A stretch of 64,000 nucleotides of DNA from positions 1 through 64,000 of the forward strand of contig NZ_SMAF01000014.1 of NCBI RefSeq assembly GCF_004343305.1. Reading direction: 5' to 3'. This document shows positions 1-64,000 of the stretch, one piece after another. The first letter of the stretch is position 1. Every line of letters starts with the position of its first letter. The translations under genes and the position numbers were made by a program. The notes under the pieces are model-generated. The model made no database searches, had not been told where the DNA came from, and saw nothing but the letters and a program-made list of their open reading frames with translations. Origin of the DNA: Pseudofulvimonas gallinarii. GTDB lineage: Bacteria; Pseudomonadota; Gammaproteobacteria; Xanthomonadales; UBA2363.

Positions 1-237
1 CGAAGGTCGAGGCACTGTTCCAGCTTGGGATGGCGGCGAGCAATCTCGTCCGTCTACGCAAGTTGATCACCGCGGGGGCCGCCTGATGGCGACCCGTGCG
101 GGAGACGCGCGCCCGGAAGTCAGGAATTGGCCTGCTTCAAGGCTGGAAAAGCGATTGATCGGCGGCTGATTGCCACGAAAACACCAGAACCGCAGAACTC
201 GCGGGCTTCGTCTGACCGAATTTCAACAGGCTGCTAG
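1..237 (+). mobile_element. 3' end of an insertion sequence, cut by the window edge
   Basis: The left edge holds the last codons of a transposase, about 130 bases of non-coding sequence, and then TTTCAACAGGCTGCTAG at 221-237. That sequence resembles the terminal inverted repeat of IS5/IS1182-type elements, which often carry a CAGCCTGTTGAAA-like end. The other end lies outside the window, so neither the full inverted repeat pair nor the target duplication can be checked. The family assignment is inference from the tail alone. Confidence 0.55.
3..86 (+). CDS. Transposase, C-terminal fragment (partial at window edge)
   Basis: The frame is open from the window edge to TGA at 84-86 and ends in KVEALFQLGMAASNLVRLRK followed by LITAGAA. 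This hydrophobic-then-basic ending (x-x-A-x-N-L-x-R-x-x-K-L) is typical of the last helix of DDE transposases of the IS5 supergroup, which cut and rejoin DNA at the element ends. Only 27 residues are visible, so the catalytic DDE residues, the exact family and whether the gene is intact cannot be judged. The probable IS right end follows at about 221-237, which supports the reading. Confidence 0.55.
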   Translation, partial: KVEALFQLGMAASNLVRLRKLITAGAA

Positions 238-770
238 TGGTCAGCTCGGGCACGCCACCGGGCGGACAGCAGCCTCCACGACGAAAGGACCGTCACTGAT
301 GCGCGCCCTACGCGCGTTACCGGCGACCGGCAGCACATCTTCATCCATCAGCGCCGACCCGGCGCTGATGGATGCCGGTTAACCGCAGTGAGCGCCATCC
401 GTGGCGACGGCAGAAGCCCTGACCGCCACGCCATGGCGGGTCTCCGCGTGTCCATCCGCCTGCAGCCAGGCCGCCGTGAATCCATCACGGTTGCCATGCC
501 TGGCAGGCCGGCCCGTCCGCACGATGCGACGAGACCGGATCTGGCGCGGGGCCGTCTGCTGCCGACCTGACGCCAGCCGATGCCGGGTTGAGGCATGCAG
601 GCAGCCACAAACCTTCCTGTCGGCGTGGCGACGGCAGTGGCCAGGACCGGGCGCAGTGCGTCCGATGGACACGAACGTGGACGTGGCGCTGCCGACAGCG
701 GCTGGACCCCAGGACAGGTCCGGGCCCACTCGCCAGCAGCGCCGCCCGACATCTCGCAGCCGCCGTGGTG
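238..770. other. Non-coding region with a perfect hairpin
   Basis: No frame here has a convincing protein; the open frames are GC-driven. The clear structure is a perfect inverted repeat: CATCCATCAGCGCCG (342-356), loop ACC (357-359), CGGCGCTGATGGATG (360-374). A 15-bp stem with a 3-nt loop would form a strong hairpin on either strand. No T-tract follows on either side, so it is not a standard intrinsic terminator. It lies between the IS end and the 3' end of the permease gene. Confidence 0.5.
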
Positions 771-3212
771 TCAGCTGCCCTTGAGCACGGCCAGCGGCTG
801 GATGCGCATGGCCTTGCGCGCCGGAAGGATCGTCGCCACCAGTGCGCAGGCCAGCAGGATCGAAGCGGTGCCGAGGGCCAGCAGCGGACCGATATCCGCG
901 CGGCCCTGAATGGCGCCGGCCAGGACGCCATCCAGCATCCAGGCCAGCAACGTGCCGACGACGGCCGCGGGCACGGCGATGACCAGGCTGCCGCGCAGCA
1001 CCTGCGCCAGCAGCCGGCGCGGCGACGCGCCCAATGCGGCGCGCACGGCCATCCCGTGCTGCTGCCGTGCGACGACCAGTTCGGCGACGCAGGCAATGCC
1101 CATCGACGCCAGCAGCAGGCCCAGCAGCGCGAAGCCTGCGAACAGGCGCGAGGCCAGGGTGACACCGGCGATGCTGCGCTCCGCGCGCGTCGTCATCGTC
1201 GTCACCTCGCCCACGGCGATCCAGGGATCGACGGCGGCAACCGCGGCCTGCACGCGGCTCCCGTCCATGGCCGGCTCCACGCCCGCAGCGGCCGCCCGCC
1301 AGCGGACGACGAGCACGACCTGGCCGCCACCGCCGGCCATGCTCGCCGCGTCCTGCACGTAAGGCACGAACAGCGTCGGGCGGATCGTCGACAACGGGCT
1401 TTCATGCAGGATGTCGTCGACGACGCCGATGATCCGGCGACGGACCGCTTCGCCGCCGGCGGCCGCGGCGACGATGCTTTGACCGACCGCGCTGCCTTCG
1501 GCTGCCAGGCGTTCGGCCAGCGCACGGGTGATGACGGCGACCGGCTCGGCGCGGTCCTGGTCGATGGCCGCATCGATCATCCGGCCCTCGCGGATGCGCA
1601 GGCCCAGGGCGTCGCCGAAGCGGCCGTGCACGGCGTGGAAATCGATCGGCACGTCATCATCCAGTTCCGCGCCCGAGGCGTCGCTGATGATCCCGCTGCG
1701 CGAGTAGCGCTGCATCGGCGCGGCACTGGTGAAGGCGACGGAATGGGCACCCCGTCGCTGCAGTTCGTCGGCGATCCGCTCCAGCGTCGCCACGCGGGCC
1801 ACGCCATCGGCGATATCGGCGCGCGGCAGCGAAAGCATCGCGTGTTGCGTCGCCCGCGGATCGAAACCGAGGTCGCGCGACAGCAGCGAGTTCGCACCGC
1901 CGCCGATCGCCAGGGCACCGACCAGGATCGCGGCCGCCATGGCGATCTGCAGCCCCGACAGCCAGCGCGTCGCGTTGATTTCGCCACGACGGGTGCCTGC
2001 GCGGTTGCCGCCCCCGATCACCGTCCGCGTATCCATGCGCAGCAGCCCTGGAAGCCGGAGGAGGGTCAGTACCGCCGCCGTCGCCAGCGCGACCAATGGC
2101 AGCACGGCCAGCGCCGGCGTTGAGTACCGGAAGGCGCCTTCCAGCTCGCGCGGCACCCATTCCAGGGCGACCAGCCCGACGAAACGTTCGAACAGCAGCT
2201 GGCCCAGCGGAACCGCCAGCGCCACCGCCACGGACGCGACGACGAGTGATTCCAGGAAGGCGACCATTGCCGCGCGAACTGCCGATTCCCCAAGAGCGCG
2301 TCGCGTCGCCAGCATCGCCGAATCGGCGATCTGGCGCGCCACCAGCAGCGCGGCCACATTGAGCACGCCGAGCAGCAACAGCAGGCCGGCACCGGCCACG
2401 ACGAGGATCACCGCGGGCCGTTGCGGTCCCGTCACCGCATCGATGACGCGCAGCGCGGTGATCTGCCAGCCGCGCGGATAGCGATCCGGCGCGGCATTGT
2501 CGACCAGCCGCTGCGCCAGCGCCTGAAGCCGCGGCCCGAGCTGGTCGACGCGCGTGCCGGGCGGCAGCGCGACGTTGAGCACCAGACGTGTCTCCGGCGA
2601 GTCGTCGCGCTCCAGGTCGGACACATGCGCGGACCAGAAGTCGCCGCCCATGAAATGGAACCTCGGCGGCATCACGCCAACGATTTCGTAGGCGCTGCCG
2701 TCCAGCTGCAGTGTCCGGCCCAGCACCTGCGGATCGCCTCCGAAACGGTCCAGCCAGAGCTCGTGCGAAAGCACGACCCGGTTGTCCGCACCCGATTCGC
2801 CAGCCCCGACGAAGCGGCCGAGCAGGGGCTGCGCCGCCGTCACCCGCAAGGCATCGGGCGTCGTGCGAACGAGTATCCTGGGACGAGCGGAGCCGGTGCC
2901 GTCACCGTAGGCGACCGGCACACGCTGGCTGGCGACAACGGCATCGAACAGGCCGGCGTCACGGATCAGTCGGAACTCGTCGGCAGCGAAACCGTAACGC
3001 TCCTGTGTCGAGCCGGCCACGCCGTGGCGCAGCACGCCGAAGCGGTTGCTGTCATAGGTCCAGGGCGAGACGAGGAGGTTGTATCCGAGTGAAGCGAGCG
3101 CGCAGAGAACGGCAATGAGGATCGCGAGCGTCGCCACCATCACGAGGGAAGCGCGGCAATTGCGGACGAGGCCGCGGATGGCGAGGCGTGCGCTGCTGAC
3201 TAGACGGGACAT
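771..3212 (-). CDS. FtsX/MacB-like duplicated orphan permease (ADOP type)
   Basis: This 813-residue inner-membrane protein begins with a basic segment and a transmembrane helix (about residues 20-48). A periplasmic MacB-core-like domain follows, containing D-x-R-x-V-V-L-S-H-E-L-W and G-x-x-x-x-x-D-G-x-x-Y-x-I-V-G-V-M-P-P. Next comes a first FtsX three-helix block around 265-395, then a second periplasmic region and a second FtsX block near the C-terminus, ending PLAVLKGS. This twofold layout and length fit the 'acidobacterial duplicated orphan permease' family. These are predicted macrolide/lipoprotein-export-like permeases that occur without an adjacent ATPase, and no ABC ATPase is present in this window. 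The substrate is unknown. The start is the ATG at 3210-3212. Confidence 0.82.
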   Translation of the reverse strand: MSRLVSSARLAIRGLVRNCRASLVMVATLAILIAVLCALASLGYNLLVSPWTYDSNRFGVLRHGVAGSTQERYGFAADEFRLIRDAGLFDAVVASQRVPVAYGDGTGSARPRILVRTTPDALRVTAAQPLLGRFVGAGESGADNRVVLSHELWLDRFGGDPQVLGRTLQLDGSAYEIVGVMPPRFHFMGGDFWSAHVSDLERDDSPETRLVLNVALPPGTRVDQLGPRLQALAQRLVDNAAPDRYPRGWQITALRVIDAVTGPQRPAVILVVAGAGLLLLLGVLNVAALLVARQIADSAMLATRRALGESAVRAAMVAFLESLVVASVAVALAVPLGQLLFERFVGLVALEWVPRELEGAFRYSTPALAVLPLVALATAAVLTLLRLPGLLRMDTRTVIGGGNRAGTRRGEINATRWLSGLQIAMAAAILVGALAIGGGANSLLSRDLGFDPRATQHAMLSLPRADIADGVARVATLERIADELQRRGAHSVAFTSAAPMQRYSRSGIISDASGAELDDDVPIDFHAVHGRFGDALGLRIREGRMIDAAIDQDRAEPVAVITRALAERLAAEGSAVGQSIVAAAAGGEAVRRRIIGVVDDILHESPLSTIRPTLFVPYVQDAASMAGGGGQVVLVVRWRAAAAGVEPAMDGSRVQAAVAAVDPWIAVGEVTTMTTRAERSIAGVTLASRLFAGFALLGLLLASMGIACVAELVVARQQHGMAVRAALGASPRRLLAQVLRGSLVIAVPAAVVGTLLAWMLDGVLAGAIQGRADIGPLLALGTASILLACALVATILPARKAMRIQPLAVLKGS

Positions 3213-3383
3213 GGGTGGACTCCGGTGATGGCGTCCACTTTTGCGGCGCGCGGCACCGGCTTCCCGTGCAGATGGTCATGGCCGGCACACGCTTCACCGG
3301 CGCCTTATGTCGCTTTGGCCCGGATATCGGAAGCGGACAGTCGCCGTGTCCGGAAGCGATCAGCCCACGCGCGCGTGAGCGGC

Positions 3384-4352
3384 TCAGGTGTAGGCGTAGC
3401 GCACCAGGTGGAAGAACAGCGGCGCGGCGAAGCACACGGAGTCCATGCGGTCGAGCATGCCGCCGTGGCCTTCGATCATCGCGCCCCAGTCCTTGGCGCC
3501 GAGGCTGCGCTTCACCGCCGACAGCGCGAGTCCACCGAGGAAGCCGGCCAGCACGATCACCAGCGACAACCCGGCAGCGTGCAGCGGCGTGAACGGCGTC
3601 GCCCACCACAGCGCGGCGCCGATGCCGACCGCGGCCGCGCCGCCCAGCACCAGGCCCTCGACGGTCTTGGACGGACTCACTGACGGCGCCAGCTTGTGGC
3701 GTCCGAACAGCTTGCCAGCGACGTACTGCAGCACGTCGCTGATCTGCACCACCAGCAGCAGGTACAGGAGCAGCAGCAGGTTGCGGCCCTCGAAGCCGGG
3801 GATGTCGAGCATCAGCAGCGCCGGTGCGTGGCTGATGCAGTAAACCGTCAGCATCAGGCCCCACTGCACCTTGGTCGCGCGCTCCAGGAACTGGTCGGTA
3901 TCACCCGCGAGCGCCGCCACCGCCGGCAGCAGCACGAAGGCATAGACCGGGATCAGGATGGCGAACAGCCCATACCAGTCGCTGTGGATCAGCCAGAACT
4001 GCAGCGGGATGGCAACGTAGAAGCACAGCACCAGCACCCAGTGGTCGCCGCGGCGCGTCGGCGTCAGGCTGAGGAATTCGCGCAGGGCCAGGAACGAGGT
4101 CACCGCGAAAACGACGATGGTCGCCGTCGGCCCCAGCAGGAAGCACACGGTCAGCACCGCCACCATCCACCACCAGGCGGCGATGCGCGCATTGAGGTTG
4201 TCGATCACGGCGTTGCCGGGGCGACGCGACGCCAGCGTCGCGCCGATCACGCTGGCGACTACCAGCAATGCGAGGATGCCGCCCATCAGCCACCAGAACG
4301 CCGGTGGTGTCTGGGCGATGACGCCATCGACGTACGTACGCAGGGTGTTCAT
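3384..4352 (-). CDS. Phosphatidate cytidylyltransferase family protein (CdsA/YnbB-like)
   Basis: Multi-pass membrane protein of 322 residues. Its C-terminus carries the CTP-transferase signature S-x-x-K-R-x-x-G-x-K-D-(W-G-A-M-I-E)-G-H-G-G-x-x-D-R-x-D-S, which binds CTP and Mg2+. The expected reaction is phosphatidate + CTP giving CDP-diacylglycerol, or a related lipid activation. The ATG at 4350-4352 overlaps the TGA of the upstream acyltransferase (ATGA), so translation is probably coupled. The gene closes a three-gene cassette with an acyltransferase and a CDP-alcohol phosphatidyltransferase. This resembles the accessory ynb-type lipid loci rather than the housekeeping cdsA, which usually lies beside uppS/dxr/rseP. 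An earlier in-frame start is possible but would run inside the upstream gene. Confidence 0.85.
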   Translation of the reverse strand: MNTLRTYVDGVIAQTPPAFWWLMGGILALLVVASVIGATLASRRPGNAVIDNLNARIAAWWWMVAVLTVCFLLGPTATIVVFAVTSFLALREFLSLTPTRRGDHWVLVLCFYVAIPLQFWLIHSDWYGLFAILIPVYAFVLLPAVAALAGDTDQFLERATKVQWGLMLTVYCISHAPALLMLDIPGFEGRNLLLLLYLLLVVQISDVLQYVAGKLFGRHKLAPSVSPSKTVEGLVLGGAAAVGIGAALWWATPFTPLHAAGLSLVIVLAGFLGGLALSAVKRSLGAKDWGAMIEGHGGMLDRMDSVCFAAPLFFHLVRYAYT

Positions 4353-4948
4353 GCCATCAACGCCAGAACGGCCGCGCGGGCGCGGGCCAGGAAAGTGGTC
4401 TTGTCCTCGTCGGCGCGCAGGGCCACTGGCGTGCCGAAGCGTGCCGAGCAGACCAGCGGCACCGGCCACCAGCTGCCCTTGGGCAGGCAGCGACGTGCGT
4501 TGTCGAGGTAGACGGGCACCAGTTCCACCTGCGGAAAACGACGCGCCAGGTGGAAGAGCCCGGCCTTGAATTCGTGCGGCTCGGCATCGTCGTGGCGCGT
4601 GCCTTCCGGGAACAGGATCAGCGAATCACCGCGATCGAGCGCGTCGTACAGCGGCTGCAGCGGGTCGCCCTCGCGCTGCTCGCGCTGGCGATCGATCAGC
4701 ACGACATTGAGGCCACGATGCGCGATCAGTCCTTTCAGTCCGCCGCCAGCCCAGTAGTCGCGCGCCGCCACCGGTCGCGTCTGCCGTCGCAGCGCCGGCG
4801 GCAGCGCCGCCCACAGCGTCACCGTGTCGAGGTGGCTGGCATGGTTGGCGAAGTAGATGCGTTGCCGCATCGTCGGTGCATTGCCCAGCCAGCGCGGATA
4901 GGCGCCGAACAGCAGCTTCACCAGGCCGACCAGCAGGCGCGCGATCAT
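4349..4948 (-). CDS. 1-acylglycerol-3-phosphate acyltransferase-like protein (PlsC domain)
   Basis: A 199-residue PlsC/LPLAT-fold acyltransferase. The catalytic H-x4-D box is NHASHLD (about residues 33-39), and the second conserved box is L-F-P-E-G-T-R (about 107-113). The N-terminus (MIARLLVGLVKLLFGAYP) is a hydrophobic membrane anchor. Such enzymes move an acyl chain from acyl-ACP or acyl-CoA to lysophosphatidate or a related lysolipid. The protein is shorter than typical PlsC (about 240 residues). The start at 4946-4948 overlaps the stop of the upstream phosphatidyltransferase by ATGA, and its own stop overlaps the next start the same way, so the three proteins are likely made together. 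The acyl acceptor is not known. Confidence 0.85.
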   Translation of the reverse strand: MIARLLVGLVKLLFGAYPRWLGNAPTMRQRIYFANHASHLDTVTLWAALPPALRRQTRPVAARDYWAGGGLKGLIAHRGLNVVLIDRQREQREGDPLQPLYDALDRGDSLILFPEGTRHDDAEPHEFKAGLFHLARRFPQVELVPVYLDNARRCLPKGSWWPVPLVCSARFGTPVALRADEDKTTFLARARAAVLALMA

Positions 4949-5598
4949 GCGGCGCCCTGCTGTCGCGCCCGCAACTGGCCGGCGATCGCGCGCGTGCGCA
5001 GCACGCAGGTCAGCGCGCTGCCGATGGCGATCATCCAGGCGGCGACCAGCAGCGACATCGTCGTGCCGCGCCAATACCACTCGACCATCGCCGCCAGGCA
5101 GGCGAGGGTCATCAGCGCCATGCGCTGCGGTTTCGCCATCGGGCCGCGGAAGTCCTGCGCCAGGCCGAGACTGCCACCGGTGACCCGGACATAGGCGGTC
5201 AGCGCCGCCAGCAGCGCAGCCAGCCAGCCCAGCCAGGGCTCGCCGGCGGCATGTCCCAGCGCGACCAGGAACAGCGAATCGGCGATGCGGTCCGGGAACT
5301 CGTTGTACAGCGCACCGGCCGGCGTCGACTTGCCGCCTTCGATGGCGACCATGCCATCAAGCAGATTGCAGAGCAGGCGCAACTGGATGCAGACCGCGCA
5401 CAGGAGCAAGGCGAAGGGTGAAGGCCAGTACAGCAGCGCGCCAGCACCGGCGAGTGCGAAGACGATGCTGAGCGTGGAGATCTGGTTCGGCGTGATCGAC
5501 GAACGCGCCAGGCCGCCTGCCAATGCGCGCGCCCAACCCGCACCGCGCGTCTTCAGCGGCCGGCGGTCCCCTGCGTTTCCGTTCATGCGTTCGTCCAC
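4945..5598 (-). CDS. CDP-alcohol phosphatidyltransferase family protein (YnbA-like)
   Basis: A 217-residue integral membrane protein with a CDP-alcohol phosphotransferase core. The canonical motif is D-x2-D-G-x2-A-R-x8-G-x3-D-x3-D. Here it reads N-L-L-D-G-M-V-A ... G-A-L-Y-N-E-F-P-D, so the first and third metal-ligand aspartates are both asparagine. From memory, E. coli YnbA has the same N/N substitution, so this is probably a subfamily trait and not decay. The partner alcohol is unknown. It is the first gene of the cassette with the acyltransferase and CdsA-like protein. The longest start is GTG at 5596-5598; an ATG four codons later (5584-5586) is equally plausible, and neither has a strong Shine-Dalgarno. 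Confidence 0.82.
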   Translation of the reverse strand: MDERMNGNAGDRRPLKTRGAGWARALAGGLARSSITPNQISTLSIVFALAGAGALLYWPSPFALLLCAVCIQLRLLCNLLDGMVAIEGGKSTPAGALYNEFPDRIADSLFLVALGHAAGEPWLGWLAALLAALTAYVRVTGGSLGLAQDFRGPMAKPQRMALMTLACLAAMVEWYWRGTTMSLLVAAWMIAIGSALTCVLRTRAIAGQLRARQQGAA

Positions 5599-5724
5599 AA
5601 TGGCCGCGCGATGGTAGCAGCCCGCCCGGCGTCAACGTCGGCCGCGCCGGGATGCAGCGGGGCGGGCTCGCGAACTCGCATGCCGGGTGCGTGCAGCGAG
5701 CTGCCGCGCACCCGGCCGGGCCCT

Positions 5725-6927
5725 TCAGGCCAGCGCCGCTTCTCCCGGCTCGACGACTGCGTCGGCGACCGACCTTGCCACCGAAAGCAGGCGGAACGGC
5801 GTGCGTGCATGTTCCGGGCAGCTGGCGATGCCGACGCGCCACTGAGCCGCCGTCGCCAGGTGGCTGTTCGGCAGCTTGGCCAGAAGCATTTGCCGGACGG
5901 CGGGTCCACCGTCCCCTTCGACCACGAGATAATGCACGCCGGGCTGGAGTACGGCCGCGCTGGCATTGGGGAATGTCTGTTTCAACCAGGCGCCCAATGC
6001 GCGCGCTGCGGAGGCCGACAGTGCAGTAGCGGACTCCAGCAGCACGACCGACATGCGTTCGCCTTCCAGCACCTGCCGGTTGGCCAGTTCCCGTGTCAGC
6101 CAGGCGCGGTTGTACAAGCCGGTCGTCGGGTCCTCGAACGCACGACGCTCGGCTTCCAACTGCGCCAGCCGCTCCTGCTCCGCACGCAGACGGATTGCAC
6201 GTGTGTCGCGGTAGGAAAACAACAGTGCCGCGACCAGGATGATCGCCGTCACCAGGGTCACCGGTCCCACGGTCCAGCCCGCCTCCAGGCCACCGGTTAT
6301 CGTACACAATGCGTCCGGCGCGAAACTCGCGGCCGCCATGCCGGTGTAATGCATGCCGGCGATGGCCACGCCCATGACCAGCGCCGCGCCGATGCGCAAG
6401 AGCAGGTGGCTCAGCCGGGTGATCTCGCGCAGGGCGACTGCGATCATCAAGGTCACGACGGAGGCGCTGGCCGCGATCAGGAACGAGGCGACCAGCAGAA
6501 CCGGATCGTAGGTGATGCCCGGTGACATCCCCATCGCGTACATGCCGCTGTAGTGCATCGTGCAGATGCCGGCGGCCATGAGCAGGCCTGAAGGGACGAC
6601 AATCCGGGGGTCGAGACGGTTGCTGCGCGAACGCAGCCTCGACAGGGCCCACAGTGCCAGCGCCGAGACCGCCACGGCGGCGACCCAGGACAGGATCGTC
6701 AGTGGAATGTCGTAGGCAATGTCGATGGGCAGCTTGAACGCCTCCATGCCGACGAAATGCATGGACCAGATGCCGGTGCCCATCGCCACAGAGCCGGACA
6801 GCACCCAGGGCCAGATACGCCGTCCGGGACGCAGCACCTTGCCGGCGAACTCCAGCGCGGTGAACGAAGCCAGTACGGCAACCAGATAGGAAACCAGGAC
6901 GATCCCGAGATCGTATTCCCCTTGCAT
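5725..6927 (-). CDS. MHYT-domain membrane sensor with degenerate GGDEF domain
   Basis: The N-terminal half (about residues 1-240) is a seven-helix MHYT domain with three copies of its signature: SMHFVGM (about 55-61), TMHYSGM and GMHYTGM. The His/Met residues are predicted to bind copper and sense O2, CO or NO. A short coiled linker (RAEQERLAQLEAERRAFE) leads to a GGDEF-like domain starting D-P-T-T-G-L-Y-N-R. The catalytic G-G-D/E-E-F loop is not recognisable; the equivalent region reads V-V-E-G-D-G-G-P. This C-terminal part therefore probably does not make c-di-GMP and may instead be a ligand-binding or dimerisation module. The start ATG at 6925-6927 is preceded by GGGGAGAA. Confidence 0.85.
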   Translation of the reverse strand: MQGEYDLGIVLVSYLVAVLASFTALEFAGKVLRPGRRIWPWVLSGSVAMGTGIWSMHFVGMEAFKLPIDIAYDIPLTILSWVAAVAVSALALWALSRLRSRSNRLDPRIVVPSGLLMAAGICTMHYSGMYAMGMSPGITYDPVLLVASFLIAASASVVTLMIAVALREITRLSHLLLRIGAALVMGVAIAGMHYTGMAAASFAPDALCTITGGLEAGWTVGPVTLVTAIILVAALLFSYRDTRAIRLRAEQERLAQLEAERRAFEDPTTGLYNRAWLTRELANRQVLEGERMSVVLLESATALSASAARALGAWLKQTFPNASAAVLQPGVHYLVVEGDGGPAVRQMLLAKLPNSHLATAAQWRVGIASCPEHARTPFRLLSVARSVADAVVEPGEAALA

Positions 6928-7383
6928 AGTGGTGTTCTCCCCATCGACCCCTCTGGCGCCGTTCGCCGAGGTGGCTATCGATGCGGACGGATACTAGCCG
7001 GCCAACTGGACGCCGAGACGAAAATGCGGACGGATTCGCCGTCAAAACGAGATTCGTAACAACTTTTTGCAGTTCGGCGCCATCCAGTCAGTTTTTCTTG
7101 TGATCGTGTTCTCGTTGTCGAGGTGACAGCATCCGCGTCATCGGGACCACGGGCTGGAGTCGTCGTCGGTCTGCGCAGTGGCCATCAGATCAACGCTCGC
7201 CAGCGGTGCGGCGGCCGGGAGGCGCGCATGCCGCGGCGGGCACCGCAGGGTCCGGAGCTCGTCGGGGGGTCCCCCAGGCAATCGCATGCGGTCGCCCTGT
7301 CCACGCCACTCCCCCATTCGCGGGGTGCCGCTGCGCGGCGTGGACGCCTAGCCTGCGTATCCTCGCCACGCCGGAGTCCCGCG
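6928..7383. other. Divergent intergenic region with a 12-bp direct repeat
   Basis: About 456 bp separate the MHYT gene (minus) from a secreted-protein gene (plus). Both promoters should lie here. The sequence ATGCGGACGGAT occurs twice on the plus strand, at 6981-6992 and 7024-7035, 43 bp apart, upstream of the MHYT gene. A TAGTAT hexamer (minus strand, about 6991-6996) could be its -10 element, but no good -35 was found. Closer to the plus-strand gene, GTCCACGCC (7299-7307) and GGCGTGGAC (7337-7345) can pair to form a leader hairpin. No gene was recognised. Confidence 0.35.
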
Positions 7384-8466
7384 ATGCTGCGCCCTGTCCT
7401 GATCGCCCTGTTGTGCCTGCTGCCGTCACTGAAGGCGACAGCGGCCCCGACGCCTTACCTCAACGCGCAACTGACCTCGGGCGGCACGGTGCCCGGCACC
7501 GTGTTCCTGCGCGGAACCCAGGCGCGCATCCAGGCGGGCATCAGCCGCTGTCTCAACACGGTGCCCGGCTGCCCGTCCAGTTTCGCGCGCAGCAGCATGT
7601 ACTTCCTGCTGCCACCCGGCCTGACCTACGACCACCACACCGCCAGCAATCCGATGAATCCGGCCACCTGCAGCGTCACCGCGGCGCCGGGCGGCGGGCA
7701 GTACGTCGCCTGCACCGGCGGCGCGGTGACGGGTGGCTCGTACTCCAGCGCCCAGCTCCTGCTCTACGTCAACGTCGCTGTGGACGCGCCGCTCGGCGCG
7801 ATCCGCCTGGTGATGGCCGTCGACGAGGACCTGCCGGCGAACTCGGTCACCCTGGCCGAGTGCCTGGACGACATTTTCCCGAATTACTGCGACGATTACA
7901 CCAGTTCGATTGCCCCCGCTCCGGCGCCGGTGCTGCTGTTCCAGAATCCCGTGTTCTATCCGGCGGTCTTCGAACCCGACCATCCCTCCAGTATCGTCCT
8001 GTTCGCCCGCAACAACGGCAATGCGCCCTCCACGGCCACCCATCTGCAGACGAGCCTGCCGCCTGGTTTCCAGTGGCTGCCGGCGAACACGAGCACCGTC
8101 GGGCTGACCCTGACCTGCACGGCAGCGGGCACCTGGAACACCGGCCAGACGGTGACGTGCAGCGGTGCCGGCCTGCCGGCCACGACGTCCGGCACCGTGC
8201 AGCTCACCCTCGGCGTCCGGCCGCGTATCGGCATGGAGACACCCGGCCCGCTGCCGGTGGTCGCCTCGATCAACGATGGCGCCAGCCCCGATCCCGCCGT
8301 GCTGCTGGCCTGCGCCGACGATCCCACGCCCCAGCATTGCGCCTGGCTGGACGTACCGACACATGTACCCTGCGCGTTCGGCTTCGCCGACGGCATTTTC
8401 TGCGACGGCTTCGACCCGCTGCAGCCCGTTCAGATCCATCCGGCGCGCGCACTTCAGACTGACTGA
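7384..8466 (+). CDS. Secreted DUF11-like protein with C-terminal IFCDGFDP motif
   Basis: A 360-residue protein with a Sec signal peptide (MLRPVLIALLCLLPSLKATA). Two beta-rich segments follow. The second (about residues 195-310: N-N-G-N-A-P-S-T-A-T-H-L ... L-P-P-G-F-Q-W) resembles the DUF11/CARDB-like Ig folds used in secreted bacterial proteins. Several cysteine pairs suggest disulfides outside the cytoplasm. The C-terminus contains IFCDGFDP (8395-8418) followed by 15 residues, the tail seen in several other secreted proteins of this window. The ATG at 7384 is chosen because it starts the signal peptide and has GGAG about 10 bases upstream; longer in-frame starts encode non-protein-like sequence. 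The function is unknown, probably an extracellular or envelope structural protein. Confidence 0.75.
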   Translation: MLRPVLIALLCLLPSLKATAAPTPYLNAQLTSGGTVPGTVFLRGTQARIQAGISRCLNTVPGCPSSFARSSMYFLLPPGLTYDHHTASNPMNPATCSVTAAPGGGQYVACTGGAVTGGSYSSAQLLLYVNVAVDAPLGAIRLVMAVDEDLPANSVTLAECLDDIFPNYCDDYTSSIAPAPAPVLLFQNPVFYPAVFEPDHPSSIVLFARNNGNAPSTATHLQTSLPPGFQWLPANTSTVGLTLTCTAAGTWNTGQTVTCSGAGLPATTSGTVQLTLGVRPRIGMETPGPLPVVASINDGASPDPAVLLACADDPTPQHCAWLDVPTHVPCAFGFADGIFCDGFDPLQPVQIHPARALQTD

Positions 8467-8720
8467 GGCGATCGTCCGCCTGCTGCCGGGGAGCGCGCGC
8501 CGGCGCTGCCCGACAGCCCGGGGACACAGCCCTCGAAGCCCTCGGCCATCAGCGGGTCGGCCGCGTTCCCGACGGCTCTAATGTCACGCTGTACTGGCGG
8601 CACCGTCGCCGCCGGATCGCAATGCGCCCACGGCGCACCGCGGTGCGGCGCGAAGGTTCGCAGGACTGGATCAAACGCCACATTTCCGCTGAGACGGAAC
8701 TTGTCCTGGCGCTTTCCGCT

Positions 8721-9782
8721 TCAGTCGCCTTCGTCGCCGATGATGAAAACCGGATCGAAATCGTCGGCGAACAAGGTGTCCAGCTCGTAGGCACCGATGT
8801 CGATGTTCGGGCCGGCGATACGGATGCCGCCGTCGTAGGAGTACTGCGGCAGCCCGAGGAAGGCCTCGTTGAAGCCGGCGTCGATCAGCGGCGAGGCGCG
8901 TTGCAGGCGCAGGATGCCGGCGCTGACGAACATCGGATCGACCGCGATATTGCCGCTGCTGGCAACCGGCACGCCACGCAGGTCGTCGAGATTGTTGTGC
9001 CGCAGCGCCGCCCGGTTGTCCGGAACATGCAGGTCATGGCCTTCGTTGTCCCAGAGGATGTTGTTGGCGACCTCCCACTGGCAATTGCCGCCAAGGCTGA
9101 CGCCACCGGTGACGGTCGCCTGGCCGAAGGCTGCGGTGTTGCGCACGACGGTGTTGTTGCTGAAAGCGCCGAGCCCGCCGAAACAGGTCAACGCCGCCGC
9201 GCCGCCGCTGACACCGGCGTGGTTGTCGGTAAAGACATTGCCCAACACGCGGATCTCATCGGCGTTGAGGTACAAGCCGCCACCGATGTAGTCGTCCGGA
9301 TCGCTGTTGGTGTTGTCGTGGAAGCGGCAGCGTTCTATCTCCACCTCCACGGTGGCGCTGCCACTGCCCGACACTGACAGGCCGCCGAACTCATTGCCGA
9401 CGCCGCGGACAAAGGAAAGCTGGGTGATGCGGACGGTGCGATGCGCGTTCGGGGTGCCACCGATGCGCAGGGCCGTCCGCTGATACTGGCCGTCGATGGT
9501 GCTGCGGGCGCTGCGCGACCGGAACATGCAGCCGCTCGACCAGCCGCCGGACAGCTCCAGCCCGCCACCGGTGATGCTGGCAGTGAAGCCTTCCGGCAAC
9601 CCGGAGGTGTAGGTGCCGGCTTGCAGGCGGATGACATCGGCCTCGCTGTTGAGGCTGCTGGCAAGCAGCGCCTGGTACAGCTCGCCGCTGGTGCCGACGC
9701 ACCAGGTCGCGGCATCGGCGCTGCCGCAGGTCAGCCCGGCCATCACCAGCCCGGCAACAGCAGTCAATCGAGGCAGGATCAT
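8721..9782 (-). CDS. Secreted right-handed beta-helix protein (choice-of-anchor Q type) with LFADDFDP tail
   Basis: A 353-residue protein with a signal peptide (MILPRLTAVAGLVMAGLTCGSADA). It then shows beta-helix rungs rich in N-N-x-V and G-G-x-x-L patterns, such as FSNNTVVRN and VANNILWDN. The closing segment A-S-P-L-I-D-A-G-F ... G-P-N-I-D-I-G-A-Y-E is the hallmark of 'choice-of-anchor Q' domains that end many secreted parallel beta-helix proteins. LFADDFDP (8751-8774) follows, with nine more residues. The start ATG at 9780-9782 has GGAG eight bases upstream and begins the signal peptide. Likely extracellular or surface-located; no enzymatic residues such as those of pectate lyases could be assigned. 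Confidence 0.75.
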   Translation of the reverse strand: MILPRLTAVAGLVMAGLTCGSADAATWCVGTSGELYQALLASSLNSEADVIRLQAGTYTSGLPEGFTASITGGGLELSGGWSSGCMFRSRSARSTIDGQYQRTALRIGGTPNAHRTVRITQLSFVRGVGNEFGGLSVSGSGSATVEVEIERCRFHDNTNSDPDDYIGGGLYLNADEIRVLGNVFTDNHAGVSGGAAALTCFGGLGAFSNNTVVRNTAAFGQATVTGGVSLGGNCQWEVANNILWDNEGHDLHVPDNRAALRHNNLDDLRGVPVASSGNIAVDPMFVSAGILRLQRASPLIDAGFNEAFLGLPQYSYDGGIRIAGPNIDIGAYELDTLFADDFDPVFIIGDEGD

Positions 9783-10006
9783 GAAAGGACTCCAGTCGGC
9801 AGGTGCACACCGTGCCGCCCGGACCGAATGGCCCGGCAAGCGACACCGATGTTCTGAACCACGGACGTTGCAGGCGCCAGGGGCCACGCGGGATCATGAC
9901 CGCAGCTGTGCTGCGCGCTTTGCCAGGCGGTCTTCGGATTACGCCACAGGCGGCATTGAAGCGCGTCGATGTGCCGATCCGCTGGCATCGGGCATCATGG
10001 ACGTGC

Positions 10007-10594
10007 ATGAGCGAAACACTCTCCCAGATCGCCGAGCACACCCTCGAAGTCAATCGCAGCCGGTTCGTCGCCCTGGCGATGCCGGTTCGCGACGTCGATC
10101 ATGCGGTTGAGGTATTGCACGCGCAGCGCATTGCCGATGCCCACCACAACGCCTGGGCGTACCGCATCGGCAACGACTACCGCTTCAACGACGACGGCGA
10201 AGTCGGCGGCACCGCCGGCAAACCGATCCTCGCCGCCATCGATGGCCAGGGACTGGATCGCGTCGCCGTGCGTGTGGCGCGCTGGTTCGGTGGCATCAAG
10301 CTGGGTACCGGCGGCCTGGCGCGCGCCTACGGCGGTTGCGCCAGCGAGTGCCTGCGCCGTGCCGCGCGACAAGCCATCGTCGAGCAGGCAGCGTTGTCGT
10401 TCGTCATCGACTTCGCGCTGGAGCAGGCGGCGCGCGCTGCGTTGGCCACACATGGTGGCCAGGTACTCGGCCACGATTACGGCGCCAACGGCCTGCACCT
10501 GCGCATCCAGCTTCCGGCCAGCCACGAAGGGGCGCTGCGCAGCGCGCTCACCGACCTCAGCCGCGGGCGCATCGTTTTCGCCGAATCTGCTTGA
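10007..10594 (+). CDS. yigZ: YigZ/IMPACT family protein
   Basis: A 195-residue protein matching the UPF0029/IMPACT N-terminal domain. It shows E-V-N-R-S-R-F at the start, H-H-N-A-W-A-Y-R-I-G, N-D-D-G-E-V-G-G-T-A-G-K-P-I and V-R-W-F-G-G-I-K-L-G-T-G-G-L-A-R-A-Y. A DUF1949-like ferredoxin-fold C-terminus follows. Length and order match E. coli YigZ (about 204 residues). The eukaryotic homologue IMPACT competes with GCN2 for GCN1; in bacteria the role is not settled. The ATG at 10007 is used because the family begins close to this residue and the upstream frame is not protein-like. Downstream lies debris of two unrelated genes. Confidence 0.88.
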   Translation: MSETLSQIAEHTLEVNRSRFVALAMPVRDVDHAVEVLHAQRIADAHHNAWAYRIGNDYRFNDDGEVGGTAGKPILAAIDGQGLDRVAVRVARWFGGIKLGTGGLARAYGGCASECLRRAARQAIVEQAALSFVIDFALEQAARAALATHGGQVLGHDYGANGLHLRIQLPASHEGALRSALTDLSRGRIVFAESA

Positions 10595-10614
10595 TCAACC
10601 CGGCAACACTCGCG

Positions 10615-10824
10615 CCGAGATGACTTCGCTGTGAGACGCGCGGGCGCACCGATCCGCGCGGCGGCGGTTGGGGTGATCGTGTTCCAACTACCGCCGATGT
10701 CGATGTAGAACCGGACGACTTCCCCTGCGGTCTCGGGCACAAGGTACACGCCGTCGTAGAGAGATTCGGTCGGCGGAACGAGTGTCGCCGCCAGCAGCAG
10801 TTCGATCTGGAACGACCGGGGCAT
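10615..10824 (-). pseudogene. Fragment of a retropepsin-like aspartyl protease
   Basis: On the minus strand, an ATG at 10822-10824 opens a frame that looks protein-like for about 70 residues, including V-V-R-F-Y-I-D-I-G-G-S-W-N-T-I-T-P and A-A-A-R-I-G. This resembles the active-site flap of bacterial retropepsin-type aspartic proteases, where (L/I)-D-T-G-(A/G)-x is usual; here it reads D-I-G. After about residue 70 the frame loses protein character and runs into the 3' end of the oppositely oriented yigZ. I read it as a truncated N-terminal remnant. The similarity is from memory and weak, so the family call is tentative. Confidence 0.35.
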
Positions 10825-10854
10825 GGTGTACTGCTGGACCGCGCCAACGCCTGC

Positions 10855-11130
10855 ATGGTCAACCTGCCCGACCCGGCCCGCTATGGCCTGCACAAGTTGC
10901 TGGTGGCGGCCGAGCGCGGGCCGCGGCATGTCAAATACCATAAGGACGTGTTGCAGGCGCTGGCGCTGATCGAATGGCACCTGGAGCGTGCGCCCGAGCT
11001 GCTCGCGCAAGCCTGGACGGATCTGGCCTCGCGCGGAACGGGTTGGGAAAAGCGCGCGCGCGCTTCGCTGAAAGCGGCACCGACGACCCTGCGCGATATC
11101 GTCTCGCAATTCGAGGCGATGGCGGGCTGA
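10855..11130 (+). CDS. C-terminal fragment resembling a GSU2403-type nucleotidyltransferase
   Basis: A 91-residue frame containing L-P-D-P-A-R-Y-G-L-H-K-L-L-V-A, V-K-Y-H-K-D-V-L-Q-A-L-A-L-I and a helical tail. This pattern, a Pro-x-Arg-(F/Y)-x-L-H-K-L segment followed by a helical hairpin, is typical of the C-terminal half of minimal nucleotidyltransferase-fold proteins. The N-terminal G-S-x-D-x-D active site is missing. The frame stays open upstream to 10624, but that part looks scrambled and overlaps the oppositely oriented protease fragment. The piece is therefore probably a decayed remnant; if expressed, translation would start at the ATG at 10855. The function, if any, is unknown. Confidence 0.5.
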   Translation: MVNLPDPARYGLHKLLVAAERGPRHVKYHKDVLQALALIEWHLERAPELLAQAWTDLASRGTGWEKRARASLKAAPTTLRDIVSQFEAMAG

Positions 11131-11188
11131 AACGCCCCGGGCCGCGCGTGGCAGCCCGGGGCGGTGGCGGCGAACGAAGCCGCCGCGA

Positions 11189-12400
11189 TTACTTCAGGCG
11201 GGCGGCGGCGCGCAGCGCCTCGGCCTTGTCGGTCTGCTCCCACGAGAACGCGGTGGCGGTGACCGGCTTGCCATTGGCATCGGTGTAGGTGACCGCTTCC
11301 GGCTTGCGGCCGAAGTGGCCGTAGCTGGCGGTGCGCTGGTAGATCGGGTGCACCAGGTCGAGCATCTTGATGATGCCGTACGGACGCAGGTCGAAATGCT
11401 TGCGGATCAGCTTCTCGATCCGGTCGTCGCTGATCCGGCCGGTGCCGAAGGTGGTGACCGAGATCGAGGTCGGCTCGGCGACGCCGATGGCATAGCTCAC
11501 CTGCACTTCGCAGCGATCCGCCAGGCCGGCGGCGACCACGTTCTTGGCGACATAGCGCGCGGCATAGGCGGCGCTGCGGTCGACCTTGGACGGATCCTTG
11601 CCGGAGAACGCACCACCACCATGGCGGGCCCAGCCGCCGTAGGTGTCGACGATGATCTTGCGGCCGGTCAGGCCGCAGTCGCCCACCGGGCCACCGATGA
11701 CGAACTTGCCGGTCGGATTGATGTGGAACTTGGTGCCCTTGTGCAGCCACTTCGCGGGCAGCACCGGCTTGAGGATGTACTCGCGCACGGCCTCGACCAG
11801 ATCCTTCTGCTTGATGCCCGGATCATGCTGCGTCGACAGTACCACCGCGTCGATGGCGACGGCCTTGCCATCCTCGTAACGCAGGGTGACCTGCGACTTG
11901 GCGTCCGGACGCAGCCACGGCAGCGGCGAGTTCTTCTTCTTGCGGACCTTCGCCTGCTGCTCGACCAGACGGTGCGACAGGTGGATCGCCGCCGGCATGT
12001 AGCTGTCGGTTTCGTTGGTCGCATAACCGAACATCAGGCCCTGGTCACCCGCGCCCTGTTCTTCCGGCTTCTTGCGGTCGACGCCCTGGTTGATGTCCGG
12101 CGACTGCTTGCCGATCAGGTTGAGCACGCCGCAGGTGGCGCCGTCGAAGCCGACGTCGGAGCTGTCATAGCCGATGTCGAGGATGACCTTGCGGGTCAGC
12201 GCTTCCAGGTCGATCCAGGCGCTGGTGGTGATCTCGCCGGCAACGATGGCGACACCGGTCTTCACCATGGTTTCGCACGCCACGCGCGCACGCTGGTCCT
12301 GCGCCAGGATGGCGTCGAGCACGGCATCGGAAATCTGGTCGGCAACCTTGTCCGGATGACCTTCGGACACCGATTCGGAGGTGAAGAGGGTGCTGCTCAT
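11189..12400 (-). CDS. metK: S-adenosylmethionine synthase
   Basis: A 403-residue cytoplasmic enzyme that makes S-adenosylmethionine from ATP and methionine. It has the N-terminal [19 protein letters not shown] segment (ATP binding and the catalytic His), the [12 protein letters not shown] signature and the [20 protein letters not shown]-loop-like signature. A long insert around residues 160-180 ([13 protein letters not shown]) is usual for Xanthomonadales enzymes. The start at 12398-12400 is fixed by the conserved [11 protein letters not shown] beginning; the longer frame upstream is not conserved-looking. It is transcribed divergently from the secreted protease gene and ends 58 bases from the nucleotidyltransferase fragment. 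Confidence 0.98.
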
Positions 12401-12738
12401 GGCGGCGATATATCCCTTGTTTCGGATGAAGAGATCAAGCGAGCGCGAAATGATAGCGCCCGCCGCCCCGGATTGCATCTGCCGGCCCCGTGGCGTCGCC
12501 GGCCGTTCAGCCGGCCCGCCCCCGATGTCGGCTTTGCGACGTTCGGCACGCATTGCCCTCCAGTCGCCATGCGCGTTTGACGACGACGGGTCCGACGTGT
12601 TGTTTCAGGACCCCATCGTCCAGTTCGGGCGACAAAGTGACCCCTACACTTGACCGCCTGGCCAACGCGCAACGCGCTTTTTTCACATCCGTTCGCTGCG
12701 GCCAGGCTCCTACCGCACACGATGGAGGTTTACCGGCA
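12401..12738. other. Divergent intergenic region between metK and the secreted protease
   Basis: This 338-bp stretch should hold both promoters. On the minus strand TATCAT (complement of 12449-12454) could serve as a metK -10 element, with no clear -35. Towards the protease gene the only firm signal is the ribosome binding site GGAGG at 12724-12728, 10 bases before the ATG. I see no SAM or SAH riboswitch core and no small gene. Confidence 0.35.
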
Positions 12739-15063
12739 ATGTTGTTCCGCACGCTCCTTGCCGCCGGCTTGATGTCGGCACTTCCGGTGTCCTGGGCGGA
12801 CACTCCTGCGCTGCCCAGCGCCTACCTCAAGTCCGACCTGCAGGTCGCCCAGCTGACGATTCCGAAATCCGATGTGCGCCGTCTCGTCGAGGAAGACAGC
12901 AAGGCGATCGGCCAGCCGCTGCGCATCGGTGACGTCCAGCGCGTCGACCAGGCCCTGCTGAATGGCGGCGCTGCCCGTCGCGGCGCGTGGACCGAAGTCG
13001 ATGGACGCAGCGTATGGGCCCTGGACATCGCCTCCGAGGACGCCGTGTCGCTGGACCTGCACTTCTCGCGCTTCCAGCTTCCCGAAGGCGCCGAGCTGTA
13101 TCTGTCCAACGCCGACCGCAGCTACGTGCTCGGTCCGATCCGCGGCAGTGACGCGCTCGCCGACGGCCAGTACTACACCGCGCTGGTCCCGGGCGAGCGC
13201 CTGCGCCTGGAAGTGGTGGCCGACAGCGCGCAGCGTGACGGCATCAACCTGCACCTTGCCGGCGTGACCTACGGGTACCGCGGCCTGTTCGGCCTGCAGG
13301 ACCACCCGGACACCATCACCTCCGGTGCCTGCAACATCGACGTCGCCTGCCCGCTCGGCGATACCTGGGGCGACCAGATCGACGGCGTCGGCCAGTACAT
13401 CTTCACGCGCCCGAACGGCAACTATGTCTGCACCGGCACGCTGGTCGCCAACACGGCGGGCACGCCGGTGCCCTATTTCCTGACCGCCAACCACTGCGTC
13501 AGCACCGAAGAGGTCGCGCAGACGATGCGCGTCTACTGGAACTACCAGTCGGCGACCTGCCGCACGCCGGGCTCCGGCGCCAGCGGCTCGTCGCTGCCGC
13601 GACCGGCGACGTTCTCGAACGGCGCCACGCTGCGCATGACCTACTCGAGCAACGACACCAGCCTGGTGGAACTCAATGCGCCGGTGCCGCCGTCGGAAGA
13701 TCCGTTCTTCGTCGGCTGGGATCGCCGCAACCTGGCGACGCCGGGCAATCCGCAGGTCACCGGCGCGGTCACCATCCATCATCCGGCCGGTCACGAAAAG
13801 CGGATCTCCAAGGATGACGATTCGCTCTCCGTCACCTCGTACCTGAGTGACGCCGCGTCCGCCTCCGGTTCGCACTACCGCATCGGCAACTGGGAGCACG
13901 GCACCACCGAGGGCGGCTCGTCCGGTTCGGCGCTGTTCGCGCCGTCGGGCCATCTGATCGGCACCCTGCATGGCGGCTACGCGTCCTGTTCCAGCAACAC
14001 GCAGGACTGGTATGGCCGCATCTACCAGAGCTGGAACGGCGGCGGCTCCAACGCCACGCGGCTGAGCAACTGGCTCGATCCGGCCGGCACCGCGCCGGAA
14101 GTGTTCGACGGCTACCGTGGCACGCCGCTGGACGACGCCGACATCGCCGTCACGCTGTCCGCGACGCCGGATCCGGTCGATATCGGCGAACAGCTGTCGA
14201 TCGTGTCGAATGTCAGCAACAGCGGTCCGGGTGCCGCCAGCAACGTATCGGTCTCGGTGTCGCTGCCGGACGGCCTGGCCTTCGCCAGCGCAACCGGCAC
14301 CGGCTGGAGCTGCTCGCCGTCCGGCGACTTCGTCAACTGCGCCTACGCGAATCCGCTCAACAACGGCGCCGCGTCGGCGGTCACGGTGCTGGCGAACGTG
14401 GTGGCCACGGAAACCGGCCCGGTGACAGTGTCGGTCGAGGCCTCGGCCGCCAATCCGGATCCGAACGGCAGCAACAACTCCGATTCGGTGGAGGTCGAGA
14501 TCACCGGCGAACCGCCGCGTCCGGATGCCATCTTCTGCAGCGGTTTCGAAGACGGTGAAGACGGCAGCTGCGGCGCCGCGGTCGACCCGGACATCGTCGA
14601 CAGCGGCGTGGTGAACCACACGGTCACTTCAGCGGTGGGCATCACCGGCTTCTCGATCAACTGGTTCACCGGCGCCACCTGCAATTGCGATACCGAAACC
14701 GGTTACGACATCAACCCCTACAGCCAGGCGGGCAACCTGCTCTCTTTCTGGTTCTATCCCAATGACGACACCCTGGATCGCGCCGGCATGGTCGTAGGCG
14801 GCAAGTACGCGGCCCTGCCTTCCGGCACGGTCATCGGGCCGGCGGCCACGTTCGACGCGGTGGACGGAAACTCGATGTCGGTCTACATGGCCGACTGGCG
14901 TGCCGGCACCCATGGCTATCTGGGCTTCCGCTTCCGCAACCCGGTCACCAACCAGATCAACTATGGCTACGCCGAGCTCGACACCACGTCCGGTGGCGGC
15001 TTCCCGATGACCATCGTCCGGTACTGGTACAACTCGGCGGGCAATCCGATCACGATTCCCTAG
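12739..15063 (+). CDS. Secreted lysyl-endopeptidase-like serine protease with DUF11 and C-terminal beta domain
   Basis: A 774-residue exoenzyme. Its signal peptide (1-20) is followed by an N-terminal propeptide-like region (20-195). The S1-type catalytic domain (about 195-455) has F-L-T-A-N-H252-C-V, N-D306-T-S-L-V and the nucleophile loop [10 protein letters not shown] (388-397), as in Achromobacter/Lysobacter lysyl endopeptidase. A DUF11/CARDB-like domain spans about 470-590. IFCSGFED (14530-14553) comes next, then a further ~165-residue beta domain ending [17 protein letters not shown], like the closing domain of PEP-CTERM-associated proteins. The tail motif, normally terminal, is internal here. 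The ATG at 12739 has GGAGG 10 bases upstream. A UUCG-loop terminator follows the stop. Confidence 0.88.
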
Positions 15064-15081
15064 ATCACTGTCCGCAACCAC

Positions 15082-15109
15082 GACAAGGCCTCCTTCGGGA
15101 GGCCTTGTC
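15082..15109 (+). terminator. Hairpin terminator with a TTCG tetraloop
   Basis: GACAAGGCCTCC (82-93 of 15000), loop TTCG, GGAGGCCTTGTC (98-109) form a perfect 12-bp stem capped by the very stable UUCG loop. It lies 18 bases after the stop of the secreted protease. Only a short ATTT follows, so the U-tract is weak, but position and stability favour a transcription terminator or 3' stabiliser. Confidence 0.75.
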
Positions 15110-15359
15110 ATTTCCGGCGCACACATTCGTGCACGGTCGCGCGTCGGGGCGACGCAGCGGTGGCGCGCAGCGAACCGCCTTGGGCGTCGACGCGAGGCGT
15201 GCCCGCGCGCCGGCATCGCTGGCACCCCGCCATCCGTCGGGGTATATCCGCACCCGGAAGATCGCCCGGCGTTGCGCAAGGCGGCCGGCATCGGCGCCCG
15301 TTGCCCGCGCGGCATTGCGCGGGGTTACCATTACGCCATCGCCTTGGAGAGTGCAGGCC

Positions 15360-15953
15360 ATGTCCCAGCCCGATTCACCCGTCACCCGCGAACAGGCCGA
15401 AGACGCCGTCCGCACGCTGCTGCGCTGGGCCGGCGATGATCCGACGCGCGAAGGCCTGCTGGACACGCCCAAGCGTGTGGTGAAGGCGTATTCGGACTGG
15501 TTCAGCGGTTACAGCGAGGATGCCGAGGGTTTCCTGCGTCGCACCTTCGAGGAAGTCGAGGGCTACGACGAGATGATCATCCTGCGCGACATCGCCTTCG
15601 AGTCACACTGCGAACACCACATGGCGCCGATCATCGGCCGCGCCCACGTCGGCTACCTGCCGACCAACAAGGTGGTCGGCATCTCGAAGCTCGCGCGCGT
15701 CGTCGAGGCCTTCGCGCGCCGCTTCCAGGTACAGGAAAAGCTCACCGCGCAGATCGCCCACTGCATCGACGACGTCCTCAAGCCGCGTGGCGTCGGCGTC
15801 GTGATCGAGGCGGCGCACGAGTGCATGACCACACGCGGCGTCCACAAGCGCGGCGTCTCGATGGTCACCAGCCAGATGCTCGGCAGCTTCCGCGACGATC
15901 CCAGCACCCGCAACGAGTTCCTGGCCTTCATCGACCTGCGCGGTCGTCGCTGA
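15360..15953 (+). CDS. folE: GTP cyclohydrolase I
   Basis: A 197-residue cytoplasmic enzyme that turns GTP into 7,8-dihydroneopterin triphosphate, the first step of folate synthesis. Both family signatures are present: [20 protein letters not shown] (catalytic His/Cys and zinc ligands) and [22 protein letters not shown] later C-M-T-T-R-G-V motif supplies another zinc-ligand cysteine. The ATG at 15360 has GGAG about 12 bases upstream and gives the normal length; longer in-frame extensions are not conserved-looking. It converges with a secreted-protein gene only 8 bases away. Confidence 0.97.
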
Positions 15954-15961
15954 GGTCGCAT

Positions 15962-16915
15962 TCACTGCCCGAGGCTGTTGCAGTCCGAGCGTTCTCCGCC
16001 CAGTTGCTCCACCGACGGCGGCGGTCGCAGCGCGTGCTGGTAGTCGGCGAAGTACTCGCGACGGATCTGCTCCGCCCGTGCCTGCGCCCGCGCCTTGTCG
16101 GTCTCCGGCAGTTCCGGAAGCCACATGCCCCGCGCCGGGTAGCCGATGCTGCGCGCCAGCATCAGCATGGCCGTCGCCTCCACGGGATCGTCCGGAATCA
16201 GCCGGTCAAGCATGTTTTCCGCTGACGTCAAGGCACGGAACAGCACTTCGATCGCTTCGGCTTCTCCCAGTGCAAGCGCGCGATACAGCATCACGGGCGC
16301 TTCGATTTTCCATCGCACGAGGCGCTCCGGATGGCGGACAAGGTCTGGCGCCGCAAGCGGATCGAGTGCGGCATCGATCGATCCCGCGCTTTCCGCGTAC
16401 TGGAGCATCGCGCGCCTGTCCCCGAGACGCGCTGTCCCGAGGAGGATATCGTGGTAGCGCTCATAGGACTCGGCACCGATGCCTTCGCAGGCCTTGACGT
16501 CCTTGTCCATGAACTCCAGCCACGTGCGTGCGGCGGAAACCTCCATTTCCCGCAGGTCCCGCAGCATGGTGTCGCCATCATCGGGAGGCAGGCCCGCGTC
16601 GTCGGCGGCGGCGAGTTCAGCCTGCTTTTCCAGCCAACGGCAGTCCGCGAGGGCCGCCGCCAGTCGACATCCCGCCCTTGCATCGCCGGCCTGCAGGGCG
16701 GCAAGGAGTTCATCCTCGATATCGGCGAGGCGGGTGAGGCCATCCCGGCCGCCCGGGACACCGGCGCGAACCGAGGAGGGCCAGTCCGCCTGGGGGCCGG
16801 TTTCTCCGGTGGCGGCCGCGTCCGACGCGGCCCGCGCGGGCGGGCTTGCCAGTATCCCCACCGCCACTGATGCTGCCAGCGGGAGAATGATCCGTAACCA
16901 GTCCGGTCTGTTCAT
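15962..16915 (-). CDS. Secreted protein of unknown function, paralog A
   Basis: A 317-residue protein with an N-terminal signal (MNRPDWLRIILPLAASVAVG...ARA). I do not recognise a named domain. It is all-helical in character and has repeated segments such as G-D-A-R-A-G-C-R-L, Y-H-D-I-L-L-G-T-A-R-L-G-D-R-R-A-M-L-Q-Y-A-E-S-A-G-S and D-D-P-V-E-A-T-A-M-L. The A-R-x-G-D-x-x-A-M-x-x-Y pattern resembles a Sel1/TPR-like helix pair. Four conserved cysteines could form disulfides in the periplasm. The next gene is a clear paralog with the same blocks in the same order. The ATG at 16913-16915 is preferred over a TTG two codons upstream because AGGA sits 9 bases before it. Confidence 0.7.
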   Translation of the reverse strand: MNRPDWLRIILPLAASVAVGILASPPARAASDAAATGETGPQADWPSSVRAGVPGGRDGLTRLADIEDELLAALQAGDARAGCRLAAALADCRWLEKQAELAAADDAGLPPDDGDTMLRDLREMEVSAARTWLEFMDKDVKACEGIGAESYERYHDILLGTARLGDRRAMLQYAESAGSIDAALDPLAAPDLVRHPERLVRWKIEAPVMLYRALALGEAEAIEVLFRALTSAENMLDRLIPDDPVEATAMLMLARSIGYPARGMWLPELPETDKARAQARAEQIRREYFADYQHALRPPPSVEQLGGERSDCNSLGQ

Positions 16916-16965
16916 GGTCAAAGTTCCTGTTGACGTCCTCGGTGATCGTTCCGCGACTTCGCGGC

Positions 16966-17913
16966 TCAGAGTGAATCGCAGTATTCGATGCCCGGCTCAC
17001 TGATGTTCCAGTACCGGCGCCGCCCGAGTTCATCCGTGGATACCGTCGCGAAATGCAACCTGTACATCGTGTCGGCCAGTTCGATTGCCCGCGCGCGCTG
17101 CGACGCATCCAGCCCCCGTATATCCGCCGTGCCCTCCTGTATCGCGAAATCCAGGCGCTGCAGGACCAGCGCCGCGGCGGCCGGCTCGACCGGATCGTCA
17201 TCCATCAGGGCGCCGAGCAACGGTTCGCTGCTGGTCCGCGCGTCCGCCAACGTCCTCAGCGCCACCGGATCACCCATGTGCAGGGCGCGGTAGAGAAAAG
17301 GTTCGGCCAGCTGGCGCCACACCAGGAGATGCTCGGCGTCGCGCACGAAGTCATCGTCGGGGCTGCCGGCTGTCGAGGCATACGTCACCATTGCCCGCGA
17401 ATCGCCGAGTCGTGCCGCCTGCAGCAGCACGTCGTGGTACCTGCGCGGATCCGGCACACCGAAGTCTTTGCAGATCGAGCGCGTCGGACCGAGTCGCTCC
17501 TCGACGATCTGGCCTGCGATCAACAAATCCGCCTGGTCCTCCTCGCCGCCTTCTTCAAGCACCCACTCTCCATGCGCCTGCAGGAGCGTGTCGACCGTGT
17601 CGAGCGTCTCGCAGCGTCTATATTCGTGATAGAGGCGGCAGCCGGCGCGGACGTCGCCGCCAGCGAGGCGCGCCAACAGCGTTTCCTCGATCTCTCGCAA
17701 CGGGGTTCCGGCCGGTGGCAGCGGCCCGTATTCCGCGCCGGCCGGCTCGAAAGGCCCCGTCCACGCGCGGGACGGTCCCGACAGCAGGGCATCCGCGTCC
17801 GCCAGCCCGACGCCGTCCGCCCCGGGTATTTGTCGGACACCGATCCACAGCGCCGTTGCCGCGGCCGTCACCATGGCCGCTGAGAGCAGCAACACGCCCG
17901 TCCAGACTTTCAT
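16966..17913 (-). CDS. Secreted or membrane-anchored protein of unknown function, paralog B
   Basis: A 315-residue paralog of the gene downstream. It starts with a single hydrophobic segment (MKVWTGVLLLSAAMVTAAATALWIG), a signal peptide or membrane anchor. It shares G-D-V-R-A-G-C-R-L, Y-H-D-V-L-L-Q-A-A-R-L-G-D-S-R-A-M, Y-A-S-T-A-G-S, F-L-Y-R-A-L-H-M-G-D and D-D-P-V-E with its neighbour, and ends in a similar Cys-containing tail (E-Y-C-D-S-L). Both lie on the same strand 50 bases apart, so they are likely co-transcribed products of a tandem duplication. The start is the ATG at 17911-17913; the very long frame continuing upstream through recQ is antisense noise. The function is unknown. Confidence 0.68.
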   Translation of the reverse strand: MKVWTGVLLLSAAMVTAAATALWIGVRQIPGADGVGLADADALLSGPSRAWTGPFEPAGAEYGPLPPAGTPLREIEETLLARLAGGDVRAGCRLYHEYRRCETLDTVDTLLQAHGEWVLEEGGEEDQADLLIAGQIVEERLGPTRSICKDFGVPDPRRYHDVLLQAARLGDSRAMVTYASTAGSPDDDFVRDAEHLLVWRQLAEPFLYRALHMGDPVALRTLADARTSSEPLLGALMDDDPVEPAAAALVLQRLDFAIQEGTADIRGLDASQRARAIELADTMYRLHFATVSTDELGRRRYWNISEPGIEYCDSL

Positions 17914-18375
17914 GCACCCGTTTCCCTTCTGCTGGGGTGCCGCCGATGGGCGACGCTTCCCGTCCTCCGTCCACCTGTCGACGCGCGGCCGCCGGCTCGC
18001 ACCGGATGGCGATCCGCGTCGAAGGCAACCAGGCCCGACGACCCGGCGACCGCCCGCCGTCAGGTCCTGGACATGGAAATCGCAAAAAGTGGCCGGAACC
18101 TGCCAGCGGTCCCGCATGCGGCACTGGCGGCCCGGCGTCCAGCCCCGGGGGAGTCCCGGCGACACGGGCGCGCCGTCGATCACGGAGGCAGGCGATGCCG
18201 CTGGCAGAAGCGGTTCGGGCAGCCGGCAGCGTGCTCCCTGGCGCCTGCCGTCCCTGCCATCGATGCGGATCACATCCTGGCCAGGGCCGCCTCCGTCAAC
18301 ATCCATTGTGCCTGGTTGTGAACACTGCACGGTACGCGCCGGCAGTGATGCGTCGGTATTTGCTAGCCTTGCCGG
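17914..18375. other. Divergent intergenic region before recQ
   Basis: This 462-bp region separates the minus-strand secreted-protein pair from recQ. I see no convincing gene, RNA or repeat. It must contain the promoter of the pair and probably that of recQ. GAAGGGAAA just upstream of 17913 (minus strand) is a candidate ribosome binding site for paralog B. Confidence 0.3.
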
Positions 18376-20187
<1,812 letters not shown>

Positions 20188-20407
20188 CATCGCCCGCAGG
20201 GCCCCGGTCCCGGCCTCCGGTGTCCGGCGCGTCCGACACGTCCCCGTCCACCGCGACAGGCATGCGCGTGAAGGGCAGCGGGCGCATGATCCTGGCTTCG
20301 CCCATCGGACCTGCGCCACATCGGCGCGCTACAGTCGGGCAGCAGGCAGGGGACGTCAGGAACGCGGATGCCAGGGCAGCGGACAGCAGGCAGGACCCGC
20401 CTGCGTC

Positions 20408-20518
20408 ATGACTTCGGCAACGCCGTTGCCGAAGCGGCTGGTCGTCACCTGCTGGTCCACGCCCGCGGCCGGGCCTGAGTCCATTTTCTCTAACGGCTTC
20501 CAGCCGGGCGCGTGGTGA
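20408..20518 (+). pseudogene. Possible orphan tail of a secreted protein (IFSNGFQ motif)
   Basis: A short frame ends in P-E-S-I-F-S-N-G-F-Q-P-G-A-W followed by TGA at 20516-20518. The I-F-x-x-G-F element matches the C-terminal motif of four full secreted proteins in this window plus one internal copy, yet no signal peptide or domain precedes it. It lies in the 359-bp gap between recQ and a convergent CDF transporter and may be the last remnant of a deleted gene. The rest of the gap shows no recognisable feature. A chance match is possible. Confidence 0.3.
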
Positions 20519-20546
20519 CTGCCCGGACGCGGTCGCCGCGCGTGCC

Positions 20547-21404
20547 TCAGGGTGGCCGCAGGCGAACGGTCAACGTGATGCCCACGGCCGCCAGTTCGCG
20601 TTCGGCCTGCGCAACCGGTTCGAGGGCGCGGCCGACCGGCCAGTCCACGGGTACATGCAACTCGGCGTAGGCGAAGCGGTATCGACCGGCGCTGCGCGTG
20701 CGCAGGCCAGCAAAGCGCGCACCTTCCGGGCAGCACCGCGCCAGCACATCGCTGATGCGGACGATGTCGGCGTCGGGCAGCGCGCCATCCATCAGGCCGT
20801 CGAACGAGCGCCGCACGAGGTGCCAGCCTTCGCGCAGGATGTTCAGGCCGACCAGGATCGCCACCACCGGATCCAGCCAGTGCCGCCCACTGGCCCAGGC
20901 GGCGGCGACGCCGGCAATGACGCCGACGCTGGTCCAGACATCGGTCATGAGGTGGCGACCGTCCGCTTCGGTCGCCATCGAATGATGGCTGCGGCCGCTG
21001 CGCAGCAGGATGCGCGCGACGATGAAATTCGCCAGCGTGGCGGCGACCGTCAGCGTCAGGCCGGAGGCCAGTCCTTCAAGCGCCTGCGGCGCGAGCAGGC
21101 GGCGGATCGCCGAGACAAAGATCCCTGCCGCCGCCAGTGCGATCAGCAGGCCCTCGAATCCCGATGAAAAATACTCGGCCTTGCCGTGGCCGAAGGGATG
21201 GCCGCGGTCGGCAGGTTGCTGCGAGTAGATCACCATCATCAGCGCGAAGCCGGCGCCGGCCAGGTTGACCAGCGACTCCAGCGCGTCCGACAGCAGGCCG
21301 ACGGAACCGGTCTGGTACCAGGCCCCGAACTTGAGGGTGATTGTCAGCAGCGCGGCGGCGACCGACAGCGCCAGCGCCTGGCGTTCTCGCAGGGCCGGAA
21401 ACAT
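20547..21404 (-). CDS. Cation diffusion facilitator family transporter
   Basis: A 285-residue inner-membrane protein of the CDF family (Zn2+, Fe2+ or other divalent metal efflux in exchange for protons). Features are six predicted helices, L-L-S-D-A-L-E-S in helix 2 with the metal-site Asp, H-P-F-G-H-G-K-A-E between helices 2 and 3, and H-x-x-x-D (H-L-M-T-D) in helix 5. A short cytoplasmic ferredoxin-like domain follows. The helix-2 site is D-x3 with Ser/Leu rather than the H-x3-D of zinc-selective YiiP-type members, so the metal cannot be stated. The ATG at 21402-21404 is taken because it directly precedes the first helix. It lies 55 bases downstream of the cytochrome gene on the same strand. 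Confidence 0.88.
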   Translation of the reverse strand: MFPALRERQALALSVAAALLTITLKFGAWYQTGSVGLLSDALESLVNLAGAGFALMMVIYSQQPADRGHPFGHGKAEYFSSGFEGLLIALAAAGIFVSAIRRLLAPQALEGLASGLTLTVAATLANFIVARILLRSGRSHHSMATEADGRHLMTDVWTSVGVIAGVAAAWASGRHWLDPVVAILVGLNILREGWHLVRRSFDGLMDGALPDADIVRISDVLARCCPEGARFAGLRTRSAGRYRFAYAELHVPVDWPVGRALEPVAQAERELAAVGITLTVRLRPP

Positions 21405-21459
21405 CAGCGCTCCCGGCAGTGCGTGGCGTTCGCCGGCGGTAAGGCGCCAGCCATGGCGA

Positions 21460-22029
21460 TCACCGCCCGGCCGGCGGTGCGCCTGCCTGCAGCCACGCGG
21501 CGAGGTCGCGGATGTCGCGCGTGGACAGGTCCGCGCCGCCGGGCGACGGTTCGGGATGTGTGCGCGTACCGGCTGCCATCGCGCGCAGCTGGCGCTCCAG
21601 GTAACCCCGCTGCTGCCCGGCCAGACGCGGCGCTTCCGCAGCGCCCGCCATGCCTTCGCCATGGCATTTTTCGCAACCGTCGGCGAGCGGCAGCGCCGCG
21701 CCACGGCGGATGCGCGCCGCCGGCGGTTCGCCTGCGACGGCCGGCCAGTCACGAACCGACAGCACCCGGGCCAGCGCGTCGAGTTGCGCGTCATCGAGTC
21801 CGGCCACCACCGGCGACATCGGGAAACTGTCGCGATGGCGCTCGCGGAAGCGCGCCAGCTGGGCGGCCAGGTAGGCCGCATGCTGCCCTTCGATCACCGG
21901 CGCCTGGTAGCGGCCGCCGCCGCCACCGCGATGGCAGTCCAGGCACAGGGCATCGATATCCATGTCGGCCGCTGCCAGCGGCGCTGCCATGGCGGCGAAG
22001 CAGGCGAACAGGACAGTCCGGCGGCGCAT
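21460..22029 (-). CDS. Dihaem cytochrome c4-like protein
   Basis: A 189-residue periplasmic protein with a signal peptide (MRRRTVLFACFAAMAAPLAAA) and two class I cytochrome c domains. Haem sites are C-L-D-C-H (about residues 29-33) and C-E-K-C-H (about 117-121), each with a downstream Met as likely sixth ligand (S-F-P-M-S-P in the first). The two-domain arrangement with L-A-x-Q-L-x-x-(F/M)-R repeated in both halves fits cytochrome c4, an electron carrier to terminal oxidases. It may be co-transcribed with the CDF transporter 55 bases downstream. It starts divergently from the NG-repeat gene. Confidence 0.88.
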   Translation of the reverse strand: MRRRTVLFACFAAMAAPLAAADMDIDALCLDCHRGGGGGRYQAPVIEGQHAAYLAAQLARFRERHRDSFPMSPVVAGLDDAQLDALARVLSVRDWPAVAGEPPAARIRRGAALPLADGCEKCHGEGMAGAAEAPRLAGQQRGYLERQLRAMAAGTRTHPEPSPGGADLSTRDIRDLAAWLQAGAPPAGR

Positions 22030-22201
22030 GATCGTGATCCCCTGGATGCGCGAACGAGCGGACAGCGTACAGTGGCCCCGCGGCGGCTGCCATGGCAGGG
22101 TCGCCAGGCCCGGCCTTGCATCGCCACCCTGTCCGGCGCCTGCAAACCCTGGCGCCGCATCCGGCATCCCAGCATCCGTCAGCCCGACGAAGGAGTACGC
22201 C

Positions 22202-22891
22202 ATGTCCATGACGCCATCCCGACGCCAGTCCGCGCGCATAGCGCGTCGCTGCCTTGCCGCCTGCCTGGTCGCGGCCTTGGCCTGCGGCGCCGTCGCCGCC
22301 GACGACCTGCGCAAGGTCAACGGCAATATCACCATCGGCGTCGGCGAGACGCGGGACAAGGTGTCCACCGTCAACGGCAGCGTCGCCCTGCGCGAGCGGG
22401 CCGTCGCCACCGACGTCAGCGCCACCAATGGCGCCGTCACGATGGCCACCGGCGCACGCGCCGACTCCGTCGAAACCGTCAACGGCTCGGTCCGGCTGGG
22501 TCAGGATGTGGTCGTGGGCGGCGATGTCCGGACCACCAACGGTGCCATCACCGCGCTGCCTGGCGCGACCATCAACGGCGGGCTCGGCAACGTCAACGGC
22601 ACCATCACCCTGGACGGTGCCCGCGTGGCCGGCCTGCTGAGCAGCAGCAACGGCTCGGTGCTGATCGGCGGCAACAGCGTGGTCGATGGCGGACTGCTGA
22701 TGCGCAAGCCGTCGGGCCGCGTCAGTGAGGATCGTGCGCCGCGCGTGGTGATCGGCCCGGGGGCGCAGGTCAACGGCACGCTGACCTTCGAGCGCCCCGT
22801 GCATCTTTACGTGCACGACAGCGCGCGCATCGGCACGGTCACCGGCGCGACGCCGCAGCGTTTCAGCGGCAGTGAACCGCCGTCGCGCTGA
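22202..22891 (+). CDS. Secreted NG-repeat beta-helix protein
   Basis: A 229-residue protein with a signal peptide (residues 1-33, ending A-C-G-A-V-A-A). About seven repeats of 18-19 residues follow, each beginning (V/T/S)-N-G-(N/S/A/T)-(I/V): VNGNITIG, VNGSVALR, TNGAVTMA, VNGSVRLG, TNGAITAL, VNGTITLD, SNGSVLIG. One turn of a parallel beta-helix needs about 18 residues, so each repeat probably forms one coil with the Asn-Gly at the same corner, similar to bactofilin or polymer-forming cytoskeletal folds but exported. A non-repeated cap (about 175-229) ends the protein. The ATG at 22202 has AAGGAG seven bases upstream. The precise function is unknown. Confidence 0.78.
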   Translation: MSMTPSRRQSARIARRCLAACLVAALACGAVAADDLRKVNGNITIGVGETRDKVSTVNGSVALRERAVATDVSATNGAVTMATGARADSVETVNGSVRLGQDVVVGGDVRTTNGAITALPGATINGGLGNVNGTITLDGARVAGLLSSSNGSVLIGGNSVVDGGLLMRKPSGRVSEDRAPRVVIGPGAQVNGTLTFERPVHLYVHDSARIGTVTGATPQRFSGSEPPSR

Positions 22892-23076
22892 AGCCGCATG
22901 ACTCCGGCGCCGGGGGCATGCCCGGCGCTGCGCCGAGTCGAGGCAAGGGAAGGACGGGGCGAAGCCCGGCAGGCTGTCCGGCGGTTACAACATAACCGGT
23001 TCGCCCGCGAACCGGGTGCCTCCGGGCCAGTTGCCTACAATCGGGCGACACCTCCTTCCAGACAGAGGGTTACACC

Positions 23077-24804
23077 ATGCGACATCCATTGATCGCCGCC
23101 GCGATCGCCGCCGCACTGCTGGCCGGCTGCCAGCGCGAGGCTGCGCCGCCGCAGACGGCCGCACCCGCTCCCGCCACCCCTGCCGCGACGGGCGATGAAG
23201 CCAGCGGCTCCTCGCACACGTTCTCGCAGAAGATCACCGCCGAGGATTTCGCCGAGCACGTGCGCACGCTGTCGTCCGATGCCTTCGAGGGCCGCGGCCC
23301 AGGCACGAACGGCGAACGCAGGACGACGGCCTATCTCGCCGAACAGCTCAAGCGCATCGGCGCCAAGCCGGGCAACGGCGACAGCTACTTCCAGCCGGTG
23401 CCGATGGTCGAAATCACCGGCAGCCCGGAAACCACGCTGACCTTCTCGTTCGCCGACAGCAGCACGCAGACGCTGGCCTACGGCGACGACATGGTGGTCG
23501 GCAGCCGCCGCACCATTCCCGAAGCCAGCATCGCCAACAGCGAAGTGGTGTTCGTCGGCTATGGCATCAACGCGCCGGAACTGGGCTGGAACGACTATGA
23601 CGGGCTCGACGTCGCCGGCAAGACGGTCGTCGTCCTGGTCAACGATCCGGACTACGACGCCGCCGAAGGCGCCGACATGCTGTTCCGTGGCCGTGCCATG
23701 ACGTATTACGGCCGCTGGACCTACAAGTACGAGGAAGCCGCCCGCCAGGGCGCCGCCGCCGCGCTGCTGGTGCACGACACCGTGCCGGCCGCCTATGGCT
23801 GGGACGTGGTGCGCAACAGCTGGTCCGGTCCGCAGTACGACCTGCCCTCCAGCGAAGACGGCTCGCCGAAGCTGATGATCGAAGGCTGGGTCACCAATGA
23901 TGCGGCGCAGGCACTGATGTCCAAGGCCGGCCAGGACCTCGCCGCGCTGAGCGCGAAAGCAAAGCAGAAGGGCTTCACGGCGGTGCCGCTGGAAGGCGTC
24001 ACGGCCAGCAGCAGCATCCGCAACCAGATCCGCGAGGCGACCTCGAACAACGTCGTCGGCATCATCGAAGGCAGCGAGCGGCCGGACGAATACGTCCTCT
24101 ACATGGGCCACTGGGACCACCTCGGTCGCAGCTTCTCGGCACCGGGCGGCGATGGCATCTACAACGGCGCCATCGACAACGCCACCGGCGTGGCCGGCGT
24201 GCTGGAAATCGGCGAGGCCTTCGCGGCCTCGCCGCCGAAGCGCTCGGTCATCCTGCTGCTGGTGACGCTGGAGGAATCCGGCCTGCTCGGCTCTCGCTAC
24301 TACACCGAGCATCCGCTGTTCCCGCTGCACAAGACCGCCGCCGTCATCAACCTGGATGCGATGAGCGTGATCGGCCCCGCCCGCGACATGACCGTGGTCG
24401 GATTCGGCAACTCCAGCCTCGACGACCTGCTGGTCGAAGCGCTGAAGCCGTCGCAGCGCGAGGCACGCGCCGAACCGACGCCGGAGAACGGCTTCTATTT
24501 CCGTTCCGACCACTTCAACTTCGCCAAGAAGGGCGTGCCGGCGCTTTACGCCAAGGGCGGCCCGGACCATGTCGAGAAGGGCGTCGAATACGGTCACGCC
24601 CAGGCCGCCGACTACGGCCAGCACCGCTACCACAAGCCGGCCGACGAGTTCGATCCGTCCTGGGACCTGCGCGGCGTGGTCGAGGACCTCGACGTGCTGT
24701 TCAACGTCGGCAACGTGATCGCGTCGGGCGAGGACTGGCCGCAGTGGCGTCCGACCAGCGAGTTCCGCGCCGCCGGTGACGGACTGGCCGCACAGCGCCA
24801 GTAG
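23077..24804 (+). CDS. M28 family metallopeptidase lipoprotein with PA domain
   Basis: A 575-residue lipoprotein: the signal peptide ends in the lipobox L-L-A-G-C (Cys19), so it is anchored in the envelope. A Pro/Ala-rich linker, an N-terminal part and a protease-associated insert (about 140-300) precede the M28 zinc aminopeptidase core. Visible metal ligands are G-H-W-D-H-L-G, I-D-N-A-T-G, L-E-E-S-G (catalytic Glu), N-L-D-A and Y-H-K-P-A-D-E. Family members release N-terminal amino acids from peptides with two co-catalytic zinc ions. It converges with the M1 peptidase gene; both would act on peptides in the envelope. The start ATG has GAGGG upstream. Confidence 0.93.
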   Translation: MRHPLIAAAIAAALLAGCQREAAPPQTAAPAPATPAATGDEASGSSHTFSQKITAEDFAEHVRTLSSDAFEGRGPGTNGERRTTAYLAEQLKRIGAKPGNGDSYFQPVPMVEITGSPETTLTFSFADSSTQTLAYGDDMVVGSRRTIPEASIANSEVVFVGYGINAPELGWNDYDGLDVAGKTVVVLVNDPDYDAAEGADMLFRGRAMTYYGRWTYKYEEAARQGAAAALLVHDTVPAAYGWDVVRNSWSGPQYDLPSSEDGSPKLMIEGWVTNDAAQALMSKAGQDLAALSAKAKQKGFTAVPLEGVTASSSIRNQIREATSNNVVGIIEGSERPDEYVLYMGHWDHLGRSFSAPGGDGIYNGAIDNATGVAGVLEIGEAFAASPPKRSVILLLVTLEESGLLGSRYYTEHPLFPLHKTAAVINLDAMSVIGPARDMTVVGFGNSSLDDLLVEALKPSQREARAEPTPENGFYFRSDHFNFAKKGVPALYAKGGPDHVEKGVEYGHAQAADYGQHRYHKPADEFDPSWDLRGVVEDLDVLFNVGNVIASGEDWPQWRPTSEFRAAGDGLAAQRQ

Positions 24805-24812
24805 GCCGGCGC

Positions 24813-24850
24813 AAAAAAATCCGGCGGCGTGCGCTGAGCACCCCGCCGGA
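24813..24850 (-). terminator. Rho-independent terminator of the M1 peptidase gene
   Basis: Read on the minus strand: TCCGGCGG, a 15-nt loop, CCGCCGGA and then seven T residues (A-tract at 24813-24819 on the plus strand). The stem arms are 24843-24850 and 24820-24827. The U7 tract makes the direction clear, ending the transcript of the minus-strand aminopeptidase inside the convergent intergenic region. Confidence 0.8.
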
Positions 24851-24859
24851 CTTGCAGGC

Positions 24860-24888
24860 AAGGCGGCCTCGCGGCCGCCTTTTCGTTT
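24860..24888 (+). terminator. Rho-independent terminator of the M28 peptidase gene
   Basis: AAGGCGGCC (24860-24868), loop TCGC, GGCCGCCTT (24873-24881), then TTCGTTTT. It is a nine-bp GC-rich stem followed by a U-rich run, 55 bases after the M28 stop. With the oppositely directed terminator just before it, it separates the two convergent peptidase genes. Confidence 0.8.
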
Positions 24889-24892
24889 TCCG

Positions 24893-26782
24893 TTACCGGT
24901 TCGCGGCCCTGGCGAATACCTCCTCGACCGAGCCGGTGGTGATCGGGTGGTAACCGGTGCGTGCCTTGTCGAACACCGACTTCGCCCATTCGCGATCGGC
25001 GTCGCGTGCGGCCAGCGAGCGGTACAGCGGCACGACGAACTTGCGGCGGCCGACTTCCATCAGGAAGCGCTCCAGCTGCGGGCGGATCACCGCGTAGCCG
25101 TTGCGGATGCCGATCTGGAACCAGGCAAAGGCGATTTCGCTGTTGCCGGTGCGCGTCAGCGTGAAGGCCTCGTCCAGCGCCGCCAGCCGTTCGCCGTCCA
25201 CCTCCTGCGGCAGGCCGTCGAGGAAGTACAGCCACTCGTGCGTGTTCCAGTCCTTGCCCGGCAGGCCGGCGGCGCCGATGTCGCCGGAGAGGAAGCCGGC
25301 ACGCGCGGCGTCGATGGCGGCGAAGGCCCTGGCCTCGTAGACCGGCGCGAACTCGGGAATGCCCGGCTGGTTCAACCAGGCCTGCAGTTCGGCGGCCGGC
25401 ACGGCATCGCCGGCATCGGCGAGCAGGTTCGCCTGCAGGTAGTCCAGGAAGGTGTCGGTGCCGATGCTCTTGAAGGCGTAGTGGTCGAAGTAGCTGCGCA
25501 GGAAGGCGTCGAGGCGCTCGCGGCCGACACGCCGCTCCAGGTACTTCAGGAACCACGAACCCTTGGTGTAGGCGGTGGTGGTGTAGACCGCGTCCGGGTC
25601 GAGCCGGCTGATGTCGGGGCGCAGGCGCTGCAGGTCCTCGGACACCGGCAGCGAACGGAAATCGTCCGCCAGGCCGCGGGTATCGAGCACGAATTCCATG
25701 TTCGCGCGCTCGGCGCCGAACAATGCCTCGATGATGCGGTTCTCGACGTAGCTGGTGAAGCCTTCGTTGAGCCAGAACTCGTTCCAGTTGTCGTTGGTCA
25801 CCAGGTTGCCGGACCAGGAGTGCGCCAGCTCGTGCGCGATCAGCGCGACCAGGCTGCGGTCGCCGGCGATGACGGTCGGCGTGATGAACGACAGGCGCGG
25901 ATTCTCCATGCCGCCATAGGGAAATGACGGCGGCAGGATCAGCAGGTCGTAGCGGCCCCAGCGATAGTCGCCGTACAGCGACTCGGCGACGCCGATCATG
26001 CGCTCGGTGTCGGCGAACTCGTGCACCGATGCCGCCAGGCGCTCCGGTTCGGCATAGACGCCGGCACGTTCGCCGATCGCCTCGAAGGCGAGGCGGCCGA
26101 CGGCGATCGCCATCAGGTAGGACGGGATCGGCTGGCTCATACGGAAGCGGTAGCGGCCGTCTTCACTGGGCTGCTGCGGATTCTCGGCACTCATCAGCGC
26201 CAGCAGGCCCGGCGGCACTGCGAGCTTCGCGGCGTAGGTGAAACGGACCGCCGGCGTGTCCTGCAGTGGCACCCACGAACGCGCATGGATCGCCTGCGAC
26301 TGCGAGAACATGAAGGGCTGCGCCTTGCCCAGCGTCTGCACCGCATCCAGCCACTGCAGGCCGGAGGCGGTCGGCGCGGTGCGGTAATGCACGCGCACGA
26401 TCTTCGGCTGCTGGCGTTCGATGGCGATGCTCAGCTGCTGGCCGAGGATCGCGTCGGCATCGGCCAGGCCGAAACCGGCTTCGCGCCAGCGCCGGCCGTT
26501 GCGACTGACCTCGACCTTTTCGATGGTGAGTTCACGCGTATCCAGGCGCAGCTCGCGTGCCGAGCGGTCCTGCCACTCCAGGTGCAGGTCGGCATGGCCA
26601 TGCAGCACCTTGGCGTCGAAATCGGCGCTCAGGTCGAGGTCGATATGGCTCACGCGCACGACATCGGGCTGGGCGTAGGAATGCGCGTCGGCATTCGCGG
26701 CCCGCGCCGGCAGCGCGGCCATGACGGTGCCGGCGACGCCCAGCACGCCGGCGATCAGGGTGTGACGGAAACTCGGGTTCAT
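24893..26782 (-). CDS. Secreted M1 family aminopeptidase
   Basis: A 629-residue zinc aminopeptidase with a signal peptide (ending A-L-P-A-R-A). The family exopeptidase motif G-G-M-E-N-P-R is followed by the zinc site H-E-L-A-H-S-W-S-G-N-L-V-T and the third ligand in F-W-L-N-E-G-F-T. A downstream Tyr in Y-T-K-G-S-W-F-L is the expected transition-state residue. The C-terminal helical domain (about 470-629) is like that of leukotriene A4 hydrolase/cold-active aminopeptidases. Role: removal of N-terminal residues from peptides in the periplasm or outside. The start ATG at 26780-26782 has GGAG close upstream. Confidence 0.93.
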   Translation of the reverse strand: MNPSFRHTLIAGVLGVAGTVMAALPARAANADAHSYAQPDVVRVSHIDLDLSADFDAKVLHGHADLHLEWQDRSARELRLDTRELTIEKVEVSRNGRRWREAGFGLADADAILGQQLSIAIERQQPKIVRVHYRTAPTASGLQWLDAVQTLGKAQPFMFSQSQAIHARSWVPLQDTPAVRFTYAAKLAVPPGLLALMSAENPQQPSEDGRYRFRMSQPIPSYLMAIAVGRLAFEAIGERAGVYAEPERLAASVHEFADTERMIGVAESLYGDYRWGRYDLLILPPSFPYGGMENPRLSFITPTVIAGDRSLVALIAHELAHSWSGNLVTNDNWNEFWLNEGFTSYVENRIIEALFGAERANMEFVLDTRGLADDFRSLPVSEDLQRLRPDISRLDPDAVYTTTAYTKGSWFLKYLERRVGRERLDAFLRSYFDHYAFKSIGTDTFLDYLQANLLADAGDAVPAAELQAWLNQPGIPEFAPVYEARAFAAIDAARAGFLSGDIGAAGLPGKDWNTHEWLYFLDGLPQEVDGERLAALDEAFTLTRTGNSEIAFAWFQIGIRNGYAVIRPQLERFLMEVGRRKFVVPLYRSLAARDADREWAKSVFDKARTGYHPITTGSVEEVFARAANR

Positions 26783-27126
26783 GCGATCTCCACGGACAAC
26801 AGGCTTGTTGCACAGCCTGTGAGCATAGCCGATGCTCCCGTGCGCTCCCGTTTGCGTCCCCGCCCCTGCGCCCGTGGTGCCGCCCGGCCGCGATGAAGCG
26901 AGAGTCGCGCGGATGAAGCTGCCCGGCCTCTCGCCGGGTCGCTTCTGGCCGGGCCTTCTGTGCCCTCAGGACATCCTGTCCCTGGGGCAAGCGCCGCTGG
27001 CATTGCGCATCGTGGCGCCGTGCGGCGCGCGCCGCCCTGGATGCCGAGATTGCGCCCGAGCACCTGCACTGGCATACAGGCGATGGCGGCGACCTGCTTT
27101 CAGCACCGGATATATCGACACAGCCA

Positions 27127-27792
27127 GTGAAGGATGCCGACGCGGCAGGGCGCCGTGTACCGAAGGCGTTCCTTGAGCTTGCCGGCGCCGTGCTCTGCCA
27201 TCGCCATCCGCAACGGCATGCCCTGCTCTACCGAATGCTGTGGCGGCTGACGCACGGCGAGCCGGCACTGCTGGCGATCCAGACCGACCCGGACACGCGC
27301 CGCGCCGCCGACCTCGCCAGGGCGGTCAGCCGGGACTGCCACAAGATGAAGGCCTTCGTGCGCTTCCGGATCGTCCCGGCTGCCGATGAACGCTACATCG
27401 CCTGGTTCGAGCCCGAACACCACATCGTCGATCGCGTCGCGCCGTTCTTCGCCCGCCGCTTCAACGGCATGGACTGGACGCTGGTGACACCGGAGCGCAG
27501 CGTCCGCTGGAATGGCGACATTCTGCAGTTCGGCCCCGGCGGCAATCGCCAGGACGCGCCGGCCGACGATGACGCCGAGCCGCTGTGGCAGGTCTATTTC
27601 GCCCACATCTTCAATCCGGCGCGCCTGAATCCGCGCCTGATGCAGAAGGAGATGCCGCGGCGTTACTGGAAGAACCTGCCGGAGGCGCAGCAGATTCCGA
27701 CGCTGATGCGCGACGCCGATGCGCGCGTGCGCGCCATGCTGGAGCGCGAAGCGCAGGCACCGCGACGGCGGCTGCCGCGTCGGGCGGACTGA
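27127..27792 (+). CDS. DUF4130/TIGR03915-type putative DNA repair protein, N-terminus uncertain
   Basis: This frame encodes 221 residues with the DUF4130 pattern: A-F-L-E-L-A-G-A-V-x-C-H-R, L-L-Y-R-M-L-W-R-L, D-C-H-K-M-K-A-F-V-R-F-R, Y-I-A-W-F-E-P-E-H-H-I and W-N-G-D-I-L-Q-F-G-P-G. The family is found alone, fused to UdgX-like uracil glycosylases, or beside a radical-SAM partner; no such partner is visible here. The only usable start is GTG at 27127, but the same frame continues upstream to 26917 and encodes S-W-R-R-A-A-R-A-A-L-D-A-E-I-A-P-E-H-L-H-W, which looks like the family's true N-terminal part, without any ATG or GTG. A frameshift or lost start near 26990-27010 is likely, so the gene may be damaged. 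The rest of the 344-bp gap upstream is featureless. Confidence 0.72.
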   Translation: MKDADAAGRRVPKAFLELAGAVLCHRHPQRHALLYRMLWRLTHGEPALLAIQTDPDTRRAADLARAVSRDCHKMKAFVRFRIVPAADERYIAWFEPEHHIVDRVAPFFARRFNGMDWTLVTPERSVRWNGDILQFGPGGNRQDAPADDDAEPLWQVYFAHIFNPARLNPRLMQKEMPRRYWKNLPEAQQIPTLMRDADARVRAMLEREAQAPRRRLPRRAD

Positions 27793-27997
27793 AGCGACCT
27801 GCGGACGCGCATTCGTGCCCGGAGCTTGATCGCAGGCGCGCCGGTTGTGGCGCGATGAATACGCCGAACAGGTGCGTCCGCCGGTCCAAGGTGAGCGGAG
27901 GGCACCAGGGGCGAAGCCGTCCAGCGCCGGCAGCGAACAGACGTGGGGATTTCGAAGTGATGGGCGGTGCGGATGACTTTACCCGCACCGCGGAAGA

Positions 27998-29050
27998 TCA
28001 ACCCGCCGCCAGCGTGCCGTTGTCCATCACGAAGCGGTACTTCACGTCGCCGCGGATCATGCGCTCGTAGGCCTCGTTCACCTGGTCGGCACGGATCAGC
28101 TCGATGTCGGCGACGATGCCGTGTTCGGCGCAGAAATCGAGCATTTCCTGCGTTTCCGGAATGCCACCGATCAGCGAACCGGCAAGACCGCGGCGCTTCA
28201 TGATGAAGTTGAACACGTTTGGCGACGGATGCGGCGTCGCCGGCGCGCCGACCAGGGTCATGGTGCCATCGCGACGCAGCAGGCCGAGGAAGGCGTCGAG
28301 GTCATGCGGCGCCGCCACGGTGTTGAGGATGAAGTCCAGCTTGCCGCGCTGCGCCGCCATCGCATCCGGATCGCGGGAGACCACGACTTCATGCGCACCC
28401 AGTGCCATCGCTGCGGCGCGCTTCGACTCGGATGTCGTGAATGCCACCACCTCAGCGCCCAGCGCATGCGCCAGCTTGATGCCCATGTGCCCGAGGCCGC
28501 CGATGCCGACGATGCCGACGCGCATGCCCGCTTTCACGCCCCAGTGGCGCAGCGGCGACCAGGTGGTGATGCCCGCGCACAGCAGCGGCGCCACCGCGGG
28601 CAGCTGCGCTTCCGCATGCCTCACTCGCAGCACGTAGCGCTGGTCCACGACGATGTGCTGCGAATAGCCGCCCAGCGTGTGGCCCGGCGCATCCGGCGTC
28701 GCCCCGTTGTAGGTGCCGACCATGCGGTCGCAGTAATTCTCCAGCCCGTCATTGCACTCCGCACAATGGCGGCAGCTGTCGACGATGCAACCGACGCCGA
28801 CCAGGTCGCCCGCCTTGAATGACGTCACCGCCGAGCCGACCTCGGCGACCCGGCCGACGATCTCGTGACCCGGCACGCAGGGATATTTCGTGCCCGCCCA
28901 TTCCGAGCGGACCTGGTGGATGTCGGAATGGCACAGGCCGCAGTAGGCGATGTCGATGCGCACATCGGCGGCGCCCACGGCGCGGCGCTGGATGGCCATC
29001 GGTTCCAGTTTCCGGTCGGCGGCGTGCGCACCGTAGGCGAGAGTCGACAT
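27998..29050 (-). CDS. Zinc-dependent NAD(P)H alcohol dehydrogenase (YahK/cinnamyl type)
   Basis: A 350-residue medium-chain dehydrogenase. Catalytic zinc ligands lie in C-G-L-C-H-S-D and G-H-E-I-V-G. The structural zinc site is C-R-H-C-A-E-C-N-D-G-L-E-N-Y-C. The nucleotide-binding turn G-I-G-G-L-G-H-M-G is followed by a Ser-rich T-T-S-E-S-K-R, which favours NADPH as in YahK and cinnamyl alcohol dehydrogenases. Expected activity: reduction of aldehydes to alcohols in the cytoplasm. The ATG at 29048-29050 has GAGGA nine bases upstream. It diverges from the nrd operon. Confidence 0.92.
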   Translation of the reverse strand: MSTLAYGAHAADRKLEPMAIQRRAVGAADVRIDIAYCGLCHSDIHQVRSEWAGTKYPCVPGHEIVGRVAEVGSAVTSFKAGDLVGVGCIVDSCRHCAECNDGLENYCDRMVGTYNGATPDAPGHTLGGYSQHIVVDQRYVLRVRHAEAQLPAVAPLLCAGITTWSPLRHWGVKAGMRVGIVGIGGLGHMGIKLAHALGAEVVAFTTSESKRAAAMALGAHEVVVSRDPDAMAAQRGKLDFILNTVAAPHDLDAFLGLLRRDGTMTLVGAPATPHPSPNVFNFIMKRRGLAGSLIGGIPETQEMLDFCAEHGIVADIELIRADQVNEAYERMIRGDVKYRFVMDNGTLAAG

Positions 29051-29264
29051 GGATCGGTCCTCTTGAGGTCGTGTGTGAGCGGTCGGAACAGGAAGGGTCC
29101 CCGCTCCCGACTCGTGTTCCACGCAGTATCACCCAGGCGGGGCCGAGCGAGTGTCGCCTGGCCAGCCCAAGCGGTGTTGTGACGCGCCAGATAGGCTTCG
29201 AACGGCAGCGACATCCACCGGAAGGCAGTGGCTGCAAGGTACTTCTCGCCCTGCAAGACACGAG

Positions 29265-29312
29265 ACACCACATATCGTGTTGACGAAGCACAATGCGCCC
29301 ATTATGTTGTGG
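29265..29312 (+). promoter_or_regulatory. Two putative NrdR boxes
   Basis: ACACCACATATCGTGT (29265-29280) matches the NrdR box ACACwATATaTwGTGT at 13 of 16 positions. A weaker copy, GCCCATTATGTTGTGG (29297-29312), starts 32 bases later, about three helical turns, as is usual for paired NrdR sites. NrdR is the ATP-cone repressor of ribonucleotide reductase genes. Box 1 ends at the -35 element and box 2 covers the -10, so binding would block RNA polymerase. nrdR itself is not in this window. The consensus is from memory. Confidence 0.65.
29280..29308 (+). promoter_or_regulatory. Sigma-70-type promoter of the nrd operon
   Basis: TTGACG (29280-29285, five of six to consensus), a 17-base spacer, and TATGTT (29303-29308, four of six). 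Predicted transcription would start near 29315, directly before the cobalamin riboswitch. It is embedded between and across the two NrdR-like boxes. Confidence 0.6.
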
Positions 29313-29315
29313 TCG

Positions 29316-29503
29316 TCGGTTTCTGGAGGCGCAACCTCCGGGATTAAAAGGGAAGTCGGTGGCGCCTTCGAGGCCATTCCGGCACTGCCCCGCAGCGGTA
29401 ATCGGGAACGAACCCGCCATCAGCACTGGGGCCAAAACCCTGGGAAGCGGCGGACCAGGAGAAGCTCAGGCTTCGCGCCCGTAAGTCCGAAGACCTGCCG
29501 ACA
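29316..29503 (+). promoter_or_regulatory. Cobalamin (B12) riboswitch
   Basis: The leader has the landmarks of the cobalamin family in order. They are AAAAGGGAA (about 29346), GGCACTGCCCCGCAGCGGTA (about 29382-29401, core junction), GGGAACGAACCCGCC, GCACTGGGGCC, CTGGGAAGCGG, and the closing GTAAGTCCGAAGACCTGCCG (29481-29500). The riboswitch binds cobalamin and normally represses the downstream gene. A GC-rich hairpin after it (CCGCGCG at 29505-29511 with CGCGCGG at 29521-29527) may be part of the expression platform. The controlled operon is class Ia nrdAB, whose enzyme does not need B12. The exact 5' edge is uncertain by some 10 bases. Confidence 0.9.
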
Positions 29504-29673
29504 GCCGCGCGCATGCACGCCGCGCGGTGCCGGCCGCGGATCTCCGGGGGGAGATGGCTGGCGAAACAGAGGCCGCGCTTTGTGTCTCCGTGTCGCCACA
29601 CCCTCCTGTCATCCCTGCCAACCACGCCTTCGAGGGACAGGCGCGGGACCGTGCGTTGCATGGAGAAGTTCCG

Positions 29674-32103
29674 ATGACCCCAGTCAGCCCCGTTGTCAGC
29701 GAGGCGGAAACCGGCGCGCGTGCCGAATCCGCGTTCGCGCTGACCCCGCCGCCCACCGTCACCAGCATGCGTGTAACGAAACGCAATGGCGCGAGTGAGC
29801 CTGTCGACCTCAACAAGATCGTCCGAGCAGTGACGCGCGCCGCGGAAGGCCTGCATGCGGTCGACCCGATGCGGGTGGCCACTCGCACCATTTCCGGCCT
29901 CTACAACGGCGCAACCACGCGCGAACTGGATGAACTGTCGATCCGCACCGCCGCACTGCTGACGGGCGAAGAGCCGGAATACAGCCGTCTGGCGGCACGC
30001 CTGCTCGCCAGCGTGATAGCGAAAGAAGTGTCCGGACAGGAAATCCACGCCTTCTCGCAGTCCATTGCACGCGGCCACGAAGTCGGCCTGATCAATAACC
30101 GCCTGCTCGCCTTCGTCCAGGCCAACGCACGCAAGCTCAACGATGCGATCGACCCGGTCCTCGATCGCGAATTCGACTACTTCGGATTGCGCACGCTCTA
30201 CGACCGCTATCTGCTTCGTCACCCGCATACCCGCACGGTCATCGAAACGCCGCAGCAGTTTTTCCTGCGCATCGCCTGTGCCTTGAGCGAAGGCGTGCCG
30301 CAGGCACTCGAACTGTATCTGCGGCTGGCGCGTCTCGAATACCTGCCCAGTTCGCCAACGCTGTTCAACAGTGGCACCACCCATGAACAGCTGTCCTCGT
30401 GCTTTCTTCTCGACTCGCCGCAGGACACCCTCGAGTCCATTTATTCACGGTACGGCGACATCGCACAGCTCTCCAAGTTCAGCGGCGGCATTGGCGTCAG
30501 CTACACGCGCGTGCGATCCCGCGGCTCCCTGATCCGCTCCACGAATGGCCACAGCAACGGAATCGTGCCGTGGCTCAAGACCCTTGATTCTTCCGTTGCC
30601 GCCGTCAATCAGGGCGGCAAACGCAAGGGCGCAGCCTGCGTCTACCTTGAAACCTGGCACGGCGATATCGAGGAATTTCTCGAGCTGCGCGAGAACACTG
30701 GCGACGAGGCACGTCGCACACACAACCTCAATCTCGCCAACTGGGTGCCCGACCTGTTCATGCGTCGAGTCGAGGCCGATGCCGAATGGTCGCTGTTCGA
30801 CCCACGCGTCGTACCGGAGTTGACCGACCTCTATGGCGAGGCCTTCGAACAGGCCTACGCGCAGGCTGAGAGGAACGGCAAGGCGCTGCGCACGGTCCGT
30901 GCCCGCGATCTGTACGCGCGGATGATGCGGACACTGGCCCAGACCGGCAATGGATGGATGACCTTCAAGGACAAATGCAACCGGGCCAGCAACCAGACCG
31001 GCAAGCGCGGCAACGTGATCCATCTGTCGAACCTGTGCACGGAAATCCTCGAAGTCACGTCGAATGACGAAACCGCCGTCTGCAACCTGGGTTCGATCAA
31101 CCTCTCGCGTCATTTCGACGTCTACGGAGAATTTGACTTCACAAAGCTCGGCGATACCGTCCGACTGGCCGTGCGGCAACTTGATCGGGTGATTGACCTC
31201 AACTTCTATCCAATTGAATCCGCGCGTCGCGGCAACCTCCGCTGGCGTCCGGTGGGTCTGGGCGTCATGGGTCTGCAGGACGTGTTCTTCAAGCTGCGGC
31301 TCGCGTTTGACAGCGACGAAGCCCGGGCGCTGTCTGCACGCATTGCCGAAGAGATCTACTTCCACGCACTCGACGCCTCGAACGAACTGGCCATGTTGCT
31401 TGGAAAGCACCCCAGCTTCGCCGAAACCCGTGCTGCCGACGGCGAGCTGCAATTCGACGCCTGGGGTGTCATGCCGACAGACCCGGCGCGCTGGGATGCG
31501 TTGCGTGCCCGCATCCGCGAGCACGGGCTGCGCAATTCCCTGCTGCTGGCCATCGCACCAACGGCGACGATCGCGTCCATAGCCGGCTGCTACGAATGCA
31601 TCGAGCCGCAGACCAGCAACCTGTTCAAACGCGAAACGCTTTCCGGCGACTTCCTCCAGGTCAATCGTTACCTGGTCGACGAACTGAAAGGGCTGGGCCT
31701 GTGGACAGCGGATATTCGCGACACCATCAAGCAGGCCGAGGGGTCGATCCAGTCCATCGGCGCCATTCCGGTGCCGCTGCGCGAGATCTACCGGACGGTT
31801 TGGGAGGTGCCGATGCGTTCGCTGATCGATATGGCGGCCGACCGCGGCGCGTTTATTGACCAGTCGTCCTCGCTCAATCTCTTCATGGAGAGCCCGAGCA
31901 TCGGCGCGCTGTCGTCGATGTACATGTATGCATGGAAGCGTGGGCTGAAGACGACCTACTACCTTCGCTCCCGCCCGGCCACGCGGATCGCCAAGGCGAC
32001 CGTCGCCAGCGCCGGCGCGGCCGCCCCGCCAGCCGCCTATACGCCGACCGAAGCCCTCGCCTGCTCGCTGGAGAATCCGGAAAGCTGCGAGGCCTGCCAA
32101 TGA
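29674..32103 (+). CDS. nrdA: Class Ia ribonucleotide reductase, alpha subunit
   Basis: An 809-residue catalytic subunit that reduces ribonucleoside diphosphates. An N-terminal ATP-cone (V-T-K-R-N-G-A-S-E-P-V-D-L-N-K-I, about 34-49) indicates dATP feedback control. The active-site pair is Cys243 (S-S-C-F-L-L-D) and Cys470 (C-N-L-G-S-I-N-L), with the thiyl radical Cys455 and Glu457 in N-L-C-T-E-I. The tandem tyrosines of the radical path lie in T-T-Y-Y-L-R-S-R. The C-terminal C-E-A-C-Q supplies the redox shuttle cysteines. The ATG at 29674 has GGAG upstream; an earlier in-frame ATG (29527) lies within the riboswitch-distal leader. It overlaps nrdB by four bases (ATGA). Confidence 0.97.
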   Translation: MTPVSPVVSEAETGARAESAFALTPPPTVTSMRVTKRNGASEPVDLNKIVRAVTRAAEGLHAVDPMRVATRTISGLYNGATTRELDELSIRTAALLTGEEPEYSRLAARLLASVIAKEVSGQEIHAFSQSIARGHEVGLINNRLLAFVQANARKLNDAIDPVLDREFDYFGLRTLYDRYLLRHPHTRTVIETPQQFFLRIACALSEGVPQALELYLRLARLEYLPSSPTLFNSGTTHEQLSSCFLLDSPQDTLESIYSRYGDIAQLSKFSGGIGVSYTRVRSRGSLIRSTNGHSNGIVPWLKTLDSSVAAVNQGGKRKGAACVYLETWHGDIEEFLELRENTGDEARRTHNLNLANWVPDLFMRRVEADAEWSLFDPRVVPELTDLYGEAFEQAYAQAERNGKALRTVRARDLYARMMRTLAQTGNGWMTFKDKCNRASNQTGKRGNVIHLSNLCTEILEVTSNDETAVCNLGSINLSRHFDVYGEFDFTKLGDTVRLAVRQLDRVIDLNFYPIESARRGNLRWRPVGLGVMGLQDVFFKLRLAFDSDEARALSARIAEEIYFHALDASNELAMLLGKHPSFAETRAADGELQFDAWGVMPTDPARWDALRARIREHGLRNSLLLAIAPTATIASIAGCYECIEPQTSNLFKRETLSGDFLQVNRYLVDELKGLGLWTADIRDTIKQAEGSIQSIGAIPVPLREIYRTVWEVPMRSLIDMAADRGAFIDQSSSLNLFMESPSIGALSSMYMYAWKRGLKTTYYLRSRPATRIAKATVASAGAAAPPAAYTPTEALACSLENPESCEACQ

Positions 32104-33119
32104 GCACTTCAGATCGTCGACTGTTGCTCGACCCGGGCTTCGAGCTGACGCTGCGGCCCATGCGCTATCCGCAGTTCTACGAGATGTATCGCAATGCCGT
32201 CCGGAATACCTGGTCGGTCGAGGAGGTCGACTTCGCGCTGGACGTCAACGATCTCCGGCACAAGTTCGGGCCGGCGGAGCGCCATCTTGTCGAACGATTG
32301 ATCGCCTTTTTCGCCACCGGGGACTCGATCGTCTCCAACAACCTGGTGTTGAACCTCTATCAGCACATCAACGCCCCCGAAGCACGCATGTACCTGTCAC
32401 GGCAGCTGTACGAAGAAGCGCTGCACGTACAGTTCTACCTCACCCTGCTGGACACCTACCTGCCTGACCCGGCTGAACGGGCAAAGGCGTTCGCGGCCGT
32501 GGACACTATTCCGTCGATCCAGAAGAAGGCGGAATTCTGTTTCAAGTGGATCGATTCGATCCAGTCACTTCAGCGCATAGAAACCCGCGAGCAGCGCCGT
32601 CGGTTCCTGCTCAACCTGGTGTGCTTTGCCGCCTGCATCGAAGGTCTGTTCTTCTTCGCCGCGTTCGCCTACGTGTACTACCTGCGCTCACGGGGCCTGC
32701 TCCATGGACTTGCCAGCGGGACCAACTGGGTGTTCCGCGATGAAAGCGGCCACATGGCATTCGCCTTTGAAGTGATCCGCACCGCTCGCGAGGAGGAGCC
32801 GGATCTCGTCGATGATGCCTTTCGGCTTCAGGTCGTCAGCATGCTGACGGAGGCCGTCGAGTGCGAATACGGTTTCGCCGAGGACACGCTTTCCGGCGGC
32901 GTCGCCGGCATGTCGCTCAGGGATATGCGCGAATACCTGCAATACTGCGCCGACCAGCGCCTGGCGCAGCTCGGGTTTGCGAAGCATTTCGAATCACGCA
33001 ACCCGTTCCCGTTCATGGATCTGCAGGACGTGCAGGAGGTCACCAACTTCTTCGAGCGCCGCGTCTCCGCCTACCAGGTCGGCGTAGAAGGCGACGTGAG
33101 CTTCGATCATGCCTTCTGA
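32100..33119 (+). CDS. nrdB: Class Ia ribonucleotide reductase, beta subunit
   Basis: A 339-residue di-iron radical subunit. The ligands are all present: Asp75 (A-T-G-D-S-I), Glu106 and His109 (E-E-A-L-H), Glu181 (C-I-E-G-L-F), Glu215 and His218 (D-E-S-G-H). The radical-bearing tyrosine Tyr113 follows four residues after His109 (H-V-Q-F-Y). It is therefore a tyrosyl-radical class Ia/b-type protein and not the class Ic form. The start codon overlaps the nrdA stop (ATGA), which couples translation and keeps subunits balanced. It is controlled by the NrdR boxes and cobalamin riboswitch upstream of nrdA. Confidence 0.97.
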   Translation: MSTSDRRLLLDPGFELTLRPMRYPQFYEMYRNAVRNTWSVEEVDFALDVNDLRHKFGPAERHLVERLIAFFATGDSIVSNNLVLNLYQHINAPEARMYLSRQLYEEALHVQFYLTLLDTYLPDPAERAKAFAAVDTIPSIQKKAEFCFKWIDSIQSLQRIETREQRRRFLLNLVCFAACIEGLFFFAAFAYVYYLRSRGLLHGLASGTNWVFRDESGHMAFAFEVIRTAREEEPDLVDDAFRLQVVSMLTEAVECEYGFAEDTLSGGVAGMSLRDMREYLQYCADQRLAQLGFAKHFESRNPFPFMDLQDVQEVTNFFERRVSAYQVGVEGDVSFDHAF

Positions 33120-33495
33120 GCCGGACCGGCCGAGAGAAGCCCGCCTGCTGGAAATCGTTTTCCCGGACCATACCAATCACCTCGGAACGCTGTTCGGCGG
33201 CCAGGCCTTGGCCTGGATGGACAAGGTCGCCTTCATCGTTGCGTCGCGCTATGCGCGACGCACTGTCGTGACGGCACGCTCCGAACGGGTCGACTTCCGG
33301 ATTCCCATCCGTCAGGGACAGATGGTCGAGGCGATTGCACGGATTGCCGGCACCGGTCGAAGCTCGATGCAGGTTGATGTCGAACTTGTCGGCGAAGACC
33401 TGTTGACCGGTGAACGAAGCCTGTGCACCTGCGGCCAGTTCACGATGATCGCGCTGGACGCGGCCGGAAAGCCGGTCCCGGTGCCGACCTTGTGA
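33109..33495 (+). CDS. Acyl-CoA thioesterase (hotdog fold, YciA-like)
   Basis: A 128-residue single hotdog domain. The motif N-H-L-G-T-L-F-G-G-Q-A-L-A-W-M-D-K-V-A is that of YciA/ACOT-type acyl-CoA thioesterases (family form N-H-x-G-x-x-F-G-G-x-x-x-x-W-M-D), in which the Asp and a Ser/Thr on the hotdog helix help hydrolysis of acyl-CoA. The ATG lies inside the end of nrdB (11-base overlap), so it is probably read from the nrd transcript and would share its NrdR/B12 control. The physiological link to nucleotide reduction is not obvious. Acyl specificity cannot be read from sequence. Confidence 0.88.
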   Translation: MPSEPDRPREARLLEIVFPDHTNHLGTLFGGQALAWMDKVAFIVASRYARRTVVTARSERVDFRIPIRQGQMVEAIARIAGTGRSSMQVDVELVGEDLLTGERSLCTCGQFTMIALDAAGKPVPVPTL

Positions 33496-33514
33496 AACCC
33501 AGCGCCACCACGAA

Positions 33515-35005
33515 TCAGGACGCCGGTCGCCACAGCACCGGCTCGTAGTCGTCGCGGAAGAGGGGCGCTTCGCCGTCGGATTCCCAGGCGCCAGCATCGC
33601 AGCGGGCGCTGCCATCGGCGTCGCCATCTTTGGGCCGCGAGACGCCACGCGCGTCCACGGTCATGCAGGCGGCCAGGTCGGGCACGGAAGGGGGCACCGG
33701 ATTGCCCGCATCCAGGGCTGCGCCGCCAGCGCGCAAGGTCAGGCTTTCGACGGTACCCCCGTCGGCACGGAGCGCTTCGATGCGCAGCGCGTTGAGGGGC
33801 GTAGTGTTTTCCGGTCCGCAGCCCTGCATGTGGCCGGCGACGATGTTGTGGCCGGCGACGAGCGTGATGGCGCCGAGCGTGGCGCATTGCAGATCGGTGT
33901 TGCCGAGCAGCGGGATCATGAGATTGTTGCTGATGGTGATCGGCGTGGCGCCCGTCGCAGCCGTGCCGGTCAGACTCAGCTGCTGTGCCCCGCCTGGAAT
34001 CATCGGGTTGTTGTCGGCGAAGCTGTTGTTGCGGATCGCGATCATGGGATGTTGGCCCACTACGGCGGCACCACCGATGTTGCCCACGAAAGTGCTGTTG
34101 CGGACATGCAACTCCCCACTGACCGATTGCGCGTACACCGTTCCCTGCCCGTCCGCAACGTTTGCATGGAACAGGCTGTTCTCGATCACGAGCCTGCCGG
34201 CAGCCTCGGTATGGATCGCGCCGCCACGGGAATCAATGGTGCCGGAGGCGTGGTTGTCGACAAAACGGCTGCGGTCGATCAAGGTGTTGTACGGCCCGCT
34301 GATGTGGATCGCTCCTCCCCTGGCGATCCGCCCATCGGCGGCGGTTGCGCGATTGCCTGTGAAGCGGCTGTTATCGATCGTCAACTGCCGGACGCTGAAG
34401 GCCTCGACATGAAGGGCGCCGCCTCGCGTGTCATTGGCCGCCTGCGCTCCCGCAGGCAGAGTCCGCGAGTCTTCGAATCTGACGTTGCCGAGCGTCACAT
34501 TCCGGTCGTAGACGAACATGGCGGCACCATGAGAGCGGCCCGAGTGAGCCGTCGTGGCGCAACGTCGGAACTCGACATCATTCAGAACGATGCCGGCATT
34601 GGCGGCAACGGGTGCCATGGCGGCGAGGCAGCCACCCGCCTCGGGGCCAAGGCCGTCCTGGAAGATCAGATTCCTCACGGCCAGCGACCTGTTGTTCGAC
34701 CCGATCCTCAACAGCGGGGCGCTTCCGCCACCGCTGATCACGAGACCCGGCACGGCGGCGCCGTTGATGATCACGGAGTCGCGCTGGATAAAAGGCAGAT
34801 CGGACGTGATGGTTATTACCGTCGTCGGCGCAAGGCTGAAGTTGATGGTATGGGTTCCGCTCGTTGCGTTGACCAGCGAGATGGCCTCGCGAAAGCTGCC
34901 GGGGCCGCTGTCTGCGTTGGTCGTCACGGTGAACGTGGCGGCTGGCAAAGGGGTGGTTGCACAGACCAGTGTGCCCAGGAAAGCGAGGCGATAACGAAGC
35001 TGCAT
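33515..35005 (-). CDS. Secreted right-handed beta-helix protein with LFRDDYEP tail, paralog 1
   Basis: A 496-residue exported protein with a signal peptide (MQLRYRLAFLGTLVCATTPLPAATF). It begins T-V-T-T-N-A-D-S-G-P-G-S-F-R-E-A-I, a variant of the CSLREAI opening of secreted beta-helix proteins. Many rungs follow with G-G-A-(I/L)-H and N-N-x-F/N-S-x-F patterns. The end has A-L-D-A-G-N-P and C-D-A-G-A-W-E, as in choice-of-anchor Q domains, then LFRDDYEP (33539-33562) and V-L-W-R-P-A-S. The start ATG (35003-35005) is chosen because it opens the signal peptide. The neighbour upstream on the same strand is a paralog. Probably a surface or matrix protein; no catalytic residues identified. Confidence 0.75.
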   Translation of the reverse strand: MQLRYRLAFLGTLVCATTPLPAATFTVTTNADSGPGSFREAISLVNATSGTHTINFSLAPTTVITITSDLPFIQRDSVIINGAAVPGLVISGGGSAPLLRIGSNNRSLAVRNLIFQDGLGPEAGGCLAAMAPVAANAGIVLNDVEFRRCATTAHSGRSHGAAMFVYDRNVTLGNVRFEDSRTLPAGAQAANDTRGGALHVEAFSVRQLTIDNSRFTGNRATAADGRIARGGAIHISGPYNTLIDRSRFVDNHASGTIDSRGGAIHTEAAGRLVIENSLFHANVADGQGTVYAQSVSGELHVRNSTFVGNIGGAAVVGQHPMIAIRNNSFADNNPMIPGGAQQLSLTGTAATGATPITISNNLMIPLLGNTDLQCATLGAITLVAGHNIVAGHMQGCGPENTTPLNALRIEALRADGGTVESLTLRAGGAALDAGNPVPPSVPDLAACMTVDARGVSRPKDGDADGSARCDAGAWESDGEAPLFRDDYEPVLWRPAS

Positions 35006-35138
35006 GGGGGTGATCTCAAGATTGGTCGGGGATGCCGGCGCGGACGCTGCGCCCGGCTGGGCGGGCGTTGTCGGCGTAATGGGCTGGCCGGCGTGTACGG
35101 ACTTGCGGCGCATGCGCCGTCAAGAGGGCAGGCCTGAG

Positions 35139-36686
35139 TCAGAAGGCCGCTGCTGCAGGTTCCGGGCGCCACAGCACCGGCTGGAAGTCGTCCCGGAACA
35201 GGGGCGCCTCGCGCTGCGACTCCCAGGCGCCGACATCGCAAATGGCCTCACCGTCGCCGTCGCCGTCGCGTGGTCGCGGAAAGTAGCGGGCGTCATTGGT
35301 CTGGCAGCGGGTCGGGTCGTTGGCCAGCGGCGGCAAGGGATTGCCTGCGTCGAGGATTGGGCTCCCCTGAAGTACCGACACCGTTTCCACCAGGCCGCCA
35401 TTGTCGCGAAGGGCCTCGATGCGCAGGTCGGCGGCATCCGGATCAAGGGTAGGGCCACAGTCGTTCGCGGCGCCGTAGATCTGGTTGTGATGGTGTTCGA
35501 CATCCACGCCCTCGTGGATCTGGCAAAGCGGTCGCGCCGGGTCTGGCCAGCGGCTGTCGGCGGGTCCGAACAGGTTGTGGCCGAGAATCAACGCATTCGG
35601 CGTCGTGCCGTGGCCCGCTACGCGAAGATGTGGAAGGGGGTGTCCCGGACTGATCCATGACAGGAAGGTGTTGTTGATCAGCGATGCATCGGCCACGGCG
35701 TACAGAAAGATGGATGTGCCGAATTCCGTCCGGTTGGCGACCAGCGTGTTGTTGTGGATCCGTACAAAGGAGCCTGGACTCCACCCCATCTCCAGATTGA
35801 TCATCGTGCCGATCGAATCGTTGTCGAAGAACAGGTTGTTCTTTAGGGACGTCGACATGGTCGACTTGATGATGCCGCCCATGTCTGTACTGAAATCGAG
35901 CGTTCGCCCCTGGTTGGCGATGATTCGACTGCCCTCCACTACGATCAAACCGCTGCCGGAGGCATCGATCACTGCGCCCTTGGCGCGGCAGCAGCCGCTT
36001 CCGCTTGCGGATGAACCGGTCACGCGATTGGCGATGAACTGACTGTCCTGAATGAGTACGGTGTGCTGGCTTTCGATGACAACGGCTATCGCGCCACCGG
36101 TCGCGACCGTGGCCAGACCGGGATCCACAGAATAGGTCTCGTTGTCGAGGAACTGACTGTTGATTACGGACATGTCCCGCCCTTCCAGGTAAATCGCCCC
36201 GCCCGAGACGGTCTCGTTGCTGGCGTTGCGAACCGCCTGGCAGCCGCGCATGACCACCGTGTCCAGGGTCACCTTTCCAGCGGTGGTCTTCGTGGGCGCC
36301 TGTACGAACAGGCATCCGCCGCGCCGGCTGCCACGGCCCCGCCGGACCTCGATGTTCGCCAGGGTGAACTCGCTGTTCGGCCCGGCGACATGGAACAACC
36401 GCACGACGTCGGCGCCATCAAGGACCAGACCAGGCACGTTGGCGCCGTCGATGCTCAGGACGCTGCTGATGACCGGAACCGGCTGGTGCTGCATCGCTAT
36501 GACACTGTCCGCGGGCAGATCGAAAGCGATGCTGTGTGGACCGGGAATCTGGTTGGAATCGTCGATCGCCTGGTAAAGCGTGCCCGGGCCGACGCTGGCG
36601 GTGGACGTCACGGTGAAGGTGTCGGCTCGGGCCTGGCCTGATGCGACAGCGATCAGAACAGCGGCGAAAAGGGTCGGTCTGGACAT
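35139..36686 (-). CDS. Secreted right-handed beta-helix protein with LFRDDFQP tail, paralog 2
   Basis: A 515-residue paralog of the next gene downstream. Signal peptide MSRPTLFAAVLIAVASGQARA, then T-F-T-V-T-S-T-A-S-V-G-P-G-T-L-Y-Q-A-I. Beta-helix rungs follow with repeated G-G-A-I and N-N-x-F segments, for example N-N-L-F-F-D-N-D and H-N-N-T-L-V-A-N-R. The end matches its paralog closely: L-R-I-E-A-L-R-D-N-G-G, I-L-D-A-G-N-P-L-P-P, P-R-D-G-D-G-D-G-E-A-I-C-D-V-G-A-W-E-S, LFRDDFQP (35178-35201) and V-L-W-R-P. A D-G-D-G-D-G run could bind calcium. Tandem duplication is the simplest explanation for the pair. The start is the ATG at 36684-36686. The function is unknown. Confidence 0.75.
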   Translation of the reverse strand: MSRPTLFAAVLIAVASGQARADTFTVTSTASVGPGTLYQAIDDSNQIPGPHSIAFDLPADSVIAMQHQPVPVISSVLSIDGANVPGLVLDGADVVRLFHVAGPNSEFTLANIEVRRGRGSRRGGCLFVQAPTKTTAGKVTLDTVVMRGCQAVRNASNETVSGGAIYLEGRDMSVINSQFLDNETYSVDPGLATVATGGAIAVVIESQHTVLIQDSQFIANRVTGSSASGSGCCRAKGAVIDASGSGLIVVEGSRIIANQGRTLDFSTDMGGIIKSTMSTSLKNNLFFDNDSIGTMINLEMGWSPGSFVRIHNNTLVANRTEFGTSIFLYAVADASLINNTFLSWISPGHPLPHLRVAGHGTTPNALILGHNLFGPADSRWPDPARPLCQIHEGVDVEHHHNQIYGAANDCGPTLDPDAADLRIEALRDNGGLVETVSVLQGSPILDAGNPLPPLANDPTRCQTNDARYFPRPRDGDGDGEAICDVGAWESQREAPLFRDDFQPVLWRPEPAAAAF

Positions 36687-36862
36687 GTCGTATTCCGGGA
36701 AGAGGGCTGTCGTGGCCGCGGCGTATGGCGCGCGCTGCCCGTGTGTCTGTCTAAACACCGTTCCTGGTCGATCCCGGACATCGAGCCGTGATGTTCCGGT
36801 CGATGTCCGCTTTCCGGTGTTGGCGGCGTTAAACAGCCAGCCACAGCACGGAAATCGCAGAC

Positions 36863-37465
36863 ATGAATCCATGTCTTCCCAGCCGCCTCTTCACCGTGTT
36901 CGCGCCGGTTCTGGTTGCCTGCGGCCAAAGCCCTGACGCGGCCGAGACATCGATAGGTCCCGGACTGGCCGCTGCACCCACGCCACCCACGGCGCGCGCC
37001 AGAGAAAGGACGCCGCGCAGCCGGATTGAATTGACCGTCGACGGCCAACCGGTGCGCGCGACCGTCGCCACCAGCCTGCGCCATACGTATCTGCATGATC
37101 CGGCGGATCCCCGCTTTGACCTGGAACTGACCAGTTCATGGCTGGACGGGTCGACAATGGGGCAGCTCCGGCTCGACATCCTCCAGGTGGCGGCAGCGCG
37201 GCATCGCTTCCCCCTTGGCGACGCGGCCAAGGAGTCGGCCACGTTGATCCTGTCCGGCCTTCCCGGTCTGGACGGCGCGCGCTGGCGTTCGGTTTCGGGC
37301 AGCCTGGAACTGGACTTCGACATCGAGGATCCGCGCACGCATCCGGTCAGTCGTGCCTCCGGCACCTTCGACGGTCTTTTCCAGGAACTGCTGCCAGACG
37401 GGAACACGCCTGTGCAAGGTGGCCGGGCCCTGCCCGTCAGCGGCAGCTTCCAGTTCCAGCGTTAG
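36863..37465 (+). CDS. Putative lipoprotein of unknown function, paralog 1
   Basis: A 200-residue protein with a lipoprotein signal: hydrophobic stretch then V-L-V-A-C-G (Cys20). Mature part: a short Pro/Ala-rich linker, then a beta-rich domain with I-E-L-T-V-D-G-Q-P-V-R-A, D-P-A-D-P-R-F-D-L-E-L-T-S-S-W and A-R-W-R-S-V-S-G-S-L-E-L-D-F. The next gene encodes a paralog with the same blocks. I recognise no family. The ATG at 36863 lies 176 bases from the divergent beta-helix gene. It probably leads the operon with the second lipoprotein and the von Willebrand A protein. Confidence 0.68.
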   Translation: MNPCLPSRLFTVFAPVLVACGQSPDAAETSIGPGLAAAPTPPTARARERTPRSRIELTVDGQPVRATVATSLRHTYLHDPADPRFDLELTSSWLDGSTMGQLRLDILQVAAARHRFPLGDAAKESATLILSGLPGLDGARWRSVSGSLELDFDIEDPRTHPVSRASGTFDGLFQELLPDGNTPVQGGRALPVSGSFQFQR

Positions 37466-37676
37466 GCGACAGCGGTTCGCGGTTTGCGGCGACCGCTAGG
37501 CGGATCGCGTGGATCGCGGCGAGGCAGGCGAAGTGTCGGTGTACGCGCCGGCGAGAGCCCTGCGCATTCCACCATGTCGACCGTGCCCTTCGCGTTCGGC
37601 CATCGGCGCGGCGCGCCTGTCCGGTTTTTCCAGGCGCAGGCGTTATTCCGGGTATCGCCGACCTGAGAGAATGCTT

Positions 37677-38294
37677 ATGCGACACGCCTGCCGCGCCCTC
37701 CTTCCCGCAGCGGCCCTGATCTTTGCGCTGGGCGCCTGCACTGACGGCGACCACGCGCCGCAGGCAGGCGGAACGGCCGCCACCCAGGCTGCCGACGCAG
37801 AGGGCCCGATCCGCCACGACCGTCGCCACGACGACGCCAACTTCATCGAATTGCAGATCGATGGCGAGACCTATCGCGCCGATACCGCAAGCAGCTTCGG
37901 GCAACGCTTCCAGGGCGACCCATCCGACCCCAGGTATGACGTCACGATGTCGGGCGGCTGGATCGGCCGAAGCGAGATGAGCATCGTCGAACTGCGGCTG
38001 CTGAACATCGACGGCGAAAGCCGGACACTGACGCTGGACGGAGCGGACAGCCGGGGACCGGCAGTGGTTCTGCAGGGGATACCCGGGCGAAGGAACACGC
38101 GCTGGCGGTCGGTCTCCGGAACGGTGCACCTGCACTTCGAAGACGGTGCACTGGCCGGAGCCGGCATGGCGCGGATCGGCGGCCGTTTCGATGCCACGTT
38201 GCGAAAACTGCGCGCGAGCGGCGACGACGTCACCGACGACGGCGAGACCCTCAGGGTGCGCGGTCGCTTCGAGTTCAAAGCGGGGGCGATCTGA
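37677..38294 (+). CDS. Putative lipoprotein of unknown function, paralog 2
   Basis: A 205-residue lipoprotein (lipobox L-G-A-C at Cys20). The mature domain aligns with the preceding gene: I-E-L-Q-I-D-G-E-T-Y-R-A, D-P-S-D-P-R-Y-D-V-T-M-S-G-G-W, R-N-T-R-W-R-S-V-S-G-T-V-H-L-H-F and a final R-V-R-G-R-F-E-F. The repeated W-R-S-V-S-G and D-P-x-D-P-R-(F/Y)-D motifs define a small family. Two close ATG codons exist (37671 and 37677); the second is chosen because GAGAGA then has better spacing. The stop TGA shares its A with the start of the vWA gene (TGATG), which implies translational coupling and a shared task in the envelope. Confidence 0.68.
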   Translation: MRHACRALLPAAALIFALGACTDGDHAPQAGGTAATQAADAEGPIRHDRRHDDANFIELQIDGETYRADTASSFGQRFQGDPSDPRYDVTMSGGWIGRSEMSIVELRLLNIDGESRTLTLDGADSRGPAVVLQGIPGRRNTRWRSVSGTVHLHFEDGALAGAGMARIGGRFDATLRKLRASGDDVTDDGETLRVRGRFEFKAGAI

Positions 38295-40282
38295 TGGCGC
38301 GCCCGGGTTTTCATGGACTCGCGGGCTTGCAGCGCAGGCGTGGAGCGGTGGCCCCGGTGATCGCGCTGTGTGCGGCTCTCGTCGCGCCGTGGTCAACGCG
38401 TGCCCATGCGGATCCGGGCGGTGGACGCGTCACCGTCCTGGTCTACGATGCCTCCGGCTCGATGTGGGGCCAGCTGGCGGACGGAACGACGAAGGTCGAA
38501 GTCGCGCGCCGTGTGCTGGGTGAATTTCTCGCCCGGCGTGACGCTGCGGTGCCGCTGGGCGTTGTCGCCTACGGGCACAACCGGCGAGGCGACTGCCGGG
38601 ATATCGAAGAGCTGGTGCCTGTGGGTGTCCACGAGGCCGCCGACGTGGCCGGACAATTGAACCGGATCAGGCCCGTGGGCATGACACCGTTGACGGAGGC
38701 CTTGCAGCGCGCCGCGGATCTCATACCGGCTTCTGCCGAATCCGCTGACATCGTGCTGGTCACGGACGGCCTTGAAACCTGCGACGCCGATCCCTGCGCG
38801 CTCGCCGCCCGTCTCACACGTCAGGGCATTCGCCTGCGCGCACACGTCGTCGGCTTCGGACTGAGTGACGCGCAGGCGGCGGCGCTGGCCTGCGTCAGCA
38901 CGACAACCGGCGGCTTGCTGCTGACGCCGCGCAGTGGCGACGAACTTGCGCAGGCGCTCGATGTGATTGCCGACCTTGAGCCGGCCGTTGAAATCGACAC
39001 GGAGGCGCCGACCGCTCCGGCCTACTTCGATATCGGCCCCCACGGCGAGGCCGGACATACGTATCGAATCGGCTACCGTGGCCGCGTTCCGCCGGACTAC
39101 TTCGCCGGTTTTACCGCGCGCGACGCGGGGAAGCCGGACGTCAGCGCGTCCTTCCGCGTCGTCGGCGGCGCAGGCCAATCTGGGAACAATCCGGTGTCGC
39201 GCGCCGCGCCCGGTGAACCGGGCGACTACGACCTGATCATGGTTGCGCATGATGGAACGATCATTGCCCGTCAGGCCATAACAGTCGTGCCGGCCCGCAA
39301 TGGATTCGACGCTGTCGGCACGGTCGCACCGGCCGAACGTTTCGTGATCCGTTGGCGCGGACCGGACCAGCTGGGTGAACGTGTGGTCATTGCGCGGCCG
39401 GACGACCCGATTGGACAGCTTGAATACGACTGGGGAAATGCCTTGCATCGTGGCGGTGAGATGCGCCTGGCCGCACCGGCGCAGCCGGGCATCTATGAGC
39501 TTCGCTACCTGTCTGCCAGGCTTGACAAGGTCCTGTTCGCACGACGGTTCGGCGTTGGTGTGGCGTTCCAGGACAGCGACCGCTCCGGCACCGCCGAGCT
39601 GGCAAGACAGGCCGCGGCGGCGGTCCAGGCGACACCGGGCCAGGACGACTTGCCGCCCGTGCGTGCCCGCTTCCGTATTCCGGACGGCTTTCCGGAGTCG
39701 CCGCTGTGGTGGTCGGCGCTTCCGCTGGATGCGGCGGTGTCGCCTGAAGCCTGGGCGCCCAGTGAGGCGACGGTCGTGGGCGAAGGCGAGTTCGAGCCTG
39801 GGCGCTACGAGGTCAGGGCGCTGGCGCCGGGCGAAGTCGTGTTCAGCCGCATCGTCGAGATACTGCCAGGCGAGACTAACGAATTCGTGATACCGCTCGC
39901 TGGAGAGCAGGACGCGGAGACAGATGCGGATGGGTTAGTGCAGGTCGCGGTGGTGGCCTGCAGCGATCAGCCGCGTGGCTGTCCGCACACGGACGCGCAA
40001 ACGGGATTGCGCCTCGTGGTGCCGGACGGCTGGTCGCTGACGCAGCCGTTCTTCCACGAGACGGCGGCGGGCACGACTGCGTCCATTGCCTCCGCGACGC
40101 TGTTCCGCTCCGGCGCGGAGGGCATCCAGGTGATCGAACTCAATCCGCGCCACTGGCCTGCCGTGCGCGGCGATTGCCTCGACCGTGGAGCGCATCGGAT
40201 CTGCCATGGCGAAGCGTCCGACGCGACGCTGGACCAGGCGCTTGCCGTGCTGCTGGACTCGTTGGGATCTGGCGAGCCATAG
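38294..40282 (+). CDS. Secreted von Willebrand factor A domain protein
   Basis: A 662-residue exported protein. After a signal sequence (R-R-R-G-A-V-A-P-V-I-A-L-C-A-A-L-V-A-P ... A-H-A) comes a vWA domain (about 45-225) with an intact metal-ion site: D-A-S-G-S-M-W-G (MIDAS D-x-S-x-S), a Thr in M-T-P-L-T-E and V-T-D-G-L-E. Such domains bind protein ligands through Mg2+. Two or three beta-sandwich segments follow (about 235-540), and a C-terminal globular part has four cysteines (A-C-S-D, G-C-P, D-C-L, I-C-H). It is translationally coupled to the lipoprotein upstream (1-base overlap), so the lipoproteins may be its anchors or ligands. An unusual point is the full-length, non-enzymatic architecture. 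Confidence 0.8.
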   Translation: MARPGFHGLAGLQRRRGAVAPVIALCAALVAPWSTRAHADPGGGRVTVLVYDASGSMWGQLADGTTKVEVARRVLGEFLARRDAAVPLGVVAYGHNRRGDCRDIEELVPVGVHEAADVAGQLNRIRPVGMTPLTEALQRAADLIPASAESADIVLVTDGLETCDADPCALAARLTRQGIRLRAHVVGFGLSDAQAAALACVSTTTGGLLLTPRSGDELAQALDVIADLEPAVEIDTEAPTAPAYFDIGPHGEAGHTYRIGYRGRVPPDYFAGFTARDAGKPDVSASFRVVGGAGQSGNNPVSRAAPGEPGDYDLIMVAHDGTIIARQAITVVPARNGFDAVGTVAPAERFVIRWRGPDQLGERVVIARPDDPIGQLEYDWGNALHRGGEMRLAAPAQPGIYELRYLSARLDKVLFARRFGVGVAFQDSDRSGTAELARQAAAAVQATPGQDDLPPVRARFRIPDGFPESPLWWSALPLDAAVSPEAWAPSEATVVGEGEFEPGRYEVRALAPGEVVFSRIVEILPGETNEFVIPLAGEQDAETDADGLVQVAVVACSDQPRGCPHTDAQTGLRLVVPDGWSLTQPFFHETAAGTTASIASATLFRSGAEGIQVIELNPRHWPAVRGDCLDRGAHRICHGEASDATLDQALAVLLDSLGSGEP

Positions 40283-40370
40283 ACATCCTCGCAGGAAAAA
40301 TCAGTTGCGCGATACGCGGCGGCCGAGCCGCGCCTTGGCGCTGGCCGCCACTGATCCAACGGCCACGCGA

Positions 40371-40443
40371 TTCGTCCCGCGGAGGCGGGAATCCAGCGAT
40401 CCTGATGCGCAGCACTGGATCCCCGCCTTCGCGGGGATGACGA
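40371..40443. repeat. Dispersed palindromic repeat pair
   Basis: Two inverted copies of the widespread proteobacterial repeat (core GTCATCCCCGCGAAGGCGGG) face each other. TTCGTCCCGCGGAGGCGGGA (from 40371) is followed, after about 16 bases, by CTGGATCCCCGCCTTCGCGG (from 40415). Each half is itself a hairpin. Translated, such elements give the familiar spurious 'VIPAKAGIQ' peptide. It probably inserted after the vWA gene and may act as a 3' mRNA structure. A similar unit lies near 62161. Confidence 0.7.
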
Positions 40444-40745
40444 GCCGGAGTCGCGCGGATGAACCGCCGCCTTCGCGGGGATGACGAGCCGGGGTTGCGC
40501 GGATGACGAGCCGCCTTGGGGGATGGCGAGCCGCGTTCGCGGAGTGACGATCTGGCGTGGCAGGGGTGACGAGCCGACTTCGTTGCAATGACAAAGCAGC
40601 TTCGCGGGGATGACGAGCCGGGGTCGCGCGGATGACCCGCCGCCTTGGGGGATGGCGAGGCGGCTTCGCGCGGATGACGATGCGGCTTCTCATAGATGTC
40701 GAGGCGGCTTCGCGCGGATGACGAGCGGGCTTCGCGGGGATGACG
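40428..40745. repeat. Degenerate tandem array, about 15 units of about 21 bp
   Basis: Starting in the palindromic repeat, the sequence CTTCGCGGGGATGACGAGCCG and variants is repeated about 15 times in 318 bases, a mean of 21 bp. Frequent forms are CTTCGCGCGGATGACGAG and CTTGGGGGATGGCGAGCCG. A higher-order block (intact unit, GTCGCGCGGATGA unit, CTTGGGGGATGGCGAG unit) occurs twice, near 40468-40535 and 40600-40660, which indicates block duplication. There is no long spacer-repeat alternation as in CRISPR, and no protein is credible on either strand. The remaining stretch to 40998 holds only the sigma gene leader. Confidence 0.8.
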
Positions 40746-40998
40746 GCCACTTCCGTGGTCGGTATGGTTGCGCGGTGTTGTGAAGCATCGGAGCCCCTCA
40801 CTGCGCCGGAAAGATTTACCGGCACGTCGCCTGCGGGGCCTCACCGACTTACCTTCCGCCGCCCGTCATTCTGGCGATGGCGGATGTGACAGGAATGCCC
40901 GTGCCAAGGGATCCTTTCAGGTATCACGGATGCACGACGACCGCGCATCCGCGACTGGTGCCAAGGTGTACGCGACGCGGGCGTGGCACACTGGGACC

Positions 40999-41610
40999 AT
41001 GTCGACCCATCCATCCGAAGACAAGATCGTGCCGGCCCGGGCGTTCGACACCGTCACCGGCGCCGCCGTCGACCCTCTGCTGTTCGCACAACTGGTCGAA
41101 GCCTTCTACCAGGACCTGCGTGGCCTGGCCCGACGCGAGCGTTACCGGCTCGGCGCCGGCCACACCTTGTGCACCACCGCGGTGGTCAGCGAAACCTGGC
41201 TCAAGCTACGCAGCGCGCGCGGCTGGAACGACAGCACGCATTTCCTGCGCATGGCGGCCATGGCGATTCGCCAGGTGCTGGTCAATGACGCGCGGGCCCG
41301 GCTGTCGATGAAGCGCGCGCCCGGCGGCACCGCGCTCCCGATCGAGGCCCTTCCCGAAAGTGCGGAGCCGGCGATCGACGGCCAGGACCCGGACCTGCTC
41401 GCGCTGGATGAGGTGCTGAAGGAACTGGACCGCCTCAGTCCCCGGCAGGCACAGGTCGTGGAATGCCGGTACTTCGCGGGATTGAGCGAAGCGGAGACCG
41501 CGCAGGCACTGGGTGTCAATGAACGGACGGTCCGCCGAGACTGGCTGAAAGCACGTGCCTGGCTGTATCAGCGGTTGGCTGCACCGGCGGCAGTGGATGA
41601 GCATTCCTGA
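40999..41610 (+). CDS. ECF RNA polymerase sigma factor (TIGR02999-like)
   Basis: A 203-residue sigma-70-family protein. Region 2 spans about 25-95 (L-V-E-A-F-Y-Q-D-L-R-G-L-A-R-R-E-R-Y-R, then T-A-V-V-S-E-T-W-L-K-L and H-F-L-R-M-A-A-M-A-I-R-Q-V-L-V-N-D-A-R). Region 4 is about 130-190 (L-S-P-R-Q-A-Q-V-V-E-C-R-Y-F-A-G-L-S-E-A-E-T-A-Q-A-L-G-V-N-E-R-T-V-R-R-D-W). The closest group known to me is the TIGR02999 ECF family, often paired with Ser/Thr kinases, and one such kinase lies right beside it. No anti-sigma factor is seen. The ATG at 40999 fits the family start; an in-frame ATG at 40930 is an alternative. Confidence 0.87.
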   Translation: MSTHPSEDKIVPARAFDTVTGAAVDPLLFAQLVEAFYQDLRGLARRERYRLGAGHTLCTTAVVSETWLKLRSARGWNDSTHFLRMAAMAIRQVLVNDARARLSMKRAPGGTALPIEALPESAEPAIDGQDPDLLALDEVLKELDRLSPRQAQVVECRYFAGLSEAETAQALGVNERTVRRDWLKARAWLYQRLAAPAAVDEHS

Positions 41611-41648
41611 CTGGCGTGCGGCGGGCCCTCGGCCTGACAGGGCCGTTC

Positions 41649-44090
41649 TCAGCGCCTCACGTCTGTGCCTGTGCGGCGTTCCAACAGCGCCTGGATCGTA
41701 TCCGCCTGGTTGAGGAAGCTGGCAGCGGGTGCACCCAGGGCTTCCAGCCGCTGCCGTGCCTGCTGAAGCTGTTGTGTCGCGGCCGCGATGTCTCCGGTCG
41801 TGGCCGCATGCTGGCTGCGCGTCAGCGTGACGCGCGCCGACAGGATATGTTCCTCGCCGAAATGGGTGTCGACGTCCTTCTGCAATTGCAGCAGCCGCGA
41901 CGCCAGGTCCGATGCCGGGTCGCCGGCCAGATCGATCTCTGCGGCCAACAACCGTGTCGACAGCGCCAGCATGCTGCTTTCGCCGGCATAGGTGGCGGCC
42001 ATCCCGGCGGCTTCACTGGCAAGGTCCGAAGCCGCCGCCAGCCGTCCTGTCTGCAGCAGGACCCGGGCATAGTTGTTCAACAGGGCGGCGGTCGCCGCGG
42101 ACGGCCCGAAGGCCTCGCGTCGCAAGGCCACCGCGCGCGCGAACCACTGTTCCGCCGAGTCCAGGTCGCCTGCGCGGTAGTAGCCGGCCGCGAGGTTGTT
42201 GAGCGTATTCAACGCGTCGTTGCCGCTGCCCATTCCGAGCCGCTCGAACAGGCCCAGCGCCTTGCGCGAGCGGTCGATGCCGGCCTCCAGGTCACCGGCA
42301 TCCAGATAGGCGGCGCCGAGATTCGTGTGCATGGCCGCGGCACGGAAATTCTCGGGTCCGTGGCGACGCAGCGATTCGACGACAGCCTGCTCCAGCACCT
42401 CGATCGCGCGCTGGATGTCCCCGCTTCGCCGTAGCAGTTGTGATTCCAGCATGCGACTGGTCAGCAGTTCGTCGACGTAGCGCCGCGGGTCTGTCCGCCA
42501 GAATGCCTGAGCTTGTTCCAGCAGTGACTGCGCCTCCTCGGTCCGACCCATGCGGAACACCGTTTCGGCCAGCGCGAAGCGGACACTGGCCGCCGCCACC
42601 GGGTCATCGACAGACCGTTCGAGTCCCAGCCAGCCGCGCAACAGCGGCTCGGCACCGACATAGTCGTCGATGTACAGATGCAGCTCGCCCAGCTCCAGCA
42701 TCACCTGCGCTGCGGTGGACGGATCGCTGGCGAACTCGTCGCCGATGCGTGCCGCTGCCTGGTCGAGGACCTGCTTGGCGGTGAGCGGCGCACTGCCTGC
42801 CTGCTGCTGGCTGGCGTTGCGGAACATGTGCCCGATGTAGTCACGTACCGCCTTGCCACGAGCGGCCTCGACGCGGGCGATATCGCGTTCGAACTCCGCC
42901 TGCCGGTGCGCGAATGCGACCATCACCAGTGCGACGGCCAGGCCGAGTATCACCGCAGTGGTGGCGACCACTGGCAGCCAATGCCGGCGCAACGCACGTC
43001 GCAGGCGATAGCTGAGCGCCCCTGATCTCGCGGCGACGGCCTGATGCTGCAGATGCCGGGCGATGTCTTCGTCCAGCGCCAGTACCGATGCGTAGCGGGC
43101 GTCCGGCTCCGGTCGCAGCGCCTTGCCGATGATGGCATCCAGATCGCCACGCAGCTGGCGAGTGGAGACCACGGGATCCACCGTTGCGGCGCTGGGCGCG
43201 ACCGGCGGCCCGGCGAGCATGCGCTGGACGAGAACAAGCTGGCTTCCACCGAGCAACGCCTGCCATGGTCCGCGTCCGGCCAGCATCTCGTACAGCACCA
43301 GTCCCAGCGCGTGCACATCGGTCAGGGTCGATTCCGTACCGCCGGCCAGCTGTTCCGGCGCGGCGTAGTGCGGCGTGAAGCGGGCGCGCGTCTGTTGCGT
43401 CAGATCCTGCGCATTGTCGTCGAGCAACCGCGCGATCCCGAAGTCCAGCAATCGCACGCGACCATCGCGGTTGACCAGGATGTTCTGCGGCTTCAGGTCG
43501 CGGTGAACCACACCATGGCGATGCGCAAAGGCCACCGCCGCGCAGACCTGCCGGAACAGTGCCAGTCGCTGCGCCAGCGGTAGCACGCGTTCCCGGCAAT
43601 GGCCGACGATGTCGGTGCCCTCTACGTACTCCATCACCATGTAGGGCCGCTGTTCCGGCCCGATGCCGGCATCGATCAGCCGGGCAATGCCTTCGTGCTC
43701 CAGACGCGCCAGTGTCCGCTGTTCGGCCAGGAACCGCTCGACATCCGCGGGACTGAAATACGCTGGTAGGGACTTGATCGCCACCGTCTGCTCGAAGCGA
43801 CCATCGCAACGCCTCGCCAGCCACACCTCGCCCATCCCGCCACGGCCGATCAGACGCTCCGGTCGCCACGCACCCAGCTGCGGCGGTAGCGACGCAGACG
43901 CCGGAAGTGGACCGGTCAGGAGAAACCCTTCGGACGCGTCGATGGCGGAAAGAAGGCGGGACGCCTGTTCGAGCAGGACCCCATCCTCTCCGCAGGCATC
44001 GCGCAGCCAGGACGCGCGGGCTTCGGGCGGCAGCTCGAGTGCGGCGTCAACCAGCGCATCGACGCGTTCAAACGCTTGGGGATCGCTCAT
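41649..44090 (-). CDS. Membrane-bound Ser/Thr protein kinase with TPR sensor region
   Basis: An 813-residue kinase. Kinase domain about 78-350: glycine loop I-G-R-G-G-M-G-E-V-W (81-90), Lys106, catalytic H-R-D-L-K-P-Q-N (196-203), D-F-G (216-218) and A-P-E. A single transmembrane helix follows (371-393). The periplasmic part carries repeated TPR-like pairs (about 480-790, for example A-A-M-H-T-N-L-G-A-A-Y-L-D-A-G-D-L). The N-terminal 75 residues resemble the prefix found in kinases linked to ECF sigma factors. It faces the sigma gene tail to tail with 38 bases between stops, so they are not one operon but are likely functional partners, the kinase phosphorylating the sigma factor. The start is ATG at 44088-44090. 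Confidence 0.9.
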   Translation of the reverse strand: MSDPQAFERVDALVDAALELPPEARASWLRDACGEDGVLLEQASRLLSAIDASEGFLLTGPLPASASLPPQLGAWRPERLIGRGGMGEVWLARRCDGRFEQTVAIKSLPAYFSPADVERFLAEQRTLARLEHEGIARLIDAGIGPEQRPYMVMEYVEGTDIVGHCRERVLPLAQRLALFRQVCAAVAFAHRHGVVHRDLKPQNILVNRDGRVRLLDFGIARLLDDNAQDLTQQTRARFTPHYAAPEQLAGGTESTLTDVHALGLVLYEMLAGRGPWQALLGGSQLVLVQRMLAGPPVAPSAATVDPVVSTRQLRGDLDAIIGKALRPEPDARYASVLALDEDIARHLQHQAVAARSGALSYRLRRALRRHWLPVVATTAVILGLAVALVMVAFAHRQAEFERDIARVEAARGKAVRDYIGHMFRNASQQQAGSAPLTAKQVLDQAAARIGDEFASDPSTAAQVMLELGELHLYIDDYVGAEPLLRGWLGLERSVDDPVAAASVRFALAETVFRMGRTEEAQSLLEQAQAFWRTDPRRYVDELLTSRMLESQLLRRSGDIQRAIEVLEQAVVESLRRHGPENFRAAAMHTNLGAAYLDAGDLEAGIDRSRKALGLFERLGMGSGNDALNTLNNLAAGYYRAGDLDSAEQWFARAVALRREAFGPSAATAALLNNYARVLLQTGRLAAASDLASEAAGMAATYAGESSMLALSTRLLAAEIDLAGDPASDLASRLLQLQKDVDTHFGEEHILSARVTLTRSQHAATTGDIAAATQQLQQARQRLEALGAPAASFLNQADTIQALLERRTGTDVRR

Positions 44091-44844
44091 ACCGGGAGCA
44101 TATCGCGCTGCCCGCCCGTGTTCCGCATTCAGGGGGCGCCCCACTGGCACGCGCGATCACTGCCGATACGCGCCGGCAGGGCCCGGACCATCGATGCCGA
44201 CCTGGGTCTAGTCGGCCTTGCAGTGGACGCGGGCCCATTGCAGAACGTTTTCGTTGACGCGGGTTCGTCGTGGCGGTCGATACCGCGATGGCATCCTCCT
44301 CACTCCTGGCGGGCCCGACGTGCACTGCTCAATATGCGGCCCAGCGCAACCCTGCGCTGGGCTGGTGAGCCCGACCCGGCGCTGACCGGTGCCGCGGAGT
44401 CGGCGCTGCGAACCTGGCTGGTGGCATCCGGCCAGGACGCCGAACTCCTGTATATCGGCGCACTGGTGGCCGGAAAAAGAGGCCAGACACTGGCGGCCGC
44501 CGGCGCCGATCCCGACCCAGCCAGAGCGTCGGCCACTTGCCGGCGGAGGATCGGGTGTCAATGCGAAGGGAGATGTCCACGCTTCGGGACGAGCTGCTCG
44601 CCCGGACCGGCAGCGCCTGGCACGGCCGCCTTTCGCCGCTCGCCGTCGACGACTGACGACGGCCCCGCGACCACGGCGTGTCGCGCTGCTGGTGGGGCGC
44701 CAACGCCAACCACCCGGCCCGCGTTCGCAACCGGCGCCATCGAAGCGGTGGCCTGTTCAGTCCGGCATGGAACTGCGAAGTTCGGGATCACCGGCCTGCG
44801 CCGCGGGCTGCCGGCTGCACAGCCGCGCACCGCGGTGTCCGTGG
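44091..44844. other. Long intergenic region with possible decayed coding fragments
   Basis: No intact gene is seen in these 754 bases. Two short plus-strand stretches look protein-like. One is at about 44332-44530 (W-A-G-E-P-D-P-A-L-T-G-A-A-E, then L-L-Y-I-G-A-L-V-A-G-K-R-G). The other is in a different frame at about 44570-44658 (M-R-R-E-M-S-T-L-R-D-E-L-L-A-R, ending D-D-stop). Frame changes between them suggest a degraded gene, but I do not recognise it. The kinase promoter should lie at the left end. GCACCGCGGTGTC near the right end, just past the glmS stop, is a small palindrome without a T-tract. Confidence 0.3.
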
Positions 44845-46677
<1,833 letters not shown>

Positions 46678-46737
46678 GGCGACTCCGGTTCACGGGCGGG
46701 ACAGTCCGCGATTATAGGCAGGCGCCGCGGCCGGCGA

Positions 46738-48108
46738 TCAGCGTGGCTTTTTCGGTCGTTCATATCCCGGCACGGTCGTCTGCCGGGCGCGCGCCACGGA
46801 CAGCGCGCCGGCCGGCGCGTTGCGGGTGATGACCGACCCGGCGCCGATGGTGGCGTCCTCGCCAATGATGACCGGCGCCACCAGGGCGCTGTTGGAACCG
46901 ATGAAGGCGCCGGCGCCGATGACGGTGCGATGCTTGTTGGCGCCGTCATAGTTGCAGGTGATGGTGCCGGCGCCGACGTTGACGGCGGCCCCGACCTTGG
47001 CGTCGCCCAGGTAGGTGAGATGGTTGGCCTTGGCGCCGGCGTCCATGCGCGTCGCCTTGGTTTCGACGAAGTTGCCGATGTGCACGCCGGCGGCCAGTTC
47101 GGTGCCGGGCCTCAGGCGCGCGAAGGGCCCGATGTGGACGGCGCCTTCGGCGACCACGCCTTCCAGGTCGCAGTGCGCGCGCACTTCGGTCCCGGCGGCG
47201 AGGCGGACGTCGCGCAGGCGGCAGAACGGTCCGATGCGGACGCCGTCGCCGAGTTCGACTTCGCCTTCGAGTATCACGTTGACGTCGATCTCGACGTCGC
47301 GGCCGACGCGGACGTTGCCGCGGACGTCGATGCGCGCAGGATCGGCCAGCCGTGCACCAGCCAGGCACAGCGCGCGCGCCTGGCGAAGCTGGTAGCGGCG
47401 TTCCAGTTGCGCCAGCTGCCAGGGATCGTTGGCGCCTTCGGCTTCCAGGGGTTCCAGGCAGCGCACGCACTCGGCCGGACGGCCTTCGACGGCGGCCAGC
47501 GCGAAGATGTCGGTGAGGTAGTACTCGCCCTGGGCGTTGCTGTTGCCGATGCGCGCAAGCCAGTCGCGTAGGTCGACGGCAGCGGCGCAGATGACGCCGG
47601 TGTTGACCAGGTCGATGGCGCGCTGGACATCGTCGACGTCGCGCTCCTCGACGATCGCGGCGACGCGCCCTTGCGCGTCGAGGATCACCCGGCCATAGCC
47701 GCGAGGGTCGGGCACGACATCGGCGAGCACGGCCAGTGATCCGCGCCCGGCGGCAACCAGCGCCGACAGCGTCGCCGGCGTGATCAGCGGACCGTCGCCG
47801 AGAAGCACCAGGACGCGGGCATCGTCGGGAATGTGCCGCAACGCCAGCGAGGCCGCATGGCCGGTGCCGAGCTGCTCGGCCTGGTGCACCCAGTCCAGCG
47901 TTGCGTCGCCGGCAAAGGCCGCACGGACCGCATCGCCAGCGTGGCCGTAGACGACGTGGATCGCCGCCGGCCGCTGCGTCCGCGCCGCCTGCAGGATGTG
48001 GTCGAGCATGGGCCGCCCGGCGATGCGATGCAGCACCTTGGGCAGGTCCGAGACCATGCGCTTGCCGGCGCCGGCGGCGAGGATCACGACATGCAGGGCA
48101 TCACTCAT
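46738..48108 (-). CDS. glmU: Bifunctional UDP-N-acetylglucosamine pyrophosphorylase / glucosamine-1-phosphate N-acetyltransferase
   Basis: A 456-residue enzyme. The N-terminal uridyltransferase domain (1-230) has L-A-A-G-A-G-K-R-M ... [14 protein letters not shown] and [10 protein letters not shown]. The usual GxGTRM loop reads G-A-G-K-R-M, a common variant. The C-terminal left-handed beta-helix acetyltransferase domain has [23 protein letters not shown] and [15 protein letters not shown]. It acetylates glucosamine 1-phosphate and then joins UTP to give UDP-GlcNAc. Located between the protease pair and glmS, all on the minus strand. Confidence 0.98.
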
Positions 48109-48162
48109 GCGACGCGTTCCGTTTGGGTCGATGTGCGGTCAATCGTAGTGCAGCAGCGCCGT

Positions 48163-49290
48163 TCAGGCGCCATGGTCCGGGCTGTCGAGGCGGTCGATCA
48201 TCGTGTCCGGCGCCGGCTGGCAGCCGAAGCGCTCGATGAGGATGTCGTCGGCGGCGTCGGCGCGGGCGATGAATTCGCCGACGCGGGCGATCAGCGCCGG
48301 ATGCTCGGACGGCGTGAAGACATCGGCCATGTGCACGACATGGTTGAAGCGGATGATGCTGCCGTTGAGGTCGAAGAAGAACGGCGCGTGCTCGTGCGAC
48401 AGCAGGTGCGCGAACAGTTCGCGCAGGCCACTGCGACCCGGCTGCGCAAGGCGGCAGGAGAAGTTCACGTGGTCGGCGCAGCAGCAGAAGATGCGCACCA
48501 GCGCACTGCCCCGGTAGAAGGACCAGCTCAGTTCGCCGTGGCGCGCGAGCACCGGATTGATGTCGGCGGCGCGCAGCGCGGCTTCGACGAATTCCGATAC
48601 CGGCTGCAGGTCGGGGCTGCGGAAGAAGTCGCCGCAGTCGTCGTGCTCGTCCAGGCGCGTGCCGCAGTTCGGGCAATGCCGCGTCGGCTGCGCGATCAGC
48701 TCCTCGCAGGCCGGGCAGTGCAGGCCGAAGGCTTCGGTCTGCGTGCGGAAGCCGGCAATGAAGGCGCGCACGTCGGCGACCGGAATGCCGAAGCCGACGG
48801 ATTCGGCGGCATCGAGCTTGCTGCAGGTGACGGCGACCACGCGCTGGGCGTCGTCGAGCATCGGGCCGCCGGAGTTGCCCGGATTGATGGCGGCGTCGGT
48901 CTGGATGAACACCTGGTCGTCAAGCAGCTGGCGTGGATGCGAGACCACGCCTTCGGTCAGGGACAGCGGCAGGCCGACGGGGAAGCCGAGGATGTGCACC
49001 GGCTGCTTGGCGCGCTGCACGTCCTCGTCGGCCAGTTCGAGCACACGCTCGGTCATCGGGCGTTCGAGCTCGACGATGGCCAGGTCGCGACGCGGGTGCA
49101 CGCGTCGCACGGTGCCGAGTACGCGCGAGCGGTCGCGCATTTCGACGGCGACCTCGCGGTAGGGCGCGACCACATGGCTGTTGGTCAGCAGGTGGCGTTC
49201 ATCGATGAGGAAACCGGTGCCGGTGCCGTTACCGGTATAGACCTGGAACACGCCAAGCTGGTCGATGGCGTCGAAGACCTGCGCTGTCAT
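48163..49290 (-). CDS. Cytoplasmic trypsin-like protease with zinc ribbon and C-terminal YbjN-like domain
   Basis: A 375-residue protein without a signal peptide. Residues 1-185 form an HtrA/trypsin-like protease: His39 in L-L-T-N-S-H-V-V, Asp69 in R-R-D-L-A-I-V, Ser140 in I-N-P-G-N-S-G-G-P. A zinc ribbon follows (Cys192, 195, 206, 209: C-P-A-C ... C-P-N-C-G). The C-terminal domain (about 225-370; F-V-E-A-A-L-R-A-A ... L-S-W-S-F-Y-R-G-S-A-L-V-R-I-F) resembles the YbjN/type III chaperone-like fold, tentatively. There is no PDZ domain and no membrane anchor, unusual for an HtrA relative. The ATG at 49288-49290 overlaps the upstream partner's stop (ATGA). Possibly an intracellular protease with a substrate-adaptor domain. 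Confidence 0.82.
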   Translation of the reverse strand: MTAQVFDAIDQLGVFQVYTGNGTGTGFLIDERHLLTNSHVVAPYREVAVEMRDRSRVLGTVRRVHPRRDLAIVELERPMTERVLELADEDVQRAKQPVHILGFPVGLPLSLTEGVVSHPRQLLDDQVFIQTDAAINPGNSGGPMLDDAQRVVAVTCSKLDAAESVGFGIPVADVRAFIAGFRTQTEAFGLHCPACEELIAQPTRHCPNCGTRLDEHDDCGDFFRSPDLQPVSEFVEAALRAADINPVLARHGELSWSFYRGSALVRIFCCCADHVNFSCRLAQPGRSGLRELFAHLLSHEHAPFFFDLNGSIIRFNHVVHMADVFTPSEHPALIARVGEFIARADAADDILIERFGCQPAPDTMIDRLDSPDHGA

Positions 49291-50471
49291 TGCCACGCTC
49301 CTTCGAATGCGGAGCCGCCGTCGATGGCATCGGCGCTGTCCTCGCCCTGGCCGTGGGCACGCACGATGGCGGCGGCACGCGCGCGCATCAGGTCGGCGGC
49401 TTCCCGCAGCGGCCGCCCGGACGCCTGGTCCAGCGCCTCGCGCAGCGCTTCCTCGACGCTCGGCGGCCAGACGAACCAGGCCAGCAGGTAGAGGAAATCG
49501 ACCGCCTGGTACAGCGCCGATTCGAAGCTGCGGCCGGCGGCGTGGTAGTCGGCGATGGCCTGCTCGCGCTGGCTGCCGCTGAGGACCTTGGCAAGCAGGC
49601 CGGCATTGCCTTCGCTGATCGGATTGATCGCGTAGCCGACATGGCCGAGGCTGGCGACCAGGTCGCCGTCGGGCAGCGCCCGCGCTTCCTTGACCGACTT
49701 GGAGAGGATCGCCAGCCGCCGTGCCGGCTGTTCATCGCGATCGCTGTAGATGGTGTTGGCGTCGTTGAGGCGCTCGGGCAGTCCGCCATTGAGCGGCAGC
49801 GCGTAGATGACCTGGCTGTAGGCGAAGTCGGCGACACGGTTGAGCAGCGCACTGGAACGGTAGCGGCGCACCTCGTCGACCATCGCCTCGACGGCGGCCC
49901 AGTGCGTGCGCCAGATCTCCAGCGCCATCCGCACGTCGGCCTCGTCCAGCGCCTGCACGGCCTCGCGGTCGAGCGCCTGCATGCCGAAATCCTCGGCCAG
50001 CCAGCTGTCGGCATTGCAGGCCGCTTCGGCCAGGCGCTGCACGACCTCGATCAGTTTGTGCGGATGCAGGAGCGTGAGGCGCTCCTCGAATTCCAGCGAC
50101 ACCACTTCGCCGCGCAGGCGCGGCTGGAACAGCTGGCCGGTACCGGAGAGCCTGGACAGGAAGTGCCGCAGCGCGGCGGTGGCGCTGCCTTCCATCGACA
50201 GCGCACCGAGCACGGCGCGCACGACGAGGCGCTCGTCCTCGATGTGCAGGCGCACCCGCGCTGTGCCCTGGACCAGGCACAGCGGCGTGTTCGTCAGGTC
50301 GGGCGCGGGTTGGCCGGGCAGCAGCAGGTAGCCGATGGCCTCGTCGATGGCGGCGCGATGTTCACCGGCCTCGTAGAGCTCGATGGCCTTTTCCCGCCGC
50401 AGGTGGTCGCGCGGCGCGAACGGGATCGGGCGGCGCAGGGTCGGCGGCAGGTAGAGCGAAGTGATGGCCAC
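49287..50471 (-). CDS. Unrecognised protein coupled to the cytoplasmic protease
   Basis: A 394-residue soluble protein without signal peptide or membrane helix, apart from a hydrophobic A-L-Y-Q-A-V-D-F-L-Y-L-L-A-W-F-V-W segment near 340. The N-terminal ~150 residues (R-V-R-L-H-I-E-D-E-R-L-V-V-R ... R-L-R-G-E-V-V-S-L-E-F ... C-N-A-D-S-W-L-A-E-D-F-G-M-Q) look like a YbjN/CesT-like alpha/beta domain, comparable with the C-terminal domain of the protease downstream (which ends A-D-A-A-D-D-I-L-I-E-R-F-G-C-Q). The remainder is helical. Its stop overlaps the protease start by ATGA, so the two are made in a fixed ratio. A role as partner, inhibitor or substrate receptor is inference. Confidence 0.65.
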   Translation of the reverse strand: MAITSLYLPPTLRRPIPFAPRDHLRREKAIELYEAGEHRAAIDEAIGYLLLPGQPAPDLTNTPLCLVQGTARVRLHIEDERLVVRAVLGALSMEGSATAALRHFLSRLSGTGQLFQPRLRGEVVSLEFEERLTLLHPHKLIEVVQRLAEAACNADSWLAEDFGMQALDREAVQALDEADVRMALEIWRTHWAAVEAMVDEVRRYRSSALLNRVADFAYSQVIYALPLNGGLPERLNDANTIYSDRDEQPARRLAILSKSVKEARALPDGDLVASLGHVGYAINPISEGNAGLLAKVLSGSQREQAIADYHAAGRSFESALYQAVDFLYLLAWFVWPPSVEEALREALDQASGRPLREAADLMRARAAAIVRAHGQGEDSADAIDGGSAFEGAWQ

Positions 50472-50602
50472 GGTGGGTCAGCGATCCTGGTTTGGCTGCG
50501 CTCGGCCGGCGCTGGACGGGGCCTGTTCGCAGCGGCACGTGCCGGCGCTGGGGCGTGCCGGTCCGCGGCGCCGGCGCAGAGGATGAATCCGGAGGCCAAG
50601 GC

Positions 50603-50631
50603 GACGATGCCGGCATGAAGCCGGCATCGTC
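50603..50631 (-). terminator. Hairpin after the atp operon
   Basis: GACGATGCCGGC (50603-50614), loop ATGAA, GCCGGCATCGTC (50620-50631): a perfect 12-bp stem 29 bases after the atpC stop on the minus strand. No U-tract follows, so termination may need Rho, or the hairpin may protect the 3' end. Confidence 0.6.
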
Positions 50632-50659
50632 GCGCGCCTGTGGTTGCCCGGGGTGTTGC

Positions 50660-51082
50660 TCAGTGTTTCAGGTTCTTGCGCAGGCGCTCCAGCGCCTGCA
50701 GCTGCGCCACCGCCTCGGCCAGCCTGGCCTGGGCTTCGGCGACGTCCATGGCCTGGCCGCGGTTGGCCAGCGCGCGCTCGGCTTCTTCCTTGGCCTTGCG
50801 GGCGACGGCTTCGTCGAGATCCTTCGTGCGGATCGCGGTGTCGGCGAGCACGGAGATCACCTGCGGCTGCACCTCGAGGATGCCGCCGGAGACGTAGAAC
50901 TCCTGGCTTTCGCCGTTCTCGAGGACGACGCGCACGTAGCCCGGCTTGAGGCGGGTGATCAGCGGCGCGTGGCGCGGCGCGATACCCAGCTCGCCCATCT
51001 CGCCCGTGGCGACGACCAGGCTGACGTTGCCGTGGAAGATTTCGTCCTCGGCGCTGACGATGTCACAACGGATGGTGCTCAT
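50660..51082 (-). CDS. atpC: ATP synthase F1, epsilon subunit
   Basis: A 140-residue subunit of the F1 stalk that regulates ATPase activity. The N-terminal beta-sandwich is recognised from [29 protein letters not shown] and [10 protein letters not shown]. The C-terminal helical hairpin ([18 protein letters not shown]) is present in full, so the auto-inhibitory part is kept. Last gene of the atp operon, 57 bases after atpD. Confidence 0.96.
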
Positions 51083-51139
51083 TCGGGTTCCTCGGTGCGG
51101 TGGAGCGGAGCGGGCCCCGCTCCACGCGGTCGCGGGGTC

Positions 51140-52690
<1,551 letters not shown>

Positions 52691-52741
52691 TCAGCGGCTC
52701 GTCCTGGTCCGGCGTCGCGGGTCCGAGTCCCGCTGTTGCTG

Positions 52742-53605
52742 TTACACCGCGGCGGCGCCGCCGACGATTTCCGAAATCTCCTGGGTGATCGCCGCCTGCC
52801 GCGCCTTGTTGTAGCTGAGGTTGAGCGTGTCGATGAGCTTGGTGGCGTTGTCGGAGGCCGACTTCATCGCCACCATGCGCGCGGCATGCTCGGACGCGAG
52901 GTTCTCCAGCACCGCCTGGTACACCAGCGACTCCACGTAACGGGTCAGCACCTGGTTGAGCACGGTCTCGGCGTCCGGCTCGTAGATGTAGTCCCAGTCA
53001 TGGCGCGTTTCCAGCGCTTCCTCGACCGGCAGCGGCAGCAGCTGGTCGATGCGCGGCTTCTGCGCCATCGTGTTGATGAAGTCGTTGTAGCAGAGGAACA
53101 CGCGGTCCAGGCGGGCTTCGCTGTAGCCGTCAAGCATGATCGACATGACGCCGACCAGCTGCTCCAGCTGCGGGCGCTCGCCCAGGTGCGTGACCGAACC
53201 CAGCAGGTTCACCTTCAGGCGGCGGAAGAACGCCGTCGCCTTCTGGCCGATGCAGACGACGTCCACTTCGACGCCCTGGTCCTGCCACGACTTCATGTCT
53301 GCGAGCAGGCGACGGAACAGCGTCGAGTTCAGGCCGCCGGCGAGGCCGCGGTCACTGGAAACGACGATGTAGCCGACGCGGCGCGTTTCCTCGCGCTGGG
53401 TCAGGAACGGGTGCACGAAATCGGTGTTGGCCTGGCCGATGTGGCTGATCAACTGCCGGATCAGGCGTGCGTACGGACGCGAGGCGCGCATGCGGTCCTG
53501 CGCCTTGCGGATCTTCGATGCCGAGACCATTTCCAGCGCGCGCGTCACCTTGCGGGTGTTCTGCACGCTCTTGATCTTGGTTTTGATTTCTCTGCCGCCA
53601 GCCAT
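52742..53605 (-). CDS. atpG: ATP synthase F1, gamma subunit
   Basis: A 287-residue central-shaft subunit that turns inside the alpha3beta3 ring. The N-terminal helix ([20 protein letters not shown]), the [11 protein letters not shown] motif and the C-terminal helix with M-K-S-A-S-D-N-A-T and [19 protein letters not shown] are as expected. The ATG at 53603-53605 opens MAGGREIK, the normal start. Confidence 0.98.
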
Positions 53606-53692
53606 TGCTCTTCTCTCGGGACCCTTGTCGTGGGCGCGGCGTCGGGATGTCGATCCCTGCGGCCGCGGCCCGCGTCGTCCATGCAGTCCGGT

Positions 53693-53710
53693 GATCCGGC
53701 GAGCCGGATC
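53693..53710. other. Intercistronic hairpin between atpA and atpG
   Basis: GATCCGGC, loop GA, GCCGGATC: an eight-bp perfect inverted repeat in the 117-base spacer between atpA and atpG. It could affect mRNA processing or relative expression of the two subunits, which differ in stoichiometry (three alpha to one gamma). No U-tract is present. Confidence 0.45.
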
Positions 53711-53722
53711 CCGGGCCAATCC

Positions 53723-55270
<1,548 letters not shown>

Positions 55271-55331
55271 GGCTTGAGCCTCTGGTCCGGCGCCATTCCC
55301 GCGCGCCGCGTTCAATCGGAAATTCGTGGAA

Positions 55332-55868
55332 TCAATGCGTCAACGCGCCGTGCAGCTTGGCCAGTCGCCCGCGCACGCTGCCGTCGATGACGACGTCGCC
55401 GGCGTCGATCACGGCGCCACCGATGACCGACGGGTCGATCTCGTTGCGCAGTTCGACCTCGCGGCCGAGGCGGCGGCGCAGGGCGGCCTTGAGGGTTTCC
55501 ATCTGCGACGGCTCCAGGGCGACCGCCGAGAGCACGCTGGCCTTGACCACGCGTTCGGCGTCGGCACGCAGCAGCTCGTACTGCGCCGCGACCTGTGAGA
55601 GCAGCGGCAGGCGGCGGTTCTCGGCGAGCGTGGCCAGGAAGCGTCCATAGACGCCGTCCGGCGTGTCACCTTCCGGCAGCAGCAGCTGCACCTGCTCGGC
55701 CTGGCTCAGGCCCGGATGGGCCAGGTACGCGGCGACCCGCTCGTCCTCGGCGATGGTCGCCGAGAACAGCAGGCGCTGCGACCAGTCGGCCAGGACGCCA
55801 TCGGCCCGCGCCAGCTCGAAGGCGGCACGGGCGTAGGGACGGGCCAGGGTCTGGGCGTTCGCGCTCAT
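55332..55868 (-). CDS. atpH: ATP synthase F1, delta subunit
   Basis: A 178-residue peripheral-stalk subunit connecting F1 to the b dimer. The N-terminal helical bundle begins [14 protein letters not shown], and the C-terminal domain ends [29 protein letters not shown], the OSCP/delta signature. Length is typical (E. coli 177). Four bases from atpF. Confidence 0.97.
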
Positions 55869-55872
55869 GTCG

Positions 55873-56343
55873 TCAGATCTCGCTGGCCAGCTCTTCGATC
55901 AGCGCGCGATGCGCCGCGGCGTCGATCTCGCGACGGACGATCTTCTCGGCGCCCAGGACGGCCAGGCCGCCCAGCTGGGTGCGCAGGTTCTCGCGCGCCG
56001 ACTGCAGCATGCTGCCGATCTCGGCTTCCGCCGCCGCCTTCTGGCGCACGGCCTCGGCGAGGGCGTCAGCCTTGGCCTTGTCGAGGATCTGGTTCGCCTG
56101 CGCGTGGGCGCGGTCGAGGATCTCGGCGGCCTTCGAGCGGGCGGCCTTGATCTCTTCCTCGACACGCTGGTCGGCGGCGGCGAGGTCGGCCTTCGCACGG
56201 TCGGCGGCGGCCAGGCCCTCGGCGATCTTCTGCTGGCGCTCCTCGATGGCCTTGAGCAGCGGCGGCCAGACGACGGTGGCGATCAGCCAGATCAGGCCGG
56301 CAAAGGCCAACGCCTGGGCGATAAGGGTCAGATTGAGGTTCAT
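55873..56343 (-). CDS. atpF: ATP synthase Fo, b subunit
   Basis: A 156-residue stator subunit: one N-terminal membrane helix ([21 protein letters not shown]) followed by a long charged coiled coil (about 30-156) with the usual A-K-A-D-A-L-A-E and R-E-N-L-R-T-Q spacing. Dimerises and links the membrane sector to delta. Length equals that of E. coli AtpF. Confidence 0.97.
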
Positions 56344-56459
56344 GGGTGCGCTCTGCCTGTGATCAGGAGCCGGACGACGCGATCGCCGCGCGGCTCCATG
56401 TTTGCCTGGCGCCGCGCGGCCCGGCGAGCGGGTTGCGCGGCGCGTCCGTCACGGCCGGA

Positions 56460-57618
<1,159 letters not shown>

Positions 57619-57619
57619 G

Positions 57620-58030
57620 TCAGTGAGCCTTGCTTGCCTGCGGCCGGCCAGTCATGGCCAGCATCTGCGCTACCAGGGCGGCGATGACGCCGGTCAGGAC
57701 CGGCATCGGTGGCAGCCCCAGCGCCACGCCGGCCGCCAGTCCACCGATCACCACCACCCACTTCAACATCAAACCGGTCAGCAGCCTTCCGACTGCGCCT
57801 GATGAGGACTGCACGCCACCGCCGAGGGCGATGCGGCCGAACAGCCAGGCGCCCGTCACGACCACCAGCCCGCCGACGGCGGCGGCCAGTGCCCAGAAGG
57901 CGCCCTTGATCAGCCAGGGCAGCGATGCCACCAGGATGGCGATATGCCAGGGCCCCAATCCACGGCTCGCGGGCATGCCCCTCGGGGCGCCGGCGCTGGC
58001 TCGGTTGGATTGCGACATCGGCATGACCAT
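57620..58030 (-). CDS. atpI: ATP synthase assembly protein AtpI
   Basis: A 136-residue membrane protein with four predicted helices, first gene of the atp operon. AtpI helps c-ring assembly and Mg2+ supply but is not part of the final enzyme; sequence conservation is low, so position before atpB and hydrophobic profile carry the call. The Gly/Ser-rich N-terminal tail (1-25) is longer than in E. coli. Two in-frame ATGs (58028-58030 and 58022-58024) are possible; AGG lies five bases before the first. Confidence 0.85.
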   Translation of the reverse strand: MVMPMSQSNRASAGAPRGMPASRGLGPWHIAILVASLPWLIKGAFWALAAAVGGLVVVTGAWLFGRIALGGGVQSSSGAVGRLLTGLMLKWVVVIGGLAAGVALGLPPMPVLTGVIAALVAQMLAMTGRPQASKAH

Positions 58031-58251
58031 CTAAACCTGTGAGCGGACGCACGATGCGCGGCTCCGCCTGTGCGTGGCCGGTCGGTGGCTGCCGGCCCGC
58101 CCCGGGATGGCCAGGGTGGCGGCGCTACGCGACGCGACATTCGCGCCGGTTCCGGGCAGCCCGATACCACCTGGGCCGGCCGGTCCCGCAATGCGGGTCG
58201 GTGGCTCGGGTGGAATGGACAATTCGGAACAGGCTGCTGTGAAGCAGCGGA

Positions 58252-58257
58252 ATTATA
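58252..58257 (-). promoter_or_regulatory. -10 element of the atp operon
   Basis: A perfect TATAAT on the minus strand. Transcription would start near 58245, about 215 bases before atpI. No good -35 was found 16-18 bases upstream, so the promoter may depend on the extended region or an activator. A small GCTGCT-GTGA-AGCAGC hairpin overlaps the predicted start. The remaining sequence of this 311-base gap (58031-58341) is GC-rich leader without a recognisable gene. Confidence 0.45.
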
Positions 58258-58341
58258 GCAGCCGTTTTCAGCGCCGGGGAAGTGGCGAAGGTCCGCAGCC
58301 TGAACGGCCGCGGACCGTCAAACGGTGGTTCTCAGCCGGTT

Positions 58342-58902
58342 TCAGCGCGTGGTGAACAGCGAGAACGGGCTGGTGCTGGCGTAGGTGCCGGCGTTGGCAC
58401 GGCGGCGGCGCATGCGATCCATCAGTTCGTCGCGGCGCTGGGTCAGCCAGGCGTCGCGGTGCATGCCGCCGGTGTCGCCGCCACGGGACGCCTCGGAGGC
58501 GCGGAACACGCAGAACTCGCCGTAGGCCTCCAGCTCGTGGCGCAGTTCGCGGAGCACCAGCTCGATCATGATGGCGTCGTCGAGGAAGCCGAACACCGGC
58601 AGGGCGTCGGGGATGTCGTCGTGCGGCTCGGCGAAGTAGCTCAACGCGCCCAGCGCGCGGCTGCGCTCCTCCTCGTTCAACGGCCAGGCTTCGTCCTGCA
58701 CCATGGTGATGAGTGCGACCAGCCGGCGCATGCGCTCGGCGACGAAGTCGGGCACGCGCGTCGCACGCACGCGCTCCAGCAGCGCGGTGGCGTGGGCGCA
58801 GACCTCCGGGGCGGACAGCCCCGAATTGCGCGCAACCGCCTGCTGCATGGCACGGCGGAAGTGCTCAAGGTCTTCGTTGTTGAGGTTGATGGTGATTTCC
58901 AC
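58342..58902 (-). CDS. DUF1232 (YkvA-like) domain protein
   Basis: A 186-residue protein. The central P-H-D-D-I-P-D-A-L-P-V-F-G-F-L-D-D-A-I-M-I is the YkvA/DUF1232 signature (D-x-I-P-D-x-(I/L)-P-x-x-G-x-x-D-D). In most members it lies in a membrane hairpin; here flanking segments are rather polar. The N-terminus is helical and charged (L-E-H-F-R-R-A-M-Q-Q-A-V-A), the C-terminus basic. The start is assigned to GTG at 58900-58902 because GGAG lies about eight bases upstream and upstream codons are not protein-like. The function of the family is unknown. Confidence 0.75.
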   Translation of the reverse strand: MEITINLNNEDLEHFRRAMQQAVARNSGLSAPEVCAHATALLERVRATRVPDFVAERMRRLVALITMVQDEAWPLNEEERSRALGALSYFAEPHDDIPDALPVFGFLDDAIMIELVLRELRHELEAYGEFCVFRASEASRGGDTGGMHRDAWLTQRRDELMDRMRRRRANAGTYASTSPFSLFTTR

Positions 58903-59075
58903 GGCACAGCTCCGGTTGCCTGGGCAAGGCGGGAAGCGTATCGGTGAGGGTGCGGCAGCGTCAATGCGCCGCCGGACGATCCAGCGTGAAGCCCAGTGCA
59001 CCGGCGCAAGCCTGCAATCCGCTGGTCACGCCATATCCAGCTATAGTGGCCGCTCAGTCCTTCTGCAGAACACAC

Positions 59076-60257
59076 ATGCTCGACACGCTTCTCTCGTTCC
59101 TCGATGGCGGCCTTACCGGCGCCTCGCTCCCCTGGATGCTGCTCTACTTCGCGATCGCGGCGCAGCTGACCATCCTTTCGGTCACCCTCTACCTGCACCG
59201 TTGCCAGGCCCATCGCGGCGTCGACCTGCACGGCCTGGTCAGCCATCCCTGCCGCCTGTGGCTGTGGATGAGCACGGGCATGAACACCAAGGAGTGGGTG
59301 GCGATCCACCGCAAGCACCACGCCCGTTGCGAGACGCCCGAGGATCCGCACAGCCCGCAGTTCCACGGCATCGGCAAGGTCGTGGTCCACGGCGTCGCGC
59401 TCTACACGGAAGCGGCGAAGGACGGGAACATCCTTGACCAGTTCGGCCACGGCACGCCGGACGACTGGATCGAGCGCAAGGTGTACAGCCGCTTCAAGAT
59501 CCTCGGCCCAGCCCTGCTGCTGCTGATCAACTTCGCCGCTTTCGGCGTCGCCGGCATCGCGGTGTGGGCGCTGCAGATGCTGGTCATCCCCATCCTCGCC
59601 GCCGGCCTGGTCAACGGCCTCGGCCACTGGTGGGGCTACCGCAACTTCGATACCGACGACCGCTCGCACAACCTGACGCCGTGGGCGGTGCTGCTGGGTG
59701 GCGAGGAACTTCACAACAACCACCATGCGTTCCCGAGCTCGGCGCGTTTCGCACTGCGCCGTGGCGAGTTCGACATCGGCTGGATGGTGCTGCGCGCGCT
59801 GTCGGTGCTGCGCCTGGCGAAGATCCGTCGCGTCGCACCGGTGCTTGAACGCCACGAGGTCAGCGGCCAGGCCGACCACGAAACGCTGCGCGCCGTGCTG
59901 GTGCACCGCTTCCAGGTCATGACCGACTACTTCCGCAATGTCGTCGTGCCGGTGGTGCAGGAAGAAGCCCAGCGCGCCGGCGCGTCGATGCGCCGCTGGC
60001 GCCGCCAGGCACGCAAGGCGCTCGCCTTCCAGAGCCGCCTTGAGGGCGCGGACCAGCGCTGGTTCTCGCGTCGCCCGACGCTGCACACGGTGTGGGAGTT
60101 CCGCCAGCGCCTCCGGTCGCTGTACGAGCGCCGCGGCGTCGGTGGCGAGCACCTTCTGAAGGCGCTGCAGGAGTGGTGCCATGATGCGGAAGCCACGGGC
60201 ATCCGCGCGCTGCAGCAGTTCGCGGACCGCCTCAAGGGTTACCGCCTGGCGGGCTGA
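59076..60257 (+). CDS. Membrane fatty acid (acyl-CoA/acyl-lipid delta-9) desaturase
   Basis: A 393-residue membrane di-iron enzyme. Three histidine boxes are present: H-R-C-Q-A-H-R (about 42-48), H-R-K-H-H-A (about 78-83) and H-N-N-H-H-A-F-P (about 215-222), plus G-H-W-W-G-Y-R-N-F. They ligate the iron pair that inserts a double bond into acyl chains, adjusting membrane fluidity. Four helices surround the boxes. The C-terminal ~120 residues (R-R-W-R-R-Q-A-R-K-A-L-A-F and onward) are a long basic helical extension, seen in some bacterial DesA proteins. The ATG at 59076 gives the usual N-terminus. A strong hairpin terminator follows the stop. Confidence 0.92.
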   Translation: MLDTLLSFLDGGLTGASLPWMLLYFAIAAQLTILSVTLYLHRCQAHRGVDLHGLVSHPCRLWLWMSTGMNTKEWVAIHRKHHARCETPEDPHSPQFHGIGKVVVHGVALYTEAAKDGNILDQFGHGTPDDWIERKVYSRFKILGPALLLLINFAAFGVAGIAVWALQMLVIPILAAGLVNGLGHWWGYRNFDTDDRSHNLTPWAVLLGGEELHNNHHAFPSSARFALRRGEFDIGWMVLRALSVLRLAKIRRVAPVLERHEVSGQADHETLRAVLVHRFQVMTDYFRNVVVPVVQEEAQRAGASMRRWRRQARKALAFQSRLEGADQRWFSRRPTLHTVWEFRQRLRSLYERRGVGGEHLLKALQEWCHDAEATGIRALQQFADRLKGYRLAG

Positions 60258-60285
60258 CCGCCGCCGGCCATCACCACACACTTCC

Positions 60286-60320
60286 GCTGCGGCGACGGTT
60301 TCCGTCGCCGCAGCTGTTTC
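60286..60320 (+). terminator. Hairpin terminator of the desaturase gene
   Basis: GCTGCGGCGACGG (60286-60298), loop TTT, CCGTCGCCGCAGC (60302-60314), then TGTTTC. A perfect 13-bp stem 28 bases after the desaturase stop; the T-run is short. The sequence from here to the transporter start (60321-60634) shows no gene and should contain that gene's promoter. Confidence 0.75.
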
Positions 60321-60634
60321 GGGGCCCACGCGCAATGCATCGCACAGGTCCGGCCTTCCCGATCCTCCCTACCCGGTGCCGGACCCGCTGCGGCGTCCTC
60401 CACCAGTTCGGCATCTCTGGTCAGCGACCGCGAACGGATCGCTGCGGTGCCACGAGACCGTCCCGCGTCGCGCCGCGCGCCATCATCCCCTTCGTGTTTC
60501 CGCCCGTGTCGCTCCCGTGCGTGGCGGGATCTTCGAGGACCACGCGCACACGACCTCGCCCTTTGCCGTTCCCTGCTGCCGACGCTGCGGCTTTCCTGCG
60601 ACACTGCCGCCTTTCCGGTCCGCGCAGCCATTCC

Positions 60635-61840
60635 ATGACGTCGCAGCAGGTCAACACGCCCCGGCGCGTGCTCTTCGCCAGTCTGATCGGCACCACGATC
60701 GAATTCTTCGACTTCTACATCTACGCCACCGCGGCGGTGCTGGTGTTCCCGACGCTGTTCTTCCCGTCCAGCGACCCGACCTCGGCGACGCTGCAGTCGT
60801 TCGCGACCTTCGCGCTGGCGTTCTTCGCGCGGCCGGTGGGCTCGGCACTGTTCGGGCATTTCGGCGACCGGGTCGGCCGCAAGGCGACCCTGGTCGCGGC
60901 GCTGATGACGATGGGCATCTCCACGGTGCTGATCGGACTGCTGCCGACCCATGCGCAGATCGGCGTCGCCGCGCCATTGCTGCTGGCGCTGTGCCGGTTG
61001 GGCCAGGGCCTGGGGCTTGGTGGCGAATGGGGTGGCGCGGTGCTGCTGGCGGTCGAGAACGCGCCCCCGCAGAAGCGGGCCTGGTACGGCATGTTCCCGC
61101 AGCTGGGCGCGCCACTGGGTTTCCTGTTCGCGAACGGCTCGTTCCTGTTGCTGGCAGCAACCCTGGACCAGGCGCAGTTCATGGCCTGGGGCTGGCGCGT
61201 GCCGTTCATCGCCAGCGCCCTGCTGGTTGGGGTCGGCCTGTGGGTACGACTGAGCCTGCACGAGACGCCTGCCTTTGCCGAGGCGATCGCGCGCAACGAA
61301 CGCGTGCGCGTGCCGATGATGGATGTGCTGCGCCGCGACCCGCTGGAGCTTGTGCTGGGCACGCTCGGCGCCACCGTCACCTTCGTGGTGTTCTACCTGA
61401 TGACAGTGTTCACGCTGAGCTGGGCAACCCAGCAGCTGGGCTATTCGCGCACGGAATTCCTGCAGATGCAGATGGGCGCGGTGCTGATGTTCGCGCTGCT
61501 GGTACCGGTTTCGGCGCTGGTTGCCGACCGCTGGGGTGCGCTGCGCACGCTGATGCTGGCGGCGACACTGATCGCGCTGTTCGGACTGTTGTACGGTCCG
61601 TGGTTCCTGGGCGGCAGCCACGGCAGGGTCTTCGCCATGCTCGCCACCGGCTTCGTGCTGATCGGCATGACCTATGGGCCGCTCGGCACCGCGCTGGCGG
61701 CCCGCTGGCCGACCGCGGTGCGCTACACCGGCGCCTCCCTGACCTTCAACCTGGCCGGTATCGTCGGCGCCTCGCTGGCGCCCTACGTCGCGACCTGGCT
61801 GGCGCAACGCCACGCATCGCCGCCGTCGGCTACTACCTGA
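60635..61840 (+). CDS. MHS-family MFS transporter, C-terminally frameshifted
   Basis: A 401-residue frame encoding a major facilitator of the metabolite:H+ symporter type (relatives ShiA, ProP). Helix 1 has G-T-T-I-E-F-F-D-F-Y-I-Y; the loop 2-3 motif is G-H-F-G-D-R-V-G-R-K; helix 4-5 has R-L-G-Q-G-L-G-L-G-G-E-W-G-G-A-V. Eleven helices are in frame. The frame then ends Q-R-H-A-S-P-P-S-A-T-T-stop, while the missing twelfth helix is found directly afterwards in another frame (61815-61905). One missing base near 61811-61818 explains it, through either a real mutation or a sequencing error. Substrate unknown; probably an organic acid or osmolyte. ATG at 60635. Confidence 0.85.
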   Translation: MTSQQVNTPRRVLFASLIGTTIEFFDFYIYATAAVLVFPTLFFPSSDPTSATLQSFATFALAFFARPVGSALFGHFGDRVGRKATLVAALMTMGISTVLIGLLPTHAQIGVAAPLLLALCRLGQGLGLGGEWGGAVLLAVENAPPQKRAWYGMFPQLGAPLGFLFANGSFLLLAATLDQAQFMAWGWRVPFIASALLVGVGLWVRLSLHETPAFAEAIARNERVRVPMMDVLRRDPLELVLGTLGATVTFVVFYLMTVFTLSWATQQLGYSRTEFLQMQMGAVLMFALLVPVSALVADRWGALRTLMLAATLIALFGLLYGPWFLGGSHGRVFAMLATGFVLIGMTYGPLGTALAARWPTAVRYTGASLTFNLAGIVGASLAPYVATWLAQRHASPPSATT

Positions 61841-61905
61841 GCGCGGCCGCGGTGTTGTCGCTGGTGGCACTGGCGTGGATGGCAAAGCGGCCGCGCAGCG
61901 GCTGA
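61815..61905 (+). pseudogene. Displaced last helix of the MHS transporter
   Basis: Frame shifted relative to the transporter CDS: I-A-A-V-G-Y-Y-L-S-A-A-A-V-L-S-L-V-A-L-A then W-M-A-K-R-P-R-S-G and TGA at 61903-61905. It has the sequence and basic end expected for helix 12 of this family. The sequence reads CAC-GCATC where CAC-GGC-ATC would restore one frame through to 61905 (about 423 residues). Confidence 0.75.
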
Positions 61906-62134
61906 TCGGGCTATGCCTGCGGGCAGGCCCTGCCGATGCATGCGGGGAACGCCTGCCCTGGATTCCGCTGGCGTGTGCAACCGCCCGTGACCGGCACCGA
62001 TCTGCGCGTTCCTTCGCGCGGTCCGTGCAGGTCGCGCAGACGCGTTGCTTGCCGGAAAACCACAGGACGGCGCGGCGGCGCAGCCCAGGATCCCGGCGTT
62101 TGCCCGGATGGTTGGTGGCAACAGCCGGAAAACA

Positions 62135-62160
62135 GAAAGCCCGCCTTGCGGCGGGCTTTC
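62135..62160 (-). terminator. Rho-independent terminator of rpmB-rpmG
   Basis: GAAAGCCCGCC, loop GCAA (minus strand), GGCGGGCTTTC, then TGTTTTCC. A perfect 11-bp stem with a GNRA-type loop and a T-rich run, 49 bases after the rpmG stop. It is the only strong terminator in this convergent gap. Confidence 0.82.
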
Positions 62161-62188
62161 CGGATCCCCGCCTTCGCGGGGAGGACTC
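62161..62188. repeat. Single copy of the dispersed palindromic repeat
   Basis: GGATCCCCGCCTTCGCGGGG (62162-62181) followed by AGGACTCG matches half of the repeat pair at 40371-40443. It folds as CCCCGC-CTTC-GCGGGG. It sits between rpmG and its terminator. Confidence 0.65.
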
Positions 62189-62208
62189 GTGGCGCCAGGC
62201 GCCTCAAG

Positions 62209-62373
62209 TCACTTGATCTTGCCTTCCTTGTAGATCACGTGCTTGCGGGCAACGGGATCGTACTTCTTGATCTCGATCTTGTTCGGGGTGTTCTTCTTGT
62301 TCTTGTCGGTCGTGTAGAAATGACCGGTGCCTTCAGAAGAAATCAGGCGGATCTTGTCGCGCTTGGAAGCCAT
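62209..62373 (-). CDS. rpmG: 50S ribosomal protein L33
   Basis: A 54-residue basic protein read on the minus strand: starts [17 protein letters not shown], then [13 protein letters not shown] and ends [12 protein letters not shown]. This is the L33 pattern (T-G-H-x-Y-x-T-x-K-N-x-x). It lacks the paired C-x2-C zinc motifs, so it is the zinc-free form. It lies 15 bases after rpmB, as in most gammaproteobacteria. Confidence 0.97.
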
Positions 62374-62388
62374 GGTCGCGTCTCCTGA

Positions 62389-62625
62389 TCAGATGCGTTC
62401 GCCGCGCGCACGCAGCTCGGCCAGCACCGAATCGATGCCCTTCTTGTCGATCGTACGCAGGGCGTGGTTGGACACGCGCAGCGACACGTAACGGTTCTCG
62501 CTCGCCACCCAGAACCGGTGCTCATGCAGGTTCGGCAGGAAGCGGCGGCGGGTCTTGTTGTTGGCGTGGGACACGTTGTTACCGGTCTGCACGCGCTTAC
62601 CGGACACCTGGCAGACTCTGGCCAT
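62389..62625 (-). CDS. rpmB: 50S ribosomal protein L28
   Basis: A 78-residue protein: [21 protein letters not shown], then T-R-R-R-F-L-P-N-L and a C-terminal [11 protein letters not shown]. The length equals that of E. coli L28. The ATG at 62623-62625 is the conserved start; the frame upstream is leader. Forms an operon with rpmG. A candidate RNA or attenuator hairpin lies 170-240 bases upstream on the same strand. Confidence 0.98.
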
Positions 62626-62794
62626 GGGAAACCTCGAAGACGAAAAGGGATACCGCCAGATGGCGGAAAGGCGCGGGATTATGCACGGCCCTGGCCGGAA
62701 ATGCAACCTGTCCGCACTGATCGCATGACGCACCGTCAGTTACGGATCGGGATTTCGCGGTCAGCTCAACGGGTGCCGCTCAAGGCGTCGGGCC

Positions 62795-62888
62795 AAAAAA
62801 GGCTGACGCCCGGTCAGGTTTCAGGAACAGGGGGGAATCCTTGCAACCGTGGGGGACCGGGCGTCAGTGTTTGGTTGAACACGAAACG
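62795..62888 (-). ncRNA. Candidate small RNA or attenuator with C-rich loop
   Basis: On the minus strand, CTGACGCCCGGTC (62855-62867) pairs perfectly with GACCGGGCGTCAG (62803-62815), and CC plus six T residues follow (62795-62800). The 39-nt interior can fold further (GGUU with AACC, AGGA with UCCU), exposing UUCCCCCCUGU in a terminal loop and CCCC at the stem base. TATAGT (complement of 62895-62900) could be a -10 element giving a transcript of about 94 nt; no good -35 was found. It could be a trans-acting C-rich-loop sRNA, or a leader attenuator for rpmB 170 bases downstream. Confidence 0.45.
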
Positions 62889-62963
62889 GAGCCGACTATA
62901 GCCCTGCCCGCTCCAACCCATTGCAAACATTTGTAAACCCAATGCATTCAAACACTTGAGGTG

Positions 62964-63932
62964 TCACCGTTCGTCGCGATCCCGGCTCCGCGAGGGCGTC
63001 CTGCGGGCCTCCCCAGCGGCGCGTGGTGAAGGCGTGGACGGCGTCGGCCGCTCCAGCCTCGGCGCCGGCGTGCCGCGCGTTTCCGTCCGCGGTGCCCGGC
63101 CCGGCGTGGCGGGCGTGAAGGTGCGTTCCCGGGGCATGCTCTCCGGCATCACCTGGCCGCGCATCGGCCGCTCCGGTGCCGGCAGGCCACGCCCGCGTCC
63201 CGCGTCAGGCAACGCGGAGCCGCCGCTTCGCCACGGCCGTTCGCGGGCGGGCGCCGGTCCGAAGGCGTCGCTGCCGAGGACAGGCAGGCCGCTTCGCCCC
63301 CGCTCGCGGTCGCGGGGAACGTAGTTGCGTGAAGGCAGACCACTTTCGTACCCGCGCTGTCCCGATGACGAAGCCGCCGCGCCGCGTGACGGATAGGCGC
63401 CGGTCGCACCCATGTTGCCGGCACGATGGCGGATCGGCACCGCGGCACCGCCCGTTCGGCCCATCCGGGACATGCGTTCGGCCGCGTTGCGGGCACTGCC
63501 GAAGCGGGCTGGATCATTGCCGGCGTTCGACTGCGTGCCGGCCCGGCGGCCGGCCATGCGGCGGTCCAGATGGTCGGTGCCGCGGTGCGGCTGGTAGCGC
63601 CACCAGTCGTAGTAGTGGTCCCAGTAGCTGCCGTAGTACGGCGAATACGGATGCCAGTGCCGCCACGCATACCAGGACGACCAGCCCATGCCCCAGCCGT
63701 AGTAGCGCGGGAAGTAGGTGACGCCGTAATGGAAGTGCGGATAGAAGAACGGGTCGTAATAGCTGTAGCGCAGACCCCAGAACAGCGAATCGTAAGGGTC
63801 GTACCACCGCACGTCCCGTTCATATCCGTAGTAGTAGTCGCCGCTGCCGCCGTAATACCCGTAGTCACGGTGCTCGACGGTGGTGCAGGCCGCCAGTGCG
63901 GCGGCGAACAGGATGATGACGAGCCGGCGCAT
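62964..63932 (-). CDS. Tyr/Trp-rich putative lipoprotein
   Basis: A 322-residue protein with lipobox L-A-A-C (Cys16). The first 115 mature residues are extraordinarily aromatic (for example Y-G-Y-Y-G-G-S-G-D-Y-Y-Y-G-Y and W-D-H-Y-Y-D-W-W-R-Y); the remaining ~200 are low-complexity, rich in Arg, Gly, Pro and Ser and likely disordered. No known domain is seen. Similar small aromatic lipoproteins occur in Xanthomonadales envelopes, from memory. The start ATG at 63930-63932 opens the signal peptide; the ten upstream codons of the same frame do not. The function is unknown. Confidence 0.72.
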   Translation of the reverse strand: MRRLVIILFAAALAACTTVEHRDYGYYGGSGDYYYGYERDVRWYDPYDSLFWGLRYSYYDPFFYPHFHYGVTYFPRYYGWGMGWSSWYAWRHWHPYSPYYGSYWDHYYDWWRYQPHRGTDHLDRRMAGRRAGTQSNAGNDPARFGSARNAAERMSRMGRTGGAAVPIRHRAGNMGATGAYPSRGAAASSSGQRGYESGLPSRNYVPRDRERGRSGLPVLGSDAFGPAPARERPWRSGGSALPDAGRGRGLPAPERPMRGQVMPESMPRERTFTPATPGRAPRTETRGTPAPRLERPTPSTPSPRAAGEARRTPSRSRDRDER

Positions 63933-64000
63933 GCGACACTCCCTCCTCGGGTTGTCGGCCAACCGTAGGCGTGCCGCGTTGAATAGCTACTGAATCGATT

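Follow-up and report, generated by a model that had tools for sequence, protein, structure and literature searches.

The class Ia ribonucleotide reductase operon nrdAB of Pseudofulvimonas gallinarii is, as judged from its sequence, very probably governed by a two-layer off-switch, in which NrdR boxes over the promoter are followed by a B12 riboswitch in the leader, and a class II reductase, NrdJ, is encoded alongside in the genome. Comparison with relatives shows that the predicted aptamer is kept almost solely where nrdJ occurs, and that the promoter and the putative NrdR boxes mostly stay. The operon lies in the window that we analysed, a stretch of 64,000 nucleotides from a 3.45 Mb genome that is 100% complete. 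Its features follow one another 5' to 3' as box 1, the -35 element, box 2 over the -10 element, the cobalamin aptamer, two hairpins, nrdA and nrdB. An initial placement of the window in the Lysobacteraceae was dropped, since the grouping of our class-wide sample puts the source genome in the order of Pseudoxanthomonas (Lysobacterales / Xanthomonadales) and in a different family.

The nrdA gene (29674..32103, + strand) encodes the alpha subunit of a class I ribonucleotide reductase and includes an ATP-cone (TIGR02506, 717.8 bits; PF02867, PF00317, PF03477) and nrdB (32100..33119, + strand) encodes the beta subunit (PF00268), the nrdA stop and the nrdB ATG overlapping as ATGA. NrdB keeps the motif E-x-x-H-x-x-x-Y, whose tyrosine aligns with the one that we take to be the radical tyrosine in 3hf1, an M2 B subunit. 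By the PF03477 ATP-cone of the predicted NrdA and the kept tyrosine of NrdB, we assign the reductase to class Ia. The end of nrdB is overlapped by a thioesterase-like frame that scores under its family cut-off. ATG 29674 is most likely the nrdA start, and a start codon lies close by in the 30 relatives inspected. Starts at ATG 29554 (after GGGGGGAG) or GTG 29527 were rejected: the ATG is not kept in relatives, and the sequence is that of the covarying P13-like hairpin described below. Elsewhere in the window (33515-36872, - strand), two adjacent long frames encode proteins that are, by eye, mutually similar and beta-helix-repeat-like in look.

A sigma-70-like promoter scan of 29150-29760 returned this promoter alone, with 0.1 matches expected; it consists of the -35 element TTGACG (29280..29285, + strand) and, 17 bases after it, the -10 element TATGTT (29303..29308, + strand). 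NrdR-like box 1, ACACCACATATCGTGT (29265..29280, + strand), matches the consensus at 13/16 positions, and box 2, GCCCATTATGTTGTGG (29297..29312, + strand), covers the -10 element. The boxes are 32 bases apart from start to start, with a gap of 16 bp. The consensus used for scoring is its own reverse complement, and a pair had to reach a sum of at least 22, with each box at 9 or more, at a spacing of 31 or 32. In the 64-kb window the pair upstream of nrdA is the sole one passing that sum at these spacings, and when the 720-bp upstream region was simulated 3000 times with a first-order Markov model, no run reached its score. When the best pair score was averaged over 72 non-redundant nrdA upstream regions (out of 81), spacing 32 gave 21.8 and spacings outside 30-34 gave 16.8 (sd 0.5, highest 18.4); a sum of at least 21 at spacing 31 or 32 is found in 65/72. 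Spacings 30 and 34 are also elevated in these 72 regions (19.6 and 19.9), which we infer to be an effect of the motif's internal repeat. Under a loose TTGAC plus -10 search, 78/81 regions have a match in the 800 bp upstream, a count that carries no chance control. The letters, the promoter scan and the spacing control together uphold the description in the sequence-only reading of TTGACG-17-TATGTT under two NrdR-like boxes 32 bases apart. In four relatives (L049, L054, L055 and L064) the best 32-bp pair uses a box-like sequence 3' of box 2, within the aptamer, which recalls the downstream box reported at E. coli nrdAB.

Box 2 has just 11/16 matches to the consensus and lies on the -10 element, so that some of its conservation is what any promoter would show. 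Spacing by itself is no proof of NrdR binding either, because NrdR bound weakly to the box pair of the E. coli nrdAB promoter, which is likewise 16 bp apart (PMC12176259). The riboswitch might thus be real and NrdR inactive here, with the box-like repeats being conserved surroundings of the promoter. We nevertheless consider this unlikely. The pair score has its maximum at spacing 32, well over other spacings; apart from the one base that it has in common with the -35 element, box 1 falls clear of the promoter hexamers; and an NrdR-like pair is also found upstream of nrdJ. According to PMC12051234, moreover, the usual gap between NrdR boxes is 15-16 bp, and NrdR binds two Listeria pairs whose gap is 16 bp at 2-5 nM.

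The second layer was proposed as a full cobalamin riboswitch in the leader, and a covariance-model scan agrees: cmscan matches the whole of RF00174 (model positions 1-189/189) at 29300..29516 on the + strand with 111 bits (gathering score 31.5, E 6e-27). The end originally given for the element, 29503, proved slightly short, as the Rfam match runs to 29516 and the platform hairpins to 29562. At the 3' end of the aptamer core lies the B12-box-like sequence AGTCCGAAGACCTGCC (29484..29499, + strand), whose last 12 bases are invariant across 35 aligned leaders. It is followed by a platform hairpin between P1 and P13 (29504..29528, + strand; 8 pairs, which hold in 99.6% of cells across 35 leaders and of which 2 are changed on both sides) and by the proposed P13 hairpin (29529..29562, + strand; 12 pairs in two helices, 6 of them changed on both sides), which comprises the second and third platform helices and presents L13, GGGG, at 29546-29549. 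In an alignment of 35 of the 52 switch-bearing leaders, hand-picked in good part for holding the hairpin motif and itself the source of the structure that was scored, 98.4% of cells in the three helices are paired, as against 28 to 58% in slid controls. Eight platform pairs are changed on both sides, a number matched by 0/500 shuffles, while further pair types are hardly above chance (16 versus 15.1 in shuffles, with 69/500 shuffles as high).

A pairing of the proposed L5 kissing loop, CCCCG (29388..29392, + strand), with L13 is possible. L5 is identical in 51/51 aptamers and complementary to the GGGG of L13, so the putative contact comes without covariation support; the published L5 consensus is UCCCG (PMC10653944). 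With that consensus the GGGG loop fits, and the GCAC loop of the preceding hairpin (29504-29528) was rejected as L13. The fold energy of the whole leader is no better than that of shuffles (z 0.01). Downstream of nrdA, Lysobacter prati carries a second cobalamin riboswitch (L073:8082-8259).

A B12 switch on nrdAB had been taken to imply a class II enzyme in the same cell, and the source genome does encode NrdJ (591 bits). The search for nrdR was equally productive, returning a protein of 198.4 bits to TIGR00244 with a Zn-ribbon (PF22811) and an ATP-cone (PF03477); its gene is some 55 kb away from nrdJ on the contig that they share, beside genes that look glyA- and ribD-like by eye. A CobA-type adenosyltransferase was rejected when a search of the source genome with TIGR00708 gave no match; a PduO-type enzyme was found in its stead (PF01923, 199.8 bits). 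A second cobalamin riboswitch in the genome (110.3 bits) precedes a gene for a BtuB-like receptor, which scores 486.9 bits to TIGR01779, under the cut-off of 599.7, in a frame cut by the end of the analysed locus. The genome thus holds nrdJ, a BtuB-like receptor and a PduO-type adenosyltransferase, where a lack of nrdJ or of B12 uptake or synthesis genes had been named beforehand as evidence against the proposal. Upstream of nrdJ in the source genome the NrdR-like boxes again have a spacing of 32, and nrdJ has no riboswitch match, both riboswitches found in the genome lying on other contigs (150/237 candidates scored). In the nrdJ upstream regions of relatives (n=38), pair scores are highest at spacings 31, 33 and 32, with weaker second boxes.

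To compare leaders we used as relatives the best 80 of 583 NrdA loci. By title these come mostly from Lysobacteraceae genera, with some MAGs named to phylum only, one Tahibacter and one Tolypothrix assembly, and the highest NrdA identity among them is 85% (Luteimonas aestuarii). Co-occurrence was counted in 79 genomes, namely the source and 78 relatives; L073, which has the switch, and L038, which gave no match, were left out. A switch directly before nrdA and an nrdJ over the family cut-off are both present in 48 genomes and both absent from 27, with the switch only in three and nrdJ only in one; the switch therefore stands at nrdA in 48/49 genomes with nrdJ versus 3/30 without. Among the three switch-only genomes, L063 has a frame-split nrdJ (369.7 + 190.2 bits), L051 is a MAG, and L076 is an assembly of 9.5 Mb that carries a cyanobacterial title and that we take to be mixed. 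The one nrdJ-only genome, Stenotrophomonas sp. ISL-67 (L029), has no switch at nrdA. Horizontal gain of nrdJ in this strain was considered and found no support, as the gene neighbourhood is alike by eye and a quick tree of 41 NrdJ sequences (out of 46 loci) places its protein among those of Pseudoxanthomonas and Stenotrophomonas. The riboswitch scans of the relatives scored part of the candidates; full rescans of L029, L038, L056, L058 and L075 (5/29 switch-less loci) gave no riboswitch match. A B12-box pattern was found in 0/29 switch-less loci, and this pattern also missed L081, which carries a switch.

The NrdJ sequences themselves showed one further feature. In Stenotrophomonas sp. ISL-67 (G027, L144:4387-7845) NrdJ is interrupted by an insert that matches LAGLIDADG_3 at 80 bits and, below threshold, an intein-splicing domain. 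In G064, G065 and G078 NrdJ lies in long open frames and is split at about that profile position (276-282).

Could the co-occurrence of switch and nrdJ stem from shared ancestry, with one loss in Stenotrophomonas sampled repeatedly? The NrdA tree needs just three changes of the switch among the 79 genomes, all of them independent losses, and the raw Fisher value over these genomes consequently overstates the evidence. A sign test on independent pairs among the relatives has three pairs to work with, which puts 0.05 out of reach. Across random pairings, however, nrdJ goes in the same direction as the switch in 2.6/3 pairs on average and never in the opposite direction. A broader view came from a class-wide sample of 115 genomes, one per family code and the source genome included, in which 58 genomes have a class I alpha subunit among the matches listed; weaker matches are absent from these, so some genomes are missing. 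Its riboswitch scan used stricter filters, scored the best 20 or fewer candidates per genome and disregarded contig ends. With two genomes of ambiguous nrdJ excluded (G106, with a switch, and G175, without), the switch stands at nrdA in 10/19 genomes with nrdJ versus 0/37 without. Removal of the two genomes of the source organism's own order leaves 8/17 versus 0/37 (Fisher p 2e-5), and we regard shared ancestry as a very unlikely account of the association. For these counts, matches that score 400-409 bits, just above the NrdJ cut-off, and stop at profile position 592 were assigned to class I; when the cut-off alone defines nrdJ, six genomes switch sides, giving 10/25 versus 0/31 (p 9e-5, or p 5e-4 minus the own order). 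The predicted link between nrdJ and a B12 switch on nrdAB therefore held, with few exceptions, in the 79 genomes and in the class-wide sample. The switch is not obligatory, because 9/19 class-sample genomes with both enzymes lack it. In three families of this sample (G106:C90, G154:C127 and G192:C36) the aptamer before nrdA spans just 125 to 151 bases and scores a low 35 to 41 bits, and is perhaps of another subtype.

Leaders without the switch retain much of what surrounds it. The NrdR box pair is kept in most of them, and a loose TTGAC-type promoter lies within 800 bp in 27/29, as in 51/52 switch leaders, again counted with no chance control. We built an nhmmer profile from the aptamers of 50 relatives and that of the window (51 in all, L081 left out), and with it detected aptamer remnants in 6/29 switch-less leaders, all from Stenotrophomonas (E 0.0024 or less), while 0/580 shuffled leaders gave a positive score. 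The remnant is the 5' half of the aptamer in L040 and L041 and the 3' half in L021, L025, L026 and L030; the other 23/29 switch-less leaders gave nothing significant in this search. The hairpin TCTCCGGGGGGAGA is unchanged in 6/29 switch-less leaders (L017, L021, L025, L026, L029 and L030) and nearly unchanged in two more, L013 and L016. The remnants argue that in Stenotrophomonas the switch was lost rather than never acquired. It is fairly probable that in these relatives the aptamer is a removable module, set between nrdA and an NrdR promoter that stays constant; the aptamer would decay to fossils once nrdJ is gone, and its P13 hairpin can outlast the core. The odds of this reading are lowered because the six remnant leaders form two small clades in the NrdA tree, and so count as two cases. 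If the removable-module reading is true, L029 would be a lineage losing its switch before nrdJ.

The genome of S. maltophilia D457 (G025) encodes a second class I-type alpha subunit with no Pfam ATP-cone match (L145:1059-3617), which may stand in for NrdJ. Similar partial alpha-subunit matches occur in 19/41 genomes, none with nrdJ over the cut-off, D457 being the one that was read.

An activating corrinoid riboswitch is on record (PMC10653944) and decay of such leaders is evident from the remnants, yet that cobalamin should activate nrdAB here, or that the aptamer should be a functionless relic, is hardly credible. The source aptamer is complete and its platform has pair-keeping changes. Its tendency to be found together with nrdJ, moreover, is what one would expect if it repressed an isozyme that needs no B12, a role that has been reported or proposed in Streptomyces, Propionibacterium acnes and delta-proteobacteria.

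Together these data support a model of two successive off-signals. First, as the conserved boxes suggest, NrdR carrying dATP together with ATP or ADP would bind both boxes and cover the -35 and -10 elements, and nrdAB transcription would be repressed when dNTPs suffice; nrdJ is probably under the same repressor. Second, the leader RNA, whose aptamer is recognised by the covariance model, would bind adenosylcobalamin or a related corrinoid. The L5-L13 kissing contact would then stabilise P13 and nrdAB expression would fall, leaving NrdJ to carry the work while B12 is available. Since the operator lies over the promoter and the aptamer in the leader, the dNTP and B12 signals would act in series. 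Shut-off probably occurs at translation or by Rho, because no U-tailed intrinsic terminator was found in the leader, an absence of little weight with 0.5 expected in shuffles. The distance from the P13-like hairpin to the nrdA start differs between species, which disfavours simple burial of the start, and we infer that shut-off would work through Rho or by acting on translation over a longer range.

In Streptomyces coelicolor the ribonucleotide reductase genes are under NrdR control. The class Ia operon nrdABS of that organism, which has a class II NrdJ in its genome, is also under an adenosylcobalamin riboswitch (Borovok et al. 2006, cited in PMC4991794). It differs from nrdAB here in being an actinobacterial operon with nrdS, and the title of the cited work speaks of transcription control, whereas we found no U-tailed terminator. 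As described in PMC3848588, P. acnes nrdAB likewise has an NrdR box over the promoter and a leader annotated with a cobalamin riboswitch, and the cell has a cobalamin-dependent NrdJ. P. acnes nrdAB has one NrdR box, however, where the source genome has a pair, and its nrdR is co-transcribed with nrdJ, unlike the distant nrdR found here. In delta-proteobacteria the same logic has been proposed for a B12-independent reductase under a B12 element with NrdJ present, although that reductase is the class III NrdDG (PMC545781) and not class Ia NrdAB. In P. aeruginosa, B12 is described as slightly lowering nrd expression, independently of a riboswitch (PMC5962746).

The logic of a B12-switched isozyme was thus already known, and the value of the present work is its comparative evidence. 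Judged from listings of the literature on Xanthomonadales, Xanthomonas, Stenotrophomonas and Lysobacter, we recognised no report of a riboswitch on nrdAB in these groups. The double control by NrdR and B12 that was described in actinobacteria would now extend to a gammaproteobacterial order. This order offers a natural test, in which genera that have NrdJ can be set against genera that lack it behind the same promoter, and its decaying switches may reveal the fate of a riboswitch once the enzyme that justified it is absent.
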